From positions 186,001-250,000 of the forward strand of contig NZ_BJLQ01000003.1 in the NCBI RefSeq assembly GCF_006538725.1: DNA of 64,000 nucleotides, given 5' to 3'. The notes beneath the pieces are model-generated. The model saw only the letters and a list, made by a program, of their open reading frames with translations. It had not been told where the DNA came from and did no database searches. Below are positions 1 to 64,000 of the stretch, in pieces. Positions within the stretch are counted from its first letter, which is position 1. Every line of letters begins with the position of its first letter. The stretch comes from Cellulomonas gelida (GTDB taxonomy: Bacteria > Actinomycetota > Actinomycetes > Actinomycetales > Cellulomonadaceae). Both the position numbers and the translations under genes were made by a program.

Positions 1-188
1 TCGCACGAGCCGCAGCGACGCGGGCCGTGTGCCCCCGAGGCAGCGTGCTCCCGATGCACGGCCCGGCGGAAGCGCTCAATCGCTTCACCCGTACGAGTGA
101 CACCACGAGGCGGGGGTGCGTCACGCGGACGCGGAGGGCGTGGGGCGGACGGGCACGACGACGCGCCGCGCGCGCCGTGCACTCTGGG

Positions 189-271
189 TGCGGGAGGCGG
201 GACTTGAACCCGCACGCCCGTGAGGGCACCAGGACCTAAACCTGGCGTGGCTGCCGTTTCACCACTCCCGC
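189..271 (-). tRNA. tRNA-Leu (anticodon TAG)
   Basis: On the minus strand an 83-nt cloverleaf folds with acceptor GCGGGAG paired to CTCCCGC, discriminator A and T-loop GTTCAAGTC. The anticodon arm CCAGG-TTTAGGT-CCTGG gives anticodon TAG, which reads CTA (Leu). The long variable arm (about GTGCCCTCACGGGCGT) is the class II feature expected of tRNA-Leu. CCA is not encoded. The 188 bases before it hold no gene I can support. Confidence 0.96.
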
Positions 272-305
272 CGGCCCGCCGATCCTCCCACAGCGGGCGT
301 GCGCG

Positions 306-773
306 TCAGTCGAGACCGAGATCGCGCCGCAGCTTGGCGACGTGGCCCGTGGCACGCACGTTGTACTGCGCGAGCTCGACCGTGCCGTCGGCGTCGAGCA
401 CCACGGTCGAGCGGATCACGCCCGTGACGGTCTTGCCGTAGAGCTGCTTCTCGCCGTACGCGCCCCACGCCTCGAGCACCTGGCGCGACTCGTCGGACAC
501 GAGCGGGAACGTCAGCCCCTCCTCGGCGGCGAACGTCTCGAGCTTGGCGACGGGGTCGGGCGAGACGCCGACGACCGCGAAGCCGGCACCCTGCAGCGCG
601 GACAGGGAGTCCCGGAAGTCGCACGCCTGCTTGGTGCACCCCGGGGTGCCCGCCGCGGGGTAGAAGTACACGATGACGCGTCGGCCGCGCAGGTCCGACA
701 GCGTGAGGCTGCCACCGTCGGCCGTCGGGAGCGTGAAGTCGGGTGCGGTGTCGCCGACGGCGAGGCGGGGCAT
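306..773 (-). CDS. bcp: Thioredoxin-dependent peroxiredoxin, Bcp/PrxQ type
   Basis: A 155-residue cytoplasmic thiol peroxidase of the Bcp/PrxQ family that reduces hydrogen peroxide and organic peroxides using thioredoxin. The peroxidatic motif is TPGCTKQACDFRD, with C46 as peroxidatic Cys and C51 five residues later as the likely resolving Cys, the PrxQ arrangement. PDFTLPTADGG near the N terminus and VIRSTVVLDADG near the C terminus are typical. The frame stays open further upstream, but ATG at 773 has AAGGAG eight bases before it and gives the normal family length. A TAGGCT -10-like element lies about 40 bp upstream at 810-815. Confidence 0.93.
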   Translation of the reverse strand: MPRLAVGDTAPDFTLPTADGGSLTLSDLRGRRVIVYFYPAAGTPGCTKQACDFRDSLSALQGAGFAVVGVSPDPVAKLETFAAEEGLTFPLVSDESRQVLEAWGAYGEKQLYGKTVTGVIRSTVVLDADGTVELAQYNVRATGHVAKLRRDLGLD

Positions 774-860
774 CGGGGCTCCTTCGAGGTGCGTGCAGGT
801 CAGGTGCCAGCCTAGGCGGCGGCCGCGGGTCCGACGACGTGCGCGAGATACCGTGCGGGT

Positions 861-1310
861 GTGACCGCAGCGCACTCCGACCGCCCTGACAGCACCACCA
901 GCACCACCAGCACCCCCAGCCCCGCAGGCACCCCTGGCCCTGCCGGGACCGCACCCGCGGCGTCCGCCGCCCCGACGGTCCGGCGCTCCGAGGCGGGTGC
1001 GCTGCCGATCCGCATGCTCAACGACCGCGTCCTGGTCGAGCTGGACTCCGCGGGTGCCGAGCGACGCTCCGCGGCCGGCATCGTCATCCCCGCGACCGCC
1101 ACGGTCGGCAAGCGGCTCGCGTGGGCGCACGTGCGCGCCGTCGGGCAGCACGTCCGGCAGGTCGAGGTGGGGGACCGCGTGCTGTTCGACCCGGACGAGC
1201 GCGCCGAGGTCGAGCTCGAGGGGCAGACGTACCTCCTGCTGCGGGAGAAGGACGTCCACGCGGTCGCGGCGCCGCGGGCGACGGGCGAGGGCACGGGCCT
1301 GTACCTGTGA
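861..1310 (+). CDS. GroES-like co-chaperonin with N-terminal linker
   Basis: A 149-residue protein whose second half (about residues 50-140) is a Cpn10/GroES fold. IRMLNDRVLVEL, the AAGIVIP mobile-loop region, VGDRVLFDP and YLLLREKDVHAV match the family order. The first 45 residues are a low-complexity Thr/Ser/Pro/Gly/Ala stretch absent from ordinary GroES (about 97 residues), so this is probably a variant rather than the main groES; no groEL is adjacent. The GTG start at 861 sits six bases after TACCGT (849-854), a -10-like element, suggesting a leaderless mRNA. It diverges from bcp. An alternative start nearer residue 40 cannot be excluded. Confidence 0.82.
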   Translation: MTAAHSDRPDSTTSTTSTPSPAGTPGPAGTAPAASAAPTVRRSEAGALPIRMLNDRVLVELDSAGAERRSAAGIVIPATATVGKRLAWAHVRAVGQHVRQVEVGDRVLFDPDERAEVELEGQTYLLLREKDVHAVAAPRATGEGTGLYL

Positions 1311-1421
1311 CGGTCGCCGTCCGACGACGGGGGCGTCGTGGCGGCCTGCCCGTGACCCTCGTCACGGGCAGGCGTACCGGTTCGCTCCCGGGGCCAGGTG
1401 CCTGCTAACGTTTCCTCCCGC

Positions 1422-1494
<73 letters not shown>

Positions 1495-1500
1495 CCACCT

Positions 1501-1540
1501 CGAAAGGCCCCTGACGCTCTCGCGCGTCGGGGGCCTTTCG
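1501..1540 (+). terminator. Hairpin terminator after tRNA-Lys
   Basis: CGAAAGGCCCC and GGGGCCTTTCG form an 11-bp perfect stem, extended by TGACG/CGTCG, around a short loop, starting a few bases after the encoded CCA of tRNA-Lys. There is no strong T-run, as is usual in high-GC actinobacteria. Confidence 0.85.
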
Positions 1541-1606
1541 GTTCGTCGGCGCAGGTGATGGGGCTCGGGCGGGTGGCTCGGCTGCTGCCCTGGGTACGCT
1601 TCGAGC

Positions 1607-2566
1607 GTGACCACGCCCTCGAGCACCACCACGCCCTCGAGCACGCAGCCCGCACGACTGGCTCTGGCGACCTGCGCCGAGCTGCCCGAGCTGGACCCCG
1701 ACGACGTCCCGCTGCGCGAGGCGCTCGAGGCGCGGGGCATCGCCACCGACGTCGTCGTGTGGGACGACCCGACCGTCGACTGGGGCACGTACCACCACGT
1801 CCTGATCCGCTCCACGTGGGACTACTCGCAGCGCCCCGTGCAGTTCGTCGACTGGACCCGCCGCGTGGAGGCCTCCAGCACGCTGCTCAACCCCGCGGCC
1901 GTGGTGCAGTGGAACATCGACAAGACGTACCTGCGCGACCTCGAGGCGCGCGACGTCCCGACCGTCCCCACCATCTGGCTCGACCCTGCGCGCAACTTCG
2001 ACTCGCGCGCGATCCACACGCGGTTCCCGGCCTTCGGCGACTTCGTCGTCAAACCCACCGTGAGCGCGGGCTCGCGCGACACCGGTCGGTACCGCGCGGA
2101 CGAGACGCCCCAGCGCTCGCAGGCGATCATGCACGCCAAGAACCTGCTCGGGGTGGGGCGGTGGGTGATGATCCAGCGCTACCTCACGCAGGTGGACTCG
2201 GTCGGCGAGACCGCGCTGGTCTTCGTCGAAGGCGAGTTCTCGCACGCGGTGCGCAAGGGCGCGCTGCTGTCCGGGCCGTACAAGGAGGGCTCCGACGAGG
2301 GGCACCTGTACCGCGAGGAGACGATGTCGCCCGTCGAGCCGAGCGAGCGCGAGCTCGAGCTGGCGCGCACGGTCGTCGCCGCGCTGCCCGACGTCCTGGG
2401 GCTCGACGGCCCGCTGCTGTACGCGCGCGTCGACCTGATCCCCGACGACGAGGGCAACCCGGTGCTGCTCGAGCTCGAGCTCACGGAGCCGAGCCTGTTC
2501 TTCGCGCACGCGGCGGGGTCGCTCGAGCACTTCGTCGACGCGGTGGTCGCACGCGTCACAGCCTGA
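1607..2566 (+). CDS. ATP-grasp family protein
   Basis: A 319-residue soluble protein of the ATP-grasp superfamily, glutathione-synthetase-like in layout. After a Thr/Ser-rich start, a pre-ATP-grasp domain (about 15-110) ends in NIDKTYLRDLEARDVPTVPT. The ATP-binding part follows, with DFVVKPTVSAGSRDT (a glycine-rich nucleotide-binding loop), WVMIQRYL, LYARVDLIPDD and LLELELTEPSLFF (metal-binding Glu/Asp). The family joins a carboxylate to an amine or thiol by an acyl-phosphate; the substrate cannot be told. The GTG start at 1607 follows TACGCT (1595-1600) by six bases, suggesting a leaderless transcript. The first codons lie in a short tandem repeat around ACGCCCTCGAGCAC. Confidence 0.85.
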   Translation: MTTPSSTTTPSSTQPARLALATCAELPELDPDDVPLREALEARGIATDVVVWDDPTVDWGTYHHVLIRSTWDYSQRPVQFVDWTRRVEASSTLLNPAAVVQWNIDKTYLRDLEARDVPTVPTIWLDPARNFDSRAIHTRFPAFGDFVVKPTVSAGSRDTGRYRADETPQRSQAIMHAKNLLGVGRWVMIQRYLTQVDSVGETALVFVEGEFSHAVRKGALLSGPYKEGSDEGHLYREETMSPVEPSERELELARTVVAALPDVLGLDGPLLYARVDLIPDDEGNPVLLELELTEPSLFFAHAAGSLEHFVDAVVARVTA

Positions 2567-2639
2567 CCGGCGGCACCGTGTGCGAACCGGTGCCGCAGAG
2601 CCGTTACACTCATCCACGGCTCGGTCTCACCGGGACGTG

Positions 2640-2712
2640 GTGGCTATAGCTCAGTAGGTAGAGCACCTGGTTGTGGTCCAGGGGGTCGCGGGTTCAAGTC
2701 CCGTTAGCCACC
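2640..2712 (+). tRNA. tRNA-His (anticodon GTG)
   Basis: A 73-nt cloverleaf with acceptor GTGGCTA/TAGCCAC, C at the discriminator position followed by CCA (2713-2715), and anticodon loop TTGTGGT (GTG). G2639 supplies the extra 5' G that pairs with C73 in tRNA-His. The T-arm is GGGTTCAAGTCCC. Confidence 0.96.
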
Positions 2713-2717
2713 CCATA

Positions 2718-2758
2718 CATGACGAAGGGCGCCGACGATGTCGGCGCCCTTCGTCATG
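2718..2758 (+). terminator. Perfect hairpin after tRNA-His
   Basis: CATGACGAAGGGCGCCGA and its exact complement form a stem of about 18 bp around a loop of a few bases. It lies directly after tRNA-His and about 60 bp beyond the stop of orn on the other strand, so it could stop transcription in both directions. Confidence 0.85.
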
Positions 2759-2818
2759 TCCGGCTGGTCGTCATGTCCGGCCGGACGTCACGTCCGCCCG
2801 GGACCCGACCCGCGCGGC

Positions 2819-3466
2819 TCAGGCCTTGGTGACCGAGGTCGCGACGATCTGCGCGGCGATGCGGCGGGCGGCGTTCGAGTCGGGGCCCGGGGCGGCCGGG
2901 AACAGCGCGGCGCGGTAGTAGCGCAGCTCGTCGATGCTCTCGAGGATGTCGGCCAGCGCGCGGTGCCCGCCGTTCTTGGGCGGCGAGGCGAAGTAGACCC
3001 GCGGGTACCAGCGGCGCGCGAGCTCCTTGATCGACGACACGTCGATGATCCGGTAGTGCAGGTGGCCGACGAGGTCCGGCATGTCGCGCTCGAGGAACGC
3101 CTTGTCGGTGCCGACCGAGTTGCCCGCGAGCGGCGCCTTGCCCGGGTCCGGCACCCACGTGCGCACGTAGTCGAGCACCTGGCGCTGTGCGTCCTCGAGA
3201 GTGGTGCCGGTCGGCAGCGCGTCGAGCAGGCCCGAGGTCGTGTGCATGGTGCGGACGAACTCGCCCATCTGCTCGAGCGCCTCCGGCGGCGGGGCGATGA
3301 GCAGGTCCACACCTTCGCCGAGCACGTTGAGCTCGGAGTCGGTGACGACGACCGCGACCTCGACGAGGGCGTCGGCCGCGAGGTCGAGCCCTGTCATCTC
3401 GCAGTCGATCCACACGATGCGGTCGGCGCTCTCGTGGCCGTTGGGCTGGCTCGTCGTACTCGTCAC
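2819..3466 (-). CDS. orn: Oligoribonuclease
   Basis: A 215-residue DEDDh 3'-5' exoribonuclease that removes two- to five-nucleotide RNA fragments, the last step of mRNA decay, and also pGpG. Exo motif I is VWIDCEMTGLD near residue 20, exo II is the GNSVGTDKAFLERDMP segment, and exo III carries the catalytic His and Asp in GGHRALADILESI; YRIIDVSS lies between them. The length fits the family (about 180-215). The frame is open far upstream, but GTG at 3466 lies seven bases after TAGGCT on this strand (3474-3479), which supports this start and a leaderless mRNA. Confidence 0.94.
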   Translation of the reverse strand: MTSTTSQPNGHESADRIVWIDCEMTGLDLAADALVEVAVVVTDSELNVLGEGVDLLIAPPPEALEQMGEFVRTMHTTSGLLDALPTGTTLEDAQRQVLDYVRTWVPDPGKAPLAGNSVGTDKAFLERDMPDLVGHLHYRIIDVSSIKELARRWYPRVYFASPPKNGGHRALADILESIDELRYYRAALFPAAPGPDSNAARRIAAQIVATSVTKA

Positions 3467-3525
3467 TCGGGTCAGCCTAGGGCGGCGGGCGGTCTGCTGC
3501 CGCCAACGGCTCTCCGGGAGGTGCG

Positions 3526-3789
3526 TCAGCGGCGCTCGTCGGGCCGCTCGTCGTGCTCGTCGTCGGGTGCGTCCGACGACGGGACCGTCGAGGCGACCCA
3601 GGCGGCGAGCGGGACGAAGAGCAGGACGGCCACCCCGACGACCACCGACGTGCTCGCGGACGTGCCGGCCCAGCGCAGGACGACGGCGATGACGCCGCCC
3701 GCACCGATCCCGACGAGCAGACGCTCGAGCCACACGGTGACCCGGGTGCGCGGATCGACCGGTGGCGTGCTCCCGGCGTGGCGACCCAT
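3526..3789 (-). CDS. Small membrane protein of unknown function
   Basis: An 87-residue protein that I do not recognise. Two hydrophobic segments (about residues 22-42 and 49-69) are joined by a short turn and followed by a charged Asp/Glu/Arg tail ending DERPDERR, the layout of a small two-span inner-membrane protein. ATG at 3789 was chosen because the upstream extension is Arg-rich and unlike a membrane protein. It lies about 60 bp upstream of orn on the same strand, but orn seems to have its own promoter. Confidence 0.6.
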   Translation of the reverse strand: MGRHAGSTPPVDPRTRVTVWLERLLVGIGAGGVIAVVLRWAGTSASTSVVVGVAVLLFVPLAAWVASTVPSSDAPDDEHDERPDERR

Positions 3790-3926
3790 CAGCGGTCCCG
3801 ACCTCGCGCGCCGTCGGTGCGGGCCTGACCTGCGTGCATGGCGACATCGTGGCACGCGCGGCAGTCGAGGGCCGTCCACCACGCGGCGCGTGCTCACACG
3901 GGCGCGCGGCACCCCTCCGGACGCGA

Positions 3927-3962
3927 GAACGGGCGTGGCCCGGCAGGGGGCCACGCCCGTTC
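3927..3962 (-). terminator. Hairpin terminator
   Basis: GAACGGGCGTGGCC and GGCCACGCCCGTTC form a perfect 14-bp stem around an 8-base loop. It lies 26 bp beyond the stop of the 64-residue minus-strand gene (3989-4183) and supports that gene being real. Confidence 0.8.
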
Positions 3963-3988
3963 GTGGGGCTGGTCGTGCGTCGCCATCG

Positions 3989-4183
3989 TCAGAAGGCGGC
4001 GCGGACGTGCGCGGGTGGCCGCGCGGCGACGAGGGACCGGCGCGCGCGACGGCGTTCCGGTGGATGGCTCGAGGCGTGCGCTAGATCGTGCGCGCGCTCG
4101 TCGCGACGACGCGCGAGCTCGGAGCGGGCCTGCAGCTCGCGCTGCTGGGTCTGGAAGAGGTCGAAGGACAAGAAGGCATGCAT
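3989..4183 (-). CDS. Small basic protein of unknown function (64 aa)
   Basis: A 64-residue protein beginning MHAFLSFDLFQTQQRELQ, followed by an Arg/Ala/His-rich stretch and ending HVRAAF. I do not recognise a family. Support comes from AGGAG seven bases before the ATG and from a strong hairpin just after the stop. The N-terminal half is predicted to be helical and amphipathic. It is preceded by a GC-rich spacer containing four CCCG repeats near 4331. Function unknown. Confidence 0.62.
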   Translation of the reverse strand: MHAFLSFDLFQTQQRELQARSELARRRDERAHDLAHASSHPPERRRARRSLVAARPPAHVRAAF

Positions 4184-4385
4184 GACGAAGCTCCTGACGA
4201 AGGGTGGATGAGTTGCGGTCGAGCCGCAGACGAGCCGCCGGCCGATGACCCTCGGCGCGACGACTGAGCAGGACCACTCGACCACGCGCCTGATACCTCG
4301 GTCACGTTCTTTTCGGCGGCCGGCTCGACCGCCCGCCCGCCCGCCCGCCCTGCTCGACCGGCCGGACGCAGGGGACCTGCTCGGC

Positions 4386-5177
4386 TCAGTCCGTGCCCGC
4401 GGCCTCGTCCTCGAGCCGACGACGGTCGAGCACCGCGGTCCAGCGACGCCCGGAGTCGATGATGCGCTCCTTCTTCCAGCGGCTCATGACCCGCGACACC
4501 GACTCGGGCGTCGAGCGGGCGAGGCCCGCGAGGTCGGCGCGCGACAGGGGGACCTCGAGCAGCACGCCCGCCGCGCCGCGGTCCCGGCCCAGCTTGTCCG
4601 CGAGGCGCAGCAGCGTCGTCGCGACGCGCTGCGCGACGGTGTCGGTGGTCTGCCCGCCGATGTCGCTGTGGGCGCGCGCCAGCCGCGCGGCCACGTCGTC
4701 GAGCACGCGCAGCGCGACCACGGCGTGCTCGCTCAGCACCTCGCGGAAGTCGGCCTGGTCGATGCGCAGCGTGCACGACCCGACGAGCGCGGACGCCGTC
4801 TGCAGGTGGTACGGCTCGCCCAGCGTGCCCATCGCGCCGAACAGCTCGCCCGGGACCAGGATCTCCGTGACGGTGGCCGTGCCGCCGAGTGTGACCTGCG
4901 ACAGCTTCACCGTGCCCTCGGCCACCAGGTAGAGCGCGTCACCGGGGTCACCCGCCGCGTAGATGACGTCGTCCGCGGCCCACGAGCGCGTCTGCATGCG
5001 CCGGTCGATGCCGTCGAGATCGGGCTCGCTCAGCCCGCGGAAGTACGGCGCGCGGGCGAGGACGGCCATCCGGACCGGGCGCGGGCACCGGTGCGGCAGC
5101 GTGACCTCCCGCAGCGGGATGGTGCGCCGCGCGCCGCGCGGAACGCTGTGGCGCGCACGGGCGTCCTGGGCTGTCAT
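4386..5177 (-). CDS. Crp/Fnr family transcriptional regulator
   Basis: A 263-residue cytoplasmic DNA-binding regulator. Residues about 40-155 form a cyclic-nucleotide-binding jelly roll (YFRGLSEPDLDGI, VIYAAGDPGDALYLVAEG, VPGELFGAMGTLG). Residues about 185-245 form a Crp-type winged helix with recognition segment LSRADLAGLARSTPESVSRV. The FNR iron-sulfur cysteine cluster is absent, with only one Cys near residue 31 before the sensor domain, so oxygen sensing through [4Fe-4S] is unlikely; the ligand is unknown. ATG at 5177 has GGAG seven bases upstream. It diverges from the HMA protein/metal ATPase genes across a spacer carrying five 18-bp repeats, which makes it a candidate regulator of them. 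Confidence 0.88.
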   Translation of the reverse strand: MTAQDARARHSVPRGARRTIPLREVTLPHRCPRPVRMAVLARAPYFRGLSEPDLDGIDRRMQTRSWAADDVIYAAGDPGDALYLVAEGTVKLSQVTLGGTATVTEILVPGELFGAMGTLGEPYHLQTASALVGSCTLRIDQADFREVLSEHAVVALRVLDDVAARLARAHSDIGGQTTDTVAQRVATTLLRLADKLGRDRGAAGVLLEVPLSRADLAGLARSTPESVSRVMSRWKKERIIDSGRRWTAVLDRRRLEDEAAGTD

Positions 5178-5284
5178 CGCGTCGCTCCACGGCAGAGGCC
5201 TCCGGGGCCGCGAGGTCCGCCCCGGCGTCCCGCCACGCTACCGCGCACGGGCCGGGACCCGGGCTCGCCCTGGCCCTGGCCGGT

Positions 5285-5374
5285 GTGCGGCTGATGGGCG
5301 ACGCGCGGTTGATGGACGATGCGCGGTCGACGGACGGTGCGCGGTCGACGGACGGTGCGCGGTTGATTGACGGC
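5285..5374. repeat. Five tandem 18-bp direct repeats
   Basis: Five head-to-tail 18-bp units begin at 5285, 5303, 5321, 5339 and 5357. Units 3 and 4 are identical (GCGCGGTCGACGGACGGT); units 2 and 5 carry GGTTGAT in place of GGTCGAC. The array fills most of the spacer between the Crp/Fnr gene and the HMA gene and ends about 30 bp upstream of the probable -10 (5403-5408) of the latter. There is no spacer DNA between units, so it is not a CRISPR array. The position suits an operator array, but that is inference. Confidence 0.85.
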
Positions 5375-5402
5375 GGTCATGGTGGCCGCACCTGCGTCTT
5401 CC

Positions 5403-5408
5403 TAGCGT
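5403..5408 (+). promoter_or_regulatory. Candidate -10 element of the metal-transport operon
   Basis: TAGCGT matches the actinobacterial TANNNT -10 pattern and lies 50 bp before the ATG of the HMA protein, leaving a 5' UTR of about 43 nt that holds the AAGGAG site. No good -35 is visible, which would suit an activated promoter with the 18-bp repeats upstream. Confidence 0.45.
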
Positions 5409-5457
5409 GACGTGTGCCGGGACATCCCCGGCGACCCGTCCACCAAGGAGCCAGACC

Positions 5458-5730
5458 ATGTCCGCCACCAGCACCCAGACCGCCGCCAGCACTCAGACCG
5501 CCGACAGCACCGTCATCCGCACGGTGCTCCGCGCCGAGGGGTTCAGCTGCCCGTCGTGCGTCGCCACCATCCGGAAGCAGGTCGGCCGCCTCGCGGGGGT
5601 CCGTTCCGTCGAGGTGCGGTTCGCGTCCGGCCGCGTCGAGGTCGAGCACGACCCGGCCGTCACCACGGTCGACGAGCTCGTCGCCGCGATCGCCCAGGCG
5701 GGGTACCGGGCGGCTCCCGCGGCGTTCTGA
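5458..5730 (+). CDS. Heavy-metal-associated (HMA) domain protein, metallochaperone-like
   Basis: A 90-residue soluble protein made of a Thr/Ser/Ala-rich N terminus (about 20 residues) and one ferredoxin-like HMA domain. The metal-binding motif is FSCPSC in place of the usual MxCxxC, so the two cysteines needed to hold a soft metal are present. RSVEVRFASGRVEVEHDP and a final GYRAAP match the family. ATG at 5458 has AAGGAG eight bases upstream. The P-type ATPase 79 bp downstream lacks its own HMA domain, so this protein probably delivers metal to it or acts as its detached domain. Which metal is not shown by the sequence. Confidence 0.87.
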   Translation: MSATSTQTAASTQTADSTVIRTVLRAEGFSCPSCVATIRKQVGRLAGVRSVEVRFASGRVEVEHDPAVTTVDELVAAIAQAGYRAAPAAF

Positions 5731-5808
5731 CACGCGCGGCCGCCGCCCCAGCCCCTGCCCGCTGCCACTCCTGCACACCCCAGCGGATCTGACTCGAAAG
5801 GCCTCGTC

Positions 5809-7794
5809 GTGACCTCCCTGCTCCTGCGCCCGCGCGACCCCCGCGTGCGGCTGGCCGCCTCCGGCCTGCTCGTGGCCGCTGCCTCGGTGCTGTCGCTGGT
5901 GGCGGGCGTGAACCCGTTCGCCGGCGGCCACGCCGAGGCCGTGCCGCTGTCCGGCACGCCCGGCCTGCTCGTCGCCTCCGACGGGCTCATGGTCGTCGCG
6001 GCCGTCGTCGCGGGTGGGCCGATCCTCGCCAGCGCGGTGCGCGCGCTGGCGGTGAAGGTCGTGAGCATCGACCTGCTCGTCTCGACGGCCACGGTCGGAG
6101 CGATCGTCATCGGCGAGTACTGGGAGGCCGCCGCGGTGACCTTCCTGTTCGCGCTCGGGCACTGGCTCGAGGCGGCGACCGTGAGCAGGACCCGCTCGGC
6201 GCTCGCCGAGCTCGTCGCGGTCGCACCGCAGACCGCGGTCGTCGTGCGCGAGGGCACGCAGGTCGAGGTCGCCGCGACCGCGGTGGCGCACGACGAGATC
6301 GTCCTGGTCAAGAACGGCGCCAAGGTGCCGGTCGACGGGGTCGTCGTGGCCGGTGTCGGCGCGCTCGACGAGGCGTCGATCACGGGCGAGTCGATCCCGG
6401 TCGAGAAGGCGGCGGGCGACCGCGTCTACGCCGGGACCGTGTCGGCCGGGGGGTTCCTGCAGGTGCGGGCCACCGGGATCGGCGCGGACACGACCCTCGC
6501 CCGCATCATCCACCGCGTCGAGGAGGCGCAGGACGCCAAGGCGCGCACCCAGACGCTCACGGAGTCGTTCGCGGCCTGGTACACCCCCGCGGTCATCCTG
6601 CTCGCGGTCGTCGCGGGGCTCGTCACGGGCGACGTGGTCCTGGCGCTGACCCTGCTCGTCATCGGCTGCCCCGGGGCGCTGGTCGTCTCGATCCCCGTGG
6701 CGGTCGTCGCCGGGATCGGGCGCGGCGCCCGCGACGGCATCCTCATCAAGGGCGGCGAGCACCTGGAGCGGTCGGCGCGGATCAGCGCCGTCGCGCTCGA
6801 CAAGACCGGCACCCTGACCGAGGGCGCACCGCACGTGACCGACGTCGTGGTGCTCGCCGCGGACCTGACGCGCCGCGACGTGCTCGCGTGGGCCGCGCGC
6901 GCCGAGGCCGGCTCCGGGCACCCGCTGGCGCGGCCGATCCTCGACGCCGCCGCGGCCGAAGGGGTGCCGGTCGACGCGCTCGCGGAGCACACCGAGCCCG
7001 TCGTCGGCAGGGGCGTCGTCGCGACCGTCGACGGCCGCCGGGTCGCGGTCGGCAACCTGCGGCTGCTCGACGGCGTGGAGCGCGACGACCGCGCTGCGGC
7101 CGAGGTCGAGCGGCTCTCGTCCGCCGGTCGCACGCCCGTGGTGGTCGCGCTGGACTCGCGGGTCGTCGGCGTCGTCGGTGTCGCGGACACGGTCCGGGCC
7201 GACGCGCGCGCGATGGTCCGGCGCCTGCGCGCGGCGGGGGTGACCAGGGTCGTCATGCTCACCGGGGACACGCGCGGCGTGGCCCGCGCGGTCGCCGCGC
7301 AGGTCGGGATCGACGACGTGCGGGCCGAGCTGCTGCCCGAGGACAAGCTCGAGGTCGTCGCGCGGCTCCAGGCCGACGGGCACACGGTGGCGATGGTGGG
7401 CGACGGCGTCAACGACGCGCCCGCGCTGGCCACGGCCGACATCGGTGTGGCGATGGGGGCGGCGGGCACGGCCGTCGCCGTCGAGACCGCCGACATCGCT
7501 CTCATGAAGGACGACCTCCTGAGCCTGCCGCGGGCCGTCGACCTCGCGCGGCGCACCGTCGCGGTGATGCGCCAGAACATCGCGATCGCGCTGGTCACGG
7601 TCGTGCTGCTCGTCGTCGGCGTCGTGGCCGGAGGGGTCACGATGGCGGTCGGCATGCTGGTGCACGAGGCGTCCGTGCTCGTCGTGATCGCCAACGCGGT
7701 CCGGCTGCTGCGGCGCCGCGCGGACGACGACCGCCCTGCCGCGCCGCACGTCGCCGCCGGACGTCGGTGGGAGGTGAGCGAGGCGGTTCAGTAG
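5809..7794 (+). CDS. P1B-type heavy-metal-transporting ATPase with CPG motif
   Basis: A 661-residue membrane pump that exports a metal ion using ATP. In order: two or more N-terminal membrane spans, actuator motif TGES (192-195), the ion-binding membrane motif C287-P-G, phosphorylation site DKTGTLTEG (D331), nucleotide-domain HP (H371), hinge GDGVNDAP (from 531), and two C-terminal spans containing MLVHEASVLVV. It has no N-terminal HMA domain. CPG replaces the usual CPC (Cu, Zn/Cd) or SPC (Co/Fe); the last-span HEAS resembles the HEGG/ST of P1B-4 pumps. Specificity is therefore uncertain. The GTG start at 5809 follows GAAAGG. It probably shares a transcript with the HMA protein upstream. Confidence 0.93.
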   Translation: MTSLLLRPRDPRVRLAASGLLVAAASVLSLVAGVNPFAGGHAEAVPLSGTPGLLVASDGLMVVAAVVAGGPILASAVRALAVKVVSIDLLVSTATVGAIVIGEYWEAAAVTFLFALGHWLEAATVSRTRSALAELVAVAPQTAVVVREGTQVEVAATAVAHDEIVLVKNGAKVPVDGVVVAGVGALDEASITGESIPVEKAAGDRVYAGTVSAGGFLQVRATGIGADTTLARIIHRVEEAQDAKARTQTLTESFAAWYTPAVILLAVVAGLVTGDVVLALTLLVIGCPGALVVSIPVAVVAGIGRGARDGILIKGGEHLERSARISAVALDKTGTLTEGAPHVTDVVVLAADLTRRDVLAWAARAEAGSGHPLARPILDAAAAEGVPVDALAEHTEPVVGRGVVATVDGRRVAVGNLRLLDGVERDDRAAAEVERLSSAGRTPVVVALDSRVVGVVGVADTVRADARAMVRRLRAAGVTRVVMLTGDTRGVARAVAAQVGIDDVRAELLPEDKLEVVARLQADGHTVAMVGDGVNDAPALATADIGVAMGAAGTAVAVETADIALMKDDLLSLPRAVDLARRTVAVMRQNIAIALVTVVLLVVGVVAGGVTMAVGMLVHEASVLVVIANAVRLLRRRADDDRPAAPHVAAGRRWEVSEAVQ

Positions 7795-7805
7795 CCTGTG
7801 CGCGG

Positions 7806-7850
7806 GGTGCACCCGCCGCGACCTCGCCGCCGAGGCCGGACGGGTGCGCC
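7806..7850 (+). terminator. Hairpin terminator after the metal ATPase
   Basis: GGTGCACCCG and CGGGTGCGCC form a 10-bp stem (one G-T pair) whose interior holds a second small stem, CCTCG/CGAGG. It lies between the ATPase stop and tRNA-Arg. Confidence 0.6.
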
Positions 7851-7859
7851 GTGTGTCCC

Positions 7860-7932
7860 GCCCCCGTAGCTCAGTGGATAGAGCAGCCGCCTTCTAAGCG
7901 GTCGGTCGCAGGTTCGAGTCCTGCCGGGGGCA
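7860..7932 (+). tRNA. tRNA-Arg (anticodon TCT)
   Basis: A 73-nt cloverleaf with acceptor GCCCCCG/CGGGGGC, discriminator A, anticodon loop CTTCTAA (TCT) and T-arm AGGTTCGAGTCCT. It reads AGA, a rare codon in this GC-rich genome. CCA is not encoded. Confidence 0.96.
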
Positions 7933-8016
7933 CACCGCACCCGCACCCCGCCGCGCGCGCGGCGAAGGCGCCCAGGATTCGGGACGAATCGGGACGGCGT
8001 CGCCCGCGTGGCGCGT

Positions 8017-8045
8017 TTGTGCAGGTCATCCCTCGCCGCGACAAT
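8017..8045 (+). promoter_or_regulatory. Candidate promoter of the first GTPase operon
   Basis: TTGTGC (8017-8022) and GACAAT (8040-8045) are spaced by 17 bp, a sigma-70-like arrangement. The GTG at 8053 lies seven bases after the -10, at the expected transcription start, which suggests a leaderless mRNA and helps choose that start. Confidence 0.5.
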
Positions 8046-8052
8046 GGACGCC

Positions 8053-9843
8053 GTGAGCGTCCGGCCCGACACGACGGCAGCACAGCCCGCGGGAGACGCC
8101 CCGGCGGGCGCAGCCGCGAGCCTGCTGACCGACGGTCCGGCAGGCGGTGGGGCACGTCATGCCCTCCCGGAGGTCGAGGACGCCGACCGGCGCGCCGGTC
8201 GCCACACCGCCGACGACCCGCGCTCGATCCTCGCCCGGCCGCTCGCCGCGGGCTCGTTGCTCGACGCCGTGCGGGACCTGCGACGCGACGTCGAGGAGAC
8301 CAGCTTCCCGCTCGACCTCCCGGGGACGGACGCCGCGCGCGCCTCCCGGGCACGCCTCGTCGACCAGCTCGGCGAGCACCTCGTGCCGCGCCTGACGGAG
8401 CTGTCGGCGCCGGCCGTCGTCGTCGTCGCCGGTTCGACGGGTGCGGGCAAGTCGACGCTGGTCAACTCGATCGTCGGGCGCGAGGTCACGACCGCGGGCG
8501 TGCTGCGGCCGACGACGCGCGAACCCGTCCTCGTGCACCACCCGGGCGACGCCGACCTGCTCGAGGCGCACCCGCTGGTCGGCACCGCGCAGGCGGTCGC
8601 CGACGAGGCCGTGCCGCGCGGGATCGCGCTGCTCGACGCACCCGACCTGGACTCGGTGCTCGACGCCAACCGCGACTCCGCGCACCGGCTGCTCGAGGCG
8701 GCCGACCTGTGGCTGTTCGTCACGACCGCCGCGCGCTACGGCGACGCGCTGCCGTGGCGCGTGCTGCAGGACGCGGTGGCCCGCGGGGCGTCGATCGCGA
8801 TGGTGCTCAACCGCGTGCCCCCGGCGTCGCTGCCCGCGGTTCGCGGCGACCTGCTCGCACGGCTGCGCGAGCACGGCCTCGCCGGGTCTCCGCTGTTCGT
8901 GGTGCCCGACCAGGGTCCGCACGAGGGGCCGCTCGAGCCGCGCGTCGTGGCGCCCGTGCAGCGCTGGCTGCTCATGCTCGCGGGCCCGGACCGGGCGCGC
9001 GCGGTGATCGGGCGCACGCTGCGCGGGTCGCTGACCGCGCTGCGCGCCTGGGTCGACGAGCTGGCCGAGGCCGTGCAGGACCAGGCCGACGCCGCGGCGC
9101 ACGTGGGCACGCTGCTCGACGAGGCCGTCGTCGAGCCGCTCGGACGCGCGAGCGCGGCGGTGGCGAGCGGCGACGTGTCCCGGGGCGCCGTGGGCGTCCG
9201 ATGGGCCGAGCTGACCTCGCCGCGCGGCGCGATCGGCTCGGTGGTGCGCGGCGGCAAGGTGCGCGGCTCGGGTCGTCGGCAGGCCGAGCGCGAGCACGCG
9301 ATCGACGCGTTGCGCTCCGAGGTCACGCATGCCGCGACCGCCGTGCTGACCGCCGCCGCGCGCGACGCCGACCGTGACCTGCGGGCCGCGCTCGCCGACG
9401 GCCCGCCGGGAGCGGTCGCCGTGCTCGCCCGGTGGGCGCCGCGGCCGACCGGACCGGACGGCGCCTCCGAGCAGGCGGCGCGCGCGTGGGTGGGCCAGGG
9501 TGTGCGCGCGGTACGCGCAGCGCTCGCGGACGCCGGCGTGGACCCCGCGACGCGCAAGCGACGCGAGAAGGCGGTCAAGGCGCTCGGCGAGGAGTCGCTC
9601 GCGTCGGTGGCGCTCGCCGCCGCGGCGGGCCTGGACGACGCACGCGAGACGCTCGCGACGCTCGTCGGACCGGACGCCCAGGCAGTGGTGAGCGACCTGC
9701 GCGACGACCTCGACCGACGCGCGCGTGCCCGCGTCGCGCTCGTGCGCGCGGAGGCCGCCGGACCGCTGGCCGACCCCGACCTCGCCTCCGACGCCGCGTC
9801 GCGCCTGCGCCTGCGGCTCGCCGTGATCAAGGGACTCACATGA
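8053..9843 (+). CDS. Dynamin-family GTPase, A-type, copy 1
   Basis: A 596-residue GTPase. The G domain follows an N-terminal segment of about 100 residues: P-loop GSTGAGKS (127-134, K133), the switch region GVLRPTTREPVLVHHP, the DxxG-position motif LLDAPDLDSV, then ADLWLFVTTAARYGDALPW and VLNRVP. The remainder is Ala/Arg-rich helix, as in dynamin-like proteins, but unlike copy 2 it has no hydrophobic hairpin and ends at AVIKGLT. The frame is open to 8008 and an ATG lies at 8044, but that ATG overlaps the likely -10, so GTG 8053 is preferred. Its stop overlaps the next start (ATGA). It resembles the A member of paired actinobacterial dynamin operons (Streptomyces DynA/DynB); that equivalence is inferred. 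Confidence 0.83.
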   Translation: MSVRPDTTAAQPAGDAPAGAAASLLTDGPAGGGARHALPEVEDADRRAGRHTADDPRSILARPLAAGSLLDAVRDLRRDVEETSFPLDLPGTDAARASRARLVDQLGEHLVPRLTELSAPAVVVVAGSTGAGKSTLVNSIVGREVTTAGVLRPTTREPVLVHHPGDADLLEAHPLVGTAQAVADEAVPRGIALLDAPDLDSVLDANRDSAHRLLEAADLWLFVTTAARYGDALPWRVLQDAVARGASIAMVLNRVPPASLPAVRGDLLARLREHGLAGSPLFVVPDQGPHEGPLEPRVVAPVQRWLLMLAGPDRARAVIGRTLRGSLTALRAWVDELAEAVQDQADAAAHVGTLLDEAVVEPLGRASAAVASGDVSRGAVGVRWAELTSPRGAIGSVVRGGKVRGSGRRQAEREHAIDALRSEVTHAATAVLTAAARDADRDLRAALADGPPGAVAVLARWAPRPTGPDGASEQAARAWVGQGVRAVRAALADAGVDPATRKRREKAVKALGEESLASVALAAAAGLDDARETLATLVGPDAQAVVSDLRDDLDRRARARVALVRAEAAGPLADPDLASDAASRLRLRLAVIKGLT

Positions 9844-11324
9844 GCGTGCCGACGACGAGCGTGGCGGTGGGTGAACAGACCCGGGCGCTGCAGGCGCGGG
9901 TCGGGGCGCTCGAGGACGCGCTGGACGAGGGCGGCACGCGGCTCGACGCGGACGGCGTCGCCGAGGCCCGTGCCGCGATCGCCCGGCTGCGCGAACGTCT
10001 CGAGCTCGGGGTGGACCACACCGTGGTGGCGCTCGCGGGCGGGACCGGCTCGGGCAAGTCCAGCCTGTTCAACCGGATCTCCGGGCTGCAGTTCGCCGAG
10101 GTCGGCGTGCGCCGCCCGACGAGCTCGCAGGTCACGGCATGCGTCTGGGGGCCGGGAGGCGACGCCGTGCTCGACTGGCTCGGTGTGCACGCCGAGCTGC
10201 GGATCCAGCGCGAGAGCCTGCTCGACGGCGAGACCGAGGCCCCGCTGCGCGGGCTCGTCCTGCTCGACCTGCCGGACCACGACTCCGTCGAGCCCGCGCA
10301 CCGCGAGGTCGTCGACCGCCTGCTGCCGCAGGCCGACCTGCTCGTCTGGGTGGTCGACCCGCAGAAGTACGCCGACGAGGCGCTGCACGCGGGCTACCTA
10401 CGCGCGCTCGCGGGCCAGGACACCTCCATGCTCGTCGTGCTCAACCAGGTCGACACCGTGCGCGAGGAGCAGCGCGAGTCGCTGCTCGCCGACGTGTCGC
10501 GGCTGCTCGCCGACGACGGCCTGCCCGACGTGCCCGTGGTCGCGGCCTCCGCGGAGACCGACGAGGGCGTGCCCGAGCTGCGCTCGGGCCTCGCGGCCGT
10601 GGTCGCGGGCCGGTCGCTCGCGGCGCGTCGGGCCGAGCAGGAGGTCACGGCGACCGCGCGTCGGCTCACCGAGGGCGTCGCGACGCGCGAGCCCGCACCG
10701 GCCGCGCTCGCGACCGGGCCGATCGTGTCCGCCCTCGCCGAGGCCTCCGGGATGGACGCCGTGACCGATGCCGTGGCGGCGGCCGTGCGCGGCCGTGGCG
10801 TGCGGGTCCCGCAGATCGTGCCGGTGCACCCGGACGCGGTGCGCCTCGCGCGCGACTCGTGGCTCGCGGGCGCGACCGCGGACCTGCCCGCGCTGTGGGC
10901 GCGCGCGGTGCGCGAGCGGGTCGCGAGCGCGCAGGACCTGGGCCGGCACCTCGGCGAGGCGCTCGGCGACGTCACGGTGACCGTGCGCCGCTCGCGCGCC
11001 GCTGCGCTGCTGACGGGCCTGGGGGCGGTGCTCGGCCTGGCGGCGCTCGTCGTCGGCGGGATCGGCGTGGGCGAGCTGGTCGGCGGCAGGGGAGTGGGCG
11101 TCGCGCTCGAGATCGGGGTCGCGTGCGGCGTCCTCGCGGTGGTGAGCGTCGTGGTCGCCCGGCTCGTGCGCGGCCGTGCGGCGCAGCGCAGCAGCCAGCG
11201 CGTGCGCGACGAGGGCCGGGCCGCGATCGAGGAGGTCGCGAGACGCGACCTCGTCCAGCCCGCCGCCGAGGTCGTGGCCGAGCACCGGCGCGTGCGCGGC
11301 CTGCTCGAGGCCGCGCGCGGCTGA
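9840..11324 (+). CDS. Dynamin-family membrane GTPase, B-type, copy 1
   Basis: A 494-residue GTPase translationally coupled to the gene before it through a 4-base ATGA overlap. P-loop GGTGSGKS (67-74, K73) is followed by VGVRRPTSSQ, LVLLDLPDHDSVEPAH (DxxG region), DLLVWVVDPQKYAD and VLNQVDTV (NxxD guanine motif). Near the C terminus two membrane spans (about residues 382-408 and 418-445) surround a short loop, then a basic helical tail follows. It probably pairs with the A-type partner on the membrane, as dynamin-like pairs do in sporulating actinobacteria; the role here is unknown. The closest relative in the window is the B-type copy at 15951. Confidence 0.85.
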   Translation: MSVPTTSVAVGEQTRALQARVGALEDALDEGGTRLDADGVAEARAAIARLRERLELGVDHTVVALAGGTGSGKSSLFNRISGLQFAEVGVRRPTSSQVTACVWGPGGDAVLDWLGVHAELRIQRESLLDGETEAPLRGLVLLDLPDHDSVEPAHREVVDRLLPQADLLVWVVDPQKYADEALHAGYLRALAGQDTSMLVVLNQVDTVREEQRESLLADVSRLLADDGLPDVPVVAASAETDEGVPELRSGLAAVVAGRSLAARRAEQEVTATARRLTEGVATREPAPAALATGPIVSALAEASGMDAVTDAVAAAVRGRGVRVPQIVPVHPDAVRLARDSWLAGATADLPALWARAVRERVASAQDLGRHLGEALGDVTVTVRRSRAAALLTGLGAVLGLAALVVGGIGVGELVGGRGVGVALEIGVACGVLAVVSVVVARLVRGRAAQRSSQRVRDEGRAAIEEVARRDLVQPAAEVVAEHRRVRGLLEAARG

Positions 11325-11461
11325 CCGCGATCCGACCCCAGCCCCGACCGTCGTCGCCCTCGTCCCCAGACCCGGACGCCGCCACCCCGCTCGCCGCCCT
11401 CCGGCCGCGAGGCTGCGGGCACGCGCTCCGAACTCACGGGGCCACCGCGCAGGGAGGCAGC

Positions 11462-12055
11462 ATGAGCAACGGGACCCTCGACCTCACGGTCACGGGGTGG
11501 GTCGGCAGCGAGGTCACGACGCTGCCCGCACAGGACGGGCGGGCGGCGTACACGACGTTCCGTCTCGGCAGCACGCGTCGCTGGTGGAACCGGCAGACGG
11601 GGCAGTGGCAGGACTCGCAGACCGAGTGGTTCCAGGTCAAGGCGTGGCGTGCGCTCGCGGTCAACGCTGGGCTCTCGCTGCGCAAGGGCGTGCCGGTCGT
11701 GGTGCAGGGGCGGCTCTCCACACGCGAGTGGCAGGACCAGGGCGGCGCGCTGCGCACGTCGCTGGTCCTCGAGGCCACCGCGATCGGCATCGACCTCAGC
11801 TTCGGGACGGTCGGCCCGTTCCAGAGGACGCTGTCCGGCGTCGCCACGCAGTCGCCCGACGAGGTGCGCGACGAGCGCCCGGTCGACCTCTCGCGTCTCG
11901 CCGAGGTGGCCGACGGGACCGCGCGTGACGAGCGGCTCGTCGACGAGAGCGACGTGCTCCGGTTCGAGGACCGTGACGACCTGACGGGTGACTCTGCGGC
12001 TGACCCGGCCGTGGGCGACGCCGAGCTCGTCGCAGGAGGGCTCGGCGGTCGGTGA
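11462..12055 (+). CDS. Single-stranded DNA-binding protein paralogue
   Basis: A 197-residue OB-fold protein of the SSB family. LDLTVTGWVGSEVTTL, YTTFRLGSTRRWW, WFQVKAWRALAVNA, KGVPVVVQGRLSTREW and SLVLEATAIGIDLSFG cover the whole OB fold (residues 1-115). The remainder is acidic and low in complexity. It lacks the Asp-Asp-Asp-Ile-Pro-Phe tip through which replicative SSB recruits partners and instead ends GGLGGR, so this is more likely an accessory SSB (SsbB-like) than the replicative one. ATG at 11462 has AGGGAGG six bases upstream. It lies between the two GTPase operons. Confidence 0.85.
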   Translation: MSNGTLDLTVTGWVGSEVTTLPAQDGRAAYTTFRLGSTRRWWNRQTGQWQDSQTEWFQVKAWRALAVNAGLSLRKGVPVVVQGRLSTREWQDQGGALRTSLVLEATAIGIDLSFGTVGPFQRTLSGVATQSPDEVRDERPVDLSRLAEVADGTARDERLVDESDVLRFEDRDDLTGDSAADPAVGDAELVAGGLGGR

Positions 12056-12089
12056 GCGTCTAGGCTGGGGCACCGCGACCCGACGACGA

Positions 12090-12121
12090 CCGGCCCGCAC
12101 GTCCGCGACGTGCGCGGCCGG
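12090..12121 (+). terminator. Hairpin after the ssb paralogue
   Basis: CGCACGTC/GACGTGCG with three loop bases, extended past a one-base bulge by CCGGCC/GGCCGG, lies 35 bp after the ssb stop. It is the first of two hairpins before ettA and probably ends the ssb transcript. Confidence 0.6.
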
Positions 12122-12139
12122 CGTCGACGGGTGATCGCC

Positions 12140-12162
12140 GATCGCGCCCCGAGGGCGCGATC
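12140..12162 (+). terminator. Second hairpin before ettA
   Basis: GATCGCGCCC and GGGCGCGATC form a perfect 10-bp stem with a 3-base loop (CGA), 37 bp upstream of the ettA start. It could be a second terminator for ssb or a structured part of the ettA leader. Confidence 0.5.
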
Positions 12163-12198
12163 CCCAGAACCCGAGCATCGAGGCGGAGAACCGAGCCA

Positions 12199-13881
12199 GT
12201 GGCTGAGTTCATCTACAGCATGTACAAGGCGCGCAAGGCGCACGGAGACAAGGTCATCCTCGACGACGTCTCCCTCAACTTCCTGCCCGGCGCCAAGATC
12301 GGCGTCGTCGGGCCGAACGGCGCGGGCAAGTCCACGATCCTGAAGATCATGGCCGGGCTGGACCAGCCGTCGAACGGCGAGGCCCGCCTGAGCCCCGGGT
12401 ACACGGTCGGCATCCTGCAGCAGGAGCCGCCGCTCAACGACGACAAGACGGTCCTCGGCAACGTCGAGGAGGGCGTGGCCGAGATCAAGGGCAAGCTCGA
12501 CCGCTACAACGAGATCTCCGCCCTGATGGCCGAGCCGGACGCCGACTTCGACGCCCTGCTGGTCGAGATGGGGCAGCTCCAGGAGGCGATCGACGCGGCC
12601 GACGCGTGGGACCTCGACGCCCAGCTCGAGCAGGCCATGGACGCGCTGCGCTGCCCGCCCGCGGACGCCGACGTCAAGATCCTCTCGGGCGGTGAGCGGC
12701 GCCGCGTCGCGCTGTGCAAGCTCCTGCTCGAGAAGCCGGACCTGCTGCTGCTCGACGAGCCCACGAACCACCTGGACGCCGAGTCCGTGCAGTGGCTCGA
12801 GCAGCACCTGAAGTCGTACGCGGGCGCCATCCTGGCCGTCACGCACGACCGGTACTTCCTCGACAACATCGCCGAGTGGATCTGCGAGGTCGACCGCGGT
12901 CGCCTCTACCCGTACGAGGGCAACTACTCGACCTACCTGGAGAAGAAGCAGGAGCGCCTGCAGGTCCAGGGCAAGAAGGACGCCAAGCTCGCCAAGCGCC
13001 TCAAGGAGGAGCTGGAGTGGGTGCGGTCGAACGCCAAGGGCCGCCAGACGAAGTCCAAGTCCCGCCTCGCCCGCTACGAGGAGATGGCGGCCGAGGCCGA
13101 GCGCACGCGCAAGCTCGACTTCGAGGAGATCCAGATCCCGCCGGGCCCGCGCCTGGGCAGCCTCGTCCTCGAGGCGACCAAGCTGGAGAAGGGCTTCGAC
13201 GGGCGCACGCTCATCGACGGTCTGAGCTTCACGCTGCCGCGCAACGGCATCGTCGGCGTGATCGGCCCGAACGGAGTCGGCAAGACGACGCTGTTCAAGA
13301 CGATCGTGGGGCTCGAGCCGCTCGACGGCGGCGAGCTCAAGATCGGCGAGACCGTCTCGATCTCGTACGTCGACCAGTCGCGTGGCGGCATCGACCCCAA
13401 GAAGACGCTGTGGGAGGTCGTGTCCGACGGGCTCGACTTCCTCAAGGTGGGCAACGTCGAGATCCCGTCGCGCGCCTACGTCGCGTCGTTCGGGTTCAAG
13501 GGGCCGGACCAGCAGAAGCCCGCGGGCGTCCTGTCGGGTGGTGAGCGCAACCGTCTCAACCTCGCGCTCACGCTCAAGCAGGGCGGCAACCTGCTGCTGC
13601 TCGACGAGCCGACCAACGATCTCGACGTCGAGACCCTCGGGTCGCTCGAGAACGCGCTGCTCGAGTTCCCCGGCTGCGCCGTGGTGGTCTCCCACGACCG
13701 GTGGTTCCTCGACCGGGTCGCGACGCACATCCTCGCCTACGAGGGCACCGAGGAGGACCCGGCGAACTGGTACTGGTTCGAGGGCAACTTCGCGTCCTAC
13801 GAGGAGAACAAGATCTCGCGCCTCGGCGCCGACGCGGCGCGTCCGCACCGCGTGACGTACCGCAAGCTGCGTCGCGACTGA
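12199..13881 (+). CDS. ettA: Energy-dependent translational throttle EttA (ABC-F ATPase)
   Basis: A 560-residue cytoplasmic ABC-F protein that binds the ribosomal E site and gates translation according to ATP/ADP. The first ABC domain has GPNGAGKST (38-46), LSGGERRRVALC and LLLLDEPTNHLD; the linker and arm region (about 245-320) holds many Lys/Arg residues; the second domain has GPNGVGKTT, LSGGERNRLNLA and LLLLDEPTNDLD. There are no membrane spans. The length and the final KLRRD are typical of actinobacterial EttA. GTG at 12199 is preceded by GGAG about 11 bases upstream. Confidence 0.95.
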   Translation: MAEFIYSMYKARKAHGDKVILDDVSLNFLPGAKIGVVGPNGAGKSTILKIMAGLDQPSNGEARLSPGYTVGILQQEPPLNDDKTVLGNVEEGVAEIKGKLDRYNEISALMAEPDADFDALLVEMGQLQEAIDAADAWDLDAQLEQAMDALRCPPADADVKILSGGERRRVALCKLLLEKPDLLLLDEPTNHLDAESVQWLEQHLKSYAGAILAVTHDRYFLDNIAEWICEVDRGRLYPYEGNYSTYLEKKQERLQVQGKKDAKLAKRLKEELEWVRSNAKGRQTKSKSRLARYEEMAAEAERTRKLDFEEIQIPPGPRLGSLVLEATKLEKGFDGRTLIDGLSFTLPRNGIVGVIGPNGVGKTTLFKTIVGLEPLDGGELKIGETVSISYVDQSRGGIDPKKTLWEVVSDGLDFLKVGNVEIPSRAYVASFGFKGPDQQKPAGVLSGGERNRLNLALTLKQGGNLLLLDEPTNDLDVETLGSLENALLEFPGCAVVVSHDRWFLDRVATHILAYEGTEEDPANWYWFEGNFASYEENKISRLGADAARPHRVTYRKLRRD

Positions 13882-13902
13882 CGCGCGCGGGCACACGCCC
13901 CA

Positions 13903-13954
13903 CGAGCACATCAGGTGCCCCGGTCCGCTCCTCGGGCCGGGGCACCCGTGCTCG
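13903..13954 (+). terminator. Long hairpin terminator after ettA
   Basis: GGTGCCCCGG (13914-13923) pairs with CCGGGGCACC (13937-13946), and the outer CGAGCAC (13903-13909) pairs with GTGCTCG (13948-13954). It ends two bases before the -10-like element of the next gene, cleanly separating ettA from the second GTPase operon. Confidence 0.8.
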
Positions 13955-13968
13955 GGCAGACTGGCCAC

Positions 13969-15954
13969 GTGCCAGAACCCGAGGTCGCGGGCCCGTCCGG
14001 CGCCTCTGACGACGTCACCGGCGCTGCGCTCGTCGCCGCGCTCGAGCGGCTGCGCAGCCGCCTCGTGGCGCTCGAGCTCCCGCTGGACGCCCCGGGCGTC
14101 GAGCAGGCGAGGGCCGACCGGGCCGCGGCGATCGACCAGCTCGACGACTACCTGCTGCCGCGGCTGCGCGCGCACAGCGCCCCGCTGCTCGTCGTCGTCG
14201 GCGGCTCGACCGGCGCCGGGAAGTCGACGCTCGTGAACTCGCTGCTCGGCGAGCAGGTGTCCGCGCCGGGCGTGCTGCGGCCCACGACGCGCGCGCCGGT
14301 CCTGGTGCACCACCCGCTCGACGAGCGGTGGTTCTCGACCGATCGCGTCCTGCCCGGGCTGCCGCGCGTGGCGGCGTCCCGGTCGTCGTCGGGCACGGTC
14401 CGGCCCGAGGTCGGTCGGCCGGACGCCGCCGACGACGACGGTGCCGCCCACGGCCGCGCGCTGCGCCTCGTCGCGTCCGACGCGCTGCCGCCGGGCCTCG
14501 CGCTGCTCGACGCGCCCGACGTCGACTCGGTCGAGGTCGCCAACCGCGTGCTCGCGAGCCAGCTCCTCGACGCGGCCGACCTGTGGCTCTTCGTGACGAC
14601 CGCGGCCCGCTACGCCGACGCGGTGCCGTGGGAGCTCCTGCACCGGGCCGTGCAGCGCCACGCGCAGGTCGCGCTCGTGGTCGACCGCGTGGACCCCGGA
14701 GCGCGCGCCGCGAGCGACGACCTGCGCCGCATGATGCAGGAGAACGGGCTCGAGCAGGCCCCGCTGTTCGTCGTCGCCGAGGCAGCGCTCGTCGAGGGGC
14801 TGCTGCCCCCGGAGGCGGTCGCGGAGGTCGCGACGTGGCTGACCGCGCTGGGCGCGGACGCTCCCGCCCGCGAGGCCGTCGCGCGCGCGACCCGCGACGG
14901 CGTCGTGGACGACCTCGCCGGGCGCGCGCAGAGCATCGCGGCCGCGGGCGATGCGCAGGTCGCGGCCGACACCCGGCTGCGCGGCGCCGTCGCCGGCGCG
15001 TACGGGGACGCGGCGGCGACGGTCCGCGAGGCGACGTCCGACGGCGCGATGCTGCGTGGCGAGGTGCTCGCCCGCTGGCAGGACCTCGTCGGGACGGGCG
15101 ATCTGCTGCGCTCGGTCGAGGAGGGCGTCGGGCGGTTCCGCGACGCCGTCGGGAGGTTCTTCCGGGGTCGGCCGACGCCGGTCCCGCCCGTCGAGCATGC
15201 CATCGCGGTGGGGCTCGCGGCGATCGTGCTGGATGCGGCCGACGAGGCGGCCGAGCGCGCGCACGCGGCCTGGCGGGGCGACCCGGCGGGTGCCGCGCTG
15301 CTGACCGGGCTCGACCTGGCGCGCGGCTCGGCGGGCCTGCGCGGCCGCGTCGACGCCGAGATCCGCGCGTGGCAGTCCGACGTGCTCGCGCTCGTGACCG
15401 ACCAGGGCGCGGCGCGTCGCGGGACCGCGCGCGGGCTCTCGTTCGGCGTCAACGCGCTCGGCGTGAGCCTCATGGTGCTCGCGTTCGCCTCGACCGGCGG
15501 GGTGACGGGCGTCGAGGTCGGCATCGCCGGCGGCACCGCGATCGTCGCGCAGCGGCTGCTCGAGGCGGTGTTCGGCGACGACGCGGTGCGCCGGCTCACG
15601 GTCCAGGCCCGCGACCTGCTCGACGCGCGCGTCCAGCGGCTGCTCGACGACGAGGCCACGCGCTTCACGGCCCAGCTCGACGCGCTCGGCGCCGCCGACG
15701 CTCGGGGCGACGCGCTGCGGGACGCGGGTCGCGACGTGGCGCACGCGGCGCGCGCGGAGCGGGCGAGCCGACCGGCCGTGGCGAGGACCGCGACGCCCGC
15801 GGGCGGTGGACGCGCGCTGCGCGGCGCAGGGCAGGGTGCCGGGCAGGGCGCCGGGGCCGGGCCCGCCGAGTCCGGGCACCCGGGGGAGGGCGACGCGCGC
15901 ACAGGGCTGTGGCAGCGGCTGTTCGGGCGGCGGACGCGAGGTGAGGACGCGTGA
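13969..15954 (+). CDS. Dynamin-family GTPase, A-type, copy 2
   Basis: A 661-residue GTPase homologous to the gene at 8053. P-loop GGSTGAGKS (K85), GVLRPTTRAPVLVHHP, LLDAPDVDSVEVAN and ADLWLFVTTAARYADAVPW repeat the signature of copy 1. Unlike copy 1 it carries a hydrophobic region at about residues 485-525 (VNALGVSLMVLAFASTGG and following), which could insert in the membrane, and a Gly/Ala-rich tail. GTG 13969 lies six bases after CAGACT (13957-13962), which suggests a leaderless mRNA. The stop overlaps the start of the B-type partner by four bases. Probably a membrane-remodelling or division-related GTPase; the function is not proven. Confidence 0.85.
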   Translation: MPEPEVAGPSGASDDVTGAALVAALERLRSRLVALELPLDAPGVEQARADRAAAIDQLDDYLLPRLRAHSAPLLVVVGGSTGAGKSTLVNSLLGEQVSAPGVLRPTTRAPVLVHHPLDERWFSTDRVLPGLPRVAASRSSSGTVRPEVGRPDAADDDGAAHGRALRLVASDALPPGLALLDAPDVDSVEVANRVLASQLLDAADLWLFVTTAARYADAVPWELLHRAVQRHAQVALVVDRVDPGARAASDDLRRMMQENGLEQAPLFVVAEAALVEGLLPPEAVAEVATWLTALGADAPAREAVARATRDGVVDDLAGRAQSIAAAGDAQVAADTRLRGAVAGAYGDAAATVREATSDGAMLRGEVLARWQDLVGTGDLLRSVEEGVGRFRDAVGRFFRGRPTPVPPVEHAIAVGLAAIVLDAADEAAERAHAAWRGDPAGAALLTGLDLARGSAGLRGRVDAEIRAWQSDVLALVTDQGAARRGTARGLSFGVNALGVSLMVLAFASTGGVTGVEVGIAGGTAIVAQRLLEAVFGDDAVRRLTVQARDLLDARVQRLLDDEATRFTAQLDALGAADARGDALRDAGRDVAHAARAERASRPAVARTATPAGGGRALRGAGQGAGQGAGAGPAESGHPGEGDARTGLWQRLFGRRTRGEDA

Positions 15955-17648
15955 GCCTGACCCTCGAGGAACGCTCCGAGGCGCTGGCAGCCGCGGTCGA
16001 CGCGGGTGACGGACGGCTCCCGCCGGCCCTCGTGGACGGCGCGCGTGCGCTGCTGCTCCGGGTCGCGCAGCGCGTGGGGCTGTCGTCGGAGCACACCGTG
16101 GTCGCGCTCGCGGGGGCGACCGGCTCGGGCAAGTCGTCGTTGCTCAACGCGCTCGTGGGGATGGACCTCGCCGAGACGGGGGTGCAGCGACCGACCACGT
16201 CGCACGCGCTCGCGGTCGTCGTGGCAGCCGACGACGAGGGTGCCCGTGATGCGACGCGTCGTGCCTCACCGCGGCCCGACACCGCGCCCGGTGCGGTGGG
16301 GCCGCTGCTCGACTGGCTCGAGGTCGACCGTCGGCACACGGTCGTCGCGTCGCGCGAGGTCGGGGGCGGGTCGCACCGGCGCCGGTCGGACCGACGCGCA
16401 CCCACCGCCGGGACGGTCCCGCCGGGCCTGGTGCTGCTCGACCTGCCCGACCACGACTCGGTCGTCGTCCAGAACCGCTTCCGCGCGGAGCGGCTCGTCG
16501 ACCGCGCCGACCTGCTGGTGTGGGTCGTCGACCCGCAGAAGTACGCCGACGCCGCGCTGCACGAGCGGTACCTGCGCACGCTCGTCGGGCACGACGACGT
16601 CGTGGTGCTCGCGCTCAACCAGGCCGACCGGCTCAGCGCGGCCGAGGCGGACGCGGTGCTCGCCGACCTGCGTCGCCTCGCGGCGCTCGACGGGCTCACC
16701 CGCGCCCGGACGCTCGCGGTCTCGGCACGCACCGGCGAGGGCGTCGACGCGCTGCGGGGTCTCGTCGCGCGGGCCGTCGAGCGGCGTGAGGCGACCACGC
16801 AGCGGTACGGCGCCGACCTGCGCGCGGTCGCCGAGACGGTGGTCCGCGCGTGCGGCGAGCCGACGCCGTCGCGTGCCCGGGCGAGCACCGACACGCTGCT
16901 CGACGCGCTCGAGGACGCCGCGGGCGTGCCGACGGTCGTGGACGCGGTCCGCCGCTCGGCCGTGCGCCAGGCCCGCGCCCGCACCGGCTGGCCGCCGGTC
17001 CGCTGGCTCGCGCGACTACGGCCCGACCCGCTCCGACGCCTGCGCCTGGCGCCCCGTCCCGAGCGGCAGGCCGAGCTGACCCGCACGTCGCTGCCCGCGG
17101 CCGGTCCCGGCCCGCGCGCGCTCGCGGCGACCGCGGTGCGCGAGCACGCGCGCGACGCGCTCGCGGGTGCGCCCGACGCATGGGTGCTCGCGGCGCGTGC
17201 GAGCCTCGACGTCGCCGCGCTCCCGGACGCGCTCGACCACGCGGTGGCGCGCACGCCGTTGCTGCCCGAGCGTCCGGTGTGGTGGTGGCGCGCGCTGGGG
17301 GCCGTGCAGTGGGCGCTGCTCGCGGCGGCGCTGGTCGGCGGGCTGTGGCTTGCCGGGCTCGCGCTGCTCGCGTACCTCAGGCTCGACGAGCCGGTCACGC
17401 CGGTGTGGGGGCCGGCGCCCGCGCCCACGGTGCTGCTCGTGGGCGGGGTGCTCGCGGGCGTGCTCCTCGCGGCGCTCGGCGCGCTCGCGGCGCACGTGGG
17501 CGCGCGTCGCCGTGCGCGAGCGGCGCGCCGACGACTGCGCGCGTCCGTCCGCGAGGTCGCGCAGCGGCTGGTCCTCGACCCGCTCGCGGCACAGGTCGAC
17601 GCGCTCACGCGGTGCCGGAGCGAGGCGACGCGCGCCGCCGCACGCTGA
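15951..17648 (+). CDS. Dynamin-family membrane GTPase, B-type, copy 2
   Basis: A 565-residue GTPase starting at a GTG that overlaps the upstream stop (GTGA). P-loop GATGSGKS (55-62, K61), TGVQRPTTSHALAVVV, LVLLDLPDHDSVVVQN, DLLVWVVDPQKYADAALH and LALNQAD mirror copy 1. An inserted Arg-rich loop of about 35 residues lies between the switch region and the DxxG motif. Two C-terminal membrane spans (about 445-475 and 485-515, the first starting after WWWRALG) are followed by a basic helix. The copies share motif order but differ in length and loops, consistent with an old duplication. Confidence 0.85.
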   Translation: MSLTLEERSEALAAAVDAGDGRLPPALVDGARALLLRVAQRVGLSSEHTVVALAGATGSGKSSLLNALVGMDLAETGVQRPTTSHALAVVVAADDEGARDATRRASPRPDTAPGAVGPLLDWLEVDRRHTVVASREVGGGSHRRRSDRRAPTAGTVPPGLVLLDLPDHDSVVVQNRFRAERLVDRADLLVWVVDPQKYADAALHERYLRTLVGHDDVVVLALNQADRLSAAEADAVLADLRRLAALDGLTRARTLAVSARTGEGVDALRGLVARAVERREATTQRYGADLRAVAETVVRACGEPTPSRARASTDTLLDALEDAAGVPTVVDAVRRSAVRQARARTGWPPVRWLARLRPDPLRRLRLAPRPERQAELTRTSLPAAGPGPRALAATAVREHARDALAGAPDAWVLAARASLDVAALPDALDHAVARTPLLPERPVWWWRALGAVQWALLAAALVGGLWLAGLALLAYLRLDEPVTPVWGPAPAPTVLLVGGVLAGVLLAALGALAAHVGARRRARAARRRLRASVREVAQRLVLDPLAAQVDALTRCRSEATRAAAR

Positions 17649-17729
17649 GCGAGTTCGTCGTCGTCGCCCGCCGCGGGGGAGGATGCCGGGTGGCGCGGCG
17701 CACGCCCGCCGCGGCGAGGAAGGACGTGC

Positions 17730-18227
17730 ATGGCCAGGCTCGAGATCCCGGTGCAGCTGCGTTGGTCCGACATGGACGCGTACGCGCACGTGAACAACGT
17801 GGAGATGCTCCGGCTCCTGGAGGAGGCGCGCATCGAGGTCTTCTGGCAGCACCCCGTGGGTCCGGACGGCGAGCGCGCCGGGACGCGGTCGACCGCGGTG
17901 ATCGATGCGGGCCCGGGTGCCCAGGTCGCGACGTTCATCGCGCACCAGGAGATCCAGTACGTCAAGCCGCTCGGCTATCGGCGTGCGCCCGTGGTCGTCG
18001 AGCTGTGGATCGGTCACCTGGGCGGCGCCAGCCTGGACGTCTGCTACCAGGTGCGCGACCTGCCCGCCGCGGACCCCGCGTCGGTGGTGTACGCGCGGGC
18101 CGTCACGACGCTCGTGCTCGTCGACGCGGCGACGGGCTCGCCCACGCGCATCGGCGCGCACGAGCGAGCCGCGTGGGAGCCGTACGTCGAGGAGCCCGTC
18201 GTGATCCGCCGCCGAGGCTCGCGATGA
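17730..18227 (+). CDS. Acyl-CoA thioesterase, 4HBT hotdog fold
   Basis: A 165-residue cytoplasmic thioesterase of the 4-hydroxybenzoyl-CoA/YbgC type. The catalytic helix motif is RWSDMDAYAHVNNVEML, with the Asp expected for this family in WSDMD. FIAHQEIQYVKPLGYR and VVVELWIGHLGGASLD form the hotdog strands, and the chain is slightly longer than YbgC. ATG at 17730 is preceded by GGAAGG. Its stop overlaps the next start (ATGA), so the following unknown protein is coupled to it. The substrate is unknown. Confidence 0.88.
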   Translation: MARLEIPVQLRWSDMDAYAHVNNVEMLRLLEEARIEVFWQHPVGPDGERAGTRSTAVIDAGPGAQVATFIAHQEIQYVKPLGYRRAPVVVELWIGHLGGASLDVCYQVRDLPAADPASVVYARAVTTLVLVDAATGSPTRIGAHERAAWEPYVEEPVVIRRRGSR

Positions 18228-18679
18228 GCGCCGAGGTCCCGGTCACCGGACAGGTGCTGGTCCGCGAGGGTGTGTTCCGGCTGCGCGTGCCGGACGGCTG
18301 GGCGGCGACCGGGCTCGAGGGTCACCGCTACCGGCTGCGCTGCCCCGACGTCGACGCGTCGATCGACGTGTCCGTCCACCGTGGCGAGGCCGCCGCACCC
18401 GACGCCCGTGAGACGGTCCGCGCGTTCGCGCGGTCGGCCGGGGCCGACGAGCCCGCGCTCGTGCCGCTGCACGGCGACGACGAGGCGACGGCGTCGCGCG
18501 CCGGCGCGCGCTGGGCCGACGGCGACGGCTGGCGCGTGGTCGCCGCGCTGAGCCACGGACGCGACGTGGTGCTCGCCGCGGGCGTCGCGGGCGACGAGGA
18601 CGCGCGCTCGGCGGTCGAGCGGATCGTCACGACGCTCGAGCCGCACGCGCGCGAGCGTCGCTGGTGGCGCCGGGGCTGA
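18224..18679 (+). CDS. Unknown protein coupled to the thioesterase
   Basis: A 151-residue soluble protein. The N-terminal half (FRLRVPDGWAATGLEGHRYRL) resembles the start of DcrB/DUF1795-like domains, but I cannot assign it firmly. There is no signal peptide and no membrane span; the C terminus is RERRWWRRG. The ATG overlaps the thioesterase stop by four bases, which indicates co-translation. Confidence 0.6.
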   Translation: MSAEVPVTGQVLVREGVFRLRVPDGWAATGLEGHRYRLRCPDVDASIDVSVHRGEAAAPDARETVRAFARSAGADEPALVPLHGDDEATASRAGARWADGDGWRVVAALSHGRDVVLAAGVAGDEDARSAVERIVTTLEPHARERRWWRRG

Positions 18680-18705
18680 CCGGCGTGGCCCGCGCCGCCG
18701 CGCGC

Positions 18706-20328
18706 TCAGGGGCTGCGGCGCACCATCGCGCGGTGGGCGCGCTCGGCGGCCGCGGCGATGTTGCGCTGCATGCCGCCGAAGACGACGCCGTGGAACGGCG
18801 CCACGGACCACCAGTACACCTGCCCGGCCAGGCCGGTGGGGTGGAACAGGGCCCGCTGGACGAACACGACGGGCGCGCGCGTCCACGCCTCTGCGTCGCT
18901 CTCGTCGCCCGGGTCGTCGTCGGGCGGCTCGACGCGTAGCTCGAGCCACGCGAGCCCGGGCACGCGCATCTCGGCGCGCAGGCGCAGCAGCCGACCGGGC
19001 TCGAGCGCCTCGACGCGCCACCAGTCGACGGCGTCGTCGACCAGGAGGTGGCCGGGGTCGCGTCGGCCGCGCCGCAGCCCGGGCCCTCCCGCGAGCCGGT
19101 CGACGAGGCCGCGGACCCGCCACGCGAGCGGCCACGAGTACCAGCCGCGCTCACCGCCCACGGCCTCGATCACGCGCCACAGCGCCGCGGGCGACGCGTC
19201 GACCTGCACGCGTCGCTCGTCGACGTACAGCGACCCGCCTGCCCAGTCCGGGTCGCTCGGCAGCGGGTCGGAGGGCGCGCCCGCGACGGACGCCGACGAC
19301 CAGCGCGTCGTGACGGCGGCCTCCTGCACCCGGTGCAGCGCGAGGCGCACCGCGCGCTCGAACCCGACTACGCCGCCGGGCGGGTCGGGGACGTGCGCGG
19401 CGATGTCGTGCTCCTGGCACACGACCTCGTGCACGAGCGACTCCACGAGCGGTCGCGCGAGCCCGCCGGGCACGGGCGTGACCAGCGAGACCCACAGGCT
19501 CGACAGGCGGGGCGTGAGCACCCCGACCCCCACGATGAGCCGCCTGCGCAGCCCGGCGACCTGCGCGTAGCGCTGCATCATGTCGCGGTAGGTCAGCACG
19601 TCGGGGCCGCCGATGTCGAACGCGCGGTTGACGTCCGCGGGCATCGCCGCCGCGCCGACGAGGTAGCGCAGGACGTCCCGGATCGCGATCGGCTGGATGC
19701 GGTTGTCGACCCACCGCGGCACCGTCATCGCGGGAAGCCGCTCGGTGAGGTAGCGCATCATCTCGAACGACGCCGACCCCGAGCCGAGGATCACCGCGGC
19801 ACGCAGCACGGTCGTGGGCACGCCGCTGGCGAGCAGGATCTCCCCGACCTCGGCACGTGACGCCAGGTGCGCCGAGAGCTCCTCGTCGTCCGGTGTGAGG
19901 CCGCCCAGGTACACCAGGCGGCCCACGCCGGCCGCGTGGGCGGCCTGTGCGAAGGCGGTCGCGGTGGAGCGGTCGCGCTCGGCGAACCCGCGGCCCGTGC
20001 CGAGCGCGTGCACGAGGTAGTACGCGACGTCGGCGCCGCGCAGCGCGGGACCGATCTCCTCGGGACGCGCGGCGTCGGCCCGGACGACCTCGACGTCGTC
20101 GTACCAGGGGCGTCCGCGCAGGCGGTCAGGAGTCCGCGCGAGCGCGCGGACGCGGTAGCCGGCGGCGAGGAGCTCGGGGACGAGCCGACCGCCGACGTAG
20201 CCCGTCACGCCCGTGACGACGGCCAGCGGCGCGTCGGCGCGCGGTCGCCCGCTCGCGTCCGTGCCCGGGACGAGCCCGACGAGCGTGTCCGCGACGGGCT
20301 GCGGTGCGAGGTCGGGTGGCAGGGTCAT
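18706..20328 (-). CDS. SDR-family NAD(P)-binding protein with C-terminal DUF2867-like domain
   Basis: A 540-residue two-domain protein. Residues about 33-250 are an extended/atypical short-chain dehydrogenase Rossmann fold with nucleotide motif TGVTGYVGG (TGxxGxxG, 39-46), YLVHALGTG and VYLGGL. After about residue 330 a second domain begins and contains WRVIEAVGGERGWYSWP, GHLLVDDAVDWWRVE, VQRALFHPTGLAGQVYWWSV and a final VFGGMQRNIA, typical of the DUF2867 half in such fusions. It probably acts on a lipid- or quinone-like substrate; this is not established. ATG 20328 follows CAGACT by six bases, suggesting a leaderless mRNA. Confidence 0.85.
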   Translation of the reverse strand: MTLPPDLAPQPVADTLVGLVPGTDASGRPRADAPLAVVTGVTGYVGGRLVPELLAAGYRVRALARTPDRLRGRPWYDDVEVVRADAARPEEIGPALRGADVAYYLVHALGTGRGFAERDRSTATAFAQAAHAAGVGRLVYLGGLTPDDEELSAHLASRAEVGEILLASGVPTTVLRAAVILGSGSASFEMMRYLTERLPAMTVPRWVDNRIQPIAIRDVLRYLVGAAAMPADVNRAFDIGGPDVLTYRDMMQRYAQVAGLRRRLIVGVGVLTPRLSSLWVSLVTPVPGGLARPLVESLVHEVVCQEHDIAAHVPDPPGGVVGFERAVRLALHRVQEAAVTTRWSSASVAGAPSDPLPSDPDWAGGSLYVDERRVQVDASPAALWRVIEAVGGERGWYSWPLAWRVRGLVDRLAGGPGLRRGRRDPGHLLVDDAVDWWRVEALEPGRLLRLRAEMRVPGLAWLELRVEPPDDDPGDESDAEAWTRAPVVFVQRALFHPTGLAGQVYWWSVAPFHGVVFGGMQRNIAAAAERAHRAMVRRSP

Positions 20329-20375
20329 CGTCGCAGTCTGCGGTCGCGGACCCGCGCGCGCACCCGGAGCGCGCC

Positions 20376-21371
20376 TCAGGTCAGCAGAGCGAGCGTCTCG
20401 CGCTCGGCCACCGCCTGCGAGCGGGTCGGCCGGATCGTCGTGCCGCGCTCCCACAGGTCGACCACGCGCGGGTCGATGTACGACGCGCGGCACACGGCGG
20501 GGGTGTTGCCGAGCTCGTCGGCGACGTCCTGCACCACGCGCGTCACGACGCGGCGGCGCGCACGGTCCGACGACGGGGCGGCACCGGCCGCGGCGAGGCC
20601 ACGCGCGGCCAGGACGGTCGCGTGCCACGTGCGGAAGTCCTTGGGCGTCGCGTCCTCGCCGAGCCGCGCCTTGACGTACGCCGAGACGTCGGCGCTGGTC
20701 ACGTCGTGCCAGCCGGCGTCGTCGCGCCACGCGAGCAGCTCGTCGCTGTCGTCGCGGCGGCGCACGAGCGTGCGGACCAGGCGCGCGACGTCGTCGTCCT
20801 CGACGACCGTGTCGCGGACCTGACCCGACTTGGCGGGGAAGTGCAGGTGCACACGTCCCGGGTCGTCCTGCGTCACCGGAGGCAGGACTCGCACGTGGTC
20901 CTTGCGCAGCGTCGCGAGCCCGTACGACCCGTGCCGCGCGGCGTACCCCTCGCCGCCCACGCGCAGGTAGGCGAGGTCGAGCAACCGGAACGCGAGCGCG
21001 AGCGCCTTGTCCCTCGGGAAGCCGTCCAGCTGCAGGTCGCGGCGCACGCGGCGGCGCGCAGCGGGCAGCCGCGCCGCGACCTCGAGCACGTGGTCGTGCT
21101 TGAGGCGGTCGCGGCGGGCGCGCCACTGCGCGTGGTACAGGTACTGCCGCCGACGAGCGTCGTCGAGGCCCGCCGCCTGGATGTGCCCGTGCGGCAACGG
21201 GCAGATCCAGACGTCCTGCCACGCGGGCGGGATCGCGAGCGAGACGATCCGCGTCAGGTGCTCGTCGTCGGTGATCCGGACGCGGTCCAGGTCGAGGTAG
21301 ACGAACCCCGACCCGGCACGGCGTCGCGTCCAGCCGGGCGCGTCGATCCGGACGCGGCGTAGTCGCACCAT
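20376..21371 (-). CDS. DNA topoisomerase IB
   Basis: A 331-residue poxvirus-like type IB topoisomerase that relaxes supercoils through a 3'-phosphotyrosine link. The N-terminal domain has IPPAWQDVWICPLPHGHIQA and GLDDARRRQYLYH. The catalytic domain has LAYLRVGGEGYA, an Arg/Lys-rich core, DFRTWHATVLAA and the C-terminal VCRASYIDP, whose Tyr298 is the expected nucleophile. The length fits bacterial members. ATG 21371 lies six bases after GAGACT. It is followed 47 bp downstream by the SDR/DUF2867 gene on the same strand. Confidence 0.93.
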   Translation of the reverse strand: MVRLRRVRIDAPGWTRRRAGSGFVYLDLDRVRITDDEHLTRIVSLAIPPAWQDVWICPLPHGHIQAAGLDDARRRQYLYHAQWRARRDRLKHDHVLEVAARLPAARRRVRRDLQLDGFPRDKALALAFRLLDLAYLRVGGEGYAARHGSYGLATLRKDHVRVLPPVTQDDPGRVHLHFPAKSGQVRDTVVEDDDVARLVRTLVRRRDDSDELLAWRDDAGWHDVTSADVSAYVKARLGEDATPKDFRTWHATVLAARGLAAAGAAPSSDRARRRVVTRVVQDVADELGNTPAVCRASYIDPRVVDLWERGTTIRPTRSQAVAERETLALLT

Positions 21372-21381
21372 CCGCGCAGTC

Positions 21382-23712
21382 TCACCCGGCGTCCGGGCGC
21401 CCGCCCGTCGGACGCTCGACGGCAGGCGCCTCGACAGCGGGGACCTCGACAGCGGGGACCTCGACAGCGGGAGCCGCGACGCGCGTGCCCGTGCGGCGCG
21501 CCCCGATCCGGGCCGGCCACCAGGCGCGGTCGCCCAGGTCGTGCACGAGGGCCGGGACGAGCAGCGAGCGCACGACGAAGGTGTCGAGCAGCACGCCGAA
21601 CGCGACGAGGAAGGCCAGCTGCACCAGGAACAGCAGCGGGATGACGGCGAGCGCCGCGAACGTCGTCGCGAGGACCACGCCGGCGGACGTGATGACGCCG
21701 CCCGTCACCGCGAGCCCGCGCACGACGCCCACGTGCGTGCCGTCGCGCACCGACTCCTCTCGCACACGCGTCATGAGGAAGATCGAGTAGTCCACCCCGA
21801 GCGCGACGAGGAACACGAACGCGAACAGCGGGACGGTCGGGTCGGCGCCCGGGAAGTCGAAGACGTGCTCGAACAGGATCGCGCCGAGCCCGAGCGTCGC
21901 GGCGAACGAGAGCACGTTCGCGACGAGCAGCAGCAGCGCGGCCACGACCGAGCGCAGCAGCAGCATGAGGATCAGGACGATCACGACGAGCACGATCGGC
22001 ACGATCACCTGCAGGTCGCGCTGCGCGGCGTCGATCGTGTCGACCTTCTCGGCCGCTGCGCCACCCACGAGCGCGTCGGGCGACGTCGCGTGCGCCACGG
22101 TGCGCACGTCGCGCACGGTGTCCTGCGCCTCGACGGTGTCGGACGGGGCGGTCGTGGTCACGTCGAGCCGGATGTCGCCGTCGACGACGAGCGGCGGCGC
22201 GTCGCCGCTGCCGGGCGCACCCGCGGGGGCGCCGGTGTACGGCGCGACGGCCTCGACGCCCTCGACCGCGGCGACCGCCTCGCTCACCGCGGTCGCGTCC
22301 GCCTCCGGCACGATGACCGTGATCGGCTGGACCGCACCCGCGGGGAAGTGCTCGGCGAGCACCTGCTCGCCGGTCACCGCGTCGACCTCGGTGCGGAAGA
22401 CGTCGGAGTCGCTCGTGCCGGACGCGTCGAACGTCGGCAGGAACGCCGCGAACCCGAGCAGCACGACCGCGGTCACCACCCACACCCGCCGCGCGCGGTG
22501 CGCGACCCACCGGGCCAGTCGCCCCCACAGCCCGCCCGCGCCCTGCGTGGTGACGTCCGGCGCGGCGGGGGCGTCGGCGGCGGCCGGGCGCGGGACGCGC
22601 GGCCAGAAGAAGCCGCGCGAGCGCCGACCCGCGACCAGCAGGATCGCGGGGAGCAGCGTCAGGGCGGCGAGCAGTGCGGACGCGATGCCGATCGCCGCGA
22701 CCGGTCCGAGGCTCCGGTTCGAGCCGAGGTCCGAGAGCAGGAGGCACAGCACACCGGCGATGACGGTGCCGGCGGACGCCGCGATCGGCTCGAGGCACGC
22801 GCGCCACGCACGCCGCATCGCCTCCGCAGGGTGCTCGGCGTGCCGCAGCTCCTCGCGGTAGCGAGCCACCAGCAGCAGCGCGTAGTCGACGCTCGCGCCC
22901 ACGACCAGGATCGACAGGATGCCTTGCGCCTGCCCGTTGAGCACGATCGTGCCCGCGTCCGCGAGGGTGTACACGACGAGCCCCGCCAGGCACAGGCCGA
23001 AGACGGCGGTGAGGATCACGACGAGCGGCAGCAGGGGAGAGCGGTAGACCACGACGAGGATGAGCAGGACCGCGACGAGCGCGACGATCAGCAGGACGCC
23101 GTCGATGCCGCCGAACGCGGTCACCAGGTCGGCGACGAAGCCCGCGGGGCCCGTGACCCAGGCGTTGAGGCCGAGCTCGCCGGCGGAGTCGGCGCTCGCG
23201 CCGAGCTCGTCCAGCAGCGTCGCGCGCAGGTCGGTGACGAACGCGTTGGTGACGGACTCCTCGTCGCCGATGAGGTCCTCGGCGCGGTCCGCGTCGAGCG
23301 AGTAGATGACGAGCAGGGCCTCGCCGTCCTGCGAGGGCGTGACCACGGGCTCGGCGGTCAGGTAGTCCGCCCACGTCTCGTCGGTGCCGGGCACGGCGTG
23401 GTCGGGGAACGACTGCGCGACCTCGGTCACCGCCGCGACCTGCTCGTCGGAGACCGGGCCACCGTCCTGCGGGGTCAGGACGACGAGCGCGGGCAACGCG
23501 GGGGACTCGACGAACTCCCGGCTCGCCTCGGCGGCGAGCGTCGACTCGGCCGACGACGGCAGGAACGCGGCGGCGTCGTTCGTCTGGACCTGCGACAGCT
23601 TGCCCTGGGCGGCGCCACCGAGGGAGCCGATCAGGAGCCAGGCGACGATCGCCACGAGGATCAGGAGGGCACGGGTCAACGACGGACGGAGCGACGGCAT
23701 GGACCGCAGCAT
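21382..23712 (-). CDS. MMPL/RND family transporter
   Basis: A 776-residue inner-membrane transporter with two repeats, each of one span, a large outer loop and five spans. The N-terminal span is near residues 12-35 (LLILVAIVAWLLIG). The first loop contains SSAESTLAAEASREF, and the first bundle has GASVDYALLLVARYREEL. The second repeat starts near residue 410 and has LGVDYSIFLMTRVREE. The paired GxxxDYxxFL/LL motifs with conserved Asp-Tyr are the MMPL proton-relay signature. Substrate unknown; mycobacterial relatives move lipids. The tail has a threefold PAVEVPAVE repeat. An ATG twelve bases inside (23700) is an alternative start. Confidence 0.9.
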   Translation of the reverse strand: MLRSMPSLRPSLTRALLILVAIVAWLLIGSLGGAAQGKLSQVQTNDAAAFLPSSAESTLAAEASREFVESPALPALVVLTPQDGGPVSDEQVAAVTEVAQSFPDHAVPGTDETWADYLTAEPVVTPSQDGEALLVIYSLDADRAEDLIGDEESVTNAFVTDLRATLLDELGASADSAGELGLNAWVTGPAGFVADLVTAFGGIDGVLLIVALVAVLLILVVVYRSPLLPLVVILTAVFGLCLAGLVVYTLADAGTIVLNGQAQGILSILVVGASVDYALLLVARYREELRHAEHPAEAMRRAWRACLEPIAASAGTVIAGVLCLLLSDLGSNRSLGPVAAIGIASALLAALTLLPAILLVAGRRSRGFFWPRVPRPAAADAPAAPDVTTQGAGGLWGRLARWVAHRARRVWVVTAVVLLGFAAFLPTFDASGTSDSDVFRTEVDAVTGEQVLAEHFPAGAVQPITVIVPEADATAVSEAVAAVEGVEAVAPYTGAPAGAPGSGDAPPLVVDGDIRLDVTTTAPSDTVEAQDTVRDVRTVAHATSPDALVGGAAAEKVDTIDAAQRDLQVIVPIVLVVIVLILMLLLRSVVAALLLLVANVLSFAATLGLGAILFEHVFDFPGADPTVPLFAFVFLVALGVDYSIFLMTRVREESVRDGTHVGVVRGLAVTGGVITSAGVVLATTFAALAVIPLLFLVQLAFLVAFGVLLDTFVVRSLLVPALVHDLGDRAWWPARIGARRTGTRVAAPAVEVPAVEVPAVEAPAVERPTGGRPDAG

Positions 23713-23811
23713 GCGGCACCGCGGGCCGGTGCGCGCGTCGAACGCGCGCTACGTCCGGAAGGTGAGGAACGTCGCAGGTGGGGGCGGGTTCCGCGGCCCT
23801 GCGACGCAGCC

Positions 23812-24705
23812 TCAGGGGACCCGGATCATGCCCTCCTGGGCGATCGACGCGACGAGGATGCCGTCCCGCGTGAACACGCGCGCCGCACCCAGCCCCCGAC
23901 CACCCTGCGCGCCGGGGGTCGACTGCACGTACAGCAGCCAGTCGTCGACGCGGACGTCGCGGTGCCACCAGATCGCGTGGTCGAGGCTCGCGATCGCCAT
24001 CCCGGGGGTGACCCACGAGCGGCCCGCACGGCGCAGCACGGGCTCGAGCATCACCTGGTCGCACGCGTAGGCGAGCAACGCGCGGTGCAGCAGCTGGTCG
24101 TCGGGCAGGGGCGAGCGCGCGCGGATCCACACCATCTGCCGGCCCGTGCGCTCGGGGGCCGGACCCAGGTAGAGCGCACCCTCGACGTGCCGCACGTCGA
24201 ACGCCGACTCCTGCGACCAGAAGCGAGCGACCGGGTGGTCGATCGGGCCGAGCACGTCGAACACCGAGCGCACGTCCTCGGGGGCCGGGACGTCGTGAGG
24301 CATCTCCTCGGCGTACTCGATGCCGTCCTGCTCGACCTGGAACGACGCGGTCATCGACAGGATCGGCTCCCCGCGCTGCAGCGCGTGCGTGCGGCGGGCC
24401 GAGAACGAGCGACCGTCGCGCAACCGCTCGACGGCGAACGTGATCGGCTCCTCGATCACGCCCGCGCGCAGGAAGTAGCCGTGCAGCGAGTGCGGCAGAC
24501 GGTCGCCCTCGACGGTCGCGCCGGCCGCGAGCAGCGTCTGCGCCAGCACCTGGCCGCCGAACACACGGCCGTGCGGCTGCGGCAGGCTCGTCCCCGTGAA
24601 CCGGTCCGGGTCGGTCGCGTCCGGCTGCAGGCGCAGGGCGTCGAGGACCACGGTCGTGGGGTCGGGCGTCGTCATGCCCCGCACACTCTCACGAGCCTCA
24701 CTCAT
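23812..24705 (-). CDS. tesB: Acyl-CoA thioesterase II
   Basis: A protein of about 297 residues with two hotdog domains. The first has [27 protein letters not shown] and [13 protein letters not shown]; the second has [46 protein letters not shown] and [14 protein letters not shown]. The catalytic Asp is in ACDQ. It hydrolyses medium- and long-chain acyl-CoA. ATG at 24705 overlaps the stop of the truncated haemoglobin gene by eight bases, indicating coupling; a second ATG at 24675 would give 287 residues, nearer the family mean. Either start keeps the full fold. Confidence 0.9.
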
Positions 24706-25081
24706 CGAACGTGTTGATCATCGAGTGGGCCGCGCGCTCGAGGTAGTCCCACAGCTCGGCGCGGTGCAGCGGCGCCAGGTCGAGCGAGTCGACCGCGGTG
24801 CGCATGTGCGCGAGCCACCGGTCGCGCGCGGCCGGGTTGACCTTGTACGGCGCGTGCCGCATCCGCAGGCGCGGGTGGCCCCGCTCCTGCGAGTAGGTCG
24901 TCGGGCCGCCCCAGTACTGCTCGAGGAACGCCGTCAGACGGTCCTGGGCGGGGCCCAGGTCCTCCTCGGGGTACATGGGCTTGAGCAGGGGGTCGGTGGC
25001 CACACCCTCGTAGAACTTCGCGACGAGTGCGACGAACGTCTCGTGGCCGCCCACGGCCGCGTAGAAGGAGTCCGGTCTCAC
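24698..25081 (-). CDS. Truncated haemoglobin, group II (GlbO-like)
   Basis: A 127-residue haem protein of the 2-on-2 globin fold. [22 protein letters not shown] holds the B10 Tyr (Y24), [11 protein letters not shown] and [11 protein letters not shown] hold the proximal His (H76), and RDRWLAHM supplies the Trp typical of group II. It binds oxygen and probably takes part in oxygen or nitric oxide chemistry. GTG 25081 lies six bases after GAGGAT, which could serve either as a weak Shine-Dalgarno site or as a -10 for a leaderless mRNA. It overlaps tesB downstream. Confidence 0.92.
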
Positions 25082-25151
25082 CGAGCCATCCTCACACGCA
25101 GGCGGCCGCCGTCGGACGGCCCCCGCGTGTGAGGTCGCACCCAGCGGCGCG

Positions 25152-26846
25152 CTACAGGCCGAGCTCGGCGAGCACCGGGAGCGCCGCGCGCACCGTCTCG
25201 CGCGCGTCGGCCGCGGACTCGGCCGCGAGCGCGAGCGTCGCGAGGCGCACGCACTCGTCGTACGTCGTCGTCTGCAGGACCGCCGCGACGTCCGCGATCG
25301 CGCGCGGCGTCATGGACAGCGACGAGACCCCGAGCCCGACGAGCACGACCGCGAGCGCCGGCACGGCCGCGGCCTCGCCGCACACGCCCACGGGCCGGCC
25401 CTGCGCCGCGCCGCCGCGGCACGTCTCGGCGACCAGGCGCAGCACCGCGGGGTGCCACGCGTCGGACAGGTGCGCGACGGCGCCGAGCAGGCGGTCGGCG
25501 GCCATGGCGTACTGCGTGAGGTCGTTGGTGCCGATGCTCGCGAACGCCGCGTGCGCCAGGATCCGGTCGGCGACCAGCGCGGCGCTCGGCACCTCGACCA
25601 TGACGCCCGCGGTGGTCAGGCCGTGCTGCGCGCAGCGGGCCACGAAGTCCTCGGTCTCCGCGACGGTCGCGACCATGGGCGCCATGACCCACACGTCGGC
25701 GGTCTCGGCCGCCGCCGCGCGGGCGATGGCCGTGAGCTGGTCCTCGAGCACCTCCGGGTGCGTCGCGGCCGTGCGCAGGCCGCGGACGCCGAGTGCCGGG
25801 TTCGCCTCGTCGTCGGCCGTGAGGAACGGCAAGGGCTTGTCGGCGCCCGCGTCGAGCGTCCGGATCACGACCTTGCGGCCCGCGAACGCGGCGAACACCT
25901 GGCGGTAGGCGGCCACCTGCTCGTCGATGCTCGGCGCCTCGTCCCGGTCCAGGAACTCGAACTCCGTGCGGAACAGGCCCACGCCCTGCGCGCCGGCGGC
26001 CGCGGCGTCGGCGGCGTCCGCGGGTGCGCCCACGTTGGCGAGCAACTCGACGCGGCGCCCGTCGGCCGTCCGACCGTCGCCGTCGAACGTGCGTGCCACC
26101 GCCGCGAGGGCCTTGGCCCGTGCGACCTGGTCGTCGTCGGGGTGCAGCGTGACGGTGCCCGCGCCGCCGTCCACGACGAGCAGGTCGCCGTCGGTGACCT
26201 GGGCGTCCAGACCGCGTGCGGCGACGACGGCCGGGATGCCCCGGGCCCGCGCGAGGATCGCCGTGTGCGCGGTCGGGCCGCCCGCGGACGTGGCGATCGC
26301 GAGCACCCGGGCCGTGTCGAGCGTCGCCACCAGGGCGGGGGCGAGGTCGACCGCGACGAGGACGAACGGCTCGTCGCGCTGCGGGATCCCGGGCGCGGGG
26401 CGACCTGTGAGGTCGGCGACGAGCCTGTCGCGCACGTCGTGGATGTCGCGCGTGCGCTCGGCGAACAGCCCGCCGAGCGCCTCGAACTGCGCCGCGACCT
26501 CCTCGGCGGCCTCCCACACCGCGCGCTCGGGCACGAGGTGGTCCTGCATGACGCGCTGCACGGCGTCGGCGACGAGCGTCGGGTCCGCGGCGATCGCGGC
26601 GGTCGCGTGCAGCACGTCGGCCGCGTCGCCCTCGGCTCCGTCGGCGGCCGCGTCCAGCGCGGCGCGTACGCGCTCGGAGGCGAGCGCGATGCGGTCCGCG
26701 GCGGCGCGGTGGTCGTCGCTCGGCGGGAGCCGCCGTCCGGACGGCGGCTCGGTGACCGGCGGGGGCATCAGCACGGCGGGCGCGACGACCCGGCCGGGGC
26801 TGACCCCCAGGCCCTGGAGCACCGTGGGGGACGGGGTGGTACTCAC
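25152..26846 (-). CDS. ptsI: Phosphoenolpyruvate-protein phosphotransferase (PTS enzyme I)
   Basis: A 564-residue cytoplasmic enzyme that takes phosphate from PEP and passes it to HPr. Residues 10-220 form the HPr-binding and phospho-His domain with [13 protein letters not shown] and the active-site segment [14 protein letters not shown] (H194). The PEP-binding barrel has [38 protein letters not shown] and VGVCGEAAA, in which the Cys serves as general acid. GTG 26846 has GGAGG eight bases upstream. EIIB and EIIA genes diverge from it; no HPr gene is in the window. Confidence 0.94.
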
Positions 26847-27025
26847 GTGCTGCGACCTCCGTGTCGTGGTGCTCGCAGTGTGGCCCGCCGCCGACCACCG
26901 CCGCCACCCGGACACGCGGGGGGCGGCGGGCGGGCTGAGCGTTAGGCTGGTGGTGCTGCGACGGCCAGGTCGCGCAGGGCAGCTCCAGGCGCACGCGCCC
27001 GGAGCGGAGCAGAGCGGGAGTCGCA

Positions 27026-27256
27026 TTGAGCAAGGCAGAGCAGATCCTCGCGGCGCTGGGCGGCGACGGGAACGTCGTCGACCTCGAGCCGTGCATCACG
27101 CGCCTGCGGGTCGAGGTCAGCGACGCCCAGCTCGTCGACGAGCAGGCGCTCAAGGCCTCCGGCGCGTTCGGCGTCGTGCGCTCGGGTCGCATCGTGCAGG
27201 TGATCGTCGGCCCGGAGGCCGACAACCTCGCTGCCGAGCTCGACTCGCTGCGCTGA
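27026..27256 (+). CDS. PTS glucose-family EIIB protein, free-standing
   Basis: A 76-residue soluble EIIB domain of the glucose/N-acetylglucosamine family. The phosphocysteine motif is LEPCITRLRVEV (C23), and ALKASGAFGVVRSGRIVQVIVGP completes the domain. Normally this domain is fused to an EIIC permease; here it stands alone with no EIIC in the window. It starts with TTG, chosen because GGGAG lies six bases upstream and no ATG or GTG fits. It is followed 28 bp later by EIIA. A -10-like TAGGCT lies about 80 bp upstream near 26944. Confidence 0.9.
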   Translation: MSKAEQILAALGGDGNVVDLEPCITRLRVEVSDAQLVDEQALKASGAFGVVRSGRIVQVIVGPEADNLAAELDSLR

Positions 27257-27284
27257 CCGGGCACCGGCCCGCCCACCCACGTCG

Positions 27285-27746
27285 ATGAGCGAGCTGCGCA
27301 TCCTCGCGCCCGTGCCCGGGGTCGTGCACGCGATCGGTCAGGTCCCCGACCCGGTGTTCGCCGAGCAGATCGTCGGGCCGGGCATCGCGATCCTGCCCGA
27401 CCACGTCGCACGGCTCGACGTGGTCGCGCCGTGCGACGGCGTGATCGGTGCGCTGCACCCGCACGCGTTCGCGCTCGAGGTCGACGCCGAGCGCTCGGTG
27501 CTCGTGCACCTGGGCATCGACACGGTGAGCCTCGCGGGCCTCGGATTCGAGCTGCTCGTGCAGCGCGGCGAGACCGTCACGGCCGGGCAGAGGCTCCTCA
27601 CGTTCTCGCCGGTCGACGTCGCCGCGTCCGGCATGTCGACGATCTGCCCCGTCGTCGCGCTGCAGGCCGACCCGGCGGCGATCCGTCTCGACGCCGCCGC
27701 GGGCGACCGCGTGAGCGCGGGAGACCCGCTCCTCACCTGGAGCTGA
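27285..27746 (+). CDS. crr: PTS glucose-family EIIA protein
   Basis: A 153-residue beta-sandwich phosphocarrier like EIIA-Glc. It starts with LAPVPGVVHAIGQVPDPVFA, has the supporting His in HPHAFALEV (H60) and the phosphorylated His in SVLVHLGIDTV (H75). It accepts phosphate from HPr and hands it to EIIB. It is transcribed with the free-standing EIIB. The last six codons and stop belong to a 20-bp direct repeat that continues into the downstream spacer. Confidence 0.91.
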   Translation: MSELRILAPVPGVVHAIGQVPDPVFAEQIVGPGIAILPDHVARLDVVAPCDGVIGALHPHAFALEVDAERSVLVHLGIDTVSLAGLGFELLVQRGETVTAGQRLLTFSPVDVAASGMSTICPVVALQADPAAIRLDAAAGDRVSAGDPLLTWS

Positions 27747-27783
27747 CCCCCGTCACCTGGAACTGACCCCCGTCGGCTGGACC
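27733..27783. repeat. 20-bp direct repeat overlapping the EIIA stop codon
   Basis: TCACCTGGAGCTGACCCCCG (27733-27752) is followed directly by a copy differing at one base (27753-27772) and a third partial, diverged copy (TCGGCTGGACC). The first unit contains the last codons and stop of EIIA; the second repeats a near copy of that end outside the gene. Confidence 0.8.
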
Positions 27784-27804
27784 GGCGAGACCTCAGCTCG
27801 CCGG
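27782..27804. terminator. Bidirectional hairpin between EIIA and mscS
   Basis: CCGGCGAG and CTCGCCGG form an 8-bp stem around a 7-base loop. It lies between converging genes and overlaps the mscS stop codon, so it may end transcription from both sides. Confidence 0.55.
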
Positions 27805-28962
27805 CGGGTCCTGGCGCGGCGTGCGCAGCGCGTCGTCGAGCGGGGTGTCGTGCGGGTCGCGCGGTGCGTCGTCGGCGGACCGCTCCTGCGGATCGCGCGG
27901 TCCGTCCTCGGTCGACGGGTCCTGCGGGTCGCGCCCGGCGTCGTCCACGGACGGGTCCGGGGTGGCACGTGACGCGCGGTGCGTCGCGAGCGCGTCGCGC
28001 TGACCCGCGAGCGGGACGTCGGCTTCCTCGAGCACCCGGCGCGCCGCGGCGCGCAGCGCCCGCGCGACCTCCCACTGGCGGGCCGGGGTCGTGCGCAGCC
28101 GCATGCGCAGCGTGATCGCCTCGGCGGTGAGCCGCTCGATGCCCGTGATGGTCGGCGCGCCCTGCACGGCCGGTCCGACCTGAGGGTCGGCCGCGACCTG
28201 CGCCGCGGCCTGCTCGAGCAGCTGCTGCACCTGGTCCAGGTCGGCGAAGTAGTCCACGTCGATCTCGACGACCGCGGTCGACCAGCCCTGCGTCTTGTTC
28301 CCGACGCGCACCATCGTCCCGTTCGGGACGTACCAGAGCGTGCCGTCGCCGTCGCGGACCTTGGTGATCCGCAGCGTGACGGCCTCGACCGTGCCGGTGG
28401 CCGGGCCCACGTCCACCACGTCCCCGACGCCGTACTGGTCCTCGAGCAGCATGAACATGCCGGTGAGGAAGTCCTTGACGAGGCTCTGCGCCCCGAAGCC
28501 GAGCGCGAGCCCGACGATGCCTGCCGAGGCGACGAACGGCGCGATGTTCACGCCGAGCGTGTCGAGGATCAGGAAGACGGCGATCGCGCCGACGAGGACC
28601 GCGGCGGACGAGCGCAGGACCGAGCCGAGCGTCCGGGCGCGCTGCGCGCGACGGGCCGTCGCGAGCGGGTCGACCTTGAGCAGCGTCTGGCCGACGCCGG
28701 ACCCGCCGAGCGGCTTGAGCACCCCGCGCTCGGTCACCGGGGTGCCCTCCGCGATGTGCTCGGTCACCCGCCGGATCGCTGCGCGCAGCAGCATCAGCAC
28801 GAGCGAGCTGACCACGACGATCACGAGGATCGTGAGCGGCACGCCCGTGAGCCAGTCCCACCACGCGGCCGGCGAGAGCTCAGCCGGAGGGGCGACGGGG
28901 TCGGTGGTCCCGCTGGGGGACGGCGCGGGCTCGCCGACGACGCCCGCCCACAGGGCGCTCAT
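27793..28962 (-). CDS. MscS-family mechanosensitive ion channel
   Basis: A 389-residue inner-membrane channel that opens under membrane tension and releases solutes. Hydrophobic spans lie near residues 43-60 and 128-155. The pore-lining helix is IVGLALGFGAQSLVKDFLTG, followed by the beta domain EDQYGVGDVVDVGPATGTVE and ITKVRDGDGTLWYVPNG, the MscS signature. The C-terminal 60 residues are an unusual charged tail of four imperfect 12-residue repeats of the kind DDAxRDPQxxS. ATG 28962 overlaps the stop of the prolyl oligopeptidase gene by four bases. Confidence 0.92.
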   Translation of the reverse strand: MSALWAGVVGEPAPSPSGTTDPVAPPAELSPAAWWDWLTGVPLTILVIVVVSSLVLMLLRAAIRRVTEHIAEGTPVTERGVLKPLGGSGVGQTLLKVDPLATARRAQRARTLGSVLRSSAAVLVGAIAVFLILDTLGVNIAPFVASAGIVGLALGFGAQSLVKDFLTGMFMLLEDQYGVGDVVDVGPATGTVEAVTLRITKVRDGDGTLWYVPNGTMVRVGNKTQGWSTAVVEIDVDYFADLDQVQQLLEQAAAQVAADPQVGPAVQGAPTITGIERLTAEAITLRMRLRTTPARQWEVARALRAAARRVLEEADVPLAGQRDALATHRASRATPDPSVDDAGRDPQDPSTEDGPRDPQERSADDAPRDPHDTPLDDALRTPRQDPPAS

Positions 28963-31211
28963 CGTGCCTCCTGCCCGACGAGCACCGCGTCGCCGCCGAG
29001 CACGGACGGCCCGACGAGGGCGGCCGCGTCGACCAGACCGGTCTGACGCCCGACGAACTGGAGCTGTTCGACGCTGAGCCCGATCGTGCGCGACAGCGCG
29101 CGACCGCCGTGCCCGACCCCGGTCTCGCGCCGCACCAGCACGGGGGCGTCCTGCCACGGCGCGGACGTCGCGTGCTGCAGCGCGGCCGCGAGCTTGCGCG
29201 CGTGCAGCGGGTCGACGCGCGTGTCGCCCTCGAAGACCGTGAACAGGGTCGCGGGGTACGCGGTGCCGTCGGTCACGTGGTGGTAGGGCGAGTAGCCGAG
29301 CAGCCAGCCGAGCTCGGTCGGGTCGTCGGCGTCGCCGTACTCCTCGGTCCACGTCACGCCCAGGCCGAACCGCTGGTAGCGGACCATGTCGAGCAGGGGC
29401 GCCGAGCACACGACCGCCGCGAACAGGTCCGGCCGCTGCGTGAGGGCGGCGCCCACCAGGAGGCCGCCGTTGGACCCGCCCCAGCACGCGAGCTGCGCGG
29501 GCGTGGTCCAGCCCTCGGCGACGAGCGCCTGCGCCACGGCGTGGAAGTCGTCGAACACGTTCTGCTTGTGCTCGCGCATCCCCGCGCGGTGCCAGTCCTC
29601 GCCCTCCTCGCCGCCGCCGCGCAGGTTCGCCACGACGTACACGCCGCCCGCCTCGACCCACGCGAGCGTGCTCGCCGAGTACGCCGGGTCGAGCGAGATC
29701 TGGAAGCCGCCGTAGCCGTACAGGATCGTCGGGCGCGGGCCCGTCGGGCGTCCGTCGTCGTCCACGAGGTCCGCGCGCGCCACGACGAACGCGCGCACGA
29801 CCGTCCCGTCGGGCGAGGACACGGCGACCTGGCGCACGCGCACGTCCGGCACGTCCGCGACGACGCCGGGCGCCGCGGCCCACAGCGTCACCTCGCGCGT
29901 CGTGGCGTCGAACCGGTGCACGCGGGGGACGGTGGTGTGGTCGGTGTAGGAGAACCACACGTCGGGTCCGCCCTCGGGACGGGTCATCAGGCCCGAGACG
30001 GACCCGAGCCCCGGCAGTGCGACACGGCCGGCGTCGTCGGGCAGGCGCTCGCCCGTCGCGGGGTCGTGCACGGTGATCTCGGAGACCGCGTGACGCCGCC
30101 AGGACGCCAGGAGCAGCCGGGGCGTGGTGTCGTCGCCCCCGCCGTCGGTGAACGCGACGTCCTCGAGCACCGCGGTCTCGTCCTGTGCGACGAGCGTGCG
30201 CCAGTGCGTCACGCCGGGCTCCGTCGGGTCCGTGACGACGACGCGGCCGCGCGGGGCGTCGAGGTCGGTGTGCACGTACAGGCGGCCGTCCCGGCCGACC
30301 CACGCGCCGCTGCGCGCGTCGAGCCCGACCGCGACGTCGACGAAGACCGGGGCGTGCGCGGGCGAGGCGTGCAGGTCCGCGATCCACACGTCGTTGCGTG
30401 GCGCGGTCCCGGCCGACGCGGACACGACGAGCCAGCGCCCGTCGCGCGAGACGGACACGCCGTAGTAGTTCGTCAGGTCCAGGCCGTCGCCGAACACCTC
30501 GACGTCCTGCTCGGCGGGTGTGCCCACGCGGTGCAGCCACACGCGGCGGTGGTACTGGCGCTCGTCGTCCGGCAGCAGCTCGGGTGCGAGCCGGCGCACG
30601 TAGAAGAACGCCTCGCCGCCGGGCAGCCACGCGACGGGGGAGTAGCGCGCGCGGTCGATCGGCCCGTCCACGACCTCCCCCGTGGCGACGTCCAGCACGC
30701 GCAGCACCGACTCCTCGGTGCCGCCCGTGGACGTCTGGAACGCCAGCAGCGAGCCCTCCTTGGACGGCTGCCACGCGTCGAGCGTGGTCGTGCCGGCCGG
30801 GTCGAGGGCCATCGGGTCGACGAGCACGCGCTCGACCTCGGCGGCCGGCGCCCCGGTCGCGTCCGTCGCGCCCGGACCGGGCTCGACGACGACCACGACC
30901 GCGTGCTCCTGGTCGCCCGCGCGCCGCGAGAAGAACCGTCGCTCGCCGCGCCACGCCGGAGCGCCCACGAACCCGGCGCCGAGCAGCTGCTGCAGGCGTG
31001 CGGTCAGCGCCTCGGTGGCGAACGGTGAACCCTGCGCGACCTGCGTCGCGCGGTACTGCGCGTACAGCTCGTCCTGCGCCCGGGACCAGGCCTGGGTCGC
31101 CACGGCATCGGCGTCCTCGAGCCAGCGGTAGGGGTCGGCCACGGTGCGGCCGTGCAGCTCGTCGCGGTGGTCGTCGCGGTGCGCGGCCGGGTACGTCGCG
31201 GGAGGCGTCAT
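28959..31211 (-). CDS. Prolyl oligopeptidase family serine peptidase (S9A)
   Basis: A 750-residue cytoplasmic serine peptidase that cuts short peptides after proline. The N-terminal beta-propeller starts after DPYRWLEDADA. The alpha/beta-hydrolase domain has ILYGYGGFQISL, VVANLRGGGEEGEDWH and the nucleophile motif CWGGSNGGLLVG (Ser580), followed by the Asp region FEGDTRVDPLHA and the His in GVGHGG. It lacks a signal peptide. The frame is open upstream, but ATG 31211 follows TAACCT by eight bases and gives the usual start (YPAAHRDDHRDELHGRTVADPYRWLE region). It is coupled to mscS downstream. Confidence 0.93.
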   Translation of the reverse strand: MTPPATYPAAHRDDHRDELHGRTVADPYRWLEDADAVATQAWSRAQDELYAQYRATQVAQGSPFATEALTARLQQLLGAGFVGAPAWRGERRFFSRRAGDQEHAVVVVVEPGPGATDATGAPAAEVERVLVDPMALDPAGTTTLDAWQPSKEGSLLAFQTSTGGTEESVLRVLDVATGEVVDGPIDRARYSPVAWLPGGEAFFYVRRLAPELLPDDERQYHRRVWLHRVGTPAEQDVEVFGDGLDLTNYYGVSVSRDGRWLVVSASAGTAPRNDVWIADLHASPAHAPVFVDVAVGLDARSGAWVGRDGRLYVHTDLDAPRGRVVVTDPTEPGVTHWRTLVAQDETAVLEDVAFTDGGGDDTTPRLLLASWRRHAVSEITVHDPATGERLPDDAGRVALPGLGSVSGLMTRPEGGPDVWFSYTDHTTVPRVHRFDATTREVTLWAAAPGVVADVPDVRVRQVAVSSPDGTVVRAFVVARADLVDDDGRPTGPRPTILYGYGGFQISLDPAYSASTLAWVEAGGVYVVANLRGGGEEGEDWHRAGMREHKQNVFDDFHAVAQALVAEGWTTPAQLACWGGSNGGLLVGAALTQRPDLFAAVVCSAPLLDMVRYQRFGLGVTWTEEYGDADDPTELGWLLGYSPYHHVTDGTAYPATLFTVFEGDTRVDPLHARKLAAALQHATSAPWQDAPVLVRRETGVGHGGRALSRTIGLSVEQLQFVGRQTGLVDAAALVGPSVLGGDAVLVGQEAR

Positions 31212-31333
31212 GGTCCGCAAGGTTACGACGAGCGACGGTGTGCGCGACCGTCCGCACGGCCGCCCGAGCGAGACTCGCACGGTCCCGGCACGGGGCCCGC
31301 GCCGCGCGCGGACGGCTCTGGCAGGATCGTCGT

Positions 31334-33463
31334 GTGGTCGACGACTCCCCGGCACCCTCCGACGCGCTCCTGCGGCTCGCCGCCGCGCACGGGGTCGTGC
31401 CCGACCACTGGGGGTTCCACGGTGACCTGCGGCGCGCCTCGTCGGCGACGCTGCGCGCGATCCTCGCGGCCCTGGGGGTCGACGCGAGCTCGCCCGAGCG
31501 GATCGACCTCGCGCTCGCGCACGTCGACGACATGCCGTGGCGGCGCGTCGTGCCGCCCACGACCGTGGTGCGCGCCGGGCGGGAGCAGCACGTGCCGGTT
31601 CACGTCACGCACGGCGACCCGGTGCACGTCTGGCTCGAGCTGGACGCCGAGGCGGGCGGCGGTCGGCGCGACCTGGGGCAGGCGGACGTGTACGTCGAGC
31701 CCCGCACGGTCGACGGCCGGCAGGTCGGGCGCGCGACCTTCGTGATCCCCGGCGACCTGCCGCTGGGCTGGCACTCGATCCACGCGACCGGACCGAGCGC
31801 GGCCGCGCGCGGCGTCGTCGTCGTGACGCCCGACCGGCTCGAGCTGCCCGCCGGGCTGCGCGACGGACGCGCCTGGGGCTACATGGCGCAGCTCTACTCG
31901 GTGCGGTCGCGGCGCTCGTGGGGCGTGGGCGACCTCGCGGACCTCGCGGACCTCGGCTGGCTCGCGGCGCGCGAGACCGGCGCCGACTTCCTGCTCATCA
32001 ACCCGCTGCACGCGGCCGAGCCGGTCGCGCCGCTCACGCCCTCGCCGTACCTGCCGAGCACCCGACGGTTCGTCAACCCGATCTACGTGCGGCCCGAGGC
32101 GGTCCCCGAGGCCGCTTACCTCACCGCTGCCGACCGCGCGCTCGTCGAGTGGGCCGCCGAGTCCGTGCTCCCGCTCGACCTCGAGGCCGGCCCGATCGAC
32201 CGCGACGCGGCGTGGACCGCCAAGCGCACCGCACTCGACGTGATCTTCGCCCACCCGCGGTCGCAGCCGCGCGAGGCCCAGCTCGCCGCGTTCGTCGCGG
32301 AGCAGGGACCCGGGCTGCGGACGTTCGCGCTGTGGTGCGCGCTCGCGGAGAAGTACGGCAGCGAGACGATCCCGCCCGAGCTCGCGGACCCGGCGTCGCC
32401 GGCGGTGGCAGCCGAGGCGGAGGCGCTCGCGGACCGGGTGGACTTCCACGTCTGGCTGCAGTGGGTGGCCGACGAGCAGCTCGCGGCGGCGCAGCGGGCG
32501 GCCCGCGAGGGCGGCATGAGCATCGGGATCATGCACGACCTCGCCGTCGGCGTGCACCCCGCGGGTGCGGACGTCTGGTCGCTCGGCGACGTGCTCGCGC
32601 GCGGCGCGACCGTCGGTGCGCCTCCGGACATGTACAACCAGCAGGGCCAGGACTGGTCCCAGCCGCCGTGGCGGCCCGACGAGCTCGCGCGCGCGGGCTA
32701 CGCGCCGTACCGCGACATGCTCCGCACCGTGCTGCGCCACGCGGGCGCGATCCGCATCGACCACGTGATCGGCCTGTTCCGGCTGTGGTGGATCCCCACC
32801 GGCGCCGCGCCGGGCGACGGAGCGTACGTCCGCTACGACCACGAGGCACTCGTCGGGATCCTCGCGCTCGAGGCGCGCCGTGCCGGCGCGATCGTGATCG
32901 GCGAGGACCTGGGCACGGTCGAGCCGTGGGTGCGCGACTACCTGTCCGAGCGGGGCATCCTCGGCACGTCCGTGCTCTGGTTCGAGAACGGTCCCGACGG
33001 CCAGCCGCTGCCCGCCGAGCACTACCGCCGGCTCGTCCTGGCCACGGTCACGACGCACGACCTGCCGCCCTCGGCGGGGTACCTCGCGGGCGAGCACGTC
33101 GCGATCCGTGAGCGGCTGGGTCTGCTCACGGATCCCGTGGCGGTGGTCCGCGCGCAGGCCGAGGCCGAGCGTGACCGGATGCTCGCCGCGCTGCGCTCGC
33201 GCGGCCTGCTCGGGCCCGACCCGTCCGAGCGGGAGGTCGTCGAGGCGTTGCACCGCTACGTGATGGCGACCCCGTCGGTGCTCGTCGGCGTCGCGCTCGC
33301 CGACGCGGTCGGGGAGCGGCGCGCGCAGAACCAGCCCGGGACGGACCAGGAGTACCCCAACTGGAAGGTGCCGCTCGCGGACTCGGTCGGGCAGGTCGTG
33401 CTCGTCGACGACCTGTTCGCCAACGCGCGCCTGCGCAGCCTCGCGGCGGTCCTCGACTCCTGA
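31334..33463 (+). CDS. malQ: 4-alpha-glucanotransferase
   Basis: A 709-residue GH77 amylomaltase (disproportionating enzyme) that transfers maltosyl units between glucans in the cytoplasm. An N-terminal beta-rich domain of about 160 residues, as in actinobacterial MalQ, is followed by the GH77 barrel: RAWGYMAQLYSVRSRRSWGVGD, LLINPLHAAEP, SPYLPSTRRFVNPIYV, the nucleophile region IRIDHVIGLFRLWW, the acid/base region VIGEDLGTVEP and TTHDLPP. GTG 31334 lies six bases after CAGGAT (31322-31327), a leaderless arrangement that supports this start among several in-frame codons. Confidence 0.93.
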   Translation: MVDDSPAPSDALLRLAAAHGVVPDHWGFHGDLRRASSATLRAILAALGVDASSPERIDLALAHVDDMPWRRVVPPTTVVRAGREQHVPVHVTHGDPVHVWLELDAEAGGGRRDLGQADVYVEPRTVDGRQVGRATFVIPGDLPLGWHSIHATGPSAAARGVVVVTPDRLELPAGLRDGRAWGYMAQLYSVRSRRSWGVGDLADLADLGWLAARETGADFLLINPLHAAEPVAPLTPSPYLPSTRRFVNPIYVRPEAVPEAAYLTAADRALVEWAAESVLPLDLEAGPIDRDAAWTAKRTALDVIFAHPRSQPREAQLAAFVAEQGPGLRTFALWCALAEKYGSETIPPELADPASPAVAAEAEALADRVDFHVWLQWVADEQLAAAQRAAREGGMSIGIMHDLAVGVHPAGADVWSLGDVLARGATVGAPPDMYNQQGQDWSQPPWRPDELARAGYAPYRDMLRTVLRHAGAIRIDHVIGLFRLWWIPTGAAPGDGAYVRYDHEALVGILALEARRAGAIVIGEDLGTVEPWVRDYLSERGILGTSVLWFENGPDGQPLPAEHYRRLVLATVTTHDLPPSAGYLAGEHVAIRERLGLLTDPVAVVRAQAEAERDRMLAALRSRGLLGPDPSEREVVEALHRYVMATPSVLVGVALADAVGERRAQNQPGTDQEYPNWKVPLADSVGQVVLVDDLFANARLRSLAAVLDS

Positions 33464-33515
33464 GGCTGGGTCGCCGGGCCCCCGCCCGACGATGGTCCTG
33501 CCGCTGTGCCGGGCC

Positions 33516-33549
33516 GGCCGGGCCCGAGCGTGCTGCTTCAGGCCCGGCC
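33516..33549. terminator. Hairpin between converging malQ and pepN
   Basis: GGCCGGGCC and GGCCCGGCC form a 9-bp stem with a 16-base loop, in the 105-bp gap between two converging stop codons. A second small hairpin (GCAGGGTCACCCTGC, 33552-33566) follows. Confidence 0.5.
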
Positions 33550-33568
33550 AGGCAGGGTCACCCTGCGG

Positions 33569-36160
<2,592 letters not shown>

Positions 36161-36372
36161 GGGTGCTCCTTCGCTCGGGGTGCAAGCTGCGCACGGCCCC
36201 GGTTCGGGCCGTGCGCCGATCATCCCACGCGTGCACGCGCGGACCCGGCGCGGCGTCTCGCCCGGTGAGGCGGCGGGAATGCCCGCGGCACGTGCGCGAT
36301 TGTGGCTGACGACCGGCGATCGCCGGCCGCGCCGCGTCTGCGCGCGATCGAGCTGCTGCGAACGGAGACCTT

Positions 36373-36978
36373 GTGAGCGTCACGCCCGTCGTCGACTTCT
36401 GGTTCGACCCCGCCTGCCCCTGGGCGTGGATGACGTCCCGCTGGATCGACGAGGTCGCCGCCCAGCGCGACGTCGAGGTGCGCTGGCACGTCATGAGCCT
36501 CTCGGTGCTCAACGAGGGCCGCGACCTGCCCGAGAACTACCGGCGGCTCATGGACGAGTCCTGGGCGCCGGTGCGCGTGATCGTCGCGGCCGCGCGCGAC
36601 CATGGCGACACCGTGATCAAGCCGCTGTACGACGCGATGGGCACGCGCCGCCACCCGGGCGGTCGCAGCGACACCGCGGCGATCATCGCCGAGTCGCTCG
36701 AGGAGGTCGGGCTGCCCGCCGAGCTCGCCGCGGTCGGCGGGACCACGGACGTCGACGACCTGCTGCGCGCGTCGCACGGTGAGGCGATCGCGCTCGTCGG
36801 CGACGAGGTGGGCACGCCCGTCGTCGCGATCGACGGCGTCGGCTACTTCGGTCCCGTGGTGACGCCCGCGCCGACCGGTCAGGCCGCGCTCGACCTGTTC
36901 GACGGGCTCGTGCTCATGACGCGCGTGCCGGGCTTCTACGAGCTCAAGCGCACGCGGACCTCCGGCCCGATCCTCTGA
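36373..36978 (+). CDS. DsbA-fold oxidoreductase, mycothiol-dependent nitroreductase Rv2466c type
   Basis: A 201-residue thioredoxin-fold protein of the DsbA/2-hydroxychromene isomerase group. The N-terminal VVDFWFDPACPWAWMTSRWI is the active-site region; the helical insertion follows, and VGTPVVAIDGVGYFGPVVTPAP is the cis-Pro part. It closely resembles the Rv2466c family, which uses mycothiol. The active site reads C15-P-W-A18, not CPWC, so only one redox cysteine remains, compatible with a monothiol mechanism. The start at 36373 is GTG, with GGAG about seven bases upstream. It diverges from pepN. Confidence 0.87.
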   Translation: MSVTPVVDFWFDPACPWAWMTSRWIDEVAAQRDVEVRWHVMSLSVLNEGRDLPENYRRLMDESWAPVRVIVAAARDHGDTVIKPLYDAMGTRRHPGGRSDTAAIIAESLEEVGLPAELAAVGGTTDVDDLLRASHGEAIALVGDEVGTPVVAIDGVGYFGPVVTPAPTGQAALDLFDGLVLMTRVPGFYELKRTRTSGPIL

Positions 36979-37139
36979 CGCGTCGGCTGGTCGGGGTGCG
37001 CCGAGCGCCCCGACCAGCGCGACTGGCACGCCCCGTGCCGGTGGTGTGATGCTGTCCCGGCACGTCCCGCACCGGCGGGCCGTCGGCGCTGCGACGAACG
37101 CGCGCGGGCCACGTGCGCACACCACAGGAGGCACAGGCG

Positions 37140-37655
37140 ATGGCGACGCAGCGGACGATCCGGACGTGGATGGCCGTCGACGCCGTCCTCGTGGTCGTGC
37201 TGCTCGTGCTCGTCGTCGGCCGCCTCGCGGGCGGTTCCGGCACCGACGACCAGGCCGGCCCCTCCGCGTCGCCCACCGTCCAGGTGCAGGGCCCGACCGC
37301 GCCCTCGACCGAGCCGGTGAGCTTCCGGCTGCCGAGCGGAAACATCGCGTGCACGCTCGCCCCGGGCGGCGTGACCTGCACGATCGCGAGCTTCACCTAC
37401 AGGCCCCCGGCCGTCGCCGGGTGCGACGGCGACACCGGGCACGTGCTCGTGCTCAACGCCGACGGGTTCGCGTTCGACTGCGTCAACGGCCCGGCCCCCG
37501 CGGTGGCGGGCGACGACGTGCCCGTCCTCGAGTACGGCTCTCAGGTCACCTCGGGCGCCTACACCTGCTCGAGCGCGACCAACGGCGTGACGTGCACCGA
37601 CGACCAGGGCGTCGGCTTCGTCCTCGCGCGTGCCTCCTGGCGAGAGCTGCCCTGA
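37140..37655 (+). CDS. Membrane-anchored unknown protein with Cys-rich outer domain
   Basis: A 171-residue protein with one N-terminal span (about residues 10-28, rich in Val/Leu) and an outer part. After a Ser/Pro/Thr linker, the domain starts FRLPSGNIACTLAPGGVTCTIA, a pattern seen in secreted actinobacterial DUF6636-like proteins (PSGNI-C repeats). Six cysteines in the outer part could form disulfides. Function unknown. ATG 37140 has GGAGG eight bases upstream. A hairpin overlaps the stop codon. Confidence 0.72.
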   Translation: MATQRTIRTWMAVDAVLVVVLLVLVVGRLAGGSGTDDQAGPSASPTVQVQGPTAPSTEPVSFRLPSGNIACTLAPGGVTCTIASFTYRPPAVAGCDGDTGHVLVLNADGFAFDCVNGPAPAVAGDDVPVLEYGSQVTSGAYTCSSATNGVTCTDDQGVGFVLARASWRELP

Positions 37656-37674
37656 CCCGAGGGCCGGGCAGCTC
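37644..37674. terminator. Hairpin overlapping the stop of the unknown membrane protein
   Basis: GAGCTGCCC and GGGCAGCTC form a 9-bp perfect stem around a 13-base loop that includes the stop codon. It lies between converging genes, with the M13 peptidase ending at 37689. Confidence 0.6.
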
Positions 37675-37688
37675 CCGCCGGCGACACC

Positions 37689-39704
37689 TCACCAGATGCG
37701 CACGCGCTCCTGCGGCGCCAGGTACAGGGCGTCGCCCGGCTGGACGTCGAACGCCGCGTAGTACTCGTCGACGTTGCGTACCACCCCGTTGCAGCGGAAC
37801 TCGTCGGGCGCGTGCGGGTCGGTCGCGAGGCGGCGGATGACCTCCTCGTCGCGGCCCTTGGTGCGCCACGCCTGGGCCCAGCCCAGGAAGAACCGCTGCA
37901 CGCCCGTGAGCCCGTCGATGACGGGGGCCTCCTCGAGCGGGCGTCCCAGCGCGATCCGGTAGGCCTTGAGCGCGATGGACAGCCCGCCCAGGTCGCCGAT
38001 GTTCTCGCCGATCGTCAGCGCGCCGTTCACGTGGTGCGACCCGCCGAGCTGCGTGGGGGAGAACGCGTCGTACTGCGCGATCAGCGCGCTCGTGCGGCGC
38101 TCGAACTCCGCGCGGTCGTCGGCGGTCCACCAGTCCTCGAGGCGGCCCGTCCCGTCGTACTTGCTGCCCTGGTCGTCGAACCCGTGCCCGATCTCGTGCC
38201 CGATCACGGCGCCGATCGCCCCGAAGTTCACCGCGTCGTCGGCGTCGGCGTCGAAGAACGGCGGCTGCAGGATCGCCGCGGGGAAGACGATCTCGTTCAT
38301 GCCCGGGTTGTAGTAGGCGTTGACCGTCTGCGGGGTCATGAACCACTCGTCGCGGTCGATCGGCTTGCCGATCTTCGCGAGCTCGCGATCGAGCTCGAAC
38401 GCGTTCGCGCGGCGCACGTTCCCGACGAGGTCACCGGCCGCGACCTGCAGCGCCGAGTAGTCGCGCCACTTCGCCGGGTAGCCGATCTTCGGCGTGAACG
38501 CGTCGAGCTTGGCGAGCGCCTTGGCGCGCGTGTCCGGACCCATCCAGTCGAGCGCGGTGATCGACTCGCGGTACGCCTCGACGAGGTGCGCGACGAGCTC
38601 GTCCATGCGCTCCTTGTGCGACGGCGGGAAGTGCCGCGCGACGTACACCTCGCCGACGGCCTCGCCGAGCACGCCCTGCACGAGCGAGACGCCCCGCTTC
38701 CAGCGGTCGCGCAGCTCCTGGGCGCCCGTGAGCGTGCGGCCGTAGAAGTCGAAGTTGGCCTCGACGATCTCCTGCGTCAGGTACGGCGCGCGGTCGCTGA
38801 TCACGTGGTACGAGAGCCACGCCTGCCAGTCCTCGAGCGGCGCGTCGGTCCACAGCTGCGCGAAGCCACGCGCGAAGTCGGGCTCACGCACGACGAGCTG
38901 CTCGAGCGCGCCCTGCGGCGCCCCGAGCGCCTGTGCCCACACGGGCCAGTCGAAGCCCGGCGCGCTGGTGGTGAGGTCCGCGAGCGTCGTCGGGTTGTAG
39001 GTCAGGTCCGCGTCGCGGTCCTTGACGACGTCCCAGTGGTGGGCCGCGAGCTTCGTCTCGAGGCCGACGACGCGCGCGGCGAGCTCGTCCGCGTGCTGCG
39101 CGTCGGTCGCGACGCCGCCGAGCCGCAGCATGCGCGCGACGTGCGGGGCATAGGCCGCCAGCACCGCGGCGTACTGCTCGTCGCGGTAGTACGCCTCGTC
39201 CGGCAGGCCCAGGCCGCCCTGGTTGAGGTAGACGACGTACCGCTCGGGGTCGTCGGCGTCGTTGTCGACCCACATGCCCACCGCGCCGCCCGCACCCGTG
39301 CGCTGCAGCGCGCCGAGGACGCCCGTGAGCTCGGCCTGCGAGGTGGCGCCGGCGACGAGCGCGAGGTCTGCGCGCAGCGGGTCGGTCCCCGCAGCCTCGA
39401 TCGCGTCGGTGTCCATGAAGCTTGCGAACACCGCGCCGATCTTGGCGCCGACGCTCGCGGTGCCGGGCTCACCCGCCGACTGCTCCTGCGCGGACTGCTC
39501 GGCGTCCTGCGCGCCGAGGTCGGCGATGATGTCGCGGACGTGCTCCTCGGCCGCGTCGTGCAGCGCGCGGAAGGTGCCGTCCATCGCGCGGTCGGCCGGG
39601 ATGACGTGCTGGGCGGCCCACCGCCCGTTCACGTGCCGGTACAGGTCGTCCTGGGGGCGGACGGTCGGGTCGAGGTCGGTCAGGTCGAGGCCGCTTCGCG
39701 TCAT
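37689..39704 (-). CDS. M13 family zinc metallopeptidase (neprilysin/PepO-like)
   Basis: A 671-residue gluzincin oligopeptidase. The N-terminal domain starts DDLYRHVNGRW, common to bacterial PepO. The catalytic part has VNAYYNPGMNEIVFPAA, the zinc site IGHEIGHGFD (H503-H507), the third-ligand region GENIGDLGG and, near the end, RCNGVVRNVDEYYAAF with the substrate-binding Arg. The terminus RVRIW matches the conserved end of the family. No signal peptide or membrane span is seen, unlike eukaryotic members. ATG 39704 lies six bases after TAGGCT, a leaderless arrangement. Confidence 0.95.
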   Translation of the reverse strand: MTRSGLDLTDLDPTVRPQDDLYRHVNGRWAAQHVIPADRAMDGTFRALHDAAEEHVRDIIADLGAQDAEQSAQEQSAGEPGTASVGAKIGAVFASFMDTDAIEAAGTDPLRADLALVAGATSQAELTGVLGALQRTGAGGAVGMWVDNDADDPERYVVYLNQGGLGLPDEAYYRDEQYAAVLAAYAPHVARMLRLGGVATDAQHADELAARVVGLETKLAAHHWDVVKDRDADLTYNPTTLADLTTSAPGFDWPVWAQALGAPQGALEQLVVREPDFARGFAQLWTDAPLEDWQAWLSYHVISDRAPYLTQEIVEANFDFYGRTLTGAQELRDRWKRGVSLVQGVLGEAVGEVYVARHFPPSHKERMDELVAHLVEAYRESITALDWMGPDTRAKALAKLDAFTPKIGYPAKWRDYSALQVAAGDLVGNVRRANAFELDRELAKIGKPIDRDEWFMTPQTVNAYYNPGMNEIVFPAAILQPPFFDADADDAVNFGAIGAVIGHEIGHGFDDQGSKYDGTGRLEDWWTADDRAEFERRTSALIAQYDAFSPTQLGGSHHVNGALTIGENIGDLGGLSIALKAYRIALGRPLEEAPVIDGLTGVQRFFLGWAQAWRTKGRDEEVIRRLATDPHAPDEFRCNGVVRNVDEYYAAFDVQPGDALYLAPQERVRIW

Positions 39705-39761
39705 GTCGACAGCCTACGGACGACGGCGGGTGCACCCGCGCAGGTGCGGCAGGATGAGGCC

Positions 39762-40208
39762 ATGCGTATCCACATCGGTTCCGACCACGCCGGTTTCGAG
39801 CTCAAGGTCGCGCTCGTCGAGCACCTGCAGGCCGCAGGGCACGACGTCGTGGACCACGGCGCGCACGAGTACGACGCCCAGGACGACTACCCGCCGTTCT
39901 GCTTCGCCGCGGGCGAGGCCGTCGTCGCGGAGCCCGGCTCGCTCGGCGTCGTGCTCGGCGGCTCGGGCAACGGCGAGCAGATCGCCGCGAACAAGGTCGT
40001 CGGCGTGCGCGCCGCGCTCGCGTGGAACCAGGCCACCGCGACCCTCGCGCGCCAGCACAACGACGCGAACGTGATCGCGATCGGCGCTCGCCAGCACTCG
40101 GTCGACGAGGCGCTCGAGCTGGTCGACGCGTTCCTCGCCGAGCCGTTCAGCGGCGACCCCCGGCACCAGCGCCGCATCGACCTCCTCGCGGAGTACGAGG
40201 CGCGCTGA
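39762..40208 (+). CDS. rpiB: Ribose-5-phosphate isomerase B
   Basis: A 148-residue cytoplasmic isomerase that interconverts ribose 5-phosphate and ribulose 5-phosphate in the pentose phosphate pathway. RIHIGSDHAGFELK binds the phosphate, and GGSGNGEQIAANKV is the active-site loop, in which the actinobacterial form carries Ser in place of the E. coli Cys. NDANVIAIGARQ follows. ATG 39762 lies six bases after CAGGAT (39750-39755), suggesting a leaderless mRNA. It diverges from the M13 peptidase gene 57 bp away. Confidence 0.95.
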   Translation: MRIHIGSDHAGFELKVALVEHLQAAGHDVVDHGAHEYDAQDDYPPFCFAAGEAVVAEPGSLGVVLGGSGNGEQIAANKVVGVRAALAWNQATATLARQHNDANVIAIGARQHSVDEALELVDAFLAEPFSGDPRHQRRIDLLAEYEAR

Positions 40209-40250
40209 CGCCGGGGGGGGGCGGCCCGGACCCTCAGCGTCCGGCGGGCC

Positions 40251-41516
40251 TCAGAACACCCAGCTGCAGACGGGGGCGAGCGGCCAGCCGAAGGCCGCCG
40301 CCGCCGGCAGCAGGGTGCCCGGGGTCACCTCGGTGACCAGGCCCGCGCTCGCGAGCGCGGCGAGCGAACGCCCGCCGAGGTACGCGGCACCGAGCTCACG
40401 CACGTCGAGCCGCAGGTCCGGCTCGTCGTCGGTCGTGGCCACCTCGGCGGGGTAGCCGTCGGCGCCCGCCTCACCGGTCGTGAGCCGCCAGCGGCCCGCG
40501 TTGGCAGGAAGGCGCGCGTCGGTGACCTCGAGGACGAGGTCGACCGGCGCGCTGTACCGACGCGCGGTGAGCGCGGCGGGCAGGTCGAGCAAGCGGACCC
40601 AGATGTTGTCCGCGATGCGCGGGACGGCACCCCGGGGATCCACGAGCAGCCCGAGCAGCGGGTCGTCGGCGGGGAGCATGCCGCTGGAGACCTCGGCCGT
40701 GAGGTCGAGGTCCAGCACGAACGACCACAGGCGGTGCGCGGCGGCCGCGTCGGTCGCGACGGCCTCCCGGATCAGCACCGGGTAGCGCGGCCCGGGGTCG
40801 GCCCACGTCTCCTTGCGGCGCAGCAGCGCGTAGGCGCGCGGATCGCCCGCCTCGTCGTGCACCGTGACGATGCGCAGCGGCTCGCCGCCGTCGCGCCACG
40901 CGGGCGGGTCCACGACGCGACCGCGGCGCATCGCGTCGGTCGGGCGCGTGACCCAGCCCGGCCGCCCGGCGCCTGCCGCGACGTGCACGGCGTGCACGAG
41001 GTCGGTGTGCTTGTCGGGGTCGGCCGAGTCGAAGCGCACGGTCAGCGACTCGCTGCCCGGCACGTCGCGCAGCTTCGCGCCGCGCGGGATCTTGACCCGC
41101 ACGTCGTGGGCGGCCGCGCCGTAGCCGAACCGCCCGTAGATGGCCATCTCCGCGGCGAACAGCGCCGAGACGGGCTCGCCGCGCTCGAGCGAGCGGGCGA
41201 AGTGGAAGTCGATCATGGCGGACAGCAGCCCGCGCCGGCGCTCGTCGGGTCGCACGCCGACCCACGTCAGGCCGGAGCAGGCGACCTCGCCGCCGGGGAC
41301 GGGCAGGTCGAAGTCGTAGGACGCGTGCACGGCCGCCAACGTGCCGTCGGGGCGCTCGACCGCGGCGGTGCGGTCCCAGGGGAGCTGGTCGGGGACGATC
41401 TCGCTCGTCTTCTCGTCGGGCTCGAAGGCGAACGCGAGGTGGTCGACGGCGACGAACTCCCGCTTGCGGTCGTGCGGGACGGCGACGGTGCGGTATCCGG
41501 GCGGCAGAGGCGTCAT
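40251..41516 (-). CDS. GNAT family N-acetyltransferase, Eis-like
   Basis: A 421-residue protein with the two tandem GNAT domains and SCP2-like C-terminal domain of the Eis family. GLTWVGVRPDERRRGLLSAMI is the acetyl-CoA pyrophosphate loop (VRPDERRRGL), YGRFGYGAAAHD ends the first domain, and the chain ends VCSWVF, whose terminal carboxylate takes part in catalysis in Eis proteins. Family members acetylate amines such as aminoglycosides and polyamines; the natural substrate here is unknown. ATG 41516 follows CACGAT by six bases. Confidence 0.9.
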   Translation of the reverse strand: MTPLPPGYRTVAVPHDRKREFVAVDHLAFAFEPDEKTSEIVPDQLPWDRTAAVERPDGTLAAVHASYDFDLPVPGGEVACSGLTWVGVRPDERRRGLLSAMIDFHFARSLERGEPVSALFAAEMAIYGRFGYGAAAHDVRVKIPRGAKLRDVPGSESLTVRFDSADPDKHTDLVHAVHVAAGAGRPGWVTRPTDAMRRGRVVDPPAWRDGGEPLRIVTVHDEAGDPRAYALLRRKETWADPGPRYPVLIREAVATDAAAAHRLWSFVLDLDLTAEVSSGMLPADDPLLGLLVDPRGAVPRIADNIWVRLLDLPAALTARRYSAPVDLVLEVTDARLPANAGRWRLTTGEAGADGYPAEVATTDDEPDLRLDVRELGAAYLGGRSLAALASAGLVTEVTPGTLLPAAAAFGWPLAPVCSWVF

Positions 41517-41556
41517 GGAGACATCGTGGCCCGGCCGGGGGGCTGTCGGCACGTCC

Positions 41557-41904
41557 TTATCGAGCGGCGTCCGCGGTGTCGTCGGGGAACCAGATCGCAC
41601 GCCGCAGCGCGACGCGTGAGCCGTCCGCGACCAGGGACGTCCCCTCGGCGCGCAGCTCGACGAGCGCGCGCTGCAGGTGCCGTGCCGGCGGTGCGCCGGA
41701 GGCGTTGACCACGCGCCACCACGGCACGCCGCCGCCGGCGCGTGCCATCACCTGGCCGACCTGACGCGGCCCGCCGCGCGCGGGCTCACCCGCGGCGACG
41801 AACCGCTCGGCCACGACCTCGGCCACCGTGCCGTACGTCATCGCGCGGCCGGCGGGGATGGTCGCGACGAGGTCGAGCACGGCCTCCAGGTACGCGTCGT
41901 CCAC
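41557..41904 (-). CDS. Alkyltransferase-like protein (MGMT family, no active Cys)
   Basis: A 115-residue protein matching the C-terminal DNA-binding domain of O6-alkylguanine transferases: VLDLVATIPAGRAMTYGTVAEVV and RQVGQVMA. The motif that is PCHR in the repair enzyme reads PWWRVVNASG, so the alkyl-accepting Cys is replaced by Trp. Such alkyltransferase-like proteins bind alkylated guanine and hand it to nucleotide-excision repair instead of reversing it. GTG 41904 lies seven bases after CACACT, suggesting a leaderless mRNA. Confidence 0.9.
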   Translation of the reverse strand: MDDAYLEAVLDLVATIPAGRAMTYGTVAEVVAERFVAAGEPARGGPRQVGQVMARAGGGVPWWRVVNASGAPPARHLQRALVELRAEGTSLVADGSRVALRRAIWFPDDTADAAR

Positions 41905-41949
41905 GGCGTCGAGTGTGCCGGACGCGCCGGCCTGTCCGCGTGCGGCGCG

Positions 41950-42987
41950 TCAGTCGCCCTGCAGGACGGCGGCGACGGCCGGCAGCGTGCGCGGGTCGCC
42001 CTGGACGACGAGCGTCGTGATCGCGGTCGAGCGCCACGCGGGGAGCTGGGCGCGCACGTCGTCGGGCGTGCCGACGAGCGCGACGTCCCGGACGAGATCG
42101 ACGGGCACGGCCGCGGCTGCCCGCGCCTTGTCGCCGGCGAGGTAGTGCGCCTGGATCTCGTCGCACACCTGCGCGTACCCGAGCCGGTCCAGCACGTTGC
42201 GGTGGAAGTTGGCGCCCTTGGCGCCCATCCCGCCCGCGTACAGCGCGACGAACGGGCGGATCTGCTCGGCCGCGGCCTCGACGCTCTCGCCGAGCACCAC
42301 CGGCACGGGCGCGACGACCTCGAAGCCCGCGGGGTCGCGGTCGTCGGACCGTGCAGCGAAGCCGTCGGCCAGCAGCGCGCGGTACTCGGCGTCCATGCGC
42401 GGCGAGTAGAACATCGGCAGCCAGCCGTCCGCGATCTCCGCCGCGAGAGCGACGTTCTTGGGCCCCTCGGCGGCCAGGTGGATGGGCAGGTCCGCACGTA
42501 GCGGGTGCACGGTGGGCTTGAGGGCCTTGCCGAGGCCCATGCCCTCGTCGGACGGCAGCGGGAGGCGGTAGAACGCGCCGTCGTACGCCACCGGGGCCTC
42601 GCGCGCGAGGACCTGGCGGACGACGGCGACGAACTCGCGCGTGCGGGCCAGCGGGCGCGGGTACGGCTGGCCGTACCAGCCCTCGACCACCTGCGGCCCG
42701 GACGCGCCGAGCCCGAGCACGAACCGGCCGCCCGACAGGTGGTCGAGCGTGAGCGCGGCCATCGCCGTGGCGGTCGGTGTGCGGGCCGAGATCTGCGCGA
42801 TCGCGGTGCCGAGCCGCACGCTCGTCGTGCGCGACCCCCACCACGCGAGCGGCGTGAACGCGTCCGAGCCGTACGCCTCGGACGTCCACACGGAGTCGAA
42901 GCCGAGGCGCTCGGCGGCGATCACGGTCTCGAGCGCGCCGGGCGGCGGGCCCGCGGACCAGTACCCCAGCGAGTAGCCCAGTCGCAT
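41950..42987 (-). CDS. LLM class F420-dependent oxidoreductase
   Basis: A 345-residue TIM-barrel protein of the luciferase-like monooxygenase superfamily. MRLGYSLGYWSAG, ERLGFDSVWTSEAYGSDAFTPLAWW, LGTAIAQISARTPTATAMAALTLDHLSGGRFVLGLG (binding loops) and GASGPQVVEGWYGQPYPRPL match the actinobacterial F420-linked subgroup. Cofactor assignment rests on family resemblance. The substrate is unknown. ATG 42987 has GGAGG six bases upstream. A TAACCT -10-like element lies about 50 bp upstream. Confidence 0.9.
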   Translation of the reverse strand: MRLGYSLGYWSAGPPPGALETVIAAERLGFDSVWTSEAYGSDAFTPLAWWGSRTTSVRLGTAIAQISARTPTATAMAALTLDHLSGGRFVLGLGASGPQVVEGWYGQPYPRPLARTREFVAVVRQVLAREAPVAYDGAFYRLPLPSDEGMGLGKALKPTVHPLRADLPIHLAAEGPKNVALAAEIADGWLPMFYSPRMDAEYRALLADGFAARSDDRDPAGFEVVAPVPVVLGESVEAAAEQIRPFVALYAGGMGAKGANFHRNVLDRLGYAQVCDEIQAHYLAGDKARAAAAVPVDLVRDVALVGTPDDVRAQLPAWRSTAITTLVVQGDPRTLPAVAAVLQGD

Positions 42988-43057
42988 CCCGGCCTCCAGT
43001 GACGTCGTCGTCGCGCCGCAGGCCCTGCGGCGCGGTCAGGTTACCGGTCGGTACTTC

Positions 43058-44044
43058 TCACGCGCGTGCGCGGTCCGCGAGCGTGTTGAGCAGCGCGGCC
43101 GCGGTCGCGGCGTCGTCGACCGTCACGACGAGCACACGCCCGCCGGTGCGGTGCACCTCGACGGCCTGCCCGGCGCGCAGCGCGAGCGCCGAGCGCCCGC
43201 CGCGGCCGAGCCGGTAGCCCCAGCCGCCGAACTCGCGCAGCGGGCGGACGTCGACGACGGCGGCACGCTCGACCTCGTCCAGGGGGACCCGCACCGTCGG
43301 CCAGCCGACGAGCGAGCGCGCCTGCAGGCCCTTGTCGTCGACCGTCACGCGCCACACGAGCGTCACCGCGAGCAGCGCTGCGAGGATGACGGGCACGACG
43401 AGCACGGGCCAGGCGCCGAGTGCGACGACGAGCACGACCGACGCCGTGATCGCGACCACGGCGCTCACGACCGCGGCGGGAGCCGTGACGGTGCGGCTCC
43501 ACGCGGCGCGCTGCGTGGCGGACAGGGGCACCCGCGGGGCGTCGGGGTCGACGCGTGCGCTGGTCGGCAGCGGCGCGTCACGCGGGACGAGCAGCGCCGC
43601 GGCGATGCCGACGGCCAGCGCGCCGAGCAGGGCCCCCACGATCGTGCCGCCCACGCCGGGCGCCTGGGCCGCGTCGGCCAGCCCGCGCTGCGCCGAGAGC
43701 GTGCCGAGCAGGATCAGCGCGAACAGCGTGCCCAGGCCGGCGGAGGTCGCCACGGCGATCCGGCGCATCGCGCCGTCCCGGCCGGCCCAGAACGCCATCG
43801 CCCACGCGCCGACGCACAGCACGAGCCCGAGCAGCAGCGGGGCGAGCGCCCCGCCGAACGAGGAGAACCCGTCGGGGCCGTCCGTGCCCCAGTGGGTCGC
43901 GACCGGGTCCGGCAGCTCGTCGCGCCACGAGAGCGCGACGAGCGCGCCGCCCGCCAGGAGCGCGACGGGCAGCACGAGGCCGAGCAGCGTCGAGCTGAGC
44001 CGGTGGGGGACCGGGGTCCGGACAGGGGTGGCCAACGCGGTCAT
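43058..44044 (-). CDS. DUF1648 membrane protein
   Basis: A 328-residue membrane protein. The DUF1648 signature ELPDPVATHWGTDGPDGFSS follows the first span (about residues 19-40). Further spans lie near 66-86, 97-117, 133-152, 187-208 and 212-230. The C-terminal 100 residues are a soluble PH-like domain with a conserved Arg/Gly-rich core (GWGYRLGRGGRSAL). Such proteins are commonly encoded beside a YtrA-type GntR regulator, as here, where the regulator stops six bases before this start. Function unknown; a link to envelope stress is inferred from relatives such as SdpI. Confidence 0.85.
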   Translation of the reverse strand: MTALATPVRTPVPHRLSSTLLGLVLPVALLAGGALVALSWRDELPDPVATHWGTDGPDGFSSFGGALAPLLLGLVLCVGAWAMAFWAGRDGAMRRIAVATSAGLGTLFALILLGTLSAQRGLADAAQAPGVGGTIVGALLGALAVGIAAALLVPRDAPLPTSARVDPDAPRVPLSATQRAAWSRTVTAPAAVVSAVVAITASVVLVVALGAWPVLVVPVILAALLAVTLVWRVTVDDKGLQARSLVGWPTVRVPLDEVERAAVVDVRPLREFGGWGYRLGRGGRSALALRAGQAVEVHRTGGRVLVVTVDDAATAAALLNTLADRARA

Positions 44045-44050
44045 GGGGGG

Positions 44051-44413
44051 TCAGTCCTCCGGGTTCTGGTGGAAGGCGTTCTGCAGCAGGGCGACCGCGA
44101 CGGCCGGCGACACACCGGCGGTGCGGGCGGCGTCGACGAGGGCCGCGACGGGCGCGGCGAGCGCGGTGTAGTCGGGGTGCGCGGAGATCACCGCGCCGCG
44201 GCCGCGGCGCAGGTCGACCAGGCCCTCGTCGCGCAGGTCCTGGTAGGCGCGCAGCACGGTGTGCACGTTGACGTCGAGCGAGCTCGCCAGCACGCGTGCG
44301 GGCGGCAGCCGGTCGCCCGTGTGCAGCTCGCCGGCGGACACGGCAGCGCGCACCTGGGCGGCGATCTGCGTGAAGAGCGGCTCGTCGCGCGCCGGGTCGA
44401 TGGTCCAGAGCAT
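44051..44413 (-). CDS. GntR family transcriptional regulator, YtrA subfamily
   Basis: A 120-residue regulator with an N-terminal winged helix (EPLFTQIAAQVRAAVSAGEL, LPPARVLASSLDVNVHTVLRAYQDL) and a short C-terminal dimerising segment, the YtrA layout. It probably represses its own operon with the DUF1648 gene downstream. ATG 44413 lies six bases after TAGGCT, indicating a leaderless transcript, and a TTGTT-ACCC-AACAA inverted repeat lies inside the promoter spacer. It diverges from the NUDIX gene. Confidence 0.92.
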   Translation of the reverse strand: MLWTIDPARDEPLFTQIAAQVRAAVSAGELHTGDRLPPARVLASSLDVNVHTVLRAYQDLRDEGLVDLRRGRGAVISAHPDYTALAAPVAALVDAARTAGVSPAVAVALLQNAFHQNPED

Positions 44414-44419
44414 GCGAAC

Positions 44420-44449
44420 AGCCTATTTGTTACCCAACAACTAGAACAA
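44420..44449 (-). promoter_or_regulatory. GntR promoter with inverted-repeat operator
   Basis: On the minus strand TTGTTC (-35) and TAGGCT (-10, 44420-44425) are separated by 18 bp. The spacer contains TTGTTGGGTAACAA (44427-44440), a 5-4-5 inverted repeat whose flanks CTA/TAG extend the dyad. An operator placed here would block RNA polymerase, so autorepression is likely. Confidence 0.65.
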
Positions 44450-44482
44450 GTGCCGAGCAGGCGGGGAGTACGGTCGCGTGTC

Positions 44483-44971
44483 GTGGCGCAGATCCAGCAC
44501 GTGACCAGGCTCGCGGCCTACGGCCTCGTCGAACGGGAGGGCCTCGTGCTCCTGGCGCGCGCGGGCGTCAGGTCCGACCTCCCGGGGACGTGGTGGCTGC
44601 CCGGGGGCGGTGTCGAGCACGGCGAGCACCCGGAGCAGGCGGTCGTGCGCGAGCTGCAGGAGGAGACGGGTCTCGCCGTCCGGGTCGCCGGGGAGCCGGC
44701 GATCCTGTCCGACCTGCTCGACATCCGGGCGCGCGGGATCCTGATGCACTCGGTGCGGCTGTGCTACCCGCTCGTCGTCGAGGCCGGCGAGCTGCGCGCC
44801 GAGGTCGACGGCACGACGGACGACGTCGCCTGGGTGCCGCGCGAGCGCGTCGCGTCCCTGTCGACGCTCCCGTTCGTCAGGCGTGCGCTCGGTCTGCCGG
44901 CACCGGACCCCGGCCGTGTCGTCGTGATCGACGCCGGACGGCTCGTCGACGAGGGTCCGGACGGCGACTGA
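44483..44971 (+). CDS. NUDIX hydrolase
   Basis: A 162-residue hydrolase of nucleoside-diphosphate-linked compounds. The Nudix box is complete: GGGVEHGEHPEQAVVRELQEETGL fits Gx5Ex7REUxEExGU, so the metal site is intact. TWWLPGG precedes it. GTG 44483 lies eight bases after TACGGT (44469-44474). It diverges from GntR, and the two promoters are only about 30 bp apart, so the GntR operator may affect both. The substrate cannot be told from sequence. Confidence 0.9.
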   Translation: MAQIQHVTRLAAYGLVEREGLVLLARAGVRSDLPGTWWLPGGGVEHGEHPEQAVVRELQEETGLAVRVAGEPAILSDLLDIRARGILMHSVRLCYPLVVEAGELRAEVDGTTDDVAWVPRERVASLSTLPFVRRALGLPAPDPGRVVVIDAGRLVDEGPDGD

Positions 44972-44998
44972 GGCACCGCGCGCCCTGGACGCGCGACG

Positions 44999-45583
44999 TC
45001 AGATGTAGATGGCCGGGTCGTCGATCTCGGCGTCGAACGGCGCGGCGACGGGGCGCAGGCGGACCTGGGCAGGGACGCCCACCGCGATCGCGCCCGCGGG
45101 CACGTCGTGGATCACGACCGCGTTCGCGCCGACCTGCACGTCGTCGCCGATCCAGACGGGCCCGAGGATCTTGGCGCCCGCGCCCACCACGACGTTGTCG
45201 CCGAGCGTGGGGTGACGCTTGCCCTTGCGCATGGCCTTGCCGCCGAGCGTCGAGCCGTGGAACAGGACGACGTCGTCCCCGACCTCCGCGGTCTCGCCGA
45301 TCACCACGCCCATCCCGTGGTCGATGAAGAGCCGACGCCCGAGCCGCGCGCCGGGGTGGATCTCGATGCCCGTCAACGCCCGCACGAGCTGCGACAGCAG
45401 GCGCGCCGGGAGACGCAGCGACGGCTCACGCCACATCGCGTGCGCGACGCGGTAGGTCCAGACGGCGTGCACGCCCGGGTAGGCGAGGGCGACCTCGAGC
45501 GCCGAGCGGGCCGCGGGGTCGCGACGGCGCGCGGCCTCGAGGTCCTCGCGGAACGTGGCGACGAAGTGCTGCAGCGAAGGCAT
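44999..45583 (-). CDS. cysE: Serine O-acetyltransferase
   Basis: A 194-residue cytoplasmic enzyme that makes O-acetylserine, the precursor used by CysK. An N-terminal helical part (residues 1-60) is followed by the left-handed parallel beta-helix of hexapeptide repeats: [20 protein letters not shown] (catalytic His), [42 protein letters not shown] and [18 protein letters not shown]. The short form without an extended N terminus is usual in actinobacteria. ATG 45583 was chosen because the upstream extension is Pro/Arg-rich. It follows cysK on the same strand, separated by a strong hairpin. Confidence 0.94.
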
Positions 45584-45624
45584 GGGACCTGGCTCTCGGG
45601 GGACGAGGGGGTGAGCGGGACGGT

Positions 45625-45657
45625 CGCGCCCCGGCCGCACGCGGCGGCCGGGGCGCG
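45625..45657 (-). terminator. Hairpin between cysK and cysE
   Basis: CGCGCCCCGGCCGC and its exact complement form a 14-bp stem with a 5-base loop in the 80-bp gap after cysK. It may end part of the cysK transcript and so set a lower level of cysE. Confidence 0.7.
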
Positions 45658-45663
45658 TGCCGC

Positions 45664-46599
45664 TCAGTCGAGCAGGTCGGCGTAGAGGATCGTCGACAGG
45701 TAGCGCTCACCGAACGACGGGATGATCGCGACGATCAGCTTGCCCGCGTTCTCCGGACGCTCCGCGAGCTGCTTCGCGGCGGCGAGCGCGGCACCCGAGG
45801 AGATGCCCACGAGCAGGCCCTCCTCGGCAGCGGCACGGCGAGCGAACGTCACGGCCGTCTCGGCGTCGATGTCGATGACCTCGTCGTACACCGAGGTGTC
45901 GAGGATCTCCGGCACGAAGTTCGCGCCGATGCCCTGGATCTTGTGCGGGCCGGGCTGGCCGCCGTTGAGGATCGGCGACTCGGCGGGCTCGACGGCGACG
46001 ATCGTGACGTCGGGCTTGCGCTCCTTGAGCACCTGTCCGACACCCGTGATGGTGCCGCCCGTGCCGATGCCCGCGACGAGGATGTCGATCTGGCCGTCGG
46101 TGTCGGCCCAGATCTCCTCGGCCGTCGTCTTGCGGTGGATGGCGGGGTTGGCCTCGTTCGCGAACTGGCGGGCCAGGATCGCGCCCGGACGCTCGGCGAC
46201 GATCTCGTTGGCGCGGTTGACCGCACCCTTCATGCCCTCGGAGCCCGGCGTGAGGATGAGCTCGGCACCGAACGCCCGCAGCAGGGCGCGGCGCTCCTTC
46301 GACATGGTCTCCGGCATCGTCAGGACGACGTCGTAGCCGCGCGCGGCGCCGACGAACGCGAGGGCGATGCCCGTGTTGCCCGACGTCGCCTCGACGATCG
46401 TGCCGCCCGGCTTGAGCTCGCCCGACGCCTCGGCCGCGTCGATGATCGCGACACCGATGCGGTCCTTGACCGAGCTGGCCGGGTTGTAGAACTCGAGCTT
46501 GCCGACGACCGTGGCGGGGGCGCCGTCGGTGATCTTGTTGATGCGGACCAGCGGGGTGTTGCCGATGAGCGCGGTCGCGTCGTCGTAGATGCGTGCCAT
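45664..46599 (-). CDS. cysK: Cysteine synthase A (O-acetylserine sulfhydrylase)
   Basis: A 311-residue PLP enzyme that makes cysteine from O-acetylserine and sulfide. IGNTPLVRI, the PLP lysine in [12 protein letters not shown] (K45), the substrate loop [13 protein letters not shown], the phosphate-binding [12 protein letters not shown] and the C-terminal GISSGAAL are all present. ATG 46599 has GAGG five bases upstream. The gene is preceded by a leader region of about 270 bp that encodes a Cys-rich short peptide and can form a long-range stem, so it is probably controlled by cysteine supply. Confidence 0.96.
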
Positions 46600-46668
46600 G
46601 GTTCCTCTTCGGTCGAGCCGACGCGGGTGCGGCGGCGGATGCGGGGGACTTGTCTGACGGGTACGAGC

Positions 46669-46683
46669 GAGAGCGGAGCTCTC
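46669..46683 (-). promoter_or_regulatory. Small hairpin in the cysK leader
   Basis: GAGAGC and GCTCTC form a 6-bp perfect stem with a GGA loop, 70 bp upstream of the cysK start, between the long-range stem and the ribosome-binding site. It may be part of the attenuator's alternative folds. Confidence 0.4.
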
Positions 46684-46733
46684 AGGTGGCTGCGCCGGCG
46701 GTCGACGCCGGGGTGCGGACGGGCCGCCGGGGC

Positions 46734-46797
46734 GAGCGCTGGCGCACAGGACACGCCCACCGGGGAAGGGTGTCGTCGCGCGCGGGAGCCAGCGCTC
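46734..46797 (-). promoter_or_regulatory. Long-range stem in the cysK leader (putative attenuator)
   Basis: GAGCGCTGGC (minus strand, 46797-46788) pairs perfectly over 10 bp with GCCAGCGCTC (46743-46734). The 5' arm begins at the last base of the leader-peptide stop codon, so a ribosome stalled on the Cys codons just before it would cover this arm and stop the stem forming. This is the geometry expected for ribosome-controlled attenuation. Function is inferred. Confidence 0.6.
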
Positions 46798-46868
46798 TAC
46801 CGACAGCGACAACAGGGCGCCACGAAGGCGCGCAGCGAGGAGGCAGGGGCGGACATCCGCTCGCTCAT
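46797..46868 (-). CDS. Cys-codon leader peptide upstream of cysK (23 aa)
   Basis: A 23-residue ORF ending APCCRCR, with three Cys codons (TGT TGT CGC TGT) immediately before CGG and the stop TAG. ATG 46868 has a strong GGAGGAG site four bases upstream, unusual for a chance ORF. It is followed by a 10-bp long-range stem and then cysK about 200 bp later. Short ORFs rich in Cys codons are known cysteine-responsive attenuators in mycobacteria; this looks like a related leader, although here it has a Shine-Dalgarno site rather than a leaderless start. The peptide itself probably has no other role. Confidence 0.7.
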
Positions 46869-46909
46869 GCTCTCCTCCAAGGGCGGTCCGGGGACCGCAG
46901 TCGTTGGTG

Positions 46910-46938
46910 ACCGTAGCGTCAACGCCATACCGGGCGCA
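46910..46938 (-). promoter_or_regulatory. Candidate promoter of the cysK leader
   Basis: On the minus strand TTGCGC and TACGGT (46910-46915) are spaced by about 18 bp. Transcription would start near 46903 and give a 5' leader of about 35 nt before the peptide start codon. Confidence 0.45.
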
Positions 46939-46990
46939 AAGGTTCCCGCGCCTCGGACGCAGGTCAGGCGGTCCGGGCCGGCGCACAGCA

Positions 46991-47024
46991 CGACGCCCGC
47001 CCCGGGGTCCCGGGGCGGGCGTCG
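46991..47024 (-). terminator. Hairpin terminator after the lipoprotein gene
   Basis: CGACGCCCGCCCCGG and its exact complement form a 15-bp stem with a 4-base loop, 39 bp beyond the lipoprotein stop and upstream of the cysK leader promoter. It insulates the two units. Confidence 0.82.
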
Positions 47025-47062
47025 GTTCCGCAGCGTGCGGCGGGTCGCAGAGCGGGAGGCGG

Positions 47063-47434
47063 TCAGGCCTTCTTCTCGGCGGTCAGCGTGATGACGGTGC
47101 CGACGGGGACGACTCCCTCGATCGGGTCCTGGCCCACGACGAGGTACACCGTCTCGGGCTCGGGCGTGATCTCGTTGCCGTCGGCGTCGACGACCTTGGT
47201 CTCGAGCCCGCGCAGACCCAGCGTGTCGATCGCGGTCTGGAGCTGGATGTGCGTGACGTCGAGCACCTCGGCCTCGGTGGGCGCCTCGGTCGCCTCGGGC
47301 GTGGCGGCCGCGCTCGAGGTGGCCTCGGCGGTCGCGGTGGTGTCGGTGGTCGCGTCGTCGGACGAGCAGCCGGCCAGCAGGAGCGTGGCGGCGGCGGCGA
47401 GCGCGACAGCGGTACGAACGGCAGACGACTTCAT
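47063..47434 (-). CDS. Lipoprotein with PASTA-like domain
   Basis: A 123-residue exported lipoprotein. The signal peptide ([23 protein letters not shown]) ends in lipobox LLAGC with acylated Cys23. A Thr/Ala/Glu-rich linker follows (about 24-55). The folded part (about 56-121) reads [26 protein letters not shown] and ends [20 protein letters not shown], the pattern of a single PASTA domain. It may bind cell-wall material; the role is unknown. A TAGGGT -10-like element (47519-47524) lies about 85 bp upstream. Confidence 0.8.
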
Positions 47435-47547
47435 ACGGAGAGATCCCCTTGGAACGATGCGTGTGGACGTCGCGGCGCGAGGCGCTGCGGTGCGGGCTCG
47501 GCGGCCCGGTTCGCTTCGACCCTAGGCATGACCACTGACACCTGTCG

Positions 47548-47569
47548 CCGGGATATCGGGCGATCCCGG
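47548..47569. repeat. Inverted repeat upstream of the lipoprotein gene
   Basis: CCGGGAT and ATCCCGG are separated by eight bases, in the 235-bp gap between the lipoprotein and polymerase genes and about 25 bp upstream of the lipoprotein -10. It could be an operator; no regulator can be named. Nothing else recognisable lies in this gap. Confidence 0.4.
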
Positions 47570-47669
47570 ACGATCGCGACCGTCTCGCTCGTCACACCTG
47601 GGCGCCCGCGCGCCTCGGCTGGGTCCTTCGTCCGCCGACCCGCGTCCGGTATCCGGGTTGAGGCGCAGG

Positions 47670-49457
47670 TCAGCGCGGTGCGTCGCGGCGCAGGGTCGCG
47701 GTGTCCTTCGCGGTGTCGTACGCCGTGGCCACGCCCACCGCGAGCGGGAACTCGATCGGGAAGCTCCCGAAGAGCAGCCGCCCCGCGGCGGTGGCCGCCT
47801 CGACGACGGCGTCCGCGACCGCCTCGGCGAACGGCGCCGGGCAGTGCACGACGAGCTCGTCGTGCAGGAAGTACACGAGGTGCGGCCGCCCGACGAACGG
47901 CGCGCGGACCGCGCCGGGTGCGTCCTCGTCGACCCCCATCGCCCACAGCCGGCGCCGGAGCTCGGCGATCCAGCACAGCGCCCACTCCGCCGCCGTGCCC
48001 TGCACGACGAAGTTGCGCGTGAAGCGCCCCCAGGCCCGCGTCTGGGCGCGGGCCTGCGACTGTGCGCCGTCGCTCGCGTCGGGGTCGAGCGCGTCGGCCT
48101 GGACCTGCAGCCATGCCGCGCCGGGCCGCGGGGAGCTGCGACCCAGCAGGGTCGAGACGATCTCGCCGCGCTCACCCGCGCGCGCGGCCTCCTCGACCAG
48201 GCCCGTCGCACGCGGGAACGCCTGGAGCAGTCGCGGCAGCACGCTCGCGCTCGCACCCGTCGTCCCGCCGTACAGCGCGCCGAGCATGCCCACCTTGGCG
48301 AGTGCCCGCTCCGGCACGACACCTGCCTCGACGATCCCCGCGTACAGGTCGCGGCCCGCGCCGGCCGCAGCCATGCGCTCGTCGTGCGCCATGCCCGCGA
48401 GCACGCGCGGCTCGAGCTGGGCGGCGTCCGCGACGACGAGGCGCCACCCCGGGTCCGCGCGCACCGCCGTGCGCAGCGTGCGGGGGATCTGCAGCGCGCC
48501 GCCGCCCGACGAGCCCCACCGGCCGGTGACGACCCCGCCCACGACGTACTCGGGCCGGAACCGCCCGTCGACGACCCACTCGTCGAGCCAGGCCCAGCCG
48601 TTGGCGCTGTGCAGCCGCGACAGCTTCTTGTACTCCAGCAGCGGGGCGATCGCCGGGTGGTCGAGGTTCGCGAGCTCCCACTGGCGCGTCGAGCTCACCG
48701 GCAGCCCGACGCGGCGCAGCGCGCGCAGCACGTCGGGCAGCGAGTCGGGGTTGAGAGTCGGCGCGTCGAGCTCGGTGCGCACCCGGGCGGCGAGGCGCTC
48801 CATCTCGGGCGGGCGCGAGCCACGCGCGGGACGCGGCCCGAGCCGAGAGCGCAGCACCTCGTCGTGCACGTCTGCGTCCCACGGGAGCCCCGCGTGCCGC
48901 ATCTCGGCCGCCGCGAGAGCGCCCGCCGACTCGCCCGCGACGAGCAGCCGGAGCCGGCCCGCGACAGCGCTGCCGGCGATCGCGCTGCCCGCGACGGCCG
49001 CGTCCTGAGCGGCGAGCTCCGCGAGGCACGCGTCGACGTCGGGCGTCCGCGCGAGCTCGGCGGGCACGGCCGCCGACGAGTCGCCGGGGTGCTCGTCGGA
49101 CGCGGCGTCGCCGTCCGTGGCCTCGAACAGCGTCGTCGGTGCGGCCGGACCCGGCTCGGCGGGTGCCGCCGCCGGCTCGTCGAACGCACCCGCCGCGCCG
49201 GTCGCCAGGGCCGACGACGCGGTCGCGACGGAGGCGCGCAGCAGGCGGTGCGTGAGGCGCAGGTCCAGGCAGCGCTCGACGCGCACGCCGTCGGCCAGCA
49301 GCCGCGGGTACCACGCGGTCGTGTCCGCCCACGCCCAGCGCACGGCTCGCTCGGTGCCCAGCACCGCGTCGCGAGCCGGCGCCTCCGGTGCCACGACCGC
49401 GACCACGGCGCGCGGCTCGGGGTCCCGCGCGCCCGGGTGTGCCACGACGACGATCAC
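47670..49457 (-). CDS. PolA-like protein (3'-5' exonuclease-like/family A DNA polymerase)
   Basis: A 595-residue protein like the C-terminal two thirds of DNA polymerase I, without a 5' nuclease domain. The exonuclease-like N terminus (about 1-200) is degenerate and contains an Ala/Pro/Asp insert. Polymerase motif A is VVADAAQLEPRVLAGM (catalytic Asp kept; usual DYSQIELR changed), motif B is RALAKVGMLGALYG (Arg, Lys and Tyr of the O-helix kept, Phe replaced by Leu), motif C is FLHDELVVH. The family is common in actinobacteria beside true PolA. GTG 49457 follows CAGGCT by six bases; the frame extends to GTG 49475. Confidence 0.86.
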   Translation of the reverse strand: MIVVVAHPGARDPEPRAVVAVVAPEAPARDAVLGTERAVRWAWADTTAWYPRLLADGVRVERCLDLRLTHRLLRASVATASSALATGAAGAFDEPAAAPAEPGPAAPTTLFEATDGDAASDEHPGDSSAAVPAELARTPDVDACLAELAAQDAAVAGSAIAGSAVAGRLRLLVAGESAGALAAAEMRHAGLPWDADVHDEVLRSRLGPRPARGSRPPEMERLAARVRTELDAPTLNPDSLPDVLRALRRVGLPVSSTRQWELANLDHPAIAPLLEYKKLSRLHSANGWAWLDEWVVDGRFRPEYVVGGVVTGRWGSSGGGALQIPRTLRTAVRADPGWRLVVADAAQLEPRVLAGMAHDERMAAAGAGRDLYAGIVEAGVVPERALAKVGMLGALYGGTTGASASVLPRLLQAFPRATGLVEEAARAGERGEIVSTLLGRSSPRPGAAWLQVQADALDPDASDGAQSQARAQTRAWGRFTRNFVVQGTAAEWALCWIAELRRRLWAMGVDEDAPGAVRAPFVGRPHLVYFLHDELVVHCPAPFAEAVADAVVEAATAAGRLLFGSFPIEFPLAVGVATAYDTAKDTATLRRDAPR

Positions 49458-49536
49458 GTCACGAGCCTGCCGCACACCGCCGACACCGTCGTCCCGCCTG
49501 ACCCGCCGCGGTGCGGTGAGGGCGCTCGGTGCCGGG

Positions 49537-50181
49537 TCAGGCGGGCAGGCCGAGCCGGTTGAGCCACGCCTCGGCCAGCAGCCCGTTGCCCGCGGGGGTC
49601 AGGTGCACGCCGTCCGTGGTCCAGTGCTCCGCGCTCGCGGCGATCGTGGCCTCGGCGAACATCGAGTCGGCCTCGAGCAGCACCGCGCCGTACTCGCCGG
49701 CGAGCCGACGCACGACCTCGATGCGGGGGTCCAGGTCCTCGCGCCACGCCTCCTGCTGCGGGCTGAGCGGCAGGAGGAACGGCTCGACGAGCACGAAGCG
49801 CACGTCGAGGCGCTCGCGCGCCGAGTCGAGCAGCGCCCGATAGGAGTCCTCGTACTGCTCGGTGCTCGTCGCCCGGCCCTGGTCGTAGCGGCGCCAGGTG
49901 TCGTTGATGCCGACGAGCAGCGAGATGACGGTCGGCTCGAGGGCGAGCGCGTCGGCCTCCCAGCGCTCGCGCACCAGAGCGGCCGTGTCGCCGCCGACGC
50001 CGCGGTTGTGGAACCGCAGGCCGAGGTCGGGCCGTCGGGCGCCCGCGAGCGCCGCTGCGACTGCGACCCAGCCGTGCCCCAGGCTCTCCGGGTCGTCCCG
50101 GTCGCGGCCCCAGTCGGTCAGGGAGTCGCCTTGGAACAGCACACGGTCGCCGCGGGTGAGGAACGTCGTCACGGGCGACAT
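49537..50181 (-). CDS. SGNH/GDSL hydrolase family protein
   Basis: A 214-residue esterase/lipase-like protein with all four SGNH blocks: VLFQGDSLTDWG (nucleophile Ser), NRGVGGDT (Gly), LLVGINDTW (Asn) and TTDGVHLTPAGN (Asp and His). There is no signal peptide, so it is probably cytoplasmic. The substrate is unknown; related actinobacterial proteins act on acetylated sugars or lipids. It lies between the polymerase gene and tRNA-Pro. Confidence 0.9.
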   Translation of the reverse strand: MSPVTTFLTRGDRVLFQGDSLTDWGRDRDDPESLGHGWVAVAAALAGARRPDLGLRFHNRGVGGDTAALVRERWEADALALEPTVISLLVGINDTWRRYDQGRATSTEQYEDSYRALLDSARERLDVRFVLVEPFLLPLSPQQEAWREDLDPRIEVVRRLAGEYGAVLLEADSMFAEATIAASAEHWTTDGVHLTPAGNGLLAEAWLNRLGLPA

Positions 50182-50256
50182 CCCATCACAGGCGAGGTCG
50201 TCCGGGCGGGCGCGGCCCGTCCCCTAGGCTGGGTGCCGCGCGGGCCGCCCGCGTGA

Positions 50257-50330
50257 CGGGGTGTGGCGCAGGTTGGTAGCGCGTCCGCTTTGGGAGCGGA
50301 AGGTCGCCGGTTCGAATCCGACCACCCCGA
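50257..50330 (+). tRNA. tRNA-Pro (anticodon TGG)
   Basis: A 74-nt cloverleaf with acceptor CGGGGTG/CACCCCG, discriminator A, anticodon loop TTTGGGA (TGG) and T-arm CGGTTCGAATCCG. The C1-G72 pair suits tRNA-Pro. TAGGCT at about 50225 is a likely -10 of its promoter. CCA is not encoded. Confidence 0.96.
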
Positions 50331-50386
50331 CGTCTGACCCACCGGGTCTGCCACGCAGCTGCGCGCGGCGAGCCGCACGGGCCGGC

Positions 50387-53238
50387 TCAGCGCGAGCCTA
50401 TGAGCCCGCGCCGGTGGGCCACGTCCACCGCCTCGGCGCGGCCCGAGACCTCGAGCTTGGCGAGCACGTTCGAGACGTGCACCGAGACGGTCTTGCCGGA
50501 GATGAACAGGCGCCGCCCGATCTGGTTGTTCGACAACCCCTGGGCGACGAGCTCGAGCACCTCCGCCTCGCGTGCCGTGAGCACGTCCGAGCCGGCGGTC
50601 CGCGCGCCGGGCAGGGCCAGCCGGCCGCGCCGGGCGAGCTCCCTGATCGCCGTGGCGAGCGGGACCGCACCCATGTCCTCGGCGTCCGCGAGCGCGCGCG
50701 CCGCCTCGAGCGCGGCCTCGTCGCGGTCGCCGGACAGCAGCAGCGACTCGGCCAGGCGCCACCGCGAGCGTGCCTCCTCGTAGCGGTAGCCGTACCCGAA
50801 CGCGTCGACAGCCGCGCGCCAGAGCTCGACCGTGCCGGGAGGCGACCCGAGCAGGCGCGCGTGCTCGGCGCGACCTCGTGCCGTCCACGCGAGGCCCTCG
50901 GGCCCGACCTTGCGACCGGGCGGCAGTGGGCGCTGAGCGGTCTGCTCGATACGCGTCGCGAACCGCTCGCCGGCCGCGACGCGCGCGCCCGGGTCCCGTC
51001 CGCGGACGCGGTCCTCCTGCGCGGCGTCGGCGAGGGCGGCCAGCGCGATCGACGACAGCCAGATGCCCGCGAAGAACAGGGGGAGCCAGGCCTTCTCCAG
51101 GTGGGCGATGACGCGGTCGACAAGCTCGACCGACTCGTCGAAGCGGCCCCGCCACGCGAGCGCGTCGGCGCCGCAGCCACCGGCGACGTGCGCGATCGCC
51201 GTGTCGCGGGACCACAGGGGTTCGAGCCTGCGGCACCGCTCGACGACGTCGCTCTCGCCGCGCGCCGTGGCGGCGTACAGCACGATGAGGTCGAGGAAGC
51301 CGCCGTCGTCGTCGGCCCGTTCCGGGACCTGGACGGGTGTGAGGTCCCCGCGTACGTAGGCGACGAGCGCCGCATACCCCGCGAGGTCGAGGCCGTGCGT
51401 CGTGTTGGTGAGGCCCGTGGCGCGCGCGCGCTCCACGCCGGTCGCGGCGAGCCGCGCGGCACCGTCGAGGTCGCCGACGTCGTAGCGCGACGACGCCATG
51501 TTCTGCAGGATCCGCAGTTCCGTCGTCGTGTCGCCCACCGCGCGCGCGGCGTCGAGGGCCTGGGCCAGGATCTGGTCCGCGCGGTCCGCGTCGTCCGACG
51601 CGACCAGCATCGCGAGCGAGGTCAGGGCGTCGGACTCGGCGTCGAGCGCACCCACGTTGCGCGCCACGTTGAGGGCCTCCTGGACCACGTCGAACGCCTC
51701 GACGTCCCGGTCCAGCCAGACGAGCGAGCGCGCGTGCGTGGCGAGCGCCCACGCACGAGCGGCGCTCGGGGTCGGGCCGAGCTCGTCGAGCGCGAGCGAG
51801 GTCTCGGCCAGCGCCTGCTTCGCGCGATCGAGGGCCTGCAGGTGCCGCGCGAGGCGGGTGCGCAGGGGAGCGCGTGCCTCGTCGTCGGCCGCCTCGACCG
51901 CGGACCGCGCGAGCTGGACCGCGCGGTCGCGCCGTGCGGCGTTGCCCGCGGCGTTCGCCGCGGCGGTGAGCGTCGCGACGCGCGAACCGGCGTCCGGCAC
52001 CGCGTCCCAGAGCCGCAGCGCGACCTCGAGGTGCCGCAGCTCCTCCTGGGGTGCGAGCAGCTCGTGCGCCTGCTCGGCGGCCGCGAGGGACGCCTCGAGT
52101 GCTGTGGGCAGGTCGGGTGCCGCGAGCGCGTGGGTCGCGAGCTCGGCGGGACCACCGAGCGCGGGGTCGGCACGCAGCACCCGGACGTAGGCGCGGTGCA
52201 GCGACGAACGCTCGCCGGGCAGGAGGTCCGCAGCGATGGCCTCCGCGAGCAGGGCGTGCCGGAACGCGAGGTGGCCGTCCTCGACGCCCAGCACGTGCTG
52301 GCCCACGGCCTCGCGCAGCGCCCCGTCGACGTCGAGCTCGGGGGAGGCGACGCGGGCGGCGGCGCGCAGCACGGGTTCGGCGACGCGCCGTCCCGCGACC
52401 GCGGCCACGCGTGCGAGCTGCTGGACCTGCGGGTCGACCTGCTCGATGCGCGCGCGCAGCACGTCCGCGAGCGAGCCGGGCAGCGCGTCGCCGTCCGCGG
52501 ACTCGAGCAGCTCCTGCGCGAAGTACGCGTTGCCACCCGAGCGCTCCGTGACGCTCCGGACGACCTGCTCGGCGACCGCGTGGCCTGTGAGCGCCGCGGC
52601 GAACTGCGCGACCTCGTCGGCGGTGAACGGCGGCAGCTCGACGCGCGTCACGCGCGGGTGGCGGGCCAGCTCGGCCGCCACCGGCCGCCACGGGTGCCGA
52701 CGGTGCAGGTCGTCGGTGCGGTAGGAGATGACGAGGAGCACGTGCTCGCGAGCCAGGCGCGCGACGAGGAAGCGCAGCACGTCGCGGCTCGACGCATCGG
52801 CCCAGTGCGCGTCCTCGACGGCCACGAGCAGCGGCCGCCCGGGACGCCCGACGGCGGCGAACAGCTCGGCGAGACCCTCGAACAGCTGGAGCTGGTCGCC
52901 GTCGTCCGCGCCCGAGTCCCCGGACCCGCGCACGAGGCGCCCGAGCGCAGGGCGCCGTCGAGCGTCGCGGCGACCGCGTCCGGGTCGATCTCGCGCAGGC
53001 GTGAGACGGCCTCGGCGAACGGCAGGTACGGCAGGCCGATCTCGCCGAGCTCGACGCAGTGCGTCACGACGACCGTCGCGTCGCTCGTCGTGCTGGCCAG
53101 GTGACGCAGCAGTGCCGACTTCCCGACGCCCGCATCCCCGGCGAGCAGAACCGCGCCGGGCACGCCGGAGCCCGCCCGTCGCAGCGCGTCCGTGAGGACG
53201 TCGACCTGCTCCGAGCGGGCGACGAAGGGGGTGCTCAT
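50387..53238 (-). CDS. LuxR family regulator with AAA ATPase domain, interrupted by a frameshift
   Basis: A large MalT/LAL-type regulator of about 950 residues if restored. The first 100 residues (from MSTPFVARSEQVDVL, with Walker A GDAGVGKSAL) are in one frame, the rest (Walker B LLVAVEDAHWAD, TPR-like helices, C-terminal LuxR HTH LTAREAEVLELVAQGLSNNQIG) in another. The switch falls at the CCC run 52940-52942; one extra base there joins DGALRSGRLVRGSGDSG without a gap. Either a real one-base deletion or a sequence error. ATG 53238 overlaps the stop of the small gene upstream, supporting this start. If the deletion is real, the protein is broken; the target genes are unknown. Confidence 0.75.
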
Positions 53239-53477
53239 CGGGCCGCGGACCATGCCCCCGATCCTCGCAGCGACCACCCACGCGTGACACCACCGAACGC
53301 CCGGCGGACAGCGCTCGTCGTCGTCCCGGCGGGGCCGGCCGCACCCGGCGAGCGCCCGTGCCGCCGCGCGGCCGCACGTCCACCCGACCGCGTCCGCGAG
53401 CGCGCGTCACGCAGGTCGGTGGCCGCCTGCTGCAGCCGGTAGGTCAGCTCTGCCTCGATGTCCCACAGCTCGCTCAT
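53235..53477 (-). CDS. Small unknown protein coupled to the LuxR regulator (80 aa)
   Basis: An 80-residue protein starting MSELWDIEAELTYRLQQAAT, a predicted helix, then a basic Arg/Gly/Ala-rich tail. I recognise no family. Support: GGAGG nine bases before ATG 53477 and a stop that overlaps the LuxR start by ATGA, which suggests translational coupling. Perhaps a partner or leader of the regulator; function unknown. Confidence 0.55.
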   Translation of the reverse strand: MSELWDIEAELTYRLQQAATDLRDARSRTRSGGRAAARRHGRSPGAAGPAGTTTSAVRRAFGGVTRGWSLRGSGAWSAAR

Positions 53478-53641
53478 GTCGGTTCCCTCCCCACGGGTGC
53501 CGCCGGTGCGCCACCCTCGGTCTCGACTCTGGTGCTGAGGCGACGTGCGGGGGATCGGGCGATCGACCAGTCCTTCCTGAGGGCGCCCGGCCCGGTGCGT
53601 CTGAGGTACCTCAGACGCAGGTGAGCTGCGGCGGCGGCCGC

Positions 53642-54823
53642 TCAGCGCGAGGGCCACTGCCACGCGGGCTGGTCGAGCGGCCCTTCGCACCCGGCCACCA
53701 CCGTCTCGCCGTTCTCCAGCAGCAGCGCGACGTCGTGGACGTCGCGCGCGGACAGCCCGTCACGGGCGTCGGCGCGCAGGGCGGCGGCCAGCTCGTCCGA
53801 GTGGGTCACGACGACCACCTGCGAGTCCCGGCTGGCGCGCCGCACGAGCTGGGCCAGCGCGGGCAGCACCTCGGGGTGCAGGCTCGTCTCCGGCTCGTTG
53901 AGCACCATGAGCTCGGGCGGGCGAGGCGTCAGCAGCGCCGCGACCCACAGCAGGTAGCGCAGCGTGCCGTCGGACAGCTCGCCGGCCTCGAGCGGTCGCA
54001 GCAGCGACTCGCGGTGCAGCTCGAGCGCGAACCGGCCGTCGATCGCGCGTACCACGGCGCGGGCGCCCGGGAACGCCCGCTCGACGTACTCGTCGATCTC
54101 GTCACCGCGCCCGAGCTCGCGAGCCGTCTCGAGCGCGGCAGCGAGGTCGCGCCCGTCGTGCGCAAGGGCGGTCGTCCGGGTCCCGACGCGCACCTGACGT
54201 GCGGGCGCGTCGGCGTCGGTGCGCAGGTGGTCGTAGAACCGCCAGCCGCGCAGCCGCTCGCGCACCGCGACCACCTCCGGCGCGCCGGTCGGGTCGACGA
54301 CCTCGGACAGCATCGAGTCGTACGGGCGCAGCCGTCCACCCACCGGTTGCCACGTGCCCTCGTCGTCCCGGACGCGCACGGCAGGACCGCGGCGCTCCGC
54401 GAGCGTGGTCGCCGGGCGCAGCAGGGGACCGGACCAGATCGTCTCGACCTTGATCTCCGGGTCGAGCATGAACGGCGACCCGCCGTCCTGCGGGAGCCCG
54501 AGGTCCACCGCGTAGCCGAGCTCCTGCGGGCTCGCGAAGCCCAGCCGCAGCGCGACCGGGCGGGCGCGCACCGTGCCCTGCGCGGTGCCGCCCCTGCGCC
54601 GCGTCCCGTGCTCGGGTCCCGCCCACAGCGTCGAGCGCAGCCCGCCCTCGCGTGCGACTGCACCCACCGCGCCGCCGAGCGCGCACTCTGCCAGCAGGCG
54701 CAGCGCGCGGTAGACGCCGGACTTGCCGGTCCCGTTCGCGCCCGTCACGACCGTCAGCCGGCCGAGCGGCAGGACGAGCTCGCGCAGCGAGCGGTAGCCC
54801 TCCACGGCCATGGTCTCGATCAC
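53642..54823 (-). CDS. AAA family ATPase (RecF/SMC-like predicted ATPase)
   Basis: A 393-residue soluble ATPase of the COG4637/AAA_21 kind. It starts with VEGYRSLRELVLPLGRLTVV, then Walker A GANGTGKSGVYRAL. The ABC-like signature region LSDGTLRYLLWVAAL, Walker B LMVLNEPETSLHPEVLP and the switch VVVTHSDEL come in the C-terminal third. Such proteins are often linked to DNA repair or phage defence, but no partner nuclease or toxin gene is beside it. GTG 54823 with GGGGAG five bases upstream is preferred over the GTG six bases earlier. Confidence 0.88.
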   Translation of the reverse strand: MIETMAVEGYRSLRELVLPLGRLTVVTGANGTGKSGVYRALRLLAECALGGAVGAVAREGGLRSTLWAGPEHGTRRRGGTAQGTVRARPVALRLGFASPQELGYAVDLGLPQDGGSPFMLDPEIKVETIWSGPLLRPATTLAERRGPAVRVRDDEGTWQPVGGRLRPYDSMLSEVVDPTGAPEVVAVRERLRGWRFYDHLRTDADAPARQVRVGTRTTALAHDGRDLAAALETARELGRGDEIDEYVERAFPGARAVVRAIDGRFALELHRESLLRPLEAGELSDGTLRYLLWVAALLTPRPPELMVLNEPETSLHPEVLPALAQLVRRASRDSQVVVVTHSDELAAALRADARDGLSARDVHDVALLLENGETVVAGCEGPLDQPAWQWPSR

Positions 54824-55030
54824 GTGCACTCCCCGGTGTCGCGGTGACCTGCGCGGTCAGCGTGCCATGGCGGTGCGACACCGCGTCGGTGCTGTCGGCA
54901 GGCGCCGCTCGTGCGCGGGGTCGGACGCCGCTCGTCGGGCGCGCAGTCGATCGATCAGGATTCGAGAAGCGGCGCCGCGTGCCCGGTCCGTAGCGTGGTC
55001 GCAACGACGAGGACCACGAAGGAGACAGCG

Positions 55031-55492
55031 ATGAGCAGCACGACGTCGACGTCCGGATCCACCACCGACACGTTCACCGCCGACGAGCGCGCGGCGATGA
55101 AGGAGCGCGCGGCCGAGCTCAAGGCGCAGTCCGGCCGCGCGGGCAAGGCCGCCAAGGCCGCGGACCTCGAGGCCGAGGTGCTCGCGAAGATCGCCGAGAT
55201 GCCCGACGACGACCGCGTGATCGCCGAGCGCATCCACGCGATCGTCCGTGCCGAGGCGCCCGACCTGGCGCCGCGCACCTGGTACGGCATGCCTGCCTAC
55301 GCGAAGGACGGCAAGGTGCTGTGCTTCTTCAAGGCCGCGGCGAAGTTCAAGACGCGCTACGCGATCCTGGGCTTCGAGGAGCCCGCGGCGCTCGACGACG
55401 GCCCGATGTGGCCGACGTCCTACGCCGTGACCGAGCTGACCGACGAGGTCGAGGAGGCCATCGCCGCCCTGATCCGCCGCGCGGTGGCATGA
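55031..55492 (+). CDS. DUF1801 protein (YdhG-like)
   Basis: A 153-residue protein. A Ser/Thr-rich start and a Lys/Ala-rich helix (about 20-60) precede the DUF1801 domain with [38 protein letters not shown] and [10 protein letters not shown]. The YdhG group is loosely described as iron chaperones; the function is not proven. ATG 55031 has AAGGAG seven bases upstream. It diverges from the AAA ATPase. Confidence 0.85.
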
Positions 55493-55521
55493 CGTCGGGC
55501 GCTCGGTAGGCGCCGGGCCCG

Positions 55522-56094
55522 TCACCGACCAGCGGCGAGCTCGTCCACGGTCAGCGGCGCGTCGGCCTCGATCGTGATGTCGTCCGCCAGCGGGTGCTCG
55601 AGCGAGTCGTCGGCGGCGATCTCAGGCGACAGCACCGCTGAGGTCGACCACTGCGCGAACCCGGCGCCGGTGTCGAAGACCTGCACGTCGAAGTCGACGG
55701 TCGTCTCGCCCCCGCCGGTCAGTGCCGAGATCGCGACGGGGTCGGCGACGAGCTCGAAGCTGCCGTCCGACCTGGTCAACGTCGCGGCGATCATGACCAG
55801 CTCGACGCTGTCCCCGACTTGCTGCTGGCCGAGCGCCTCGTGGTCGGGCCACGCCATCGCCATCACGGGAACCCCGGCTCCAGCGCCGGTCACCGTGCCG
55901 GCGGTGAGCACGGGGCCGTCGAGCTCAGGCGAGGGAGTCACGTCCACCCACCCGGCGAGCGTCTCGAGCTGCTCGGCGGTGGAAGGGCGCGGGCCCACGT
56001 CGGCGGGCGCGGACGGGCCGATCAGCGCAGCGGCAGTCAGTACCGCACCGCACACCAGCGTCGCGCCCGACAGGCGCTTGACCAAGGACGACAT
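55522..56094 (-). CDS. Secreted protein of unknown function
   Basis: A 190-residue protein with a Sec signal peptide (MSSLVKRLSGATLVCGAVLTAAALI..., cleavage near residue 31). The outer part contains VTGAGAGVPVMAMAWPDHEALG, TLTRSDGSFELVADP and VDFDVQVFDTGAGFAQWSTS, which look like beta strands of a carboxypeptidase-regulatory-like or Ig-like fold. The family is not recognised. ATG 56094 has GGGGGAA five bases upstream. No partner gene is evident. Confidence 0.68.
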   Translation of the reverse strand: MSSLVKRLSGATLVCGAVLTAAALIGPSAPADVGPRPSTAEQLETLAGWVDVTPSPELDGPVLTAGTVTGAGAGVPVMAMAWPDHEALGQQQVGDSVELVMIAATLTRSDGSFELVADPVAISALTGGGETTVDFDVQVFDTGAGFAQWSTSAVLSPEIAADDSLEHPLADDITIEADAPLTVDELAAGR

Positions 56095-56212
56095 GTGCTT
56101 CCCCCTGTTCGTCGCCCCGCGCAGCGCGCAGCGACGAGACGAGTAGAGCACCGGAGCAGACCCTCGTGTGCGGGTTTGGTGGCACAGTCCTCCCGTCTGC
56201 ATGTGACCCAGG

Positions 56213-56932
56213 TCACGCGTCGAGCGAGCGCAGCAAGGTGGTGCGCACATACCGCGCGTACCCGCCGGGCGTGCGCCCGACGGGGCGTCCGGACGTGAGC
56301 ACGTCGGCGTCGTCGGACGCGACGACGCGCGCGTCGCCGCACGCACGGATGCGCGCCACGAGGTCGACGTCCTCGTGCTCGGGTTGCAGGCCGAACCCGC
56401 CCACCCGTTCGTAGGCGTCGGCCCGCACGCCAAGGTTCGCGCCGTGCACGTGTCCGTTGGGCCGGCCGGGCTCGCGGGTCGCGGACCACGCGCGCAGCTG
56501 GTCGGCGGACAGGTCGGCCGGGTCGGGGCGCACGGTCCCGACGACGACGTCGGCACCCTCGTCGGCGAGGTCGACCTGGCTGGTCAGCCAGTGCGCGGGC
56601 ACCTTCGAGTCGGCGTCGGTGCACGCGATCCACGTGCGGTCCCGCGCCACGGACGAGCCCGCGAGCCCGCGTGCGACGGCCAGCGCTCGTGCGGCACCCA
56701 CCGAGCGCGCGTCGATCGACCTGACGTCCACCGGGAACGTGCGTGCGACCGCCTCGGACCCGTCGCGGCACGAGTCGAGCACCACGACGACGCGCGCGTG
56801 CAGGCCTCTGACGCGTGCGAGCTCGTCGGCAGCGACCACCACGGACTGCAGGCACCGGCCCAGGAGCGCTTCCTCGTCGCGGACCGGGATCGCGACGACG
56901 ACGTCGAGCACCGGGAGCGCGCCGCCGGTCAC
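56213..56932 (-). CDS. Family 2 glycosyltransferase
   Basis: A 239-residue GT-A fold transferase. LDVVVAIPVRDEEALLGRCLQSV is the nucleotide-binding start, VVVLDSCRDGSEAVA follows, IACTDADSKVPAHWL carries the DxD metal motif, and NLGVRADAYERVGGFGLQPEHEDVDLVARI holds the ED acid/base motif. There is no membrane span. Its GTG overlaps the stop of the PIG-L/methyltransferase gene by four bases. It is the last gene of a three-gene operon likely to build or change a glycoconjugate. Confidence 0.9.
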   Translation of the reverse strand: MTGGALPVLDVVVAIPVRDEEALLGRCLQSVVVAADELARVRGLHARVVVVLDSCRDGSEAVARTFPVDVRSIDARSVGAARALAVARGLAGSSVARDRTWIACTDADSKVPAHWLTSQVDLADEGADVVVGTVRPDPADLSADQLRAWSATREPGRPNGHVHGANLGVRADAYERVGGFGLQPEHEDVDLVARIRACGDARVVASDDADVLTSGRPVGRTPGGYARYVRTTLLRSLDA

Positions 56933-58287
56933 GCCAGGCCCGTCCGTCGCGCCACGGAGCGCGGGTCGCGGCTCCACACGTCGAGCAGGAAGTCCTCCTC
57001 GACGTGCCGGACCACCGTGGTCAGCCCGAGCTCCGCGGCCAGCGTGCGGTGCACGTCGTCGCCGCTCAGCGGGTACTGCGCCACCGGGTGACGCCAGTGG
57101 CACGCGACGAGGGTGCCGTCGGCGGTGAGTGCGTCGCGCAGCCGCCGGGCGGTCGTCGCGAGCTGGGGTCGGGTGAGGTAGTAGCCGACCTCCGAGAGCA
57201 CGACGAGGTCGTACGGCCCGCCGGGCACGCCGTCGGCGAGGTCGTGCTGCAGGTACTGCACCGTGCCCAGGTGCGCGGTGCGCTCCTTCGCGGACGTCAG
57301 GGCCGAGGGTGCGACATCGGTCGCGACGAGCACGTCGCAGCGTGCCGCCAGGAGCTCGGTGAGCGTCCCGACCGAGCAGCCGATCTCCAGCGCCGCGCCG
57401 AACCGCTCCCGGGGCAGCGCGGCGAGCGTGGTCGCGCGCTTGCGGCTCTCGTACCACCGCGACGCGAGGTGCCACGGGTCTGGTCGTCGTGCGTAGCTGG
57501 CGTCGAAGAACGACGCACCGAGCGGCTGCGGCATCGGCGCGGAGGCGGTCACGAACACCTCGACGTCCCGGTCGAAGGTGCGCACGAAGTCCGGGTGCAG
57601 GACGGCGGCGTCGGCGGGATCGGGGGACAGCGGCCGGACCTGGGTGACGTGCCGCGCCACCGCCCGGCTCTTGAGCACCACGGACCGGTCGGCGAGCGGC
57701 AGCGCCCGCAGGCGCTCCCACGGCACCGCGGGGTCCTCGGGCGTGCCCCAGTGCCACATCCACAGCGGGTACTCGAGCAGCTCGGCACCCAGCTCGTCGG
57801 CGAGCTCGGCACAGATCTCCCCGACGACGCGGTGGTCCCGATGGCCGTCCCCGCGCCACGGGCCGACGACCAGCGCGGCCGGTTCACCCCGAGTCAGCAC
57901 GTCGCGCACATCGGCCGCGACCGCCGCGCGGTGCTCGCGGGTCGCGCCGTCGGGGTAGTCGAGCAGCGTGACGGGCGAGCCGGGCGAGAGCACCGCGAGC
58001 GCGTCGGTGACCTCGGCGGCCCGCCGGACGGCGAGCTCGGCGGGGGTGAGGGTGGGGGAGCCCGGGTGCGACGCGGCCCCGTCGGTCACGACCACGACGT
58101 GCGCGGGACGCCCCGCGGCGGCGAGCTCGGCGAGCAGGCCACCGGCCCCGAGCGTCTCGTCGTCCGGGTGGGCGGCCACCACGACGACCCGCCCGCCGAC
58201 GGGACGCGGCAGCGCGTGCAGGCCCCGCAGCCACGGGTCCCACACCTGCGGATCCGTCCCCGCGGCTCGTCCGTCGAACGTCACCAC
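56929..58287 (-). CDS. Bifunctional PIG-L deacetylase/class I SAM methyltransferase
   Basis: A 452-residue fusion. Residues about 30-230 are a PIG-L/LmbE zinc deacetylase with VVVAAHPDDETLGAGG and the second metal site GDGHRDHRVVG, which removes acetyl groups from N-acetyl sugars. Residues about 250-440 are a SAM methyltransferase of the NodS-like kind with ALEIGCSVGTLTELLAA (motif I) and LVVLSEVGYYL. The start overlaps the acyl-CoA dehydrogenase stop; two adjacent GTG codons are possible. A natural fusion of both activities is known in bacteria; the sugar substrate here is not. Confidence 0.92.
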   Translation of the reverse strand: MVTFDGRAAGTDPQVWDPWLRGLHALPRPVGGRVVVVAAHPDDETLGAGGLLAELAAAGRPAHVVVVTDGAASHPGSPTLTPAELAVRRAAEVTDALAVLSPGSPVTLLDYPDGATREHRAAVAADVRDVLTRGEPAALVVGPWRGDGHRDHRVVGEICAELADELGAELLEYPLWMWHWGTPEDPAVPWERLRALPLADRSVVLKSRAVARHVTQVRPLSPDPADAAVLHPDFVRTFDRDVEVFVTASAPMPQPLGASFFDASYARRPDPWHLASRWYESRKRATTLAALPRERFGAALEIGCSVGTLTELLAARCDVLVATDVAPSALTSAKERTAHLGTVQYLQHDLADGVPGGPYDLVVLSEVGYYLTRPQLATTARRLRDALTADGTLVACHWRHPVAQYPLSGDDVHRTLAAELGLTTVVRHVEEDFLLDVWSRDPRSVARRTGLA

Positions 58288-59366
58288 GGCTGACCGGGCA
58301 GGGCGATCACCGCGCGGCCGAGCGAGACGTCGTCGCGCTCGGCGTGCTGCTGACGGATGTAGACCTGCAGGTCTGCGACGCGCTTGGCGTAGGCCTCCTC
58401 CTGCGTGAGCGGGCCGGGGCCGAGCGCGTGGGCCGCCGAGCGCAGCACGTCCTCACAGGTCCGGGCGACCACCGCGCGCACCCGCTTGGCCAGGACCCGG
58501 CCCGCCTCACGCGCGTCCTCGTCCTCGGACCGGCGGCCGTGGTCCGTCCGGGCGCCCGAGGCGTCCACGGCACGCGCCGCCGCCGCGAGGCTCGTGCGCG
58601 CGCTCGCGAGGCGCTCGTCGATCGCCCCGACGTGCATCGCGAGCAGCGGGTCGTCGCCCCGCGTGCGCGCGTGCTGCAGGACGCGCCGCGCCACGCCGAC
58701 CGCGCCGCCGTACCAGCATGCGGCGACGCCGATCGCGCCCCACCAGAACCCCGGCCGGTCCAGGTACCAGCTGCCGCTGCGGACGAGCGTGGCCGGGACG
58801 TCACGCAGCTCGAGCGGGCCGCTGGGGATCTCCCGCAGCCCGCGCGAGACCCACCCCTGACGCGAGGCCACGACCCCGGGCGCCGACAGGTCCGCCGCGA
58901 ACAGTCCACGCTCGTCCCCGCCGCCGACCCGTGCGGTGACGAGCGCGCACCCGAGCCGGTCCGCGAGCGAGCACCACGGCTTGGTCCCGTCGAGCCGCCA
59001 CGACCCGTCCGGTGCGCGACTCGCCTCGAGCCGCGTCCCGGTCATCTCCGCCGCGTACACGCCCCACGTCGCGGCTGTCGGCAGCGGGCGCTCGTCGTCG
59101 GGCGTGCCGGCCTGGCTCAGGATCGCCAGCGCGTCCAGGTGCGGCTCGACGGCGCGCGCGACGGCGACGTCGGCCGCAGCGCACGTCGCCAGCAGCTCCC
59201 ACAGGCGCGTCGTGGCGCCGTTCCCGGGCAGGAGGTCCGTCGGCCAGGTCCGGACGTGCGCGAGCGCCTCGTCCACCGACCCCGGGACGGACGGCCACGC
59301 GTCAGGATCCGGGCTCGTGCCCAGCACGACGGGCCGGTTCTCGCTCAGGTCCGCTCGCACGGGCAC
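58281..59366 (-). CDS. Acyl-CoA dehydrogenase-like flavoprotein
   Basis: A 361-residue protein with the acyl-CoA dehydrogenase fold. The middle domain has WGVYAAEMTGTRLEASRAPDGSWRLDGTKPWCS. The C-terminal helices include GAIDERLASARTSLAAAARAVD and HALGPGPLTQEEAYAKRVADLQVYIRQQH. The usual catalytic Glu region is not clearly present, so it may use an unusual substrate. It heads a tightly coupled operon with PIG-L/methyltransferase and GT2, which argues against simple fatty-acid oxidation. The GTG start at 59366 has GAGGTG upstream. Confidence 0.85.
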   Translation of the reverse strand: MPVRADLSENRPVVLGTSPDPDAWPSVPGSVDEALAHVRTWPTDLLPGNGATTRLWELLATCAAADVAVARAVEPHLDALAILSQAGTPDDERPLPTAATWGVYAAEMTGTRLEASRAPDGSWRLDGTKPWCSLADRLGCALVTARVGGGDERGLFAADLSAPGVVASRQGWVSRGLREIPSGPLELRDVPATLVRSGSWYLDRPGFWWGAIGVAACWYGGAVGVARRVLQHARTRGDDPLLAMHVGAIDERLASARTSLAAAARAVDASGARTDHGRRSEDEDAREAGRVLAKRVRAVVARTCEDVLRSAAHALGPGPLTQEEAYAKRVADLQVYIRQQHAERDDVSLGRAVIALPGQPW

Positions 59367-59789
59367 GCCTCACCTCGCTCCGCGCGGGACCGGTGCGCGC
59401 CGAGCGGCTCCGTCCCGCGCACTCCTGCCGTTGCTGGACGAGTCGAGAGGATAGGCAGCCGAGCGGGCTCGCGCTCGCCGAGGAAGACGCGTGGGAGGGG
59501 TGCTCGCGGATCGCCGGCGCGGCAGGTCAGGAGTGTCGAATGCGCGAACGAGACCGCCGGCGCAGGCATCCCGGCACTGGCCGCGGACCCCGCGGCCGCC
59601 GAGGCGTCGCGGGCCCTCGTCCAGGCGAGCCGCATCCCCGCCGAGCAGGCCTGACCTCGGGTTCTTCGCCGCCCACCCGGCTCGGTGCGGCGCCCGTGGG
59701 CCGCGACCGACGCGCCCGTCGCCCGCGGCCGGCGCACCGCCGGACGGGTGACGCCCACCTGCCCCGCCCCCCAAGCGCGTCGCGGACCC
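59367..59789. other. Gene-poor stretch with no supported gene
   Basis: About 420 bases between the acyl-CoA dehydrogenase start and the next promoter. The only reading of note is an Ala-rich plus-strand open tail (GIPALAADPAAAEASRALVQ, ending at 59654) without a start or ribosome site, possibly the remnant of a lost gene. The rest must hold the operon promoter on the minus strand, but no element is convincing. Confidence 0.4.
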
Positions 59790-59802
59790 TAGGGTCGTGC
59801 GC

Positions 59803-60399
59803 ATGTGGGACGAGGAGCTGGTGGGTGACGTTCGTCGGTGGGTCGAGTCGGGCGACTTGGACGTCGCGTGCGAACGCCTCGCCGAGAAGCTCCGCGAGAC
59901 CGGCGTCGACGGGTTCACCCGGGCTGCGCGCGGAGGGTTCACCAACTCGCCCGACGAGGTCCGGCGCTGGTTGCAGCGCTGCGCCGGGCTCCTGACGACC
60001 CTCGGCGGCGAGTACCCCGCCCTCTACACCGAGATGAACGGCTACACCCTCAACACGGATCACTGGTCGGCGGCCCTGGAGGCGTGGTCGGCGCCGATCG
60101 ACGACTTCGAGGCCTTGGACGACGGCCCGGCTGACGTCCCGCTGCACTACCGCGAGGACCTGACCCTGCGCGGCTGGGCCTCCATGCAGGGGTCCTTCGA
60201 GCGCTATGTCGGCGAGCACGCGCCCCGGTCCGCCGACGTCGAGACCGCCACGAGCGTCGCGGAGCTGCTGGTCCACGTCGCATTCCTGCGCCTGGTCCGG
60301 GATGCGTGGCTGGCCGGTCCCATCGAGGGCATCTCGGTGCCGCTCGCGGTGACGACGCACGACTCCGAGCTCGGGATCGTTCTGCAGCCTGTGGAGTGA
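59803..60399 (+). CDS. Unknown soluble protein (198 aa)
   Basis: A 198-residue acidic protein starting MWDEELVGDVRRWVESGDLD. It is mostly helical with several Trp residues (WLQRC, HWSAALEAW, LRGWASMQGSFERY) and no signal peptide or membrane span. I recognise no family; immunity-like or SUKH-like small proteins look similar in composition, but no motif supports that. ATG 59803 lies seven bases after TAGGGT (59790-59795), a leaderless arrangement and good evidence that the gene is real. It stands alone before tRNA-Gly. Confidence 0.65.
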   Translation: MWDEELVGDVRRWVESGDLDVACERLAEKLRETGVDGFTRAARGGFTNSPDEVRRWLQRCAGLLTTLGGEYPALYTEMNGYTLNTDHWSAALEAWSAPIDDFEALDDGPADVPLHYREDLTLRGWASMQGSFERYVGEHAPRSADVETATSVAELLVHVAFLRLVRDAWLAGPIEGISVPLAVTTHDSELGIVLQPVE

Positions 60400-60451
60400 C
60401 GCGTCGATCCCCGCGACCGGACGGCGGGGACCACGCGCGGTGGACGGATGG

Positions 60452-60522
60452 AGCGGACGACGGGAATCGAACCCGCGTAGCCAGTTTGGAAGACTGGGGC
60501 TCTACCATTGAGCTACGTCCGC
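60452..60522 (-). tRNA. tRNA-Gly (anticodon TCC)
   Basis: On the minus strand a 71-nt cloverleaf with acceptor GCGGACG/CGTCCGC, discriminator T, anticodon loop CTTCCAA (TCC) and T-arm GGGTTCGATTCCC. The length and shape are normal for tRNA-Gly. CCA is not encoded. Confidence 0.96.
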
Positions 60523-60650
60523 ACGGGCCGCGAAGGCGCGGCCGGCGACGTCAGGGTACCGGCTGGTGCACGGTGTCCCGAAACCGGTGGGTCCGCGCCG
60601 GGGGCGTCCCGGCGCCTCCCGGTGATTCGTCCGCGATCCCGGCCGTGGCG

Positions 60651-60656
60651 TACCAT
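60651..60656 (+). promoter_or_regulatory. Candidate -10 element of tig
   Basis: TACCAT fits the TANNNT -10 pattern and lies 108 bp before the tig start, giving a 5' UTR of about 100 nt. No convincing -35 is seen. Confidence 0.4.
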
Positions 60657-60763
60657 CGAGGGTCGCCCGTGCGCGCCGAGAGCCTCCTGAGCCCGACGCC
60701 GCGCAGCGCCTCGCACGCCGCCGGGAAACGGCGAACCATTCCGATCAGTTGGAGAGCATCGAA

Positions 60764-62125
60764 GTGAAGAGCGCCGTCGAGACCCTGGAGCCGACGAAGG
60801 TCAAGCTGACCGTCGAGGTGACGTACGACGAGCTCCGGCCGAGCATCGCGCACGCCTACGAGCACATCGCGGAGCAGGTGACGGTCCCCGGCTTCCGCAA
60901 GGGCAAGGTGCCGCCGCGCATCATCGACCAGCGCGTCGGTCGTCCGGCCGTCATCGAGCACGCGGTCAACGAGGGCCTGGGCAGCTTCTACGCCGAGGCG
61001 GTCCGCGAGAACAAGCTGCGCCCGCTGGGTCAGCCCGAGGTCGAGGTCACGAAGGTGCCCGGTCTCGTCGCCGGCGAGGAGGAGGGCGAGCTGCACTTCT
61101 CCGCCGAGGTCGAGATCCGTCCCGAGATCACGGTCCCCGCGCTGTCCGAGATCGCCCTCGAGGTCGACGGCGTCGAGGTCACGGACGAGGACCTCGAGGG
61201 TCGCCTGGACGCGCTGCGCGAGCGGTTCGGCACGCTCGTGGGCATCGACGCCCCGGCCGCGGCCGGCAACTTCGTCGTGATCGACCTCGTCGCGAAGATC
61301 GGCGACGAGGAGGTCGACTCGGTCTCCGGCGTCAGCTACCAGATCGGCTCGGGCAACATGCTCGAGGGCCTCGACGAGGCGCTCACGGGCCTGTCGGCCG
61401 GCGAGACCACCACGTTCGAGACCGAGCTGGCCGGCGGCGAGCACGCGGGCGAGAAGGCGCTGGTCACGGTCAACGCGACCACCGTCAAGGAGCGCCAGCT
61501 GCCCGACGCGGACGACGACTTCGCGCAGCTCGCCTCGGAGTTCGACACGCTCGACGAGCTCAAGGAGGACCTGCGCGAGCAGGCCGCCCGCACCAAGGTC
61601 TCGAACCAGGCCGTCCAGGCCCGCGACCTGCTCGTCGAGAAGCTCGTCGCGGCCACCGAGATCCCCGTGCCGTCGGGCGTCGTCGAGGCCGAGGTGCACC
61701 GCCACCTCGAGTCCGAAGGCCGCCTCGAGGACGACGAGCACCGCGCCGAGGTGACGGAGCAGGCGCAGACCGCGCTGCGCAACCAGATCCTGCTCGACAC
61801 GCTCGCCGAGCAGCTCGAGGTCAAGGTCTCGCAGCAGGAGCTCGTCGAGTACCTCGTGCAGGCCTCGCGCCAGTACGGCATGGACCCGAACACGTTCATC
61901 AAGACGCTCGACGAAGGTGGTCAGATCCCGGCGATGGTCGCCGAGGTCGCGCGCTCGAAGTCGATCGCCGTCGCGCTGCGCCAGGTCAAGGTCACCGACC
62001 CGTCGGGTACGGCCGTCGACCTGTCGGACTTCATCGGCACCGACGCGGACGACGCGGCCGACTCGCAGGACGACGCGGCCGCGGCCGCGGCTGTCGCCGA
62101 CGCGGCGGTCGACGCCACGGCCTGA
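60764..62125 (+). CDS. tig: Trigger factor
   Basis: A 453-residue ribosome-bound chaperone with peptidyl-prolyl isomerase activity. The ribosome-binding domain holds VPGFRKGKVPPRII, the actinobacterial version of the GFRxGKxP signature. The FKBP-type domain (about 155-240) starts FVVIDLVAKIGDEEVDS and contains LEGLDEALTGLSAGE. The long helical C-terminal domain follows and ends in an Asp/Ala-rich tail. GTG 60764 was preferred over an in-frame TTG at 60749 because GGAG lies nine bases upstream and the protein then starts VKSAVETLEPTKVKL as in relatives. Confidence 0.96.
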   Translation: MKSAVETLEPTKVKLTVEVTYDELRPSIAHAYEHIAEQVTVPGFRKGKVPPRIIDQRVGRPAVIEHAVNEGLGSFYAEAVRENKLRPLGQPEVEVTKVPGLVAGEEEGELHFSAEVEIRPEITVPALSEIALEVDGVEVTDEDLEGRLDALRERFGTLVGIDAPAAAGNFVVIDLVAKIGDEEVDSVSGVSYQIGSGNMLEGLDEALTGLSAGETTTFETELAGGEHAGEKALVTVNATTVKERQLPDADDDFAQLASEFDTLDELKEDLREQAARTKVSNQAVQARDLLVEKLVAATEIPVPSGVVEAEVHRHLESEGRLEDDEHRAEVTEQAQTALRNQILLDTLAEQLEVKVSQQELVEYLVQASRQYGMDPNTFIKTLDEGGQIPAMVAEVARSKSIAVALRQVKVTDPSGTAVDLSDFIGTDADDAADSQDDAAAAAAVADAAVDATA

Positions 62126-62174
62126 CCGGCACACGGCCTGATCGGCTCAGCCGCTCGCGCCACCAGCACGTCGC

Positions 62175-62210
62175 AGGGCCCCGCCACCGGCTTCCGGTGT
62201 CCGGGGCCCT
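62175..62210 (+). terminator. Hairpin terminator after tig
   Basis: AGGGCCCCG and CGGGGCCCT form a 9-bp stem, with an inner ACCGG/CCGGT stem, 49 bp after the tig stop. It separates tig from the clpP operon. Confidence 0.82.
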
Positions 62211-62264
62211 CGTCGTCGTCGGGGTCCGGCACGGGGCCCGGAGGCCAGGGTGACCCCTGGACTG

Positions 62265-62277
62265 CGCCGTCAGCGAA
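62265..62277 (+). promoter_or_regulatory. ClgR-like site upstream of clpP1
   Basis: CGCCGTCAGCGAA fits the core CGC-N5-GCG of the ClgR motif known from actinobacterial clp promoters (corynebacterial consensus CGCYNANRGCG), with one mismatch inside the spacer. It lies about 40 bp upstream of the likely -10, a fitting place for an activator. Assignment is by motif only. Confidence 0.5.
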
Positions 62278-62317
62278 AACGGGCCCTGCGCGGGCCTGAG
62301 GAGGGCGGCGCGCGCGT

Positions 62318-62323
62318 TAGTGT
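62318..62323 (+). promoter_or_regulatory. Candidate -10 element of the clpP operon
   Basis: TAGTGT lies 46 bp before the clpP1 GTG and downstream of the ClgR-like site. It predicts a 5' UTR of about 35 nt containing AAGGAG. Confidence 0.5.
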
Positions 62324-62363
62324 CACAGCGACGCAAGGACCCCGCTCAGATCAAGGAGCCTTC

Positions 62364-62978
62364 GTGAACGACTTCCCGGCCATCGCCCGGGCCGACTCCC
62401 CGGGACTCGGCCTGAACGACCACATCTACAACCGGCTGCTGCGCGAGCGGATCATCTGGCTCGGCTCCGAGGTGCGCGACGAGAACGCGAACGCGATCTG
62501 CGCGCAGATGATGCTGCTCGCGGCGGAGGACCCCGACAAGGACATCTGGCTGTACATCAACTCGCCCGGTGGCTCGATCACGGCGGGCATGGCGATCTAC
62601 GACACCATGCAGTACATCAAGCCGGACGTCGCGACGATCGCGATGGGCATGGCGGCCTCGATGGGGCAGTTCCTGCTCTCGTCGGGGGCCAAGGGCAAGC
62701 GCTACGCGACGCCCCACGCCCGCGTGATGATGCACCAGCCCTCGGGCGGCATCGGCGGCACCGCCACGGATGTGCGCATCAACGCGCAGCTGATCCTGCA
62801 CATGAAGAACGTGCTCGCCGAGCTGACCGCCGCGCAGACGGGCAAGTCGCTCGAGCAGATCAACTCCGACGCGGACCGCGACCGCTGGTTCACCGCACCC
62901 GAGGCCCTCGAGTACGGCTTCATCGACCACGTCGTCGAGGCTGCGAGCTCGGTGACGGGCCGCGGCGGCACCGCCTGA
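62364..62978 (+). CDS. clpP1: ATP-dependent Clp protease proteolytic subunit 1
   Basis: A 204-residue serine peptidase that forms a heptameric ring and, with ClpP2, the mixed ClpP1P2 chamber fed by ClpX or ClpC. The triad is Ser99 in GMAASMGQF, His124 in MMHQPSGG and Asp169 in [29 protein letters not shown] is the handle region. The start GTG 62364 ([12 protein letters not shown]) has AAGGAG six bases upstream. clpP2 follows 56 bp later. Confidence 0.96.
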
Positions 62979-63034
62979 GCTTGTTGAGCTGCGCCGGCGA
63001 CGGCGTGTCGACCTTCTGACCTCGAGGAGAACCT

Positions 63035-63742
63035 GTGAGCACCGAGTCCCAGTTCATCGCCCGCGCGGGCGCGCTGGCGGGCGGCTTCGGTCGTCCGGCC
63101 GTGGCCGCGCCCTCCGCCCGTTACGTGCTGCCGCAGTTCGAGGAGCGCACGGCCTACGGCTTCAAGCGCCAGGACCCGTACACCAAGCTGTTCGAGGACC
63201 GCATCATCTTCCTCGGCGTGCAGGTGGACGACGCCTCGGCCGACGACGTCATGGCCCAGCTCCTGGTGCTCGAGAGCACCGACCCGGACCGCGACATCAC
63301 GCTGTACATCAACTCGCCCGGGGGCTCGTTCACGGCGCTCACGGCGATCTACGACACGATGCAGTACATCAAGCCGCACATCGCCACGGTCTGCCTCGGG
63401 CAGGCTGCGTCGGCCGCGGCCGTGCTGCTCGCCGCGGGGACGCCGGGCAAGCGCCTGGCACTGCCGAACGCGCGCGTCCTGATCCACCAGCCCGCGATGG
63501 AGGGTGGCGGCTACGCGCAGGCGTCCGACATCGAGATCCACGCGAACGAGCTCATCCGCATGCGGGAGTGGCTCGAGGAGACCATCGCGCACCACACGGG
63601 GCGTGACCTCGAGCTTGTGCGCCAGGACATCGAGCGCGACAAGATCCTCACCGCGAAGCAGGCGCTCGAGTACGGCCTCGTCGACCAGGTGCTCGCGAGC
63701 CGCAAGGGCGTGCGCCCGACGGTGGTCGAGCCCACCGCCTGA
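63035..63742 (+). CDS. clpP2: ATP-dependent Clp protease proteolytic subunit 2
   Basis: A 235-residue ClpP paralogue that forms the second ring of actinobacterial ClpP1P2. The triad is Ser126 in GQAASAAAV, His151 in [10 protein letters not shown] and Asp198 in VRQDIERD. The N-terminal extension of about 45 residues before [16 protein letters not shown] is longer than in ClpP1, as in relatives, and is probably processed. GTG 63035 has GAGGAG six bases upstream. A terminator follows the stop, so the next gene is probably transcribed separately. Confidence 0.96.
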
Positions 63743-63752
63743 CCGGGCACCG

Positions 63753-63792
63753 CGACGGGCGCGCGAGGACTGTCGTCCTCGAGCGCCCGTCG
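63753..63792 (+). terminator. Hairpin terminator after clpP2
   Basis: CGACGGGCGC pairs with GCGCCCGTCG, and the inner GAGGAC pairs with GTCCTC, 10 bases after the clpP2 stop. Confidence 0.82.
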
Positions 63793-63861
63793 TCGTCCGA
63801 CGGGGCTCAGAAGGGGCAGCGGCGGACCCGCAAAGCCGACCGTTAGCCCAGGCCCGGGCAA

Positions 63862-63875
63862 CCGAAACGTTTCGG
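63862..63875. promoter_or_regulatory. 14-bp perfect palindrome, LacI-type operator
   Basis: CCGAAACGTTTCGG is a perfect palindrome centred on CG, the form of LacI-family operators. It lies about 75 bp upstream of a TAGTGT -10-like element (63950-63955) for the gene beyond the window. The usual neighbour after clpP2 is clpX, for which such an operator would be unexpected. No gene is seen in 63793-64000. Confidence 0.5.
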
Positions 63876-63949
63876 GCGGGCGAATTGGCCCGGACGAGGC
63901 AGGACACGCCGCGACACGGGGCGGGGTACGCCTGACACGGGGCGCGGCG

Positions 63950-63955
63950 TAGTGT
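63950..63955 (+). promoter_or_regulatory. Candidate -10 element of the next gene
   Basis: TAGTGT fits the -10 pattern seen elsewhere in the window and is identical to the one before clpP1. The gene it serves starts outside the window; clpX is the usual neighbour. Confidence 0.4.
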
Positions 63956-64000
63956 CCAATGGAGGACCGGCGTCGAGGCGCCGGGTCGGCCGGGACGTCC

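Follow-up and report, generated by a model that had tools for sequence, protein, structure and literature searches.

A cysteine-codon leader ORF and a stop-anchored RNA helix upstream of cysK in Cellulomonas gelida and its relatives: a candidate attenuator

Introduction

In the 64,000-nucleotide stretch of Cellulomonas gelida DNA analyzed here (referred to as the window), the gene for cysteine synthase A, cysK, is preceded by a short open reading frame (ORF) with Cys codons just before its stop codon and by an inverted repeat that begins within that stop codon, raising the questions of whether this arrangement is fortuitous and, if not, how it might act on cysK. A sequence-only reading of the window had listed the ORF, a GGAGGAG motif, three Cys codons, and a 10-bp stem at the stop, all of which are present at the positions assigned to them, and had proposed a cysteine attenuator in which a ribosome stalled on the Cys codons masks one arm of the stem. 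This article is focused on the conservation of the leader ORF and the stem, the genes that follow them, and the mechanisms by which they might operate.

The Leader ORF, the Stem, and Neighboring Features

On the minus strand, the leader ORF starts at an ATG (46868), ends with the residues CCRCR, and is closed by a TAG at 46799..46797; its Cys codons, at 46814, 46811, and 46805, are all TGT (Table 1). The arms 46797..46788 and 46743..46734 form a perfect 10-bp stem upstream of cysK and cysE. The window contains 994 start/stop pairs spanning 8-60 codons; six of them have at least three Cys in their last five codons, and all six are in-frame starts of one ORF, the cysK leader. TAG closes 2 of the 35 gene-like ORFs of the window and TGT represents 9 of its 110 Cys codons; the cysK leader uses TAG and, for three of three Cys, TGT. 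The folding energy of the 71-nt stem region is -37.7 kcal/mol (z = -3.0), a value equaled by one of 200 shuffles, and unusual stability of the whole 311-nt leader was not found by folding energy (z = -0.56). The covariance models of Rfam release 15 gave no match at E<=5 to positions 46590-47000; across the window they identified six tRNAs. Judged by comparison with relatives, chance is excluded as the origin of a leader ORF and a stop-anchored stem before cysK, given their recurrence in the genus and in five families.

Table 1. Features of the cysK leader region (positions are those of the window)
Feature	Position	Strand	Basis
Leader ORF, 23 codons, stop TAG	46797..46868	-	Sequence and ORF reading; conserved in relatives
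Shine-Dalgarno GGAGGAG of leader ORF	46872..46878	-	Sequence; Shine-Dalgarno-like purine-rich stretches precede many relatives' leader starts
Cys codon TGT at position -2, likely sensor codon	46803..46805	-	TGT in 67/68 distinct leaders, TGC in 1
Stem 5' arm GAGCGCTGGC, first base = G of TAG stop	46788..46797	-	Sequence, covariation
Stem 3' arm GCCAGCGCTC	46734..46743	-	Sequence, covariation; RNAalifold de novo
GCCCC, C-rich tail directly 3' of stem	46729..46733	-	U-tract instead in two lower-GC relatives
cysK, cysteine synthase A, presumed regulated gene	45667..46599	-	TIGR01139, 456.8 bits (cut-off 350.95)
cysE, serine O-acetyltransferase	44999..45583	-	TIGR01172 and NF041874 above cut-off
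Promoter-like site TTTGCG ... TACGGT	46910..46940	-	Spacing conserved in 30 leaders
Variable, largely palindromic hairpin just 5' of cysK ribosome-binding site	46617..46636	-	24 leaders

The cysE gene, for which the profile search used the longer frame 44999-45640, lies 83 nt downstream of cysK and possibly belongs to the same operon. Upstream of the leader, the promoter-like site is spaced as TTTG-N21-TANNGT in 28 of 30 aligned leaders and with N20 in the other two, and its -10 element ends 41 nt before the leader ATG here and 34-86 nt before it across the 30. In some species, this TTTGCG ... TANNGT block, at 46908-46940, comes with a GACGCTAGCGTC palindrome; the block could be a promoter or could additionally be bound by a regulator. 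The hairpin just 5' of the cysK ribosome-binding site varies in sequence yet is largely palindromic in 24 leaders and is followed by a nearly invariant CTCGACCGAAGAGGAACCATG, whose CTC and GAG could also pair across the cysK Shine-Dalgarno sequence. A small lipoprotein-like ORF (47063-47434, minus strand) lies directly upstream of the leader.

Conservation of the End of the Leader ORF

A DNA search of 58 relatives yielded 30 loci. A Cys-ended leader ORF was found in 24 of the 24 loci with cysK located and enough upstream sequence (L001-L016, L018-L024, and L030), a count that excludes L029, with cysK at the contig edge, and L017 and L025-L028, in which the script did not locate cysK; a later motif scan placed the element before cysK in L017 and L025. 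In a set of 80 named CysK loci, an ORF whose last eight codons include two or more Cys lies within 450 nt upstream in 33, and these belong to Cellulomonas, Cellulosimicrobium, Oerskovia, Actinotalea, Demequina, Isoptericola, Pengzhenrongella, Antribacter, Myceligenerans, Georgenia, Xylanimonas, and some MAGs. No such ORF was found at the other 47, including the Arthrobacter, Agromyces, Janibacter, Phycicoccus, and Propioniciclava loci of the set, by a two-Cys criterion that may miss Cys-poorer leaders; at the Promicromonospora locus L053, the motif scan detected the TAG-stem element. Conservation of the ORF, which the sequence-only reading had named as a check, extends to both close and more distant relatives.

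Sixty-eight distinct leaders, chosen for at least two Cys in the last eight codons and not for stop or codon choice, all have Cys at position -2, followed in 67 by Arg or Leu and then by the stop. Within the genus, TGT at -2 and the stop TAG occur in 28 of 28 distinct leaders; among the 40 from outside it, 39 have TGT at -2 (one has TGC) and 37 have TAG (three have TGA). TGT is special to position -2 because at other positions the leaders use both Cys codons, with 47 TGT and 19 TGC in the genus and 43 and 82, respectively, in the others. The leader of L189 has a single Cys, at -2, and the last 15 codons of the L183 leader include just one. The combination of Cys at -2, UAG, and the stem directly before cysK was found in the genus and in the order families f1, f3, f9, f12, and f13.

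Two kinds of variant were observed. The Cellulosimicrobium leaders L034, L044, and L047 extend to ...GCR, terminate in TGA, and lack a good stem anchored at the stop. At L209:1501-1592, before cysK, the Cys codon and the stem are kept and TGG stands in place of UAG, which may reflect a lost stop, a read-through form, or an assembly error.

Covariation of the Stop-Anchored Helix

Among 69 leaders, 63 are distinct sequences with a helix of at least five pairs, two are duplicates, and four lack a helix of at least five pairs at the stop. Alignment A1 comprises 57 of the 63, and the covariance model R1 was built from 45; rows L050, L065, L070, and L135 of A1, misaligned in the 3' arm, were retained, and the A1 sequences were trimmed at a 3' arm picked by pairing, which is a bias. 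Alignment A4 was cut at a fixed length and comprises 23 rows (24 less one duplicate) selected by the motif TGYCNNTAGRGC with cysK downstream; because its rows are motif-selected, no codon counts were taken from it.

In a structure-blind alignment of 30 sequences of the genus, both arms are almost invariant around a loop of variable sequence and length. Beyond the genus, the arms co-vary, as in GAGCGCCGG/CCGGCGCTC, GAGCGCCCGG/CCGGGCGCTC, GAGCGTC/GACGCTC, and GAGCATTG/CAATGCTC. In A1, 92.4% of the cells are paired, compared with 26-44% in slid controls, two-sided changes occur in six of ten pairs, and none of 500 shuffles reached the covariation score; the measure of further pair types is weak, being reached by 37 of 500 shuffles. 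In the untrimmed A4, 90.4% of the cells are paired, compared with 33-47% in slid controls, the covariation score is 0.306, reached by none of 500 shuffles, against at most 0.120, and 18 cells show double changes against a shuffled mean of 4.5. Because the A4 structure slid by -1 shows double changes too, in six pairs and 14 cells, the case from A4 rests on the paired fraction and the covariation score. RNAalifold recovers the helix de novo in both sets. Shuffle tests are inflated by kinship among the sequences, and kinship as the entire cause of the signal is countered by the slid control and by the second set. At the level of aligned sequences, covariation in the set of 57 and again in the set of 23 shows a stop-anchored RNA helix, conserved and coupled to the end of the ORF, which bears out the stem of the sequence-only reading.

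Distribution and Gene Context

Searched against 297 genomes of the order, R1 matched 83 at E<=0.1. The matches at E<=1e-4 lie just upstream of cysK in 42 of 42 cases, 41 of them 31-150 nt upstream on the same strand; the last, in G212, also precedes cysK. The weaker matches, as far as they were read, are a mixture: L174, L176, L179, and L182-L185 are true leaders before cysK, and G058 C1:271363, G059, G073, G075, G211, G258 C16, G171 C13, and G306 were rejected as having no Cys-UAG end before cysK. The 26 matches from a search of family f3 comprise 17 Cys-UAG leaders before cysK, the TGG form of L209, and eight sequences that are not leaders. In the window's family, the wider model R2, from alignment A5 of 70 sequences including two stray matches, matches 110 of 150 genomes at E<=0.05, among them the 17 same-genus genomes listed, a count of matches of which few were read individually. 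The second matches in G843 and G832 are false, the two matches in G788 represent one sequence present on two contigs, and one of two in G827 was read and is true.

In class samples of 394 genomes, R1 matched eight genomes at E<=0.01, namely the source genome and seven others (including G073); none of the seven is a leader before cysK, and six have no cysK-like motif within 900 nt downstream. R2 gave three matches in these samples: the source genome, G058, upstream of its cysK, and G458, rejected as lying at the same place as an earlier rejected R1 match. The accepted matches in the class samples are the source genome alone for R1 and the source genome and G058 for R2. Among the loci read, no gene other than cysK was found behind an accepted element.

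The Tail Following the Stem

The tail was counted in 110 distinct motif-chosen elements, of which 101 have at least eight pairs. GCCCC follows the stem in 54 of these 101, and at least five T occur in the first eight nt in two, both from lower-GC relatives and both before cysK: L206 (GAGCGCCGAG...CTCGGCGCTC, then TTTTTT; z -3.6) and L184 (GAGCATTGA...TCAATGCTC, then TTTTTC; z -3.8). By these features, the helix and U-tract of L206 and L184 are a textbook intrinsic terminator, and the two relatives point to transcription termination, a mode that the sequence-only reading had left unspecified. Nine elements come from loci below 60% GC, with at least five T in two and at least four T in four (first eight nt); among the 92 from GC-richer loci, none has at least four T and 54 have GCCCC, which is also retained at loci of 60-68% GC, in 4 of 11 elements.

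At the source locus, no U-tract terminator was found, the tail being GCCCC. The missing U-tract is not unusual here because U-tailed terminators are not above chance in the 20 kb of the window scanned (2 found, 1.6 expected). Furthermore, hairpin 3' ends without a U-tract are reported for Streptomyces in the available part of PMC8269248. A GC-rich stem without a U-tract as terminator at the source locus is plausible but unproven, the plausibility resting on the lack of a U-tailed excess in the window and on the Streptomyces 3' ends.

Proposed Mechanism and Alternative Explanations

In our moderately confident view, the element is an attenuator by which the ribosome makes expression of cysK, and probably of cysE, respond to cysteine, and the attenuation is probably transcriptional. 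Transcription would begin upstream of the Shine-Dalgarno-led leader ORF, which ends in Cys-Arg/Leu-UAG with the G of UAG as the first hairpin base. When Cys-tRNA is ample, the ribosome would finish the leader and depart, and the hairpin would fold and stop or pause RNA polymerase before cysK. When Cys-tRNA is scarce, the ribosome would halt with the -2 UGU in its A site; as the geometry suggests, its leading edge would then mask the 5' arm to about half its length, the hairpin would be blocked, and the polymerase would continue into cysK. A separate antiterminator helix would not be required, and no antiterminator partner for the 3' arm was seen by eye in the genus alignment.

A ribosome covers mRNA to roughly 15-16 nt past the first base of its P-site codon. 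With a footprint of this general size and the -2 Cys codon in the A site, coverage would reach about six bases into the ten-base arm, and, with the same footprint, a ribosome at the first Cys of CCRC would stop just short of the arm. Of the Cys codons, only the one at -2 has a geometry that fits the masking proposed in the sequence-only reading. Blockage of the hairpin directly by a ribosome stalled at -2 is favored because of this geometry, the constant Cys at -2, and the single-Cys leader L189. In folding predictions, the next ~115 nt lose 11.5 kcal/mol on average when the first six arm bases, those a stalled ribosome would occupy, are omitted. The interpretation given in the sequence-only reading is supported in part overall; its identification of a cysteine leader-peptide attenuator is well supported, given that the ORF and stem are conserved and the stem covaries.

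Several features count against a cysteine-responsive attenuator of this kind: the conserved, non-U GCCCC tail in the source genome; the scarcity of U-tracts even below 60% GC (two of nine elements); the upstream Cys codons, apparently too far back to mask the arm; the leaders without one of the parts (no helix in 4/69, TGA in Cellulosimicrobium, TGG in L209); and the weak covariation measures (further pair types in A1, the -1 slide in A4). One alternative is an explanation by Rho, which would load on the C-rich RNA past the stop once leader translation is over and would be blocked by a stalled ribosome, the stem exposing or placing the Rho site. GCCCC and the C-rich spacer fit Rho, U-tracts are rare, and Rho was suggested for mycobacterial cys leaders in the available part of PMC1262725; however, Rho alone leaves a covarying helix exactly at the stop codon and two U-tract terminators unaccounted for, and this explanation is considered unlikely. 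Translational attenuation of the M. smegmatis type, in which the leader RNA would hide the cysK ribosome-binding site until a ribosome stalled on Cys opens it, is the mode described for poly-Cys leaders of mycobacteria according to what is available of PMC13236596, and the small CTC/GAG pairing overlaps the cysK Shine-Dalgarno region. The stem, however, ends 134 nt 5' of the cysK start (ATG at 46599), and the U-tract after the stem in two relatives speaks against a translational mode. In predicted folding, the cysK Shine-Dalgarno/start region is unpaired at 0.56 with the arm free and at 0.55 with the arm masked (n = 38), masking opens the region in 6 of 38 leaders and closes it in 7 of 38 (>0.05; p = 0.86), and, as far as folding predictions go, this unchanged accessibility speaks against translational sequestration by the stem; the translational mode appears improbable.

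The upstream Cys codons, common and too far back for arm masking, would suit a trp-like scheme of opposite sign, in which a stall there frees the 5' arm, the stem acts as antiterminator, and a ribosome at the stop covers the arm. Such a scheme appears very improbable, as no conserved downstream partner for the freed 3' arm was seen by eye in the genus alignment, upstream Cys codons are not universal (L189 and L183), and the stem itself bears a U-tract in two relatives, against an antiterminator role. That the inverted repeat is a protein site at the DNA level or an mRNA-stability element, with the Cys-rich ORF end incidental, is scarcely credible: the nearly invariant arm sequence within the genus would fit, but covariation, the tight link to the stop codon, the variable arm spacing, and the constant -2 Cys all speak against it.

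Beyond the attenuator reading favored above, we tentatively suggest a minimal form, in which the G of UAG lies in the first hairpin pair, a single UGU at -2 may be the whole sensor, and the ribosome footprint may itself be the antiterminator, in at least five families of the order, with GC-rich lineages using GCCCC for the U-tract; if so, the GCCCC tail would be an undescribed terminator or pause signal. With this element, cysteine attenuators gain a class that is supported by structure and can be searched for, and control of cysK by cysteine is predicted for a broad bacterial group. Furthermore, the U-tailed and GCCCC-tailed forms of one homologous hairpin provide a natural contrast for studying how transcripts end in GC-rich Actinobacteria.

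Comparison With Known Leaders and Terminators

The classical trp, his, and leu attenuators have a leader ORF whose regulatory codons govern a hairpin located downstream. The cysK element resembles these in its regulatory codons and downstream hairpin and, as in amino-acid leader-peptide attenuators, codons for the pathway product lie near the leader end (CCRCR before cysK); it differs in that no second antiterminator helix was identified and the ribosome itself would cover the terminator arm. For mycobacteria, Canestrari et al. in 2020 reportedly described poly-Cys leaderless ORFs acting by sequestration of the downstream ribosome-binding site. The I-shaped, U-lacking terminators of GC-rich bacteria, as presented in the available part of PMC8269248, share with the cysK stem, a putative terminator, a GC-rich stem and the lack of a U-tract.

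Cys leader peptides were predicted by Seliverstov et al. (2005) for the cys operons of Mycobacterium and Propionibacterium acnes and for cbs of Bifidobacterium longum, and in the available part of that survey (PMC1262725) the alignable mycobacterial leaders have no conserved terminator hairpin and Rho is proposed. As far as that part extends, the cysK element shares with these actinobacterial leaders a short ORF that precedes cysteine genes and carries Cys codons close to its stop, and differs from them in its covarying stop-anchored helix, its gene, cysK, and its other lineages; it provides a hairpin of the kind that the survey did not find in its own set. Mycobacterial Cys leader ORFs are leaderless (PMC4633059, available part), and those of M. 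smegmatis act by translation attenuation according to the accessible part of PMC13236596. Ribosome stalling on Cys codons as a sensor of cysteine supply is the feature in common, proposed in the case of the cysK element, which by contrast has a Shine-Dalgarno start and a hairpin beginning in the stop codon. A leaderless start was not found for the cysK leader, in which GGAGGAG precedes the ATG and the promoter-like -10 lies 41 nt upstream. The claim that a Shine-Dalgarno-driven leader is distinct from the mycobacterial type holds, with the Shine-Dalgarno sequence present, the promoter-like site 34-86 nt upstream, and the mycobacterial ORFs leaderless in what is available of PMC4633059.

In family f4 (L230-L240), 11 of 18 cbs/cysK-like loci have short leaders ending in CCCR, such as MTFISCCCR, which are apparently leaderless, starting right after promoter-like sequence, and lack a stop-anchored stem by eye; many are then followed by a shared GACGCATA-like motif. 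By these features, the CCCR leaders are a different type of cysteine leader from the cysK element. In the open-licence PMC papers searched, a Shine-Dalgarno-led cysK leader with a stop-anchored hairpin was not found. Cys leader peptides are known in Actinobacteria, and the Shine-Dalgarno-led form with a stop-anchored hairpin before cysK is new.
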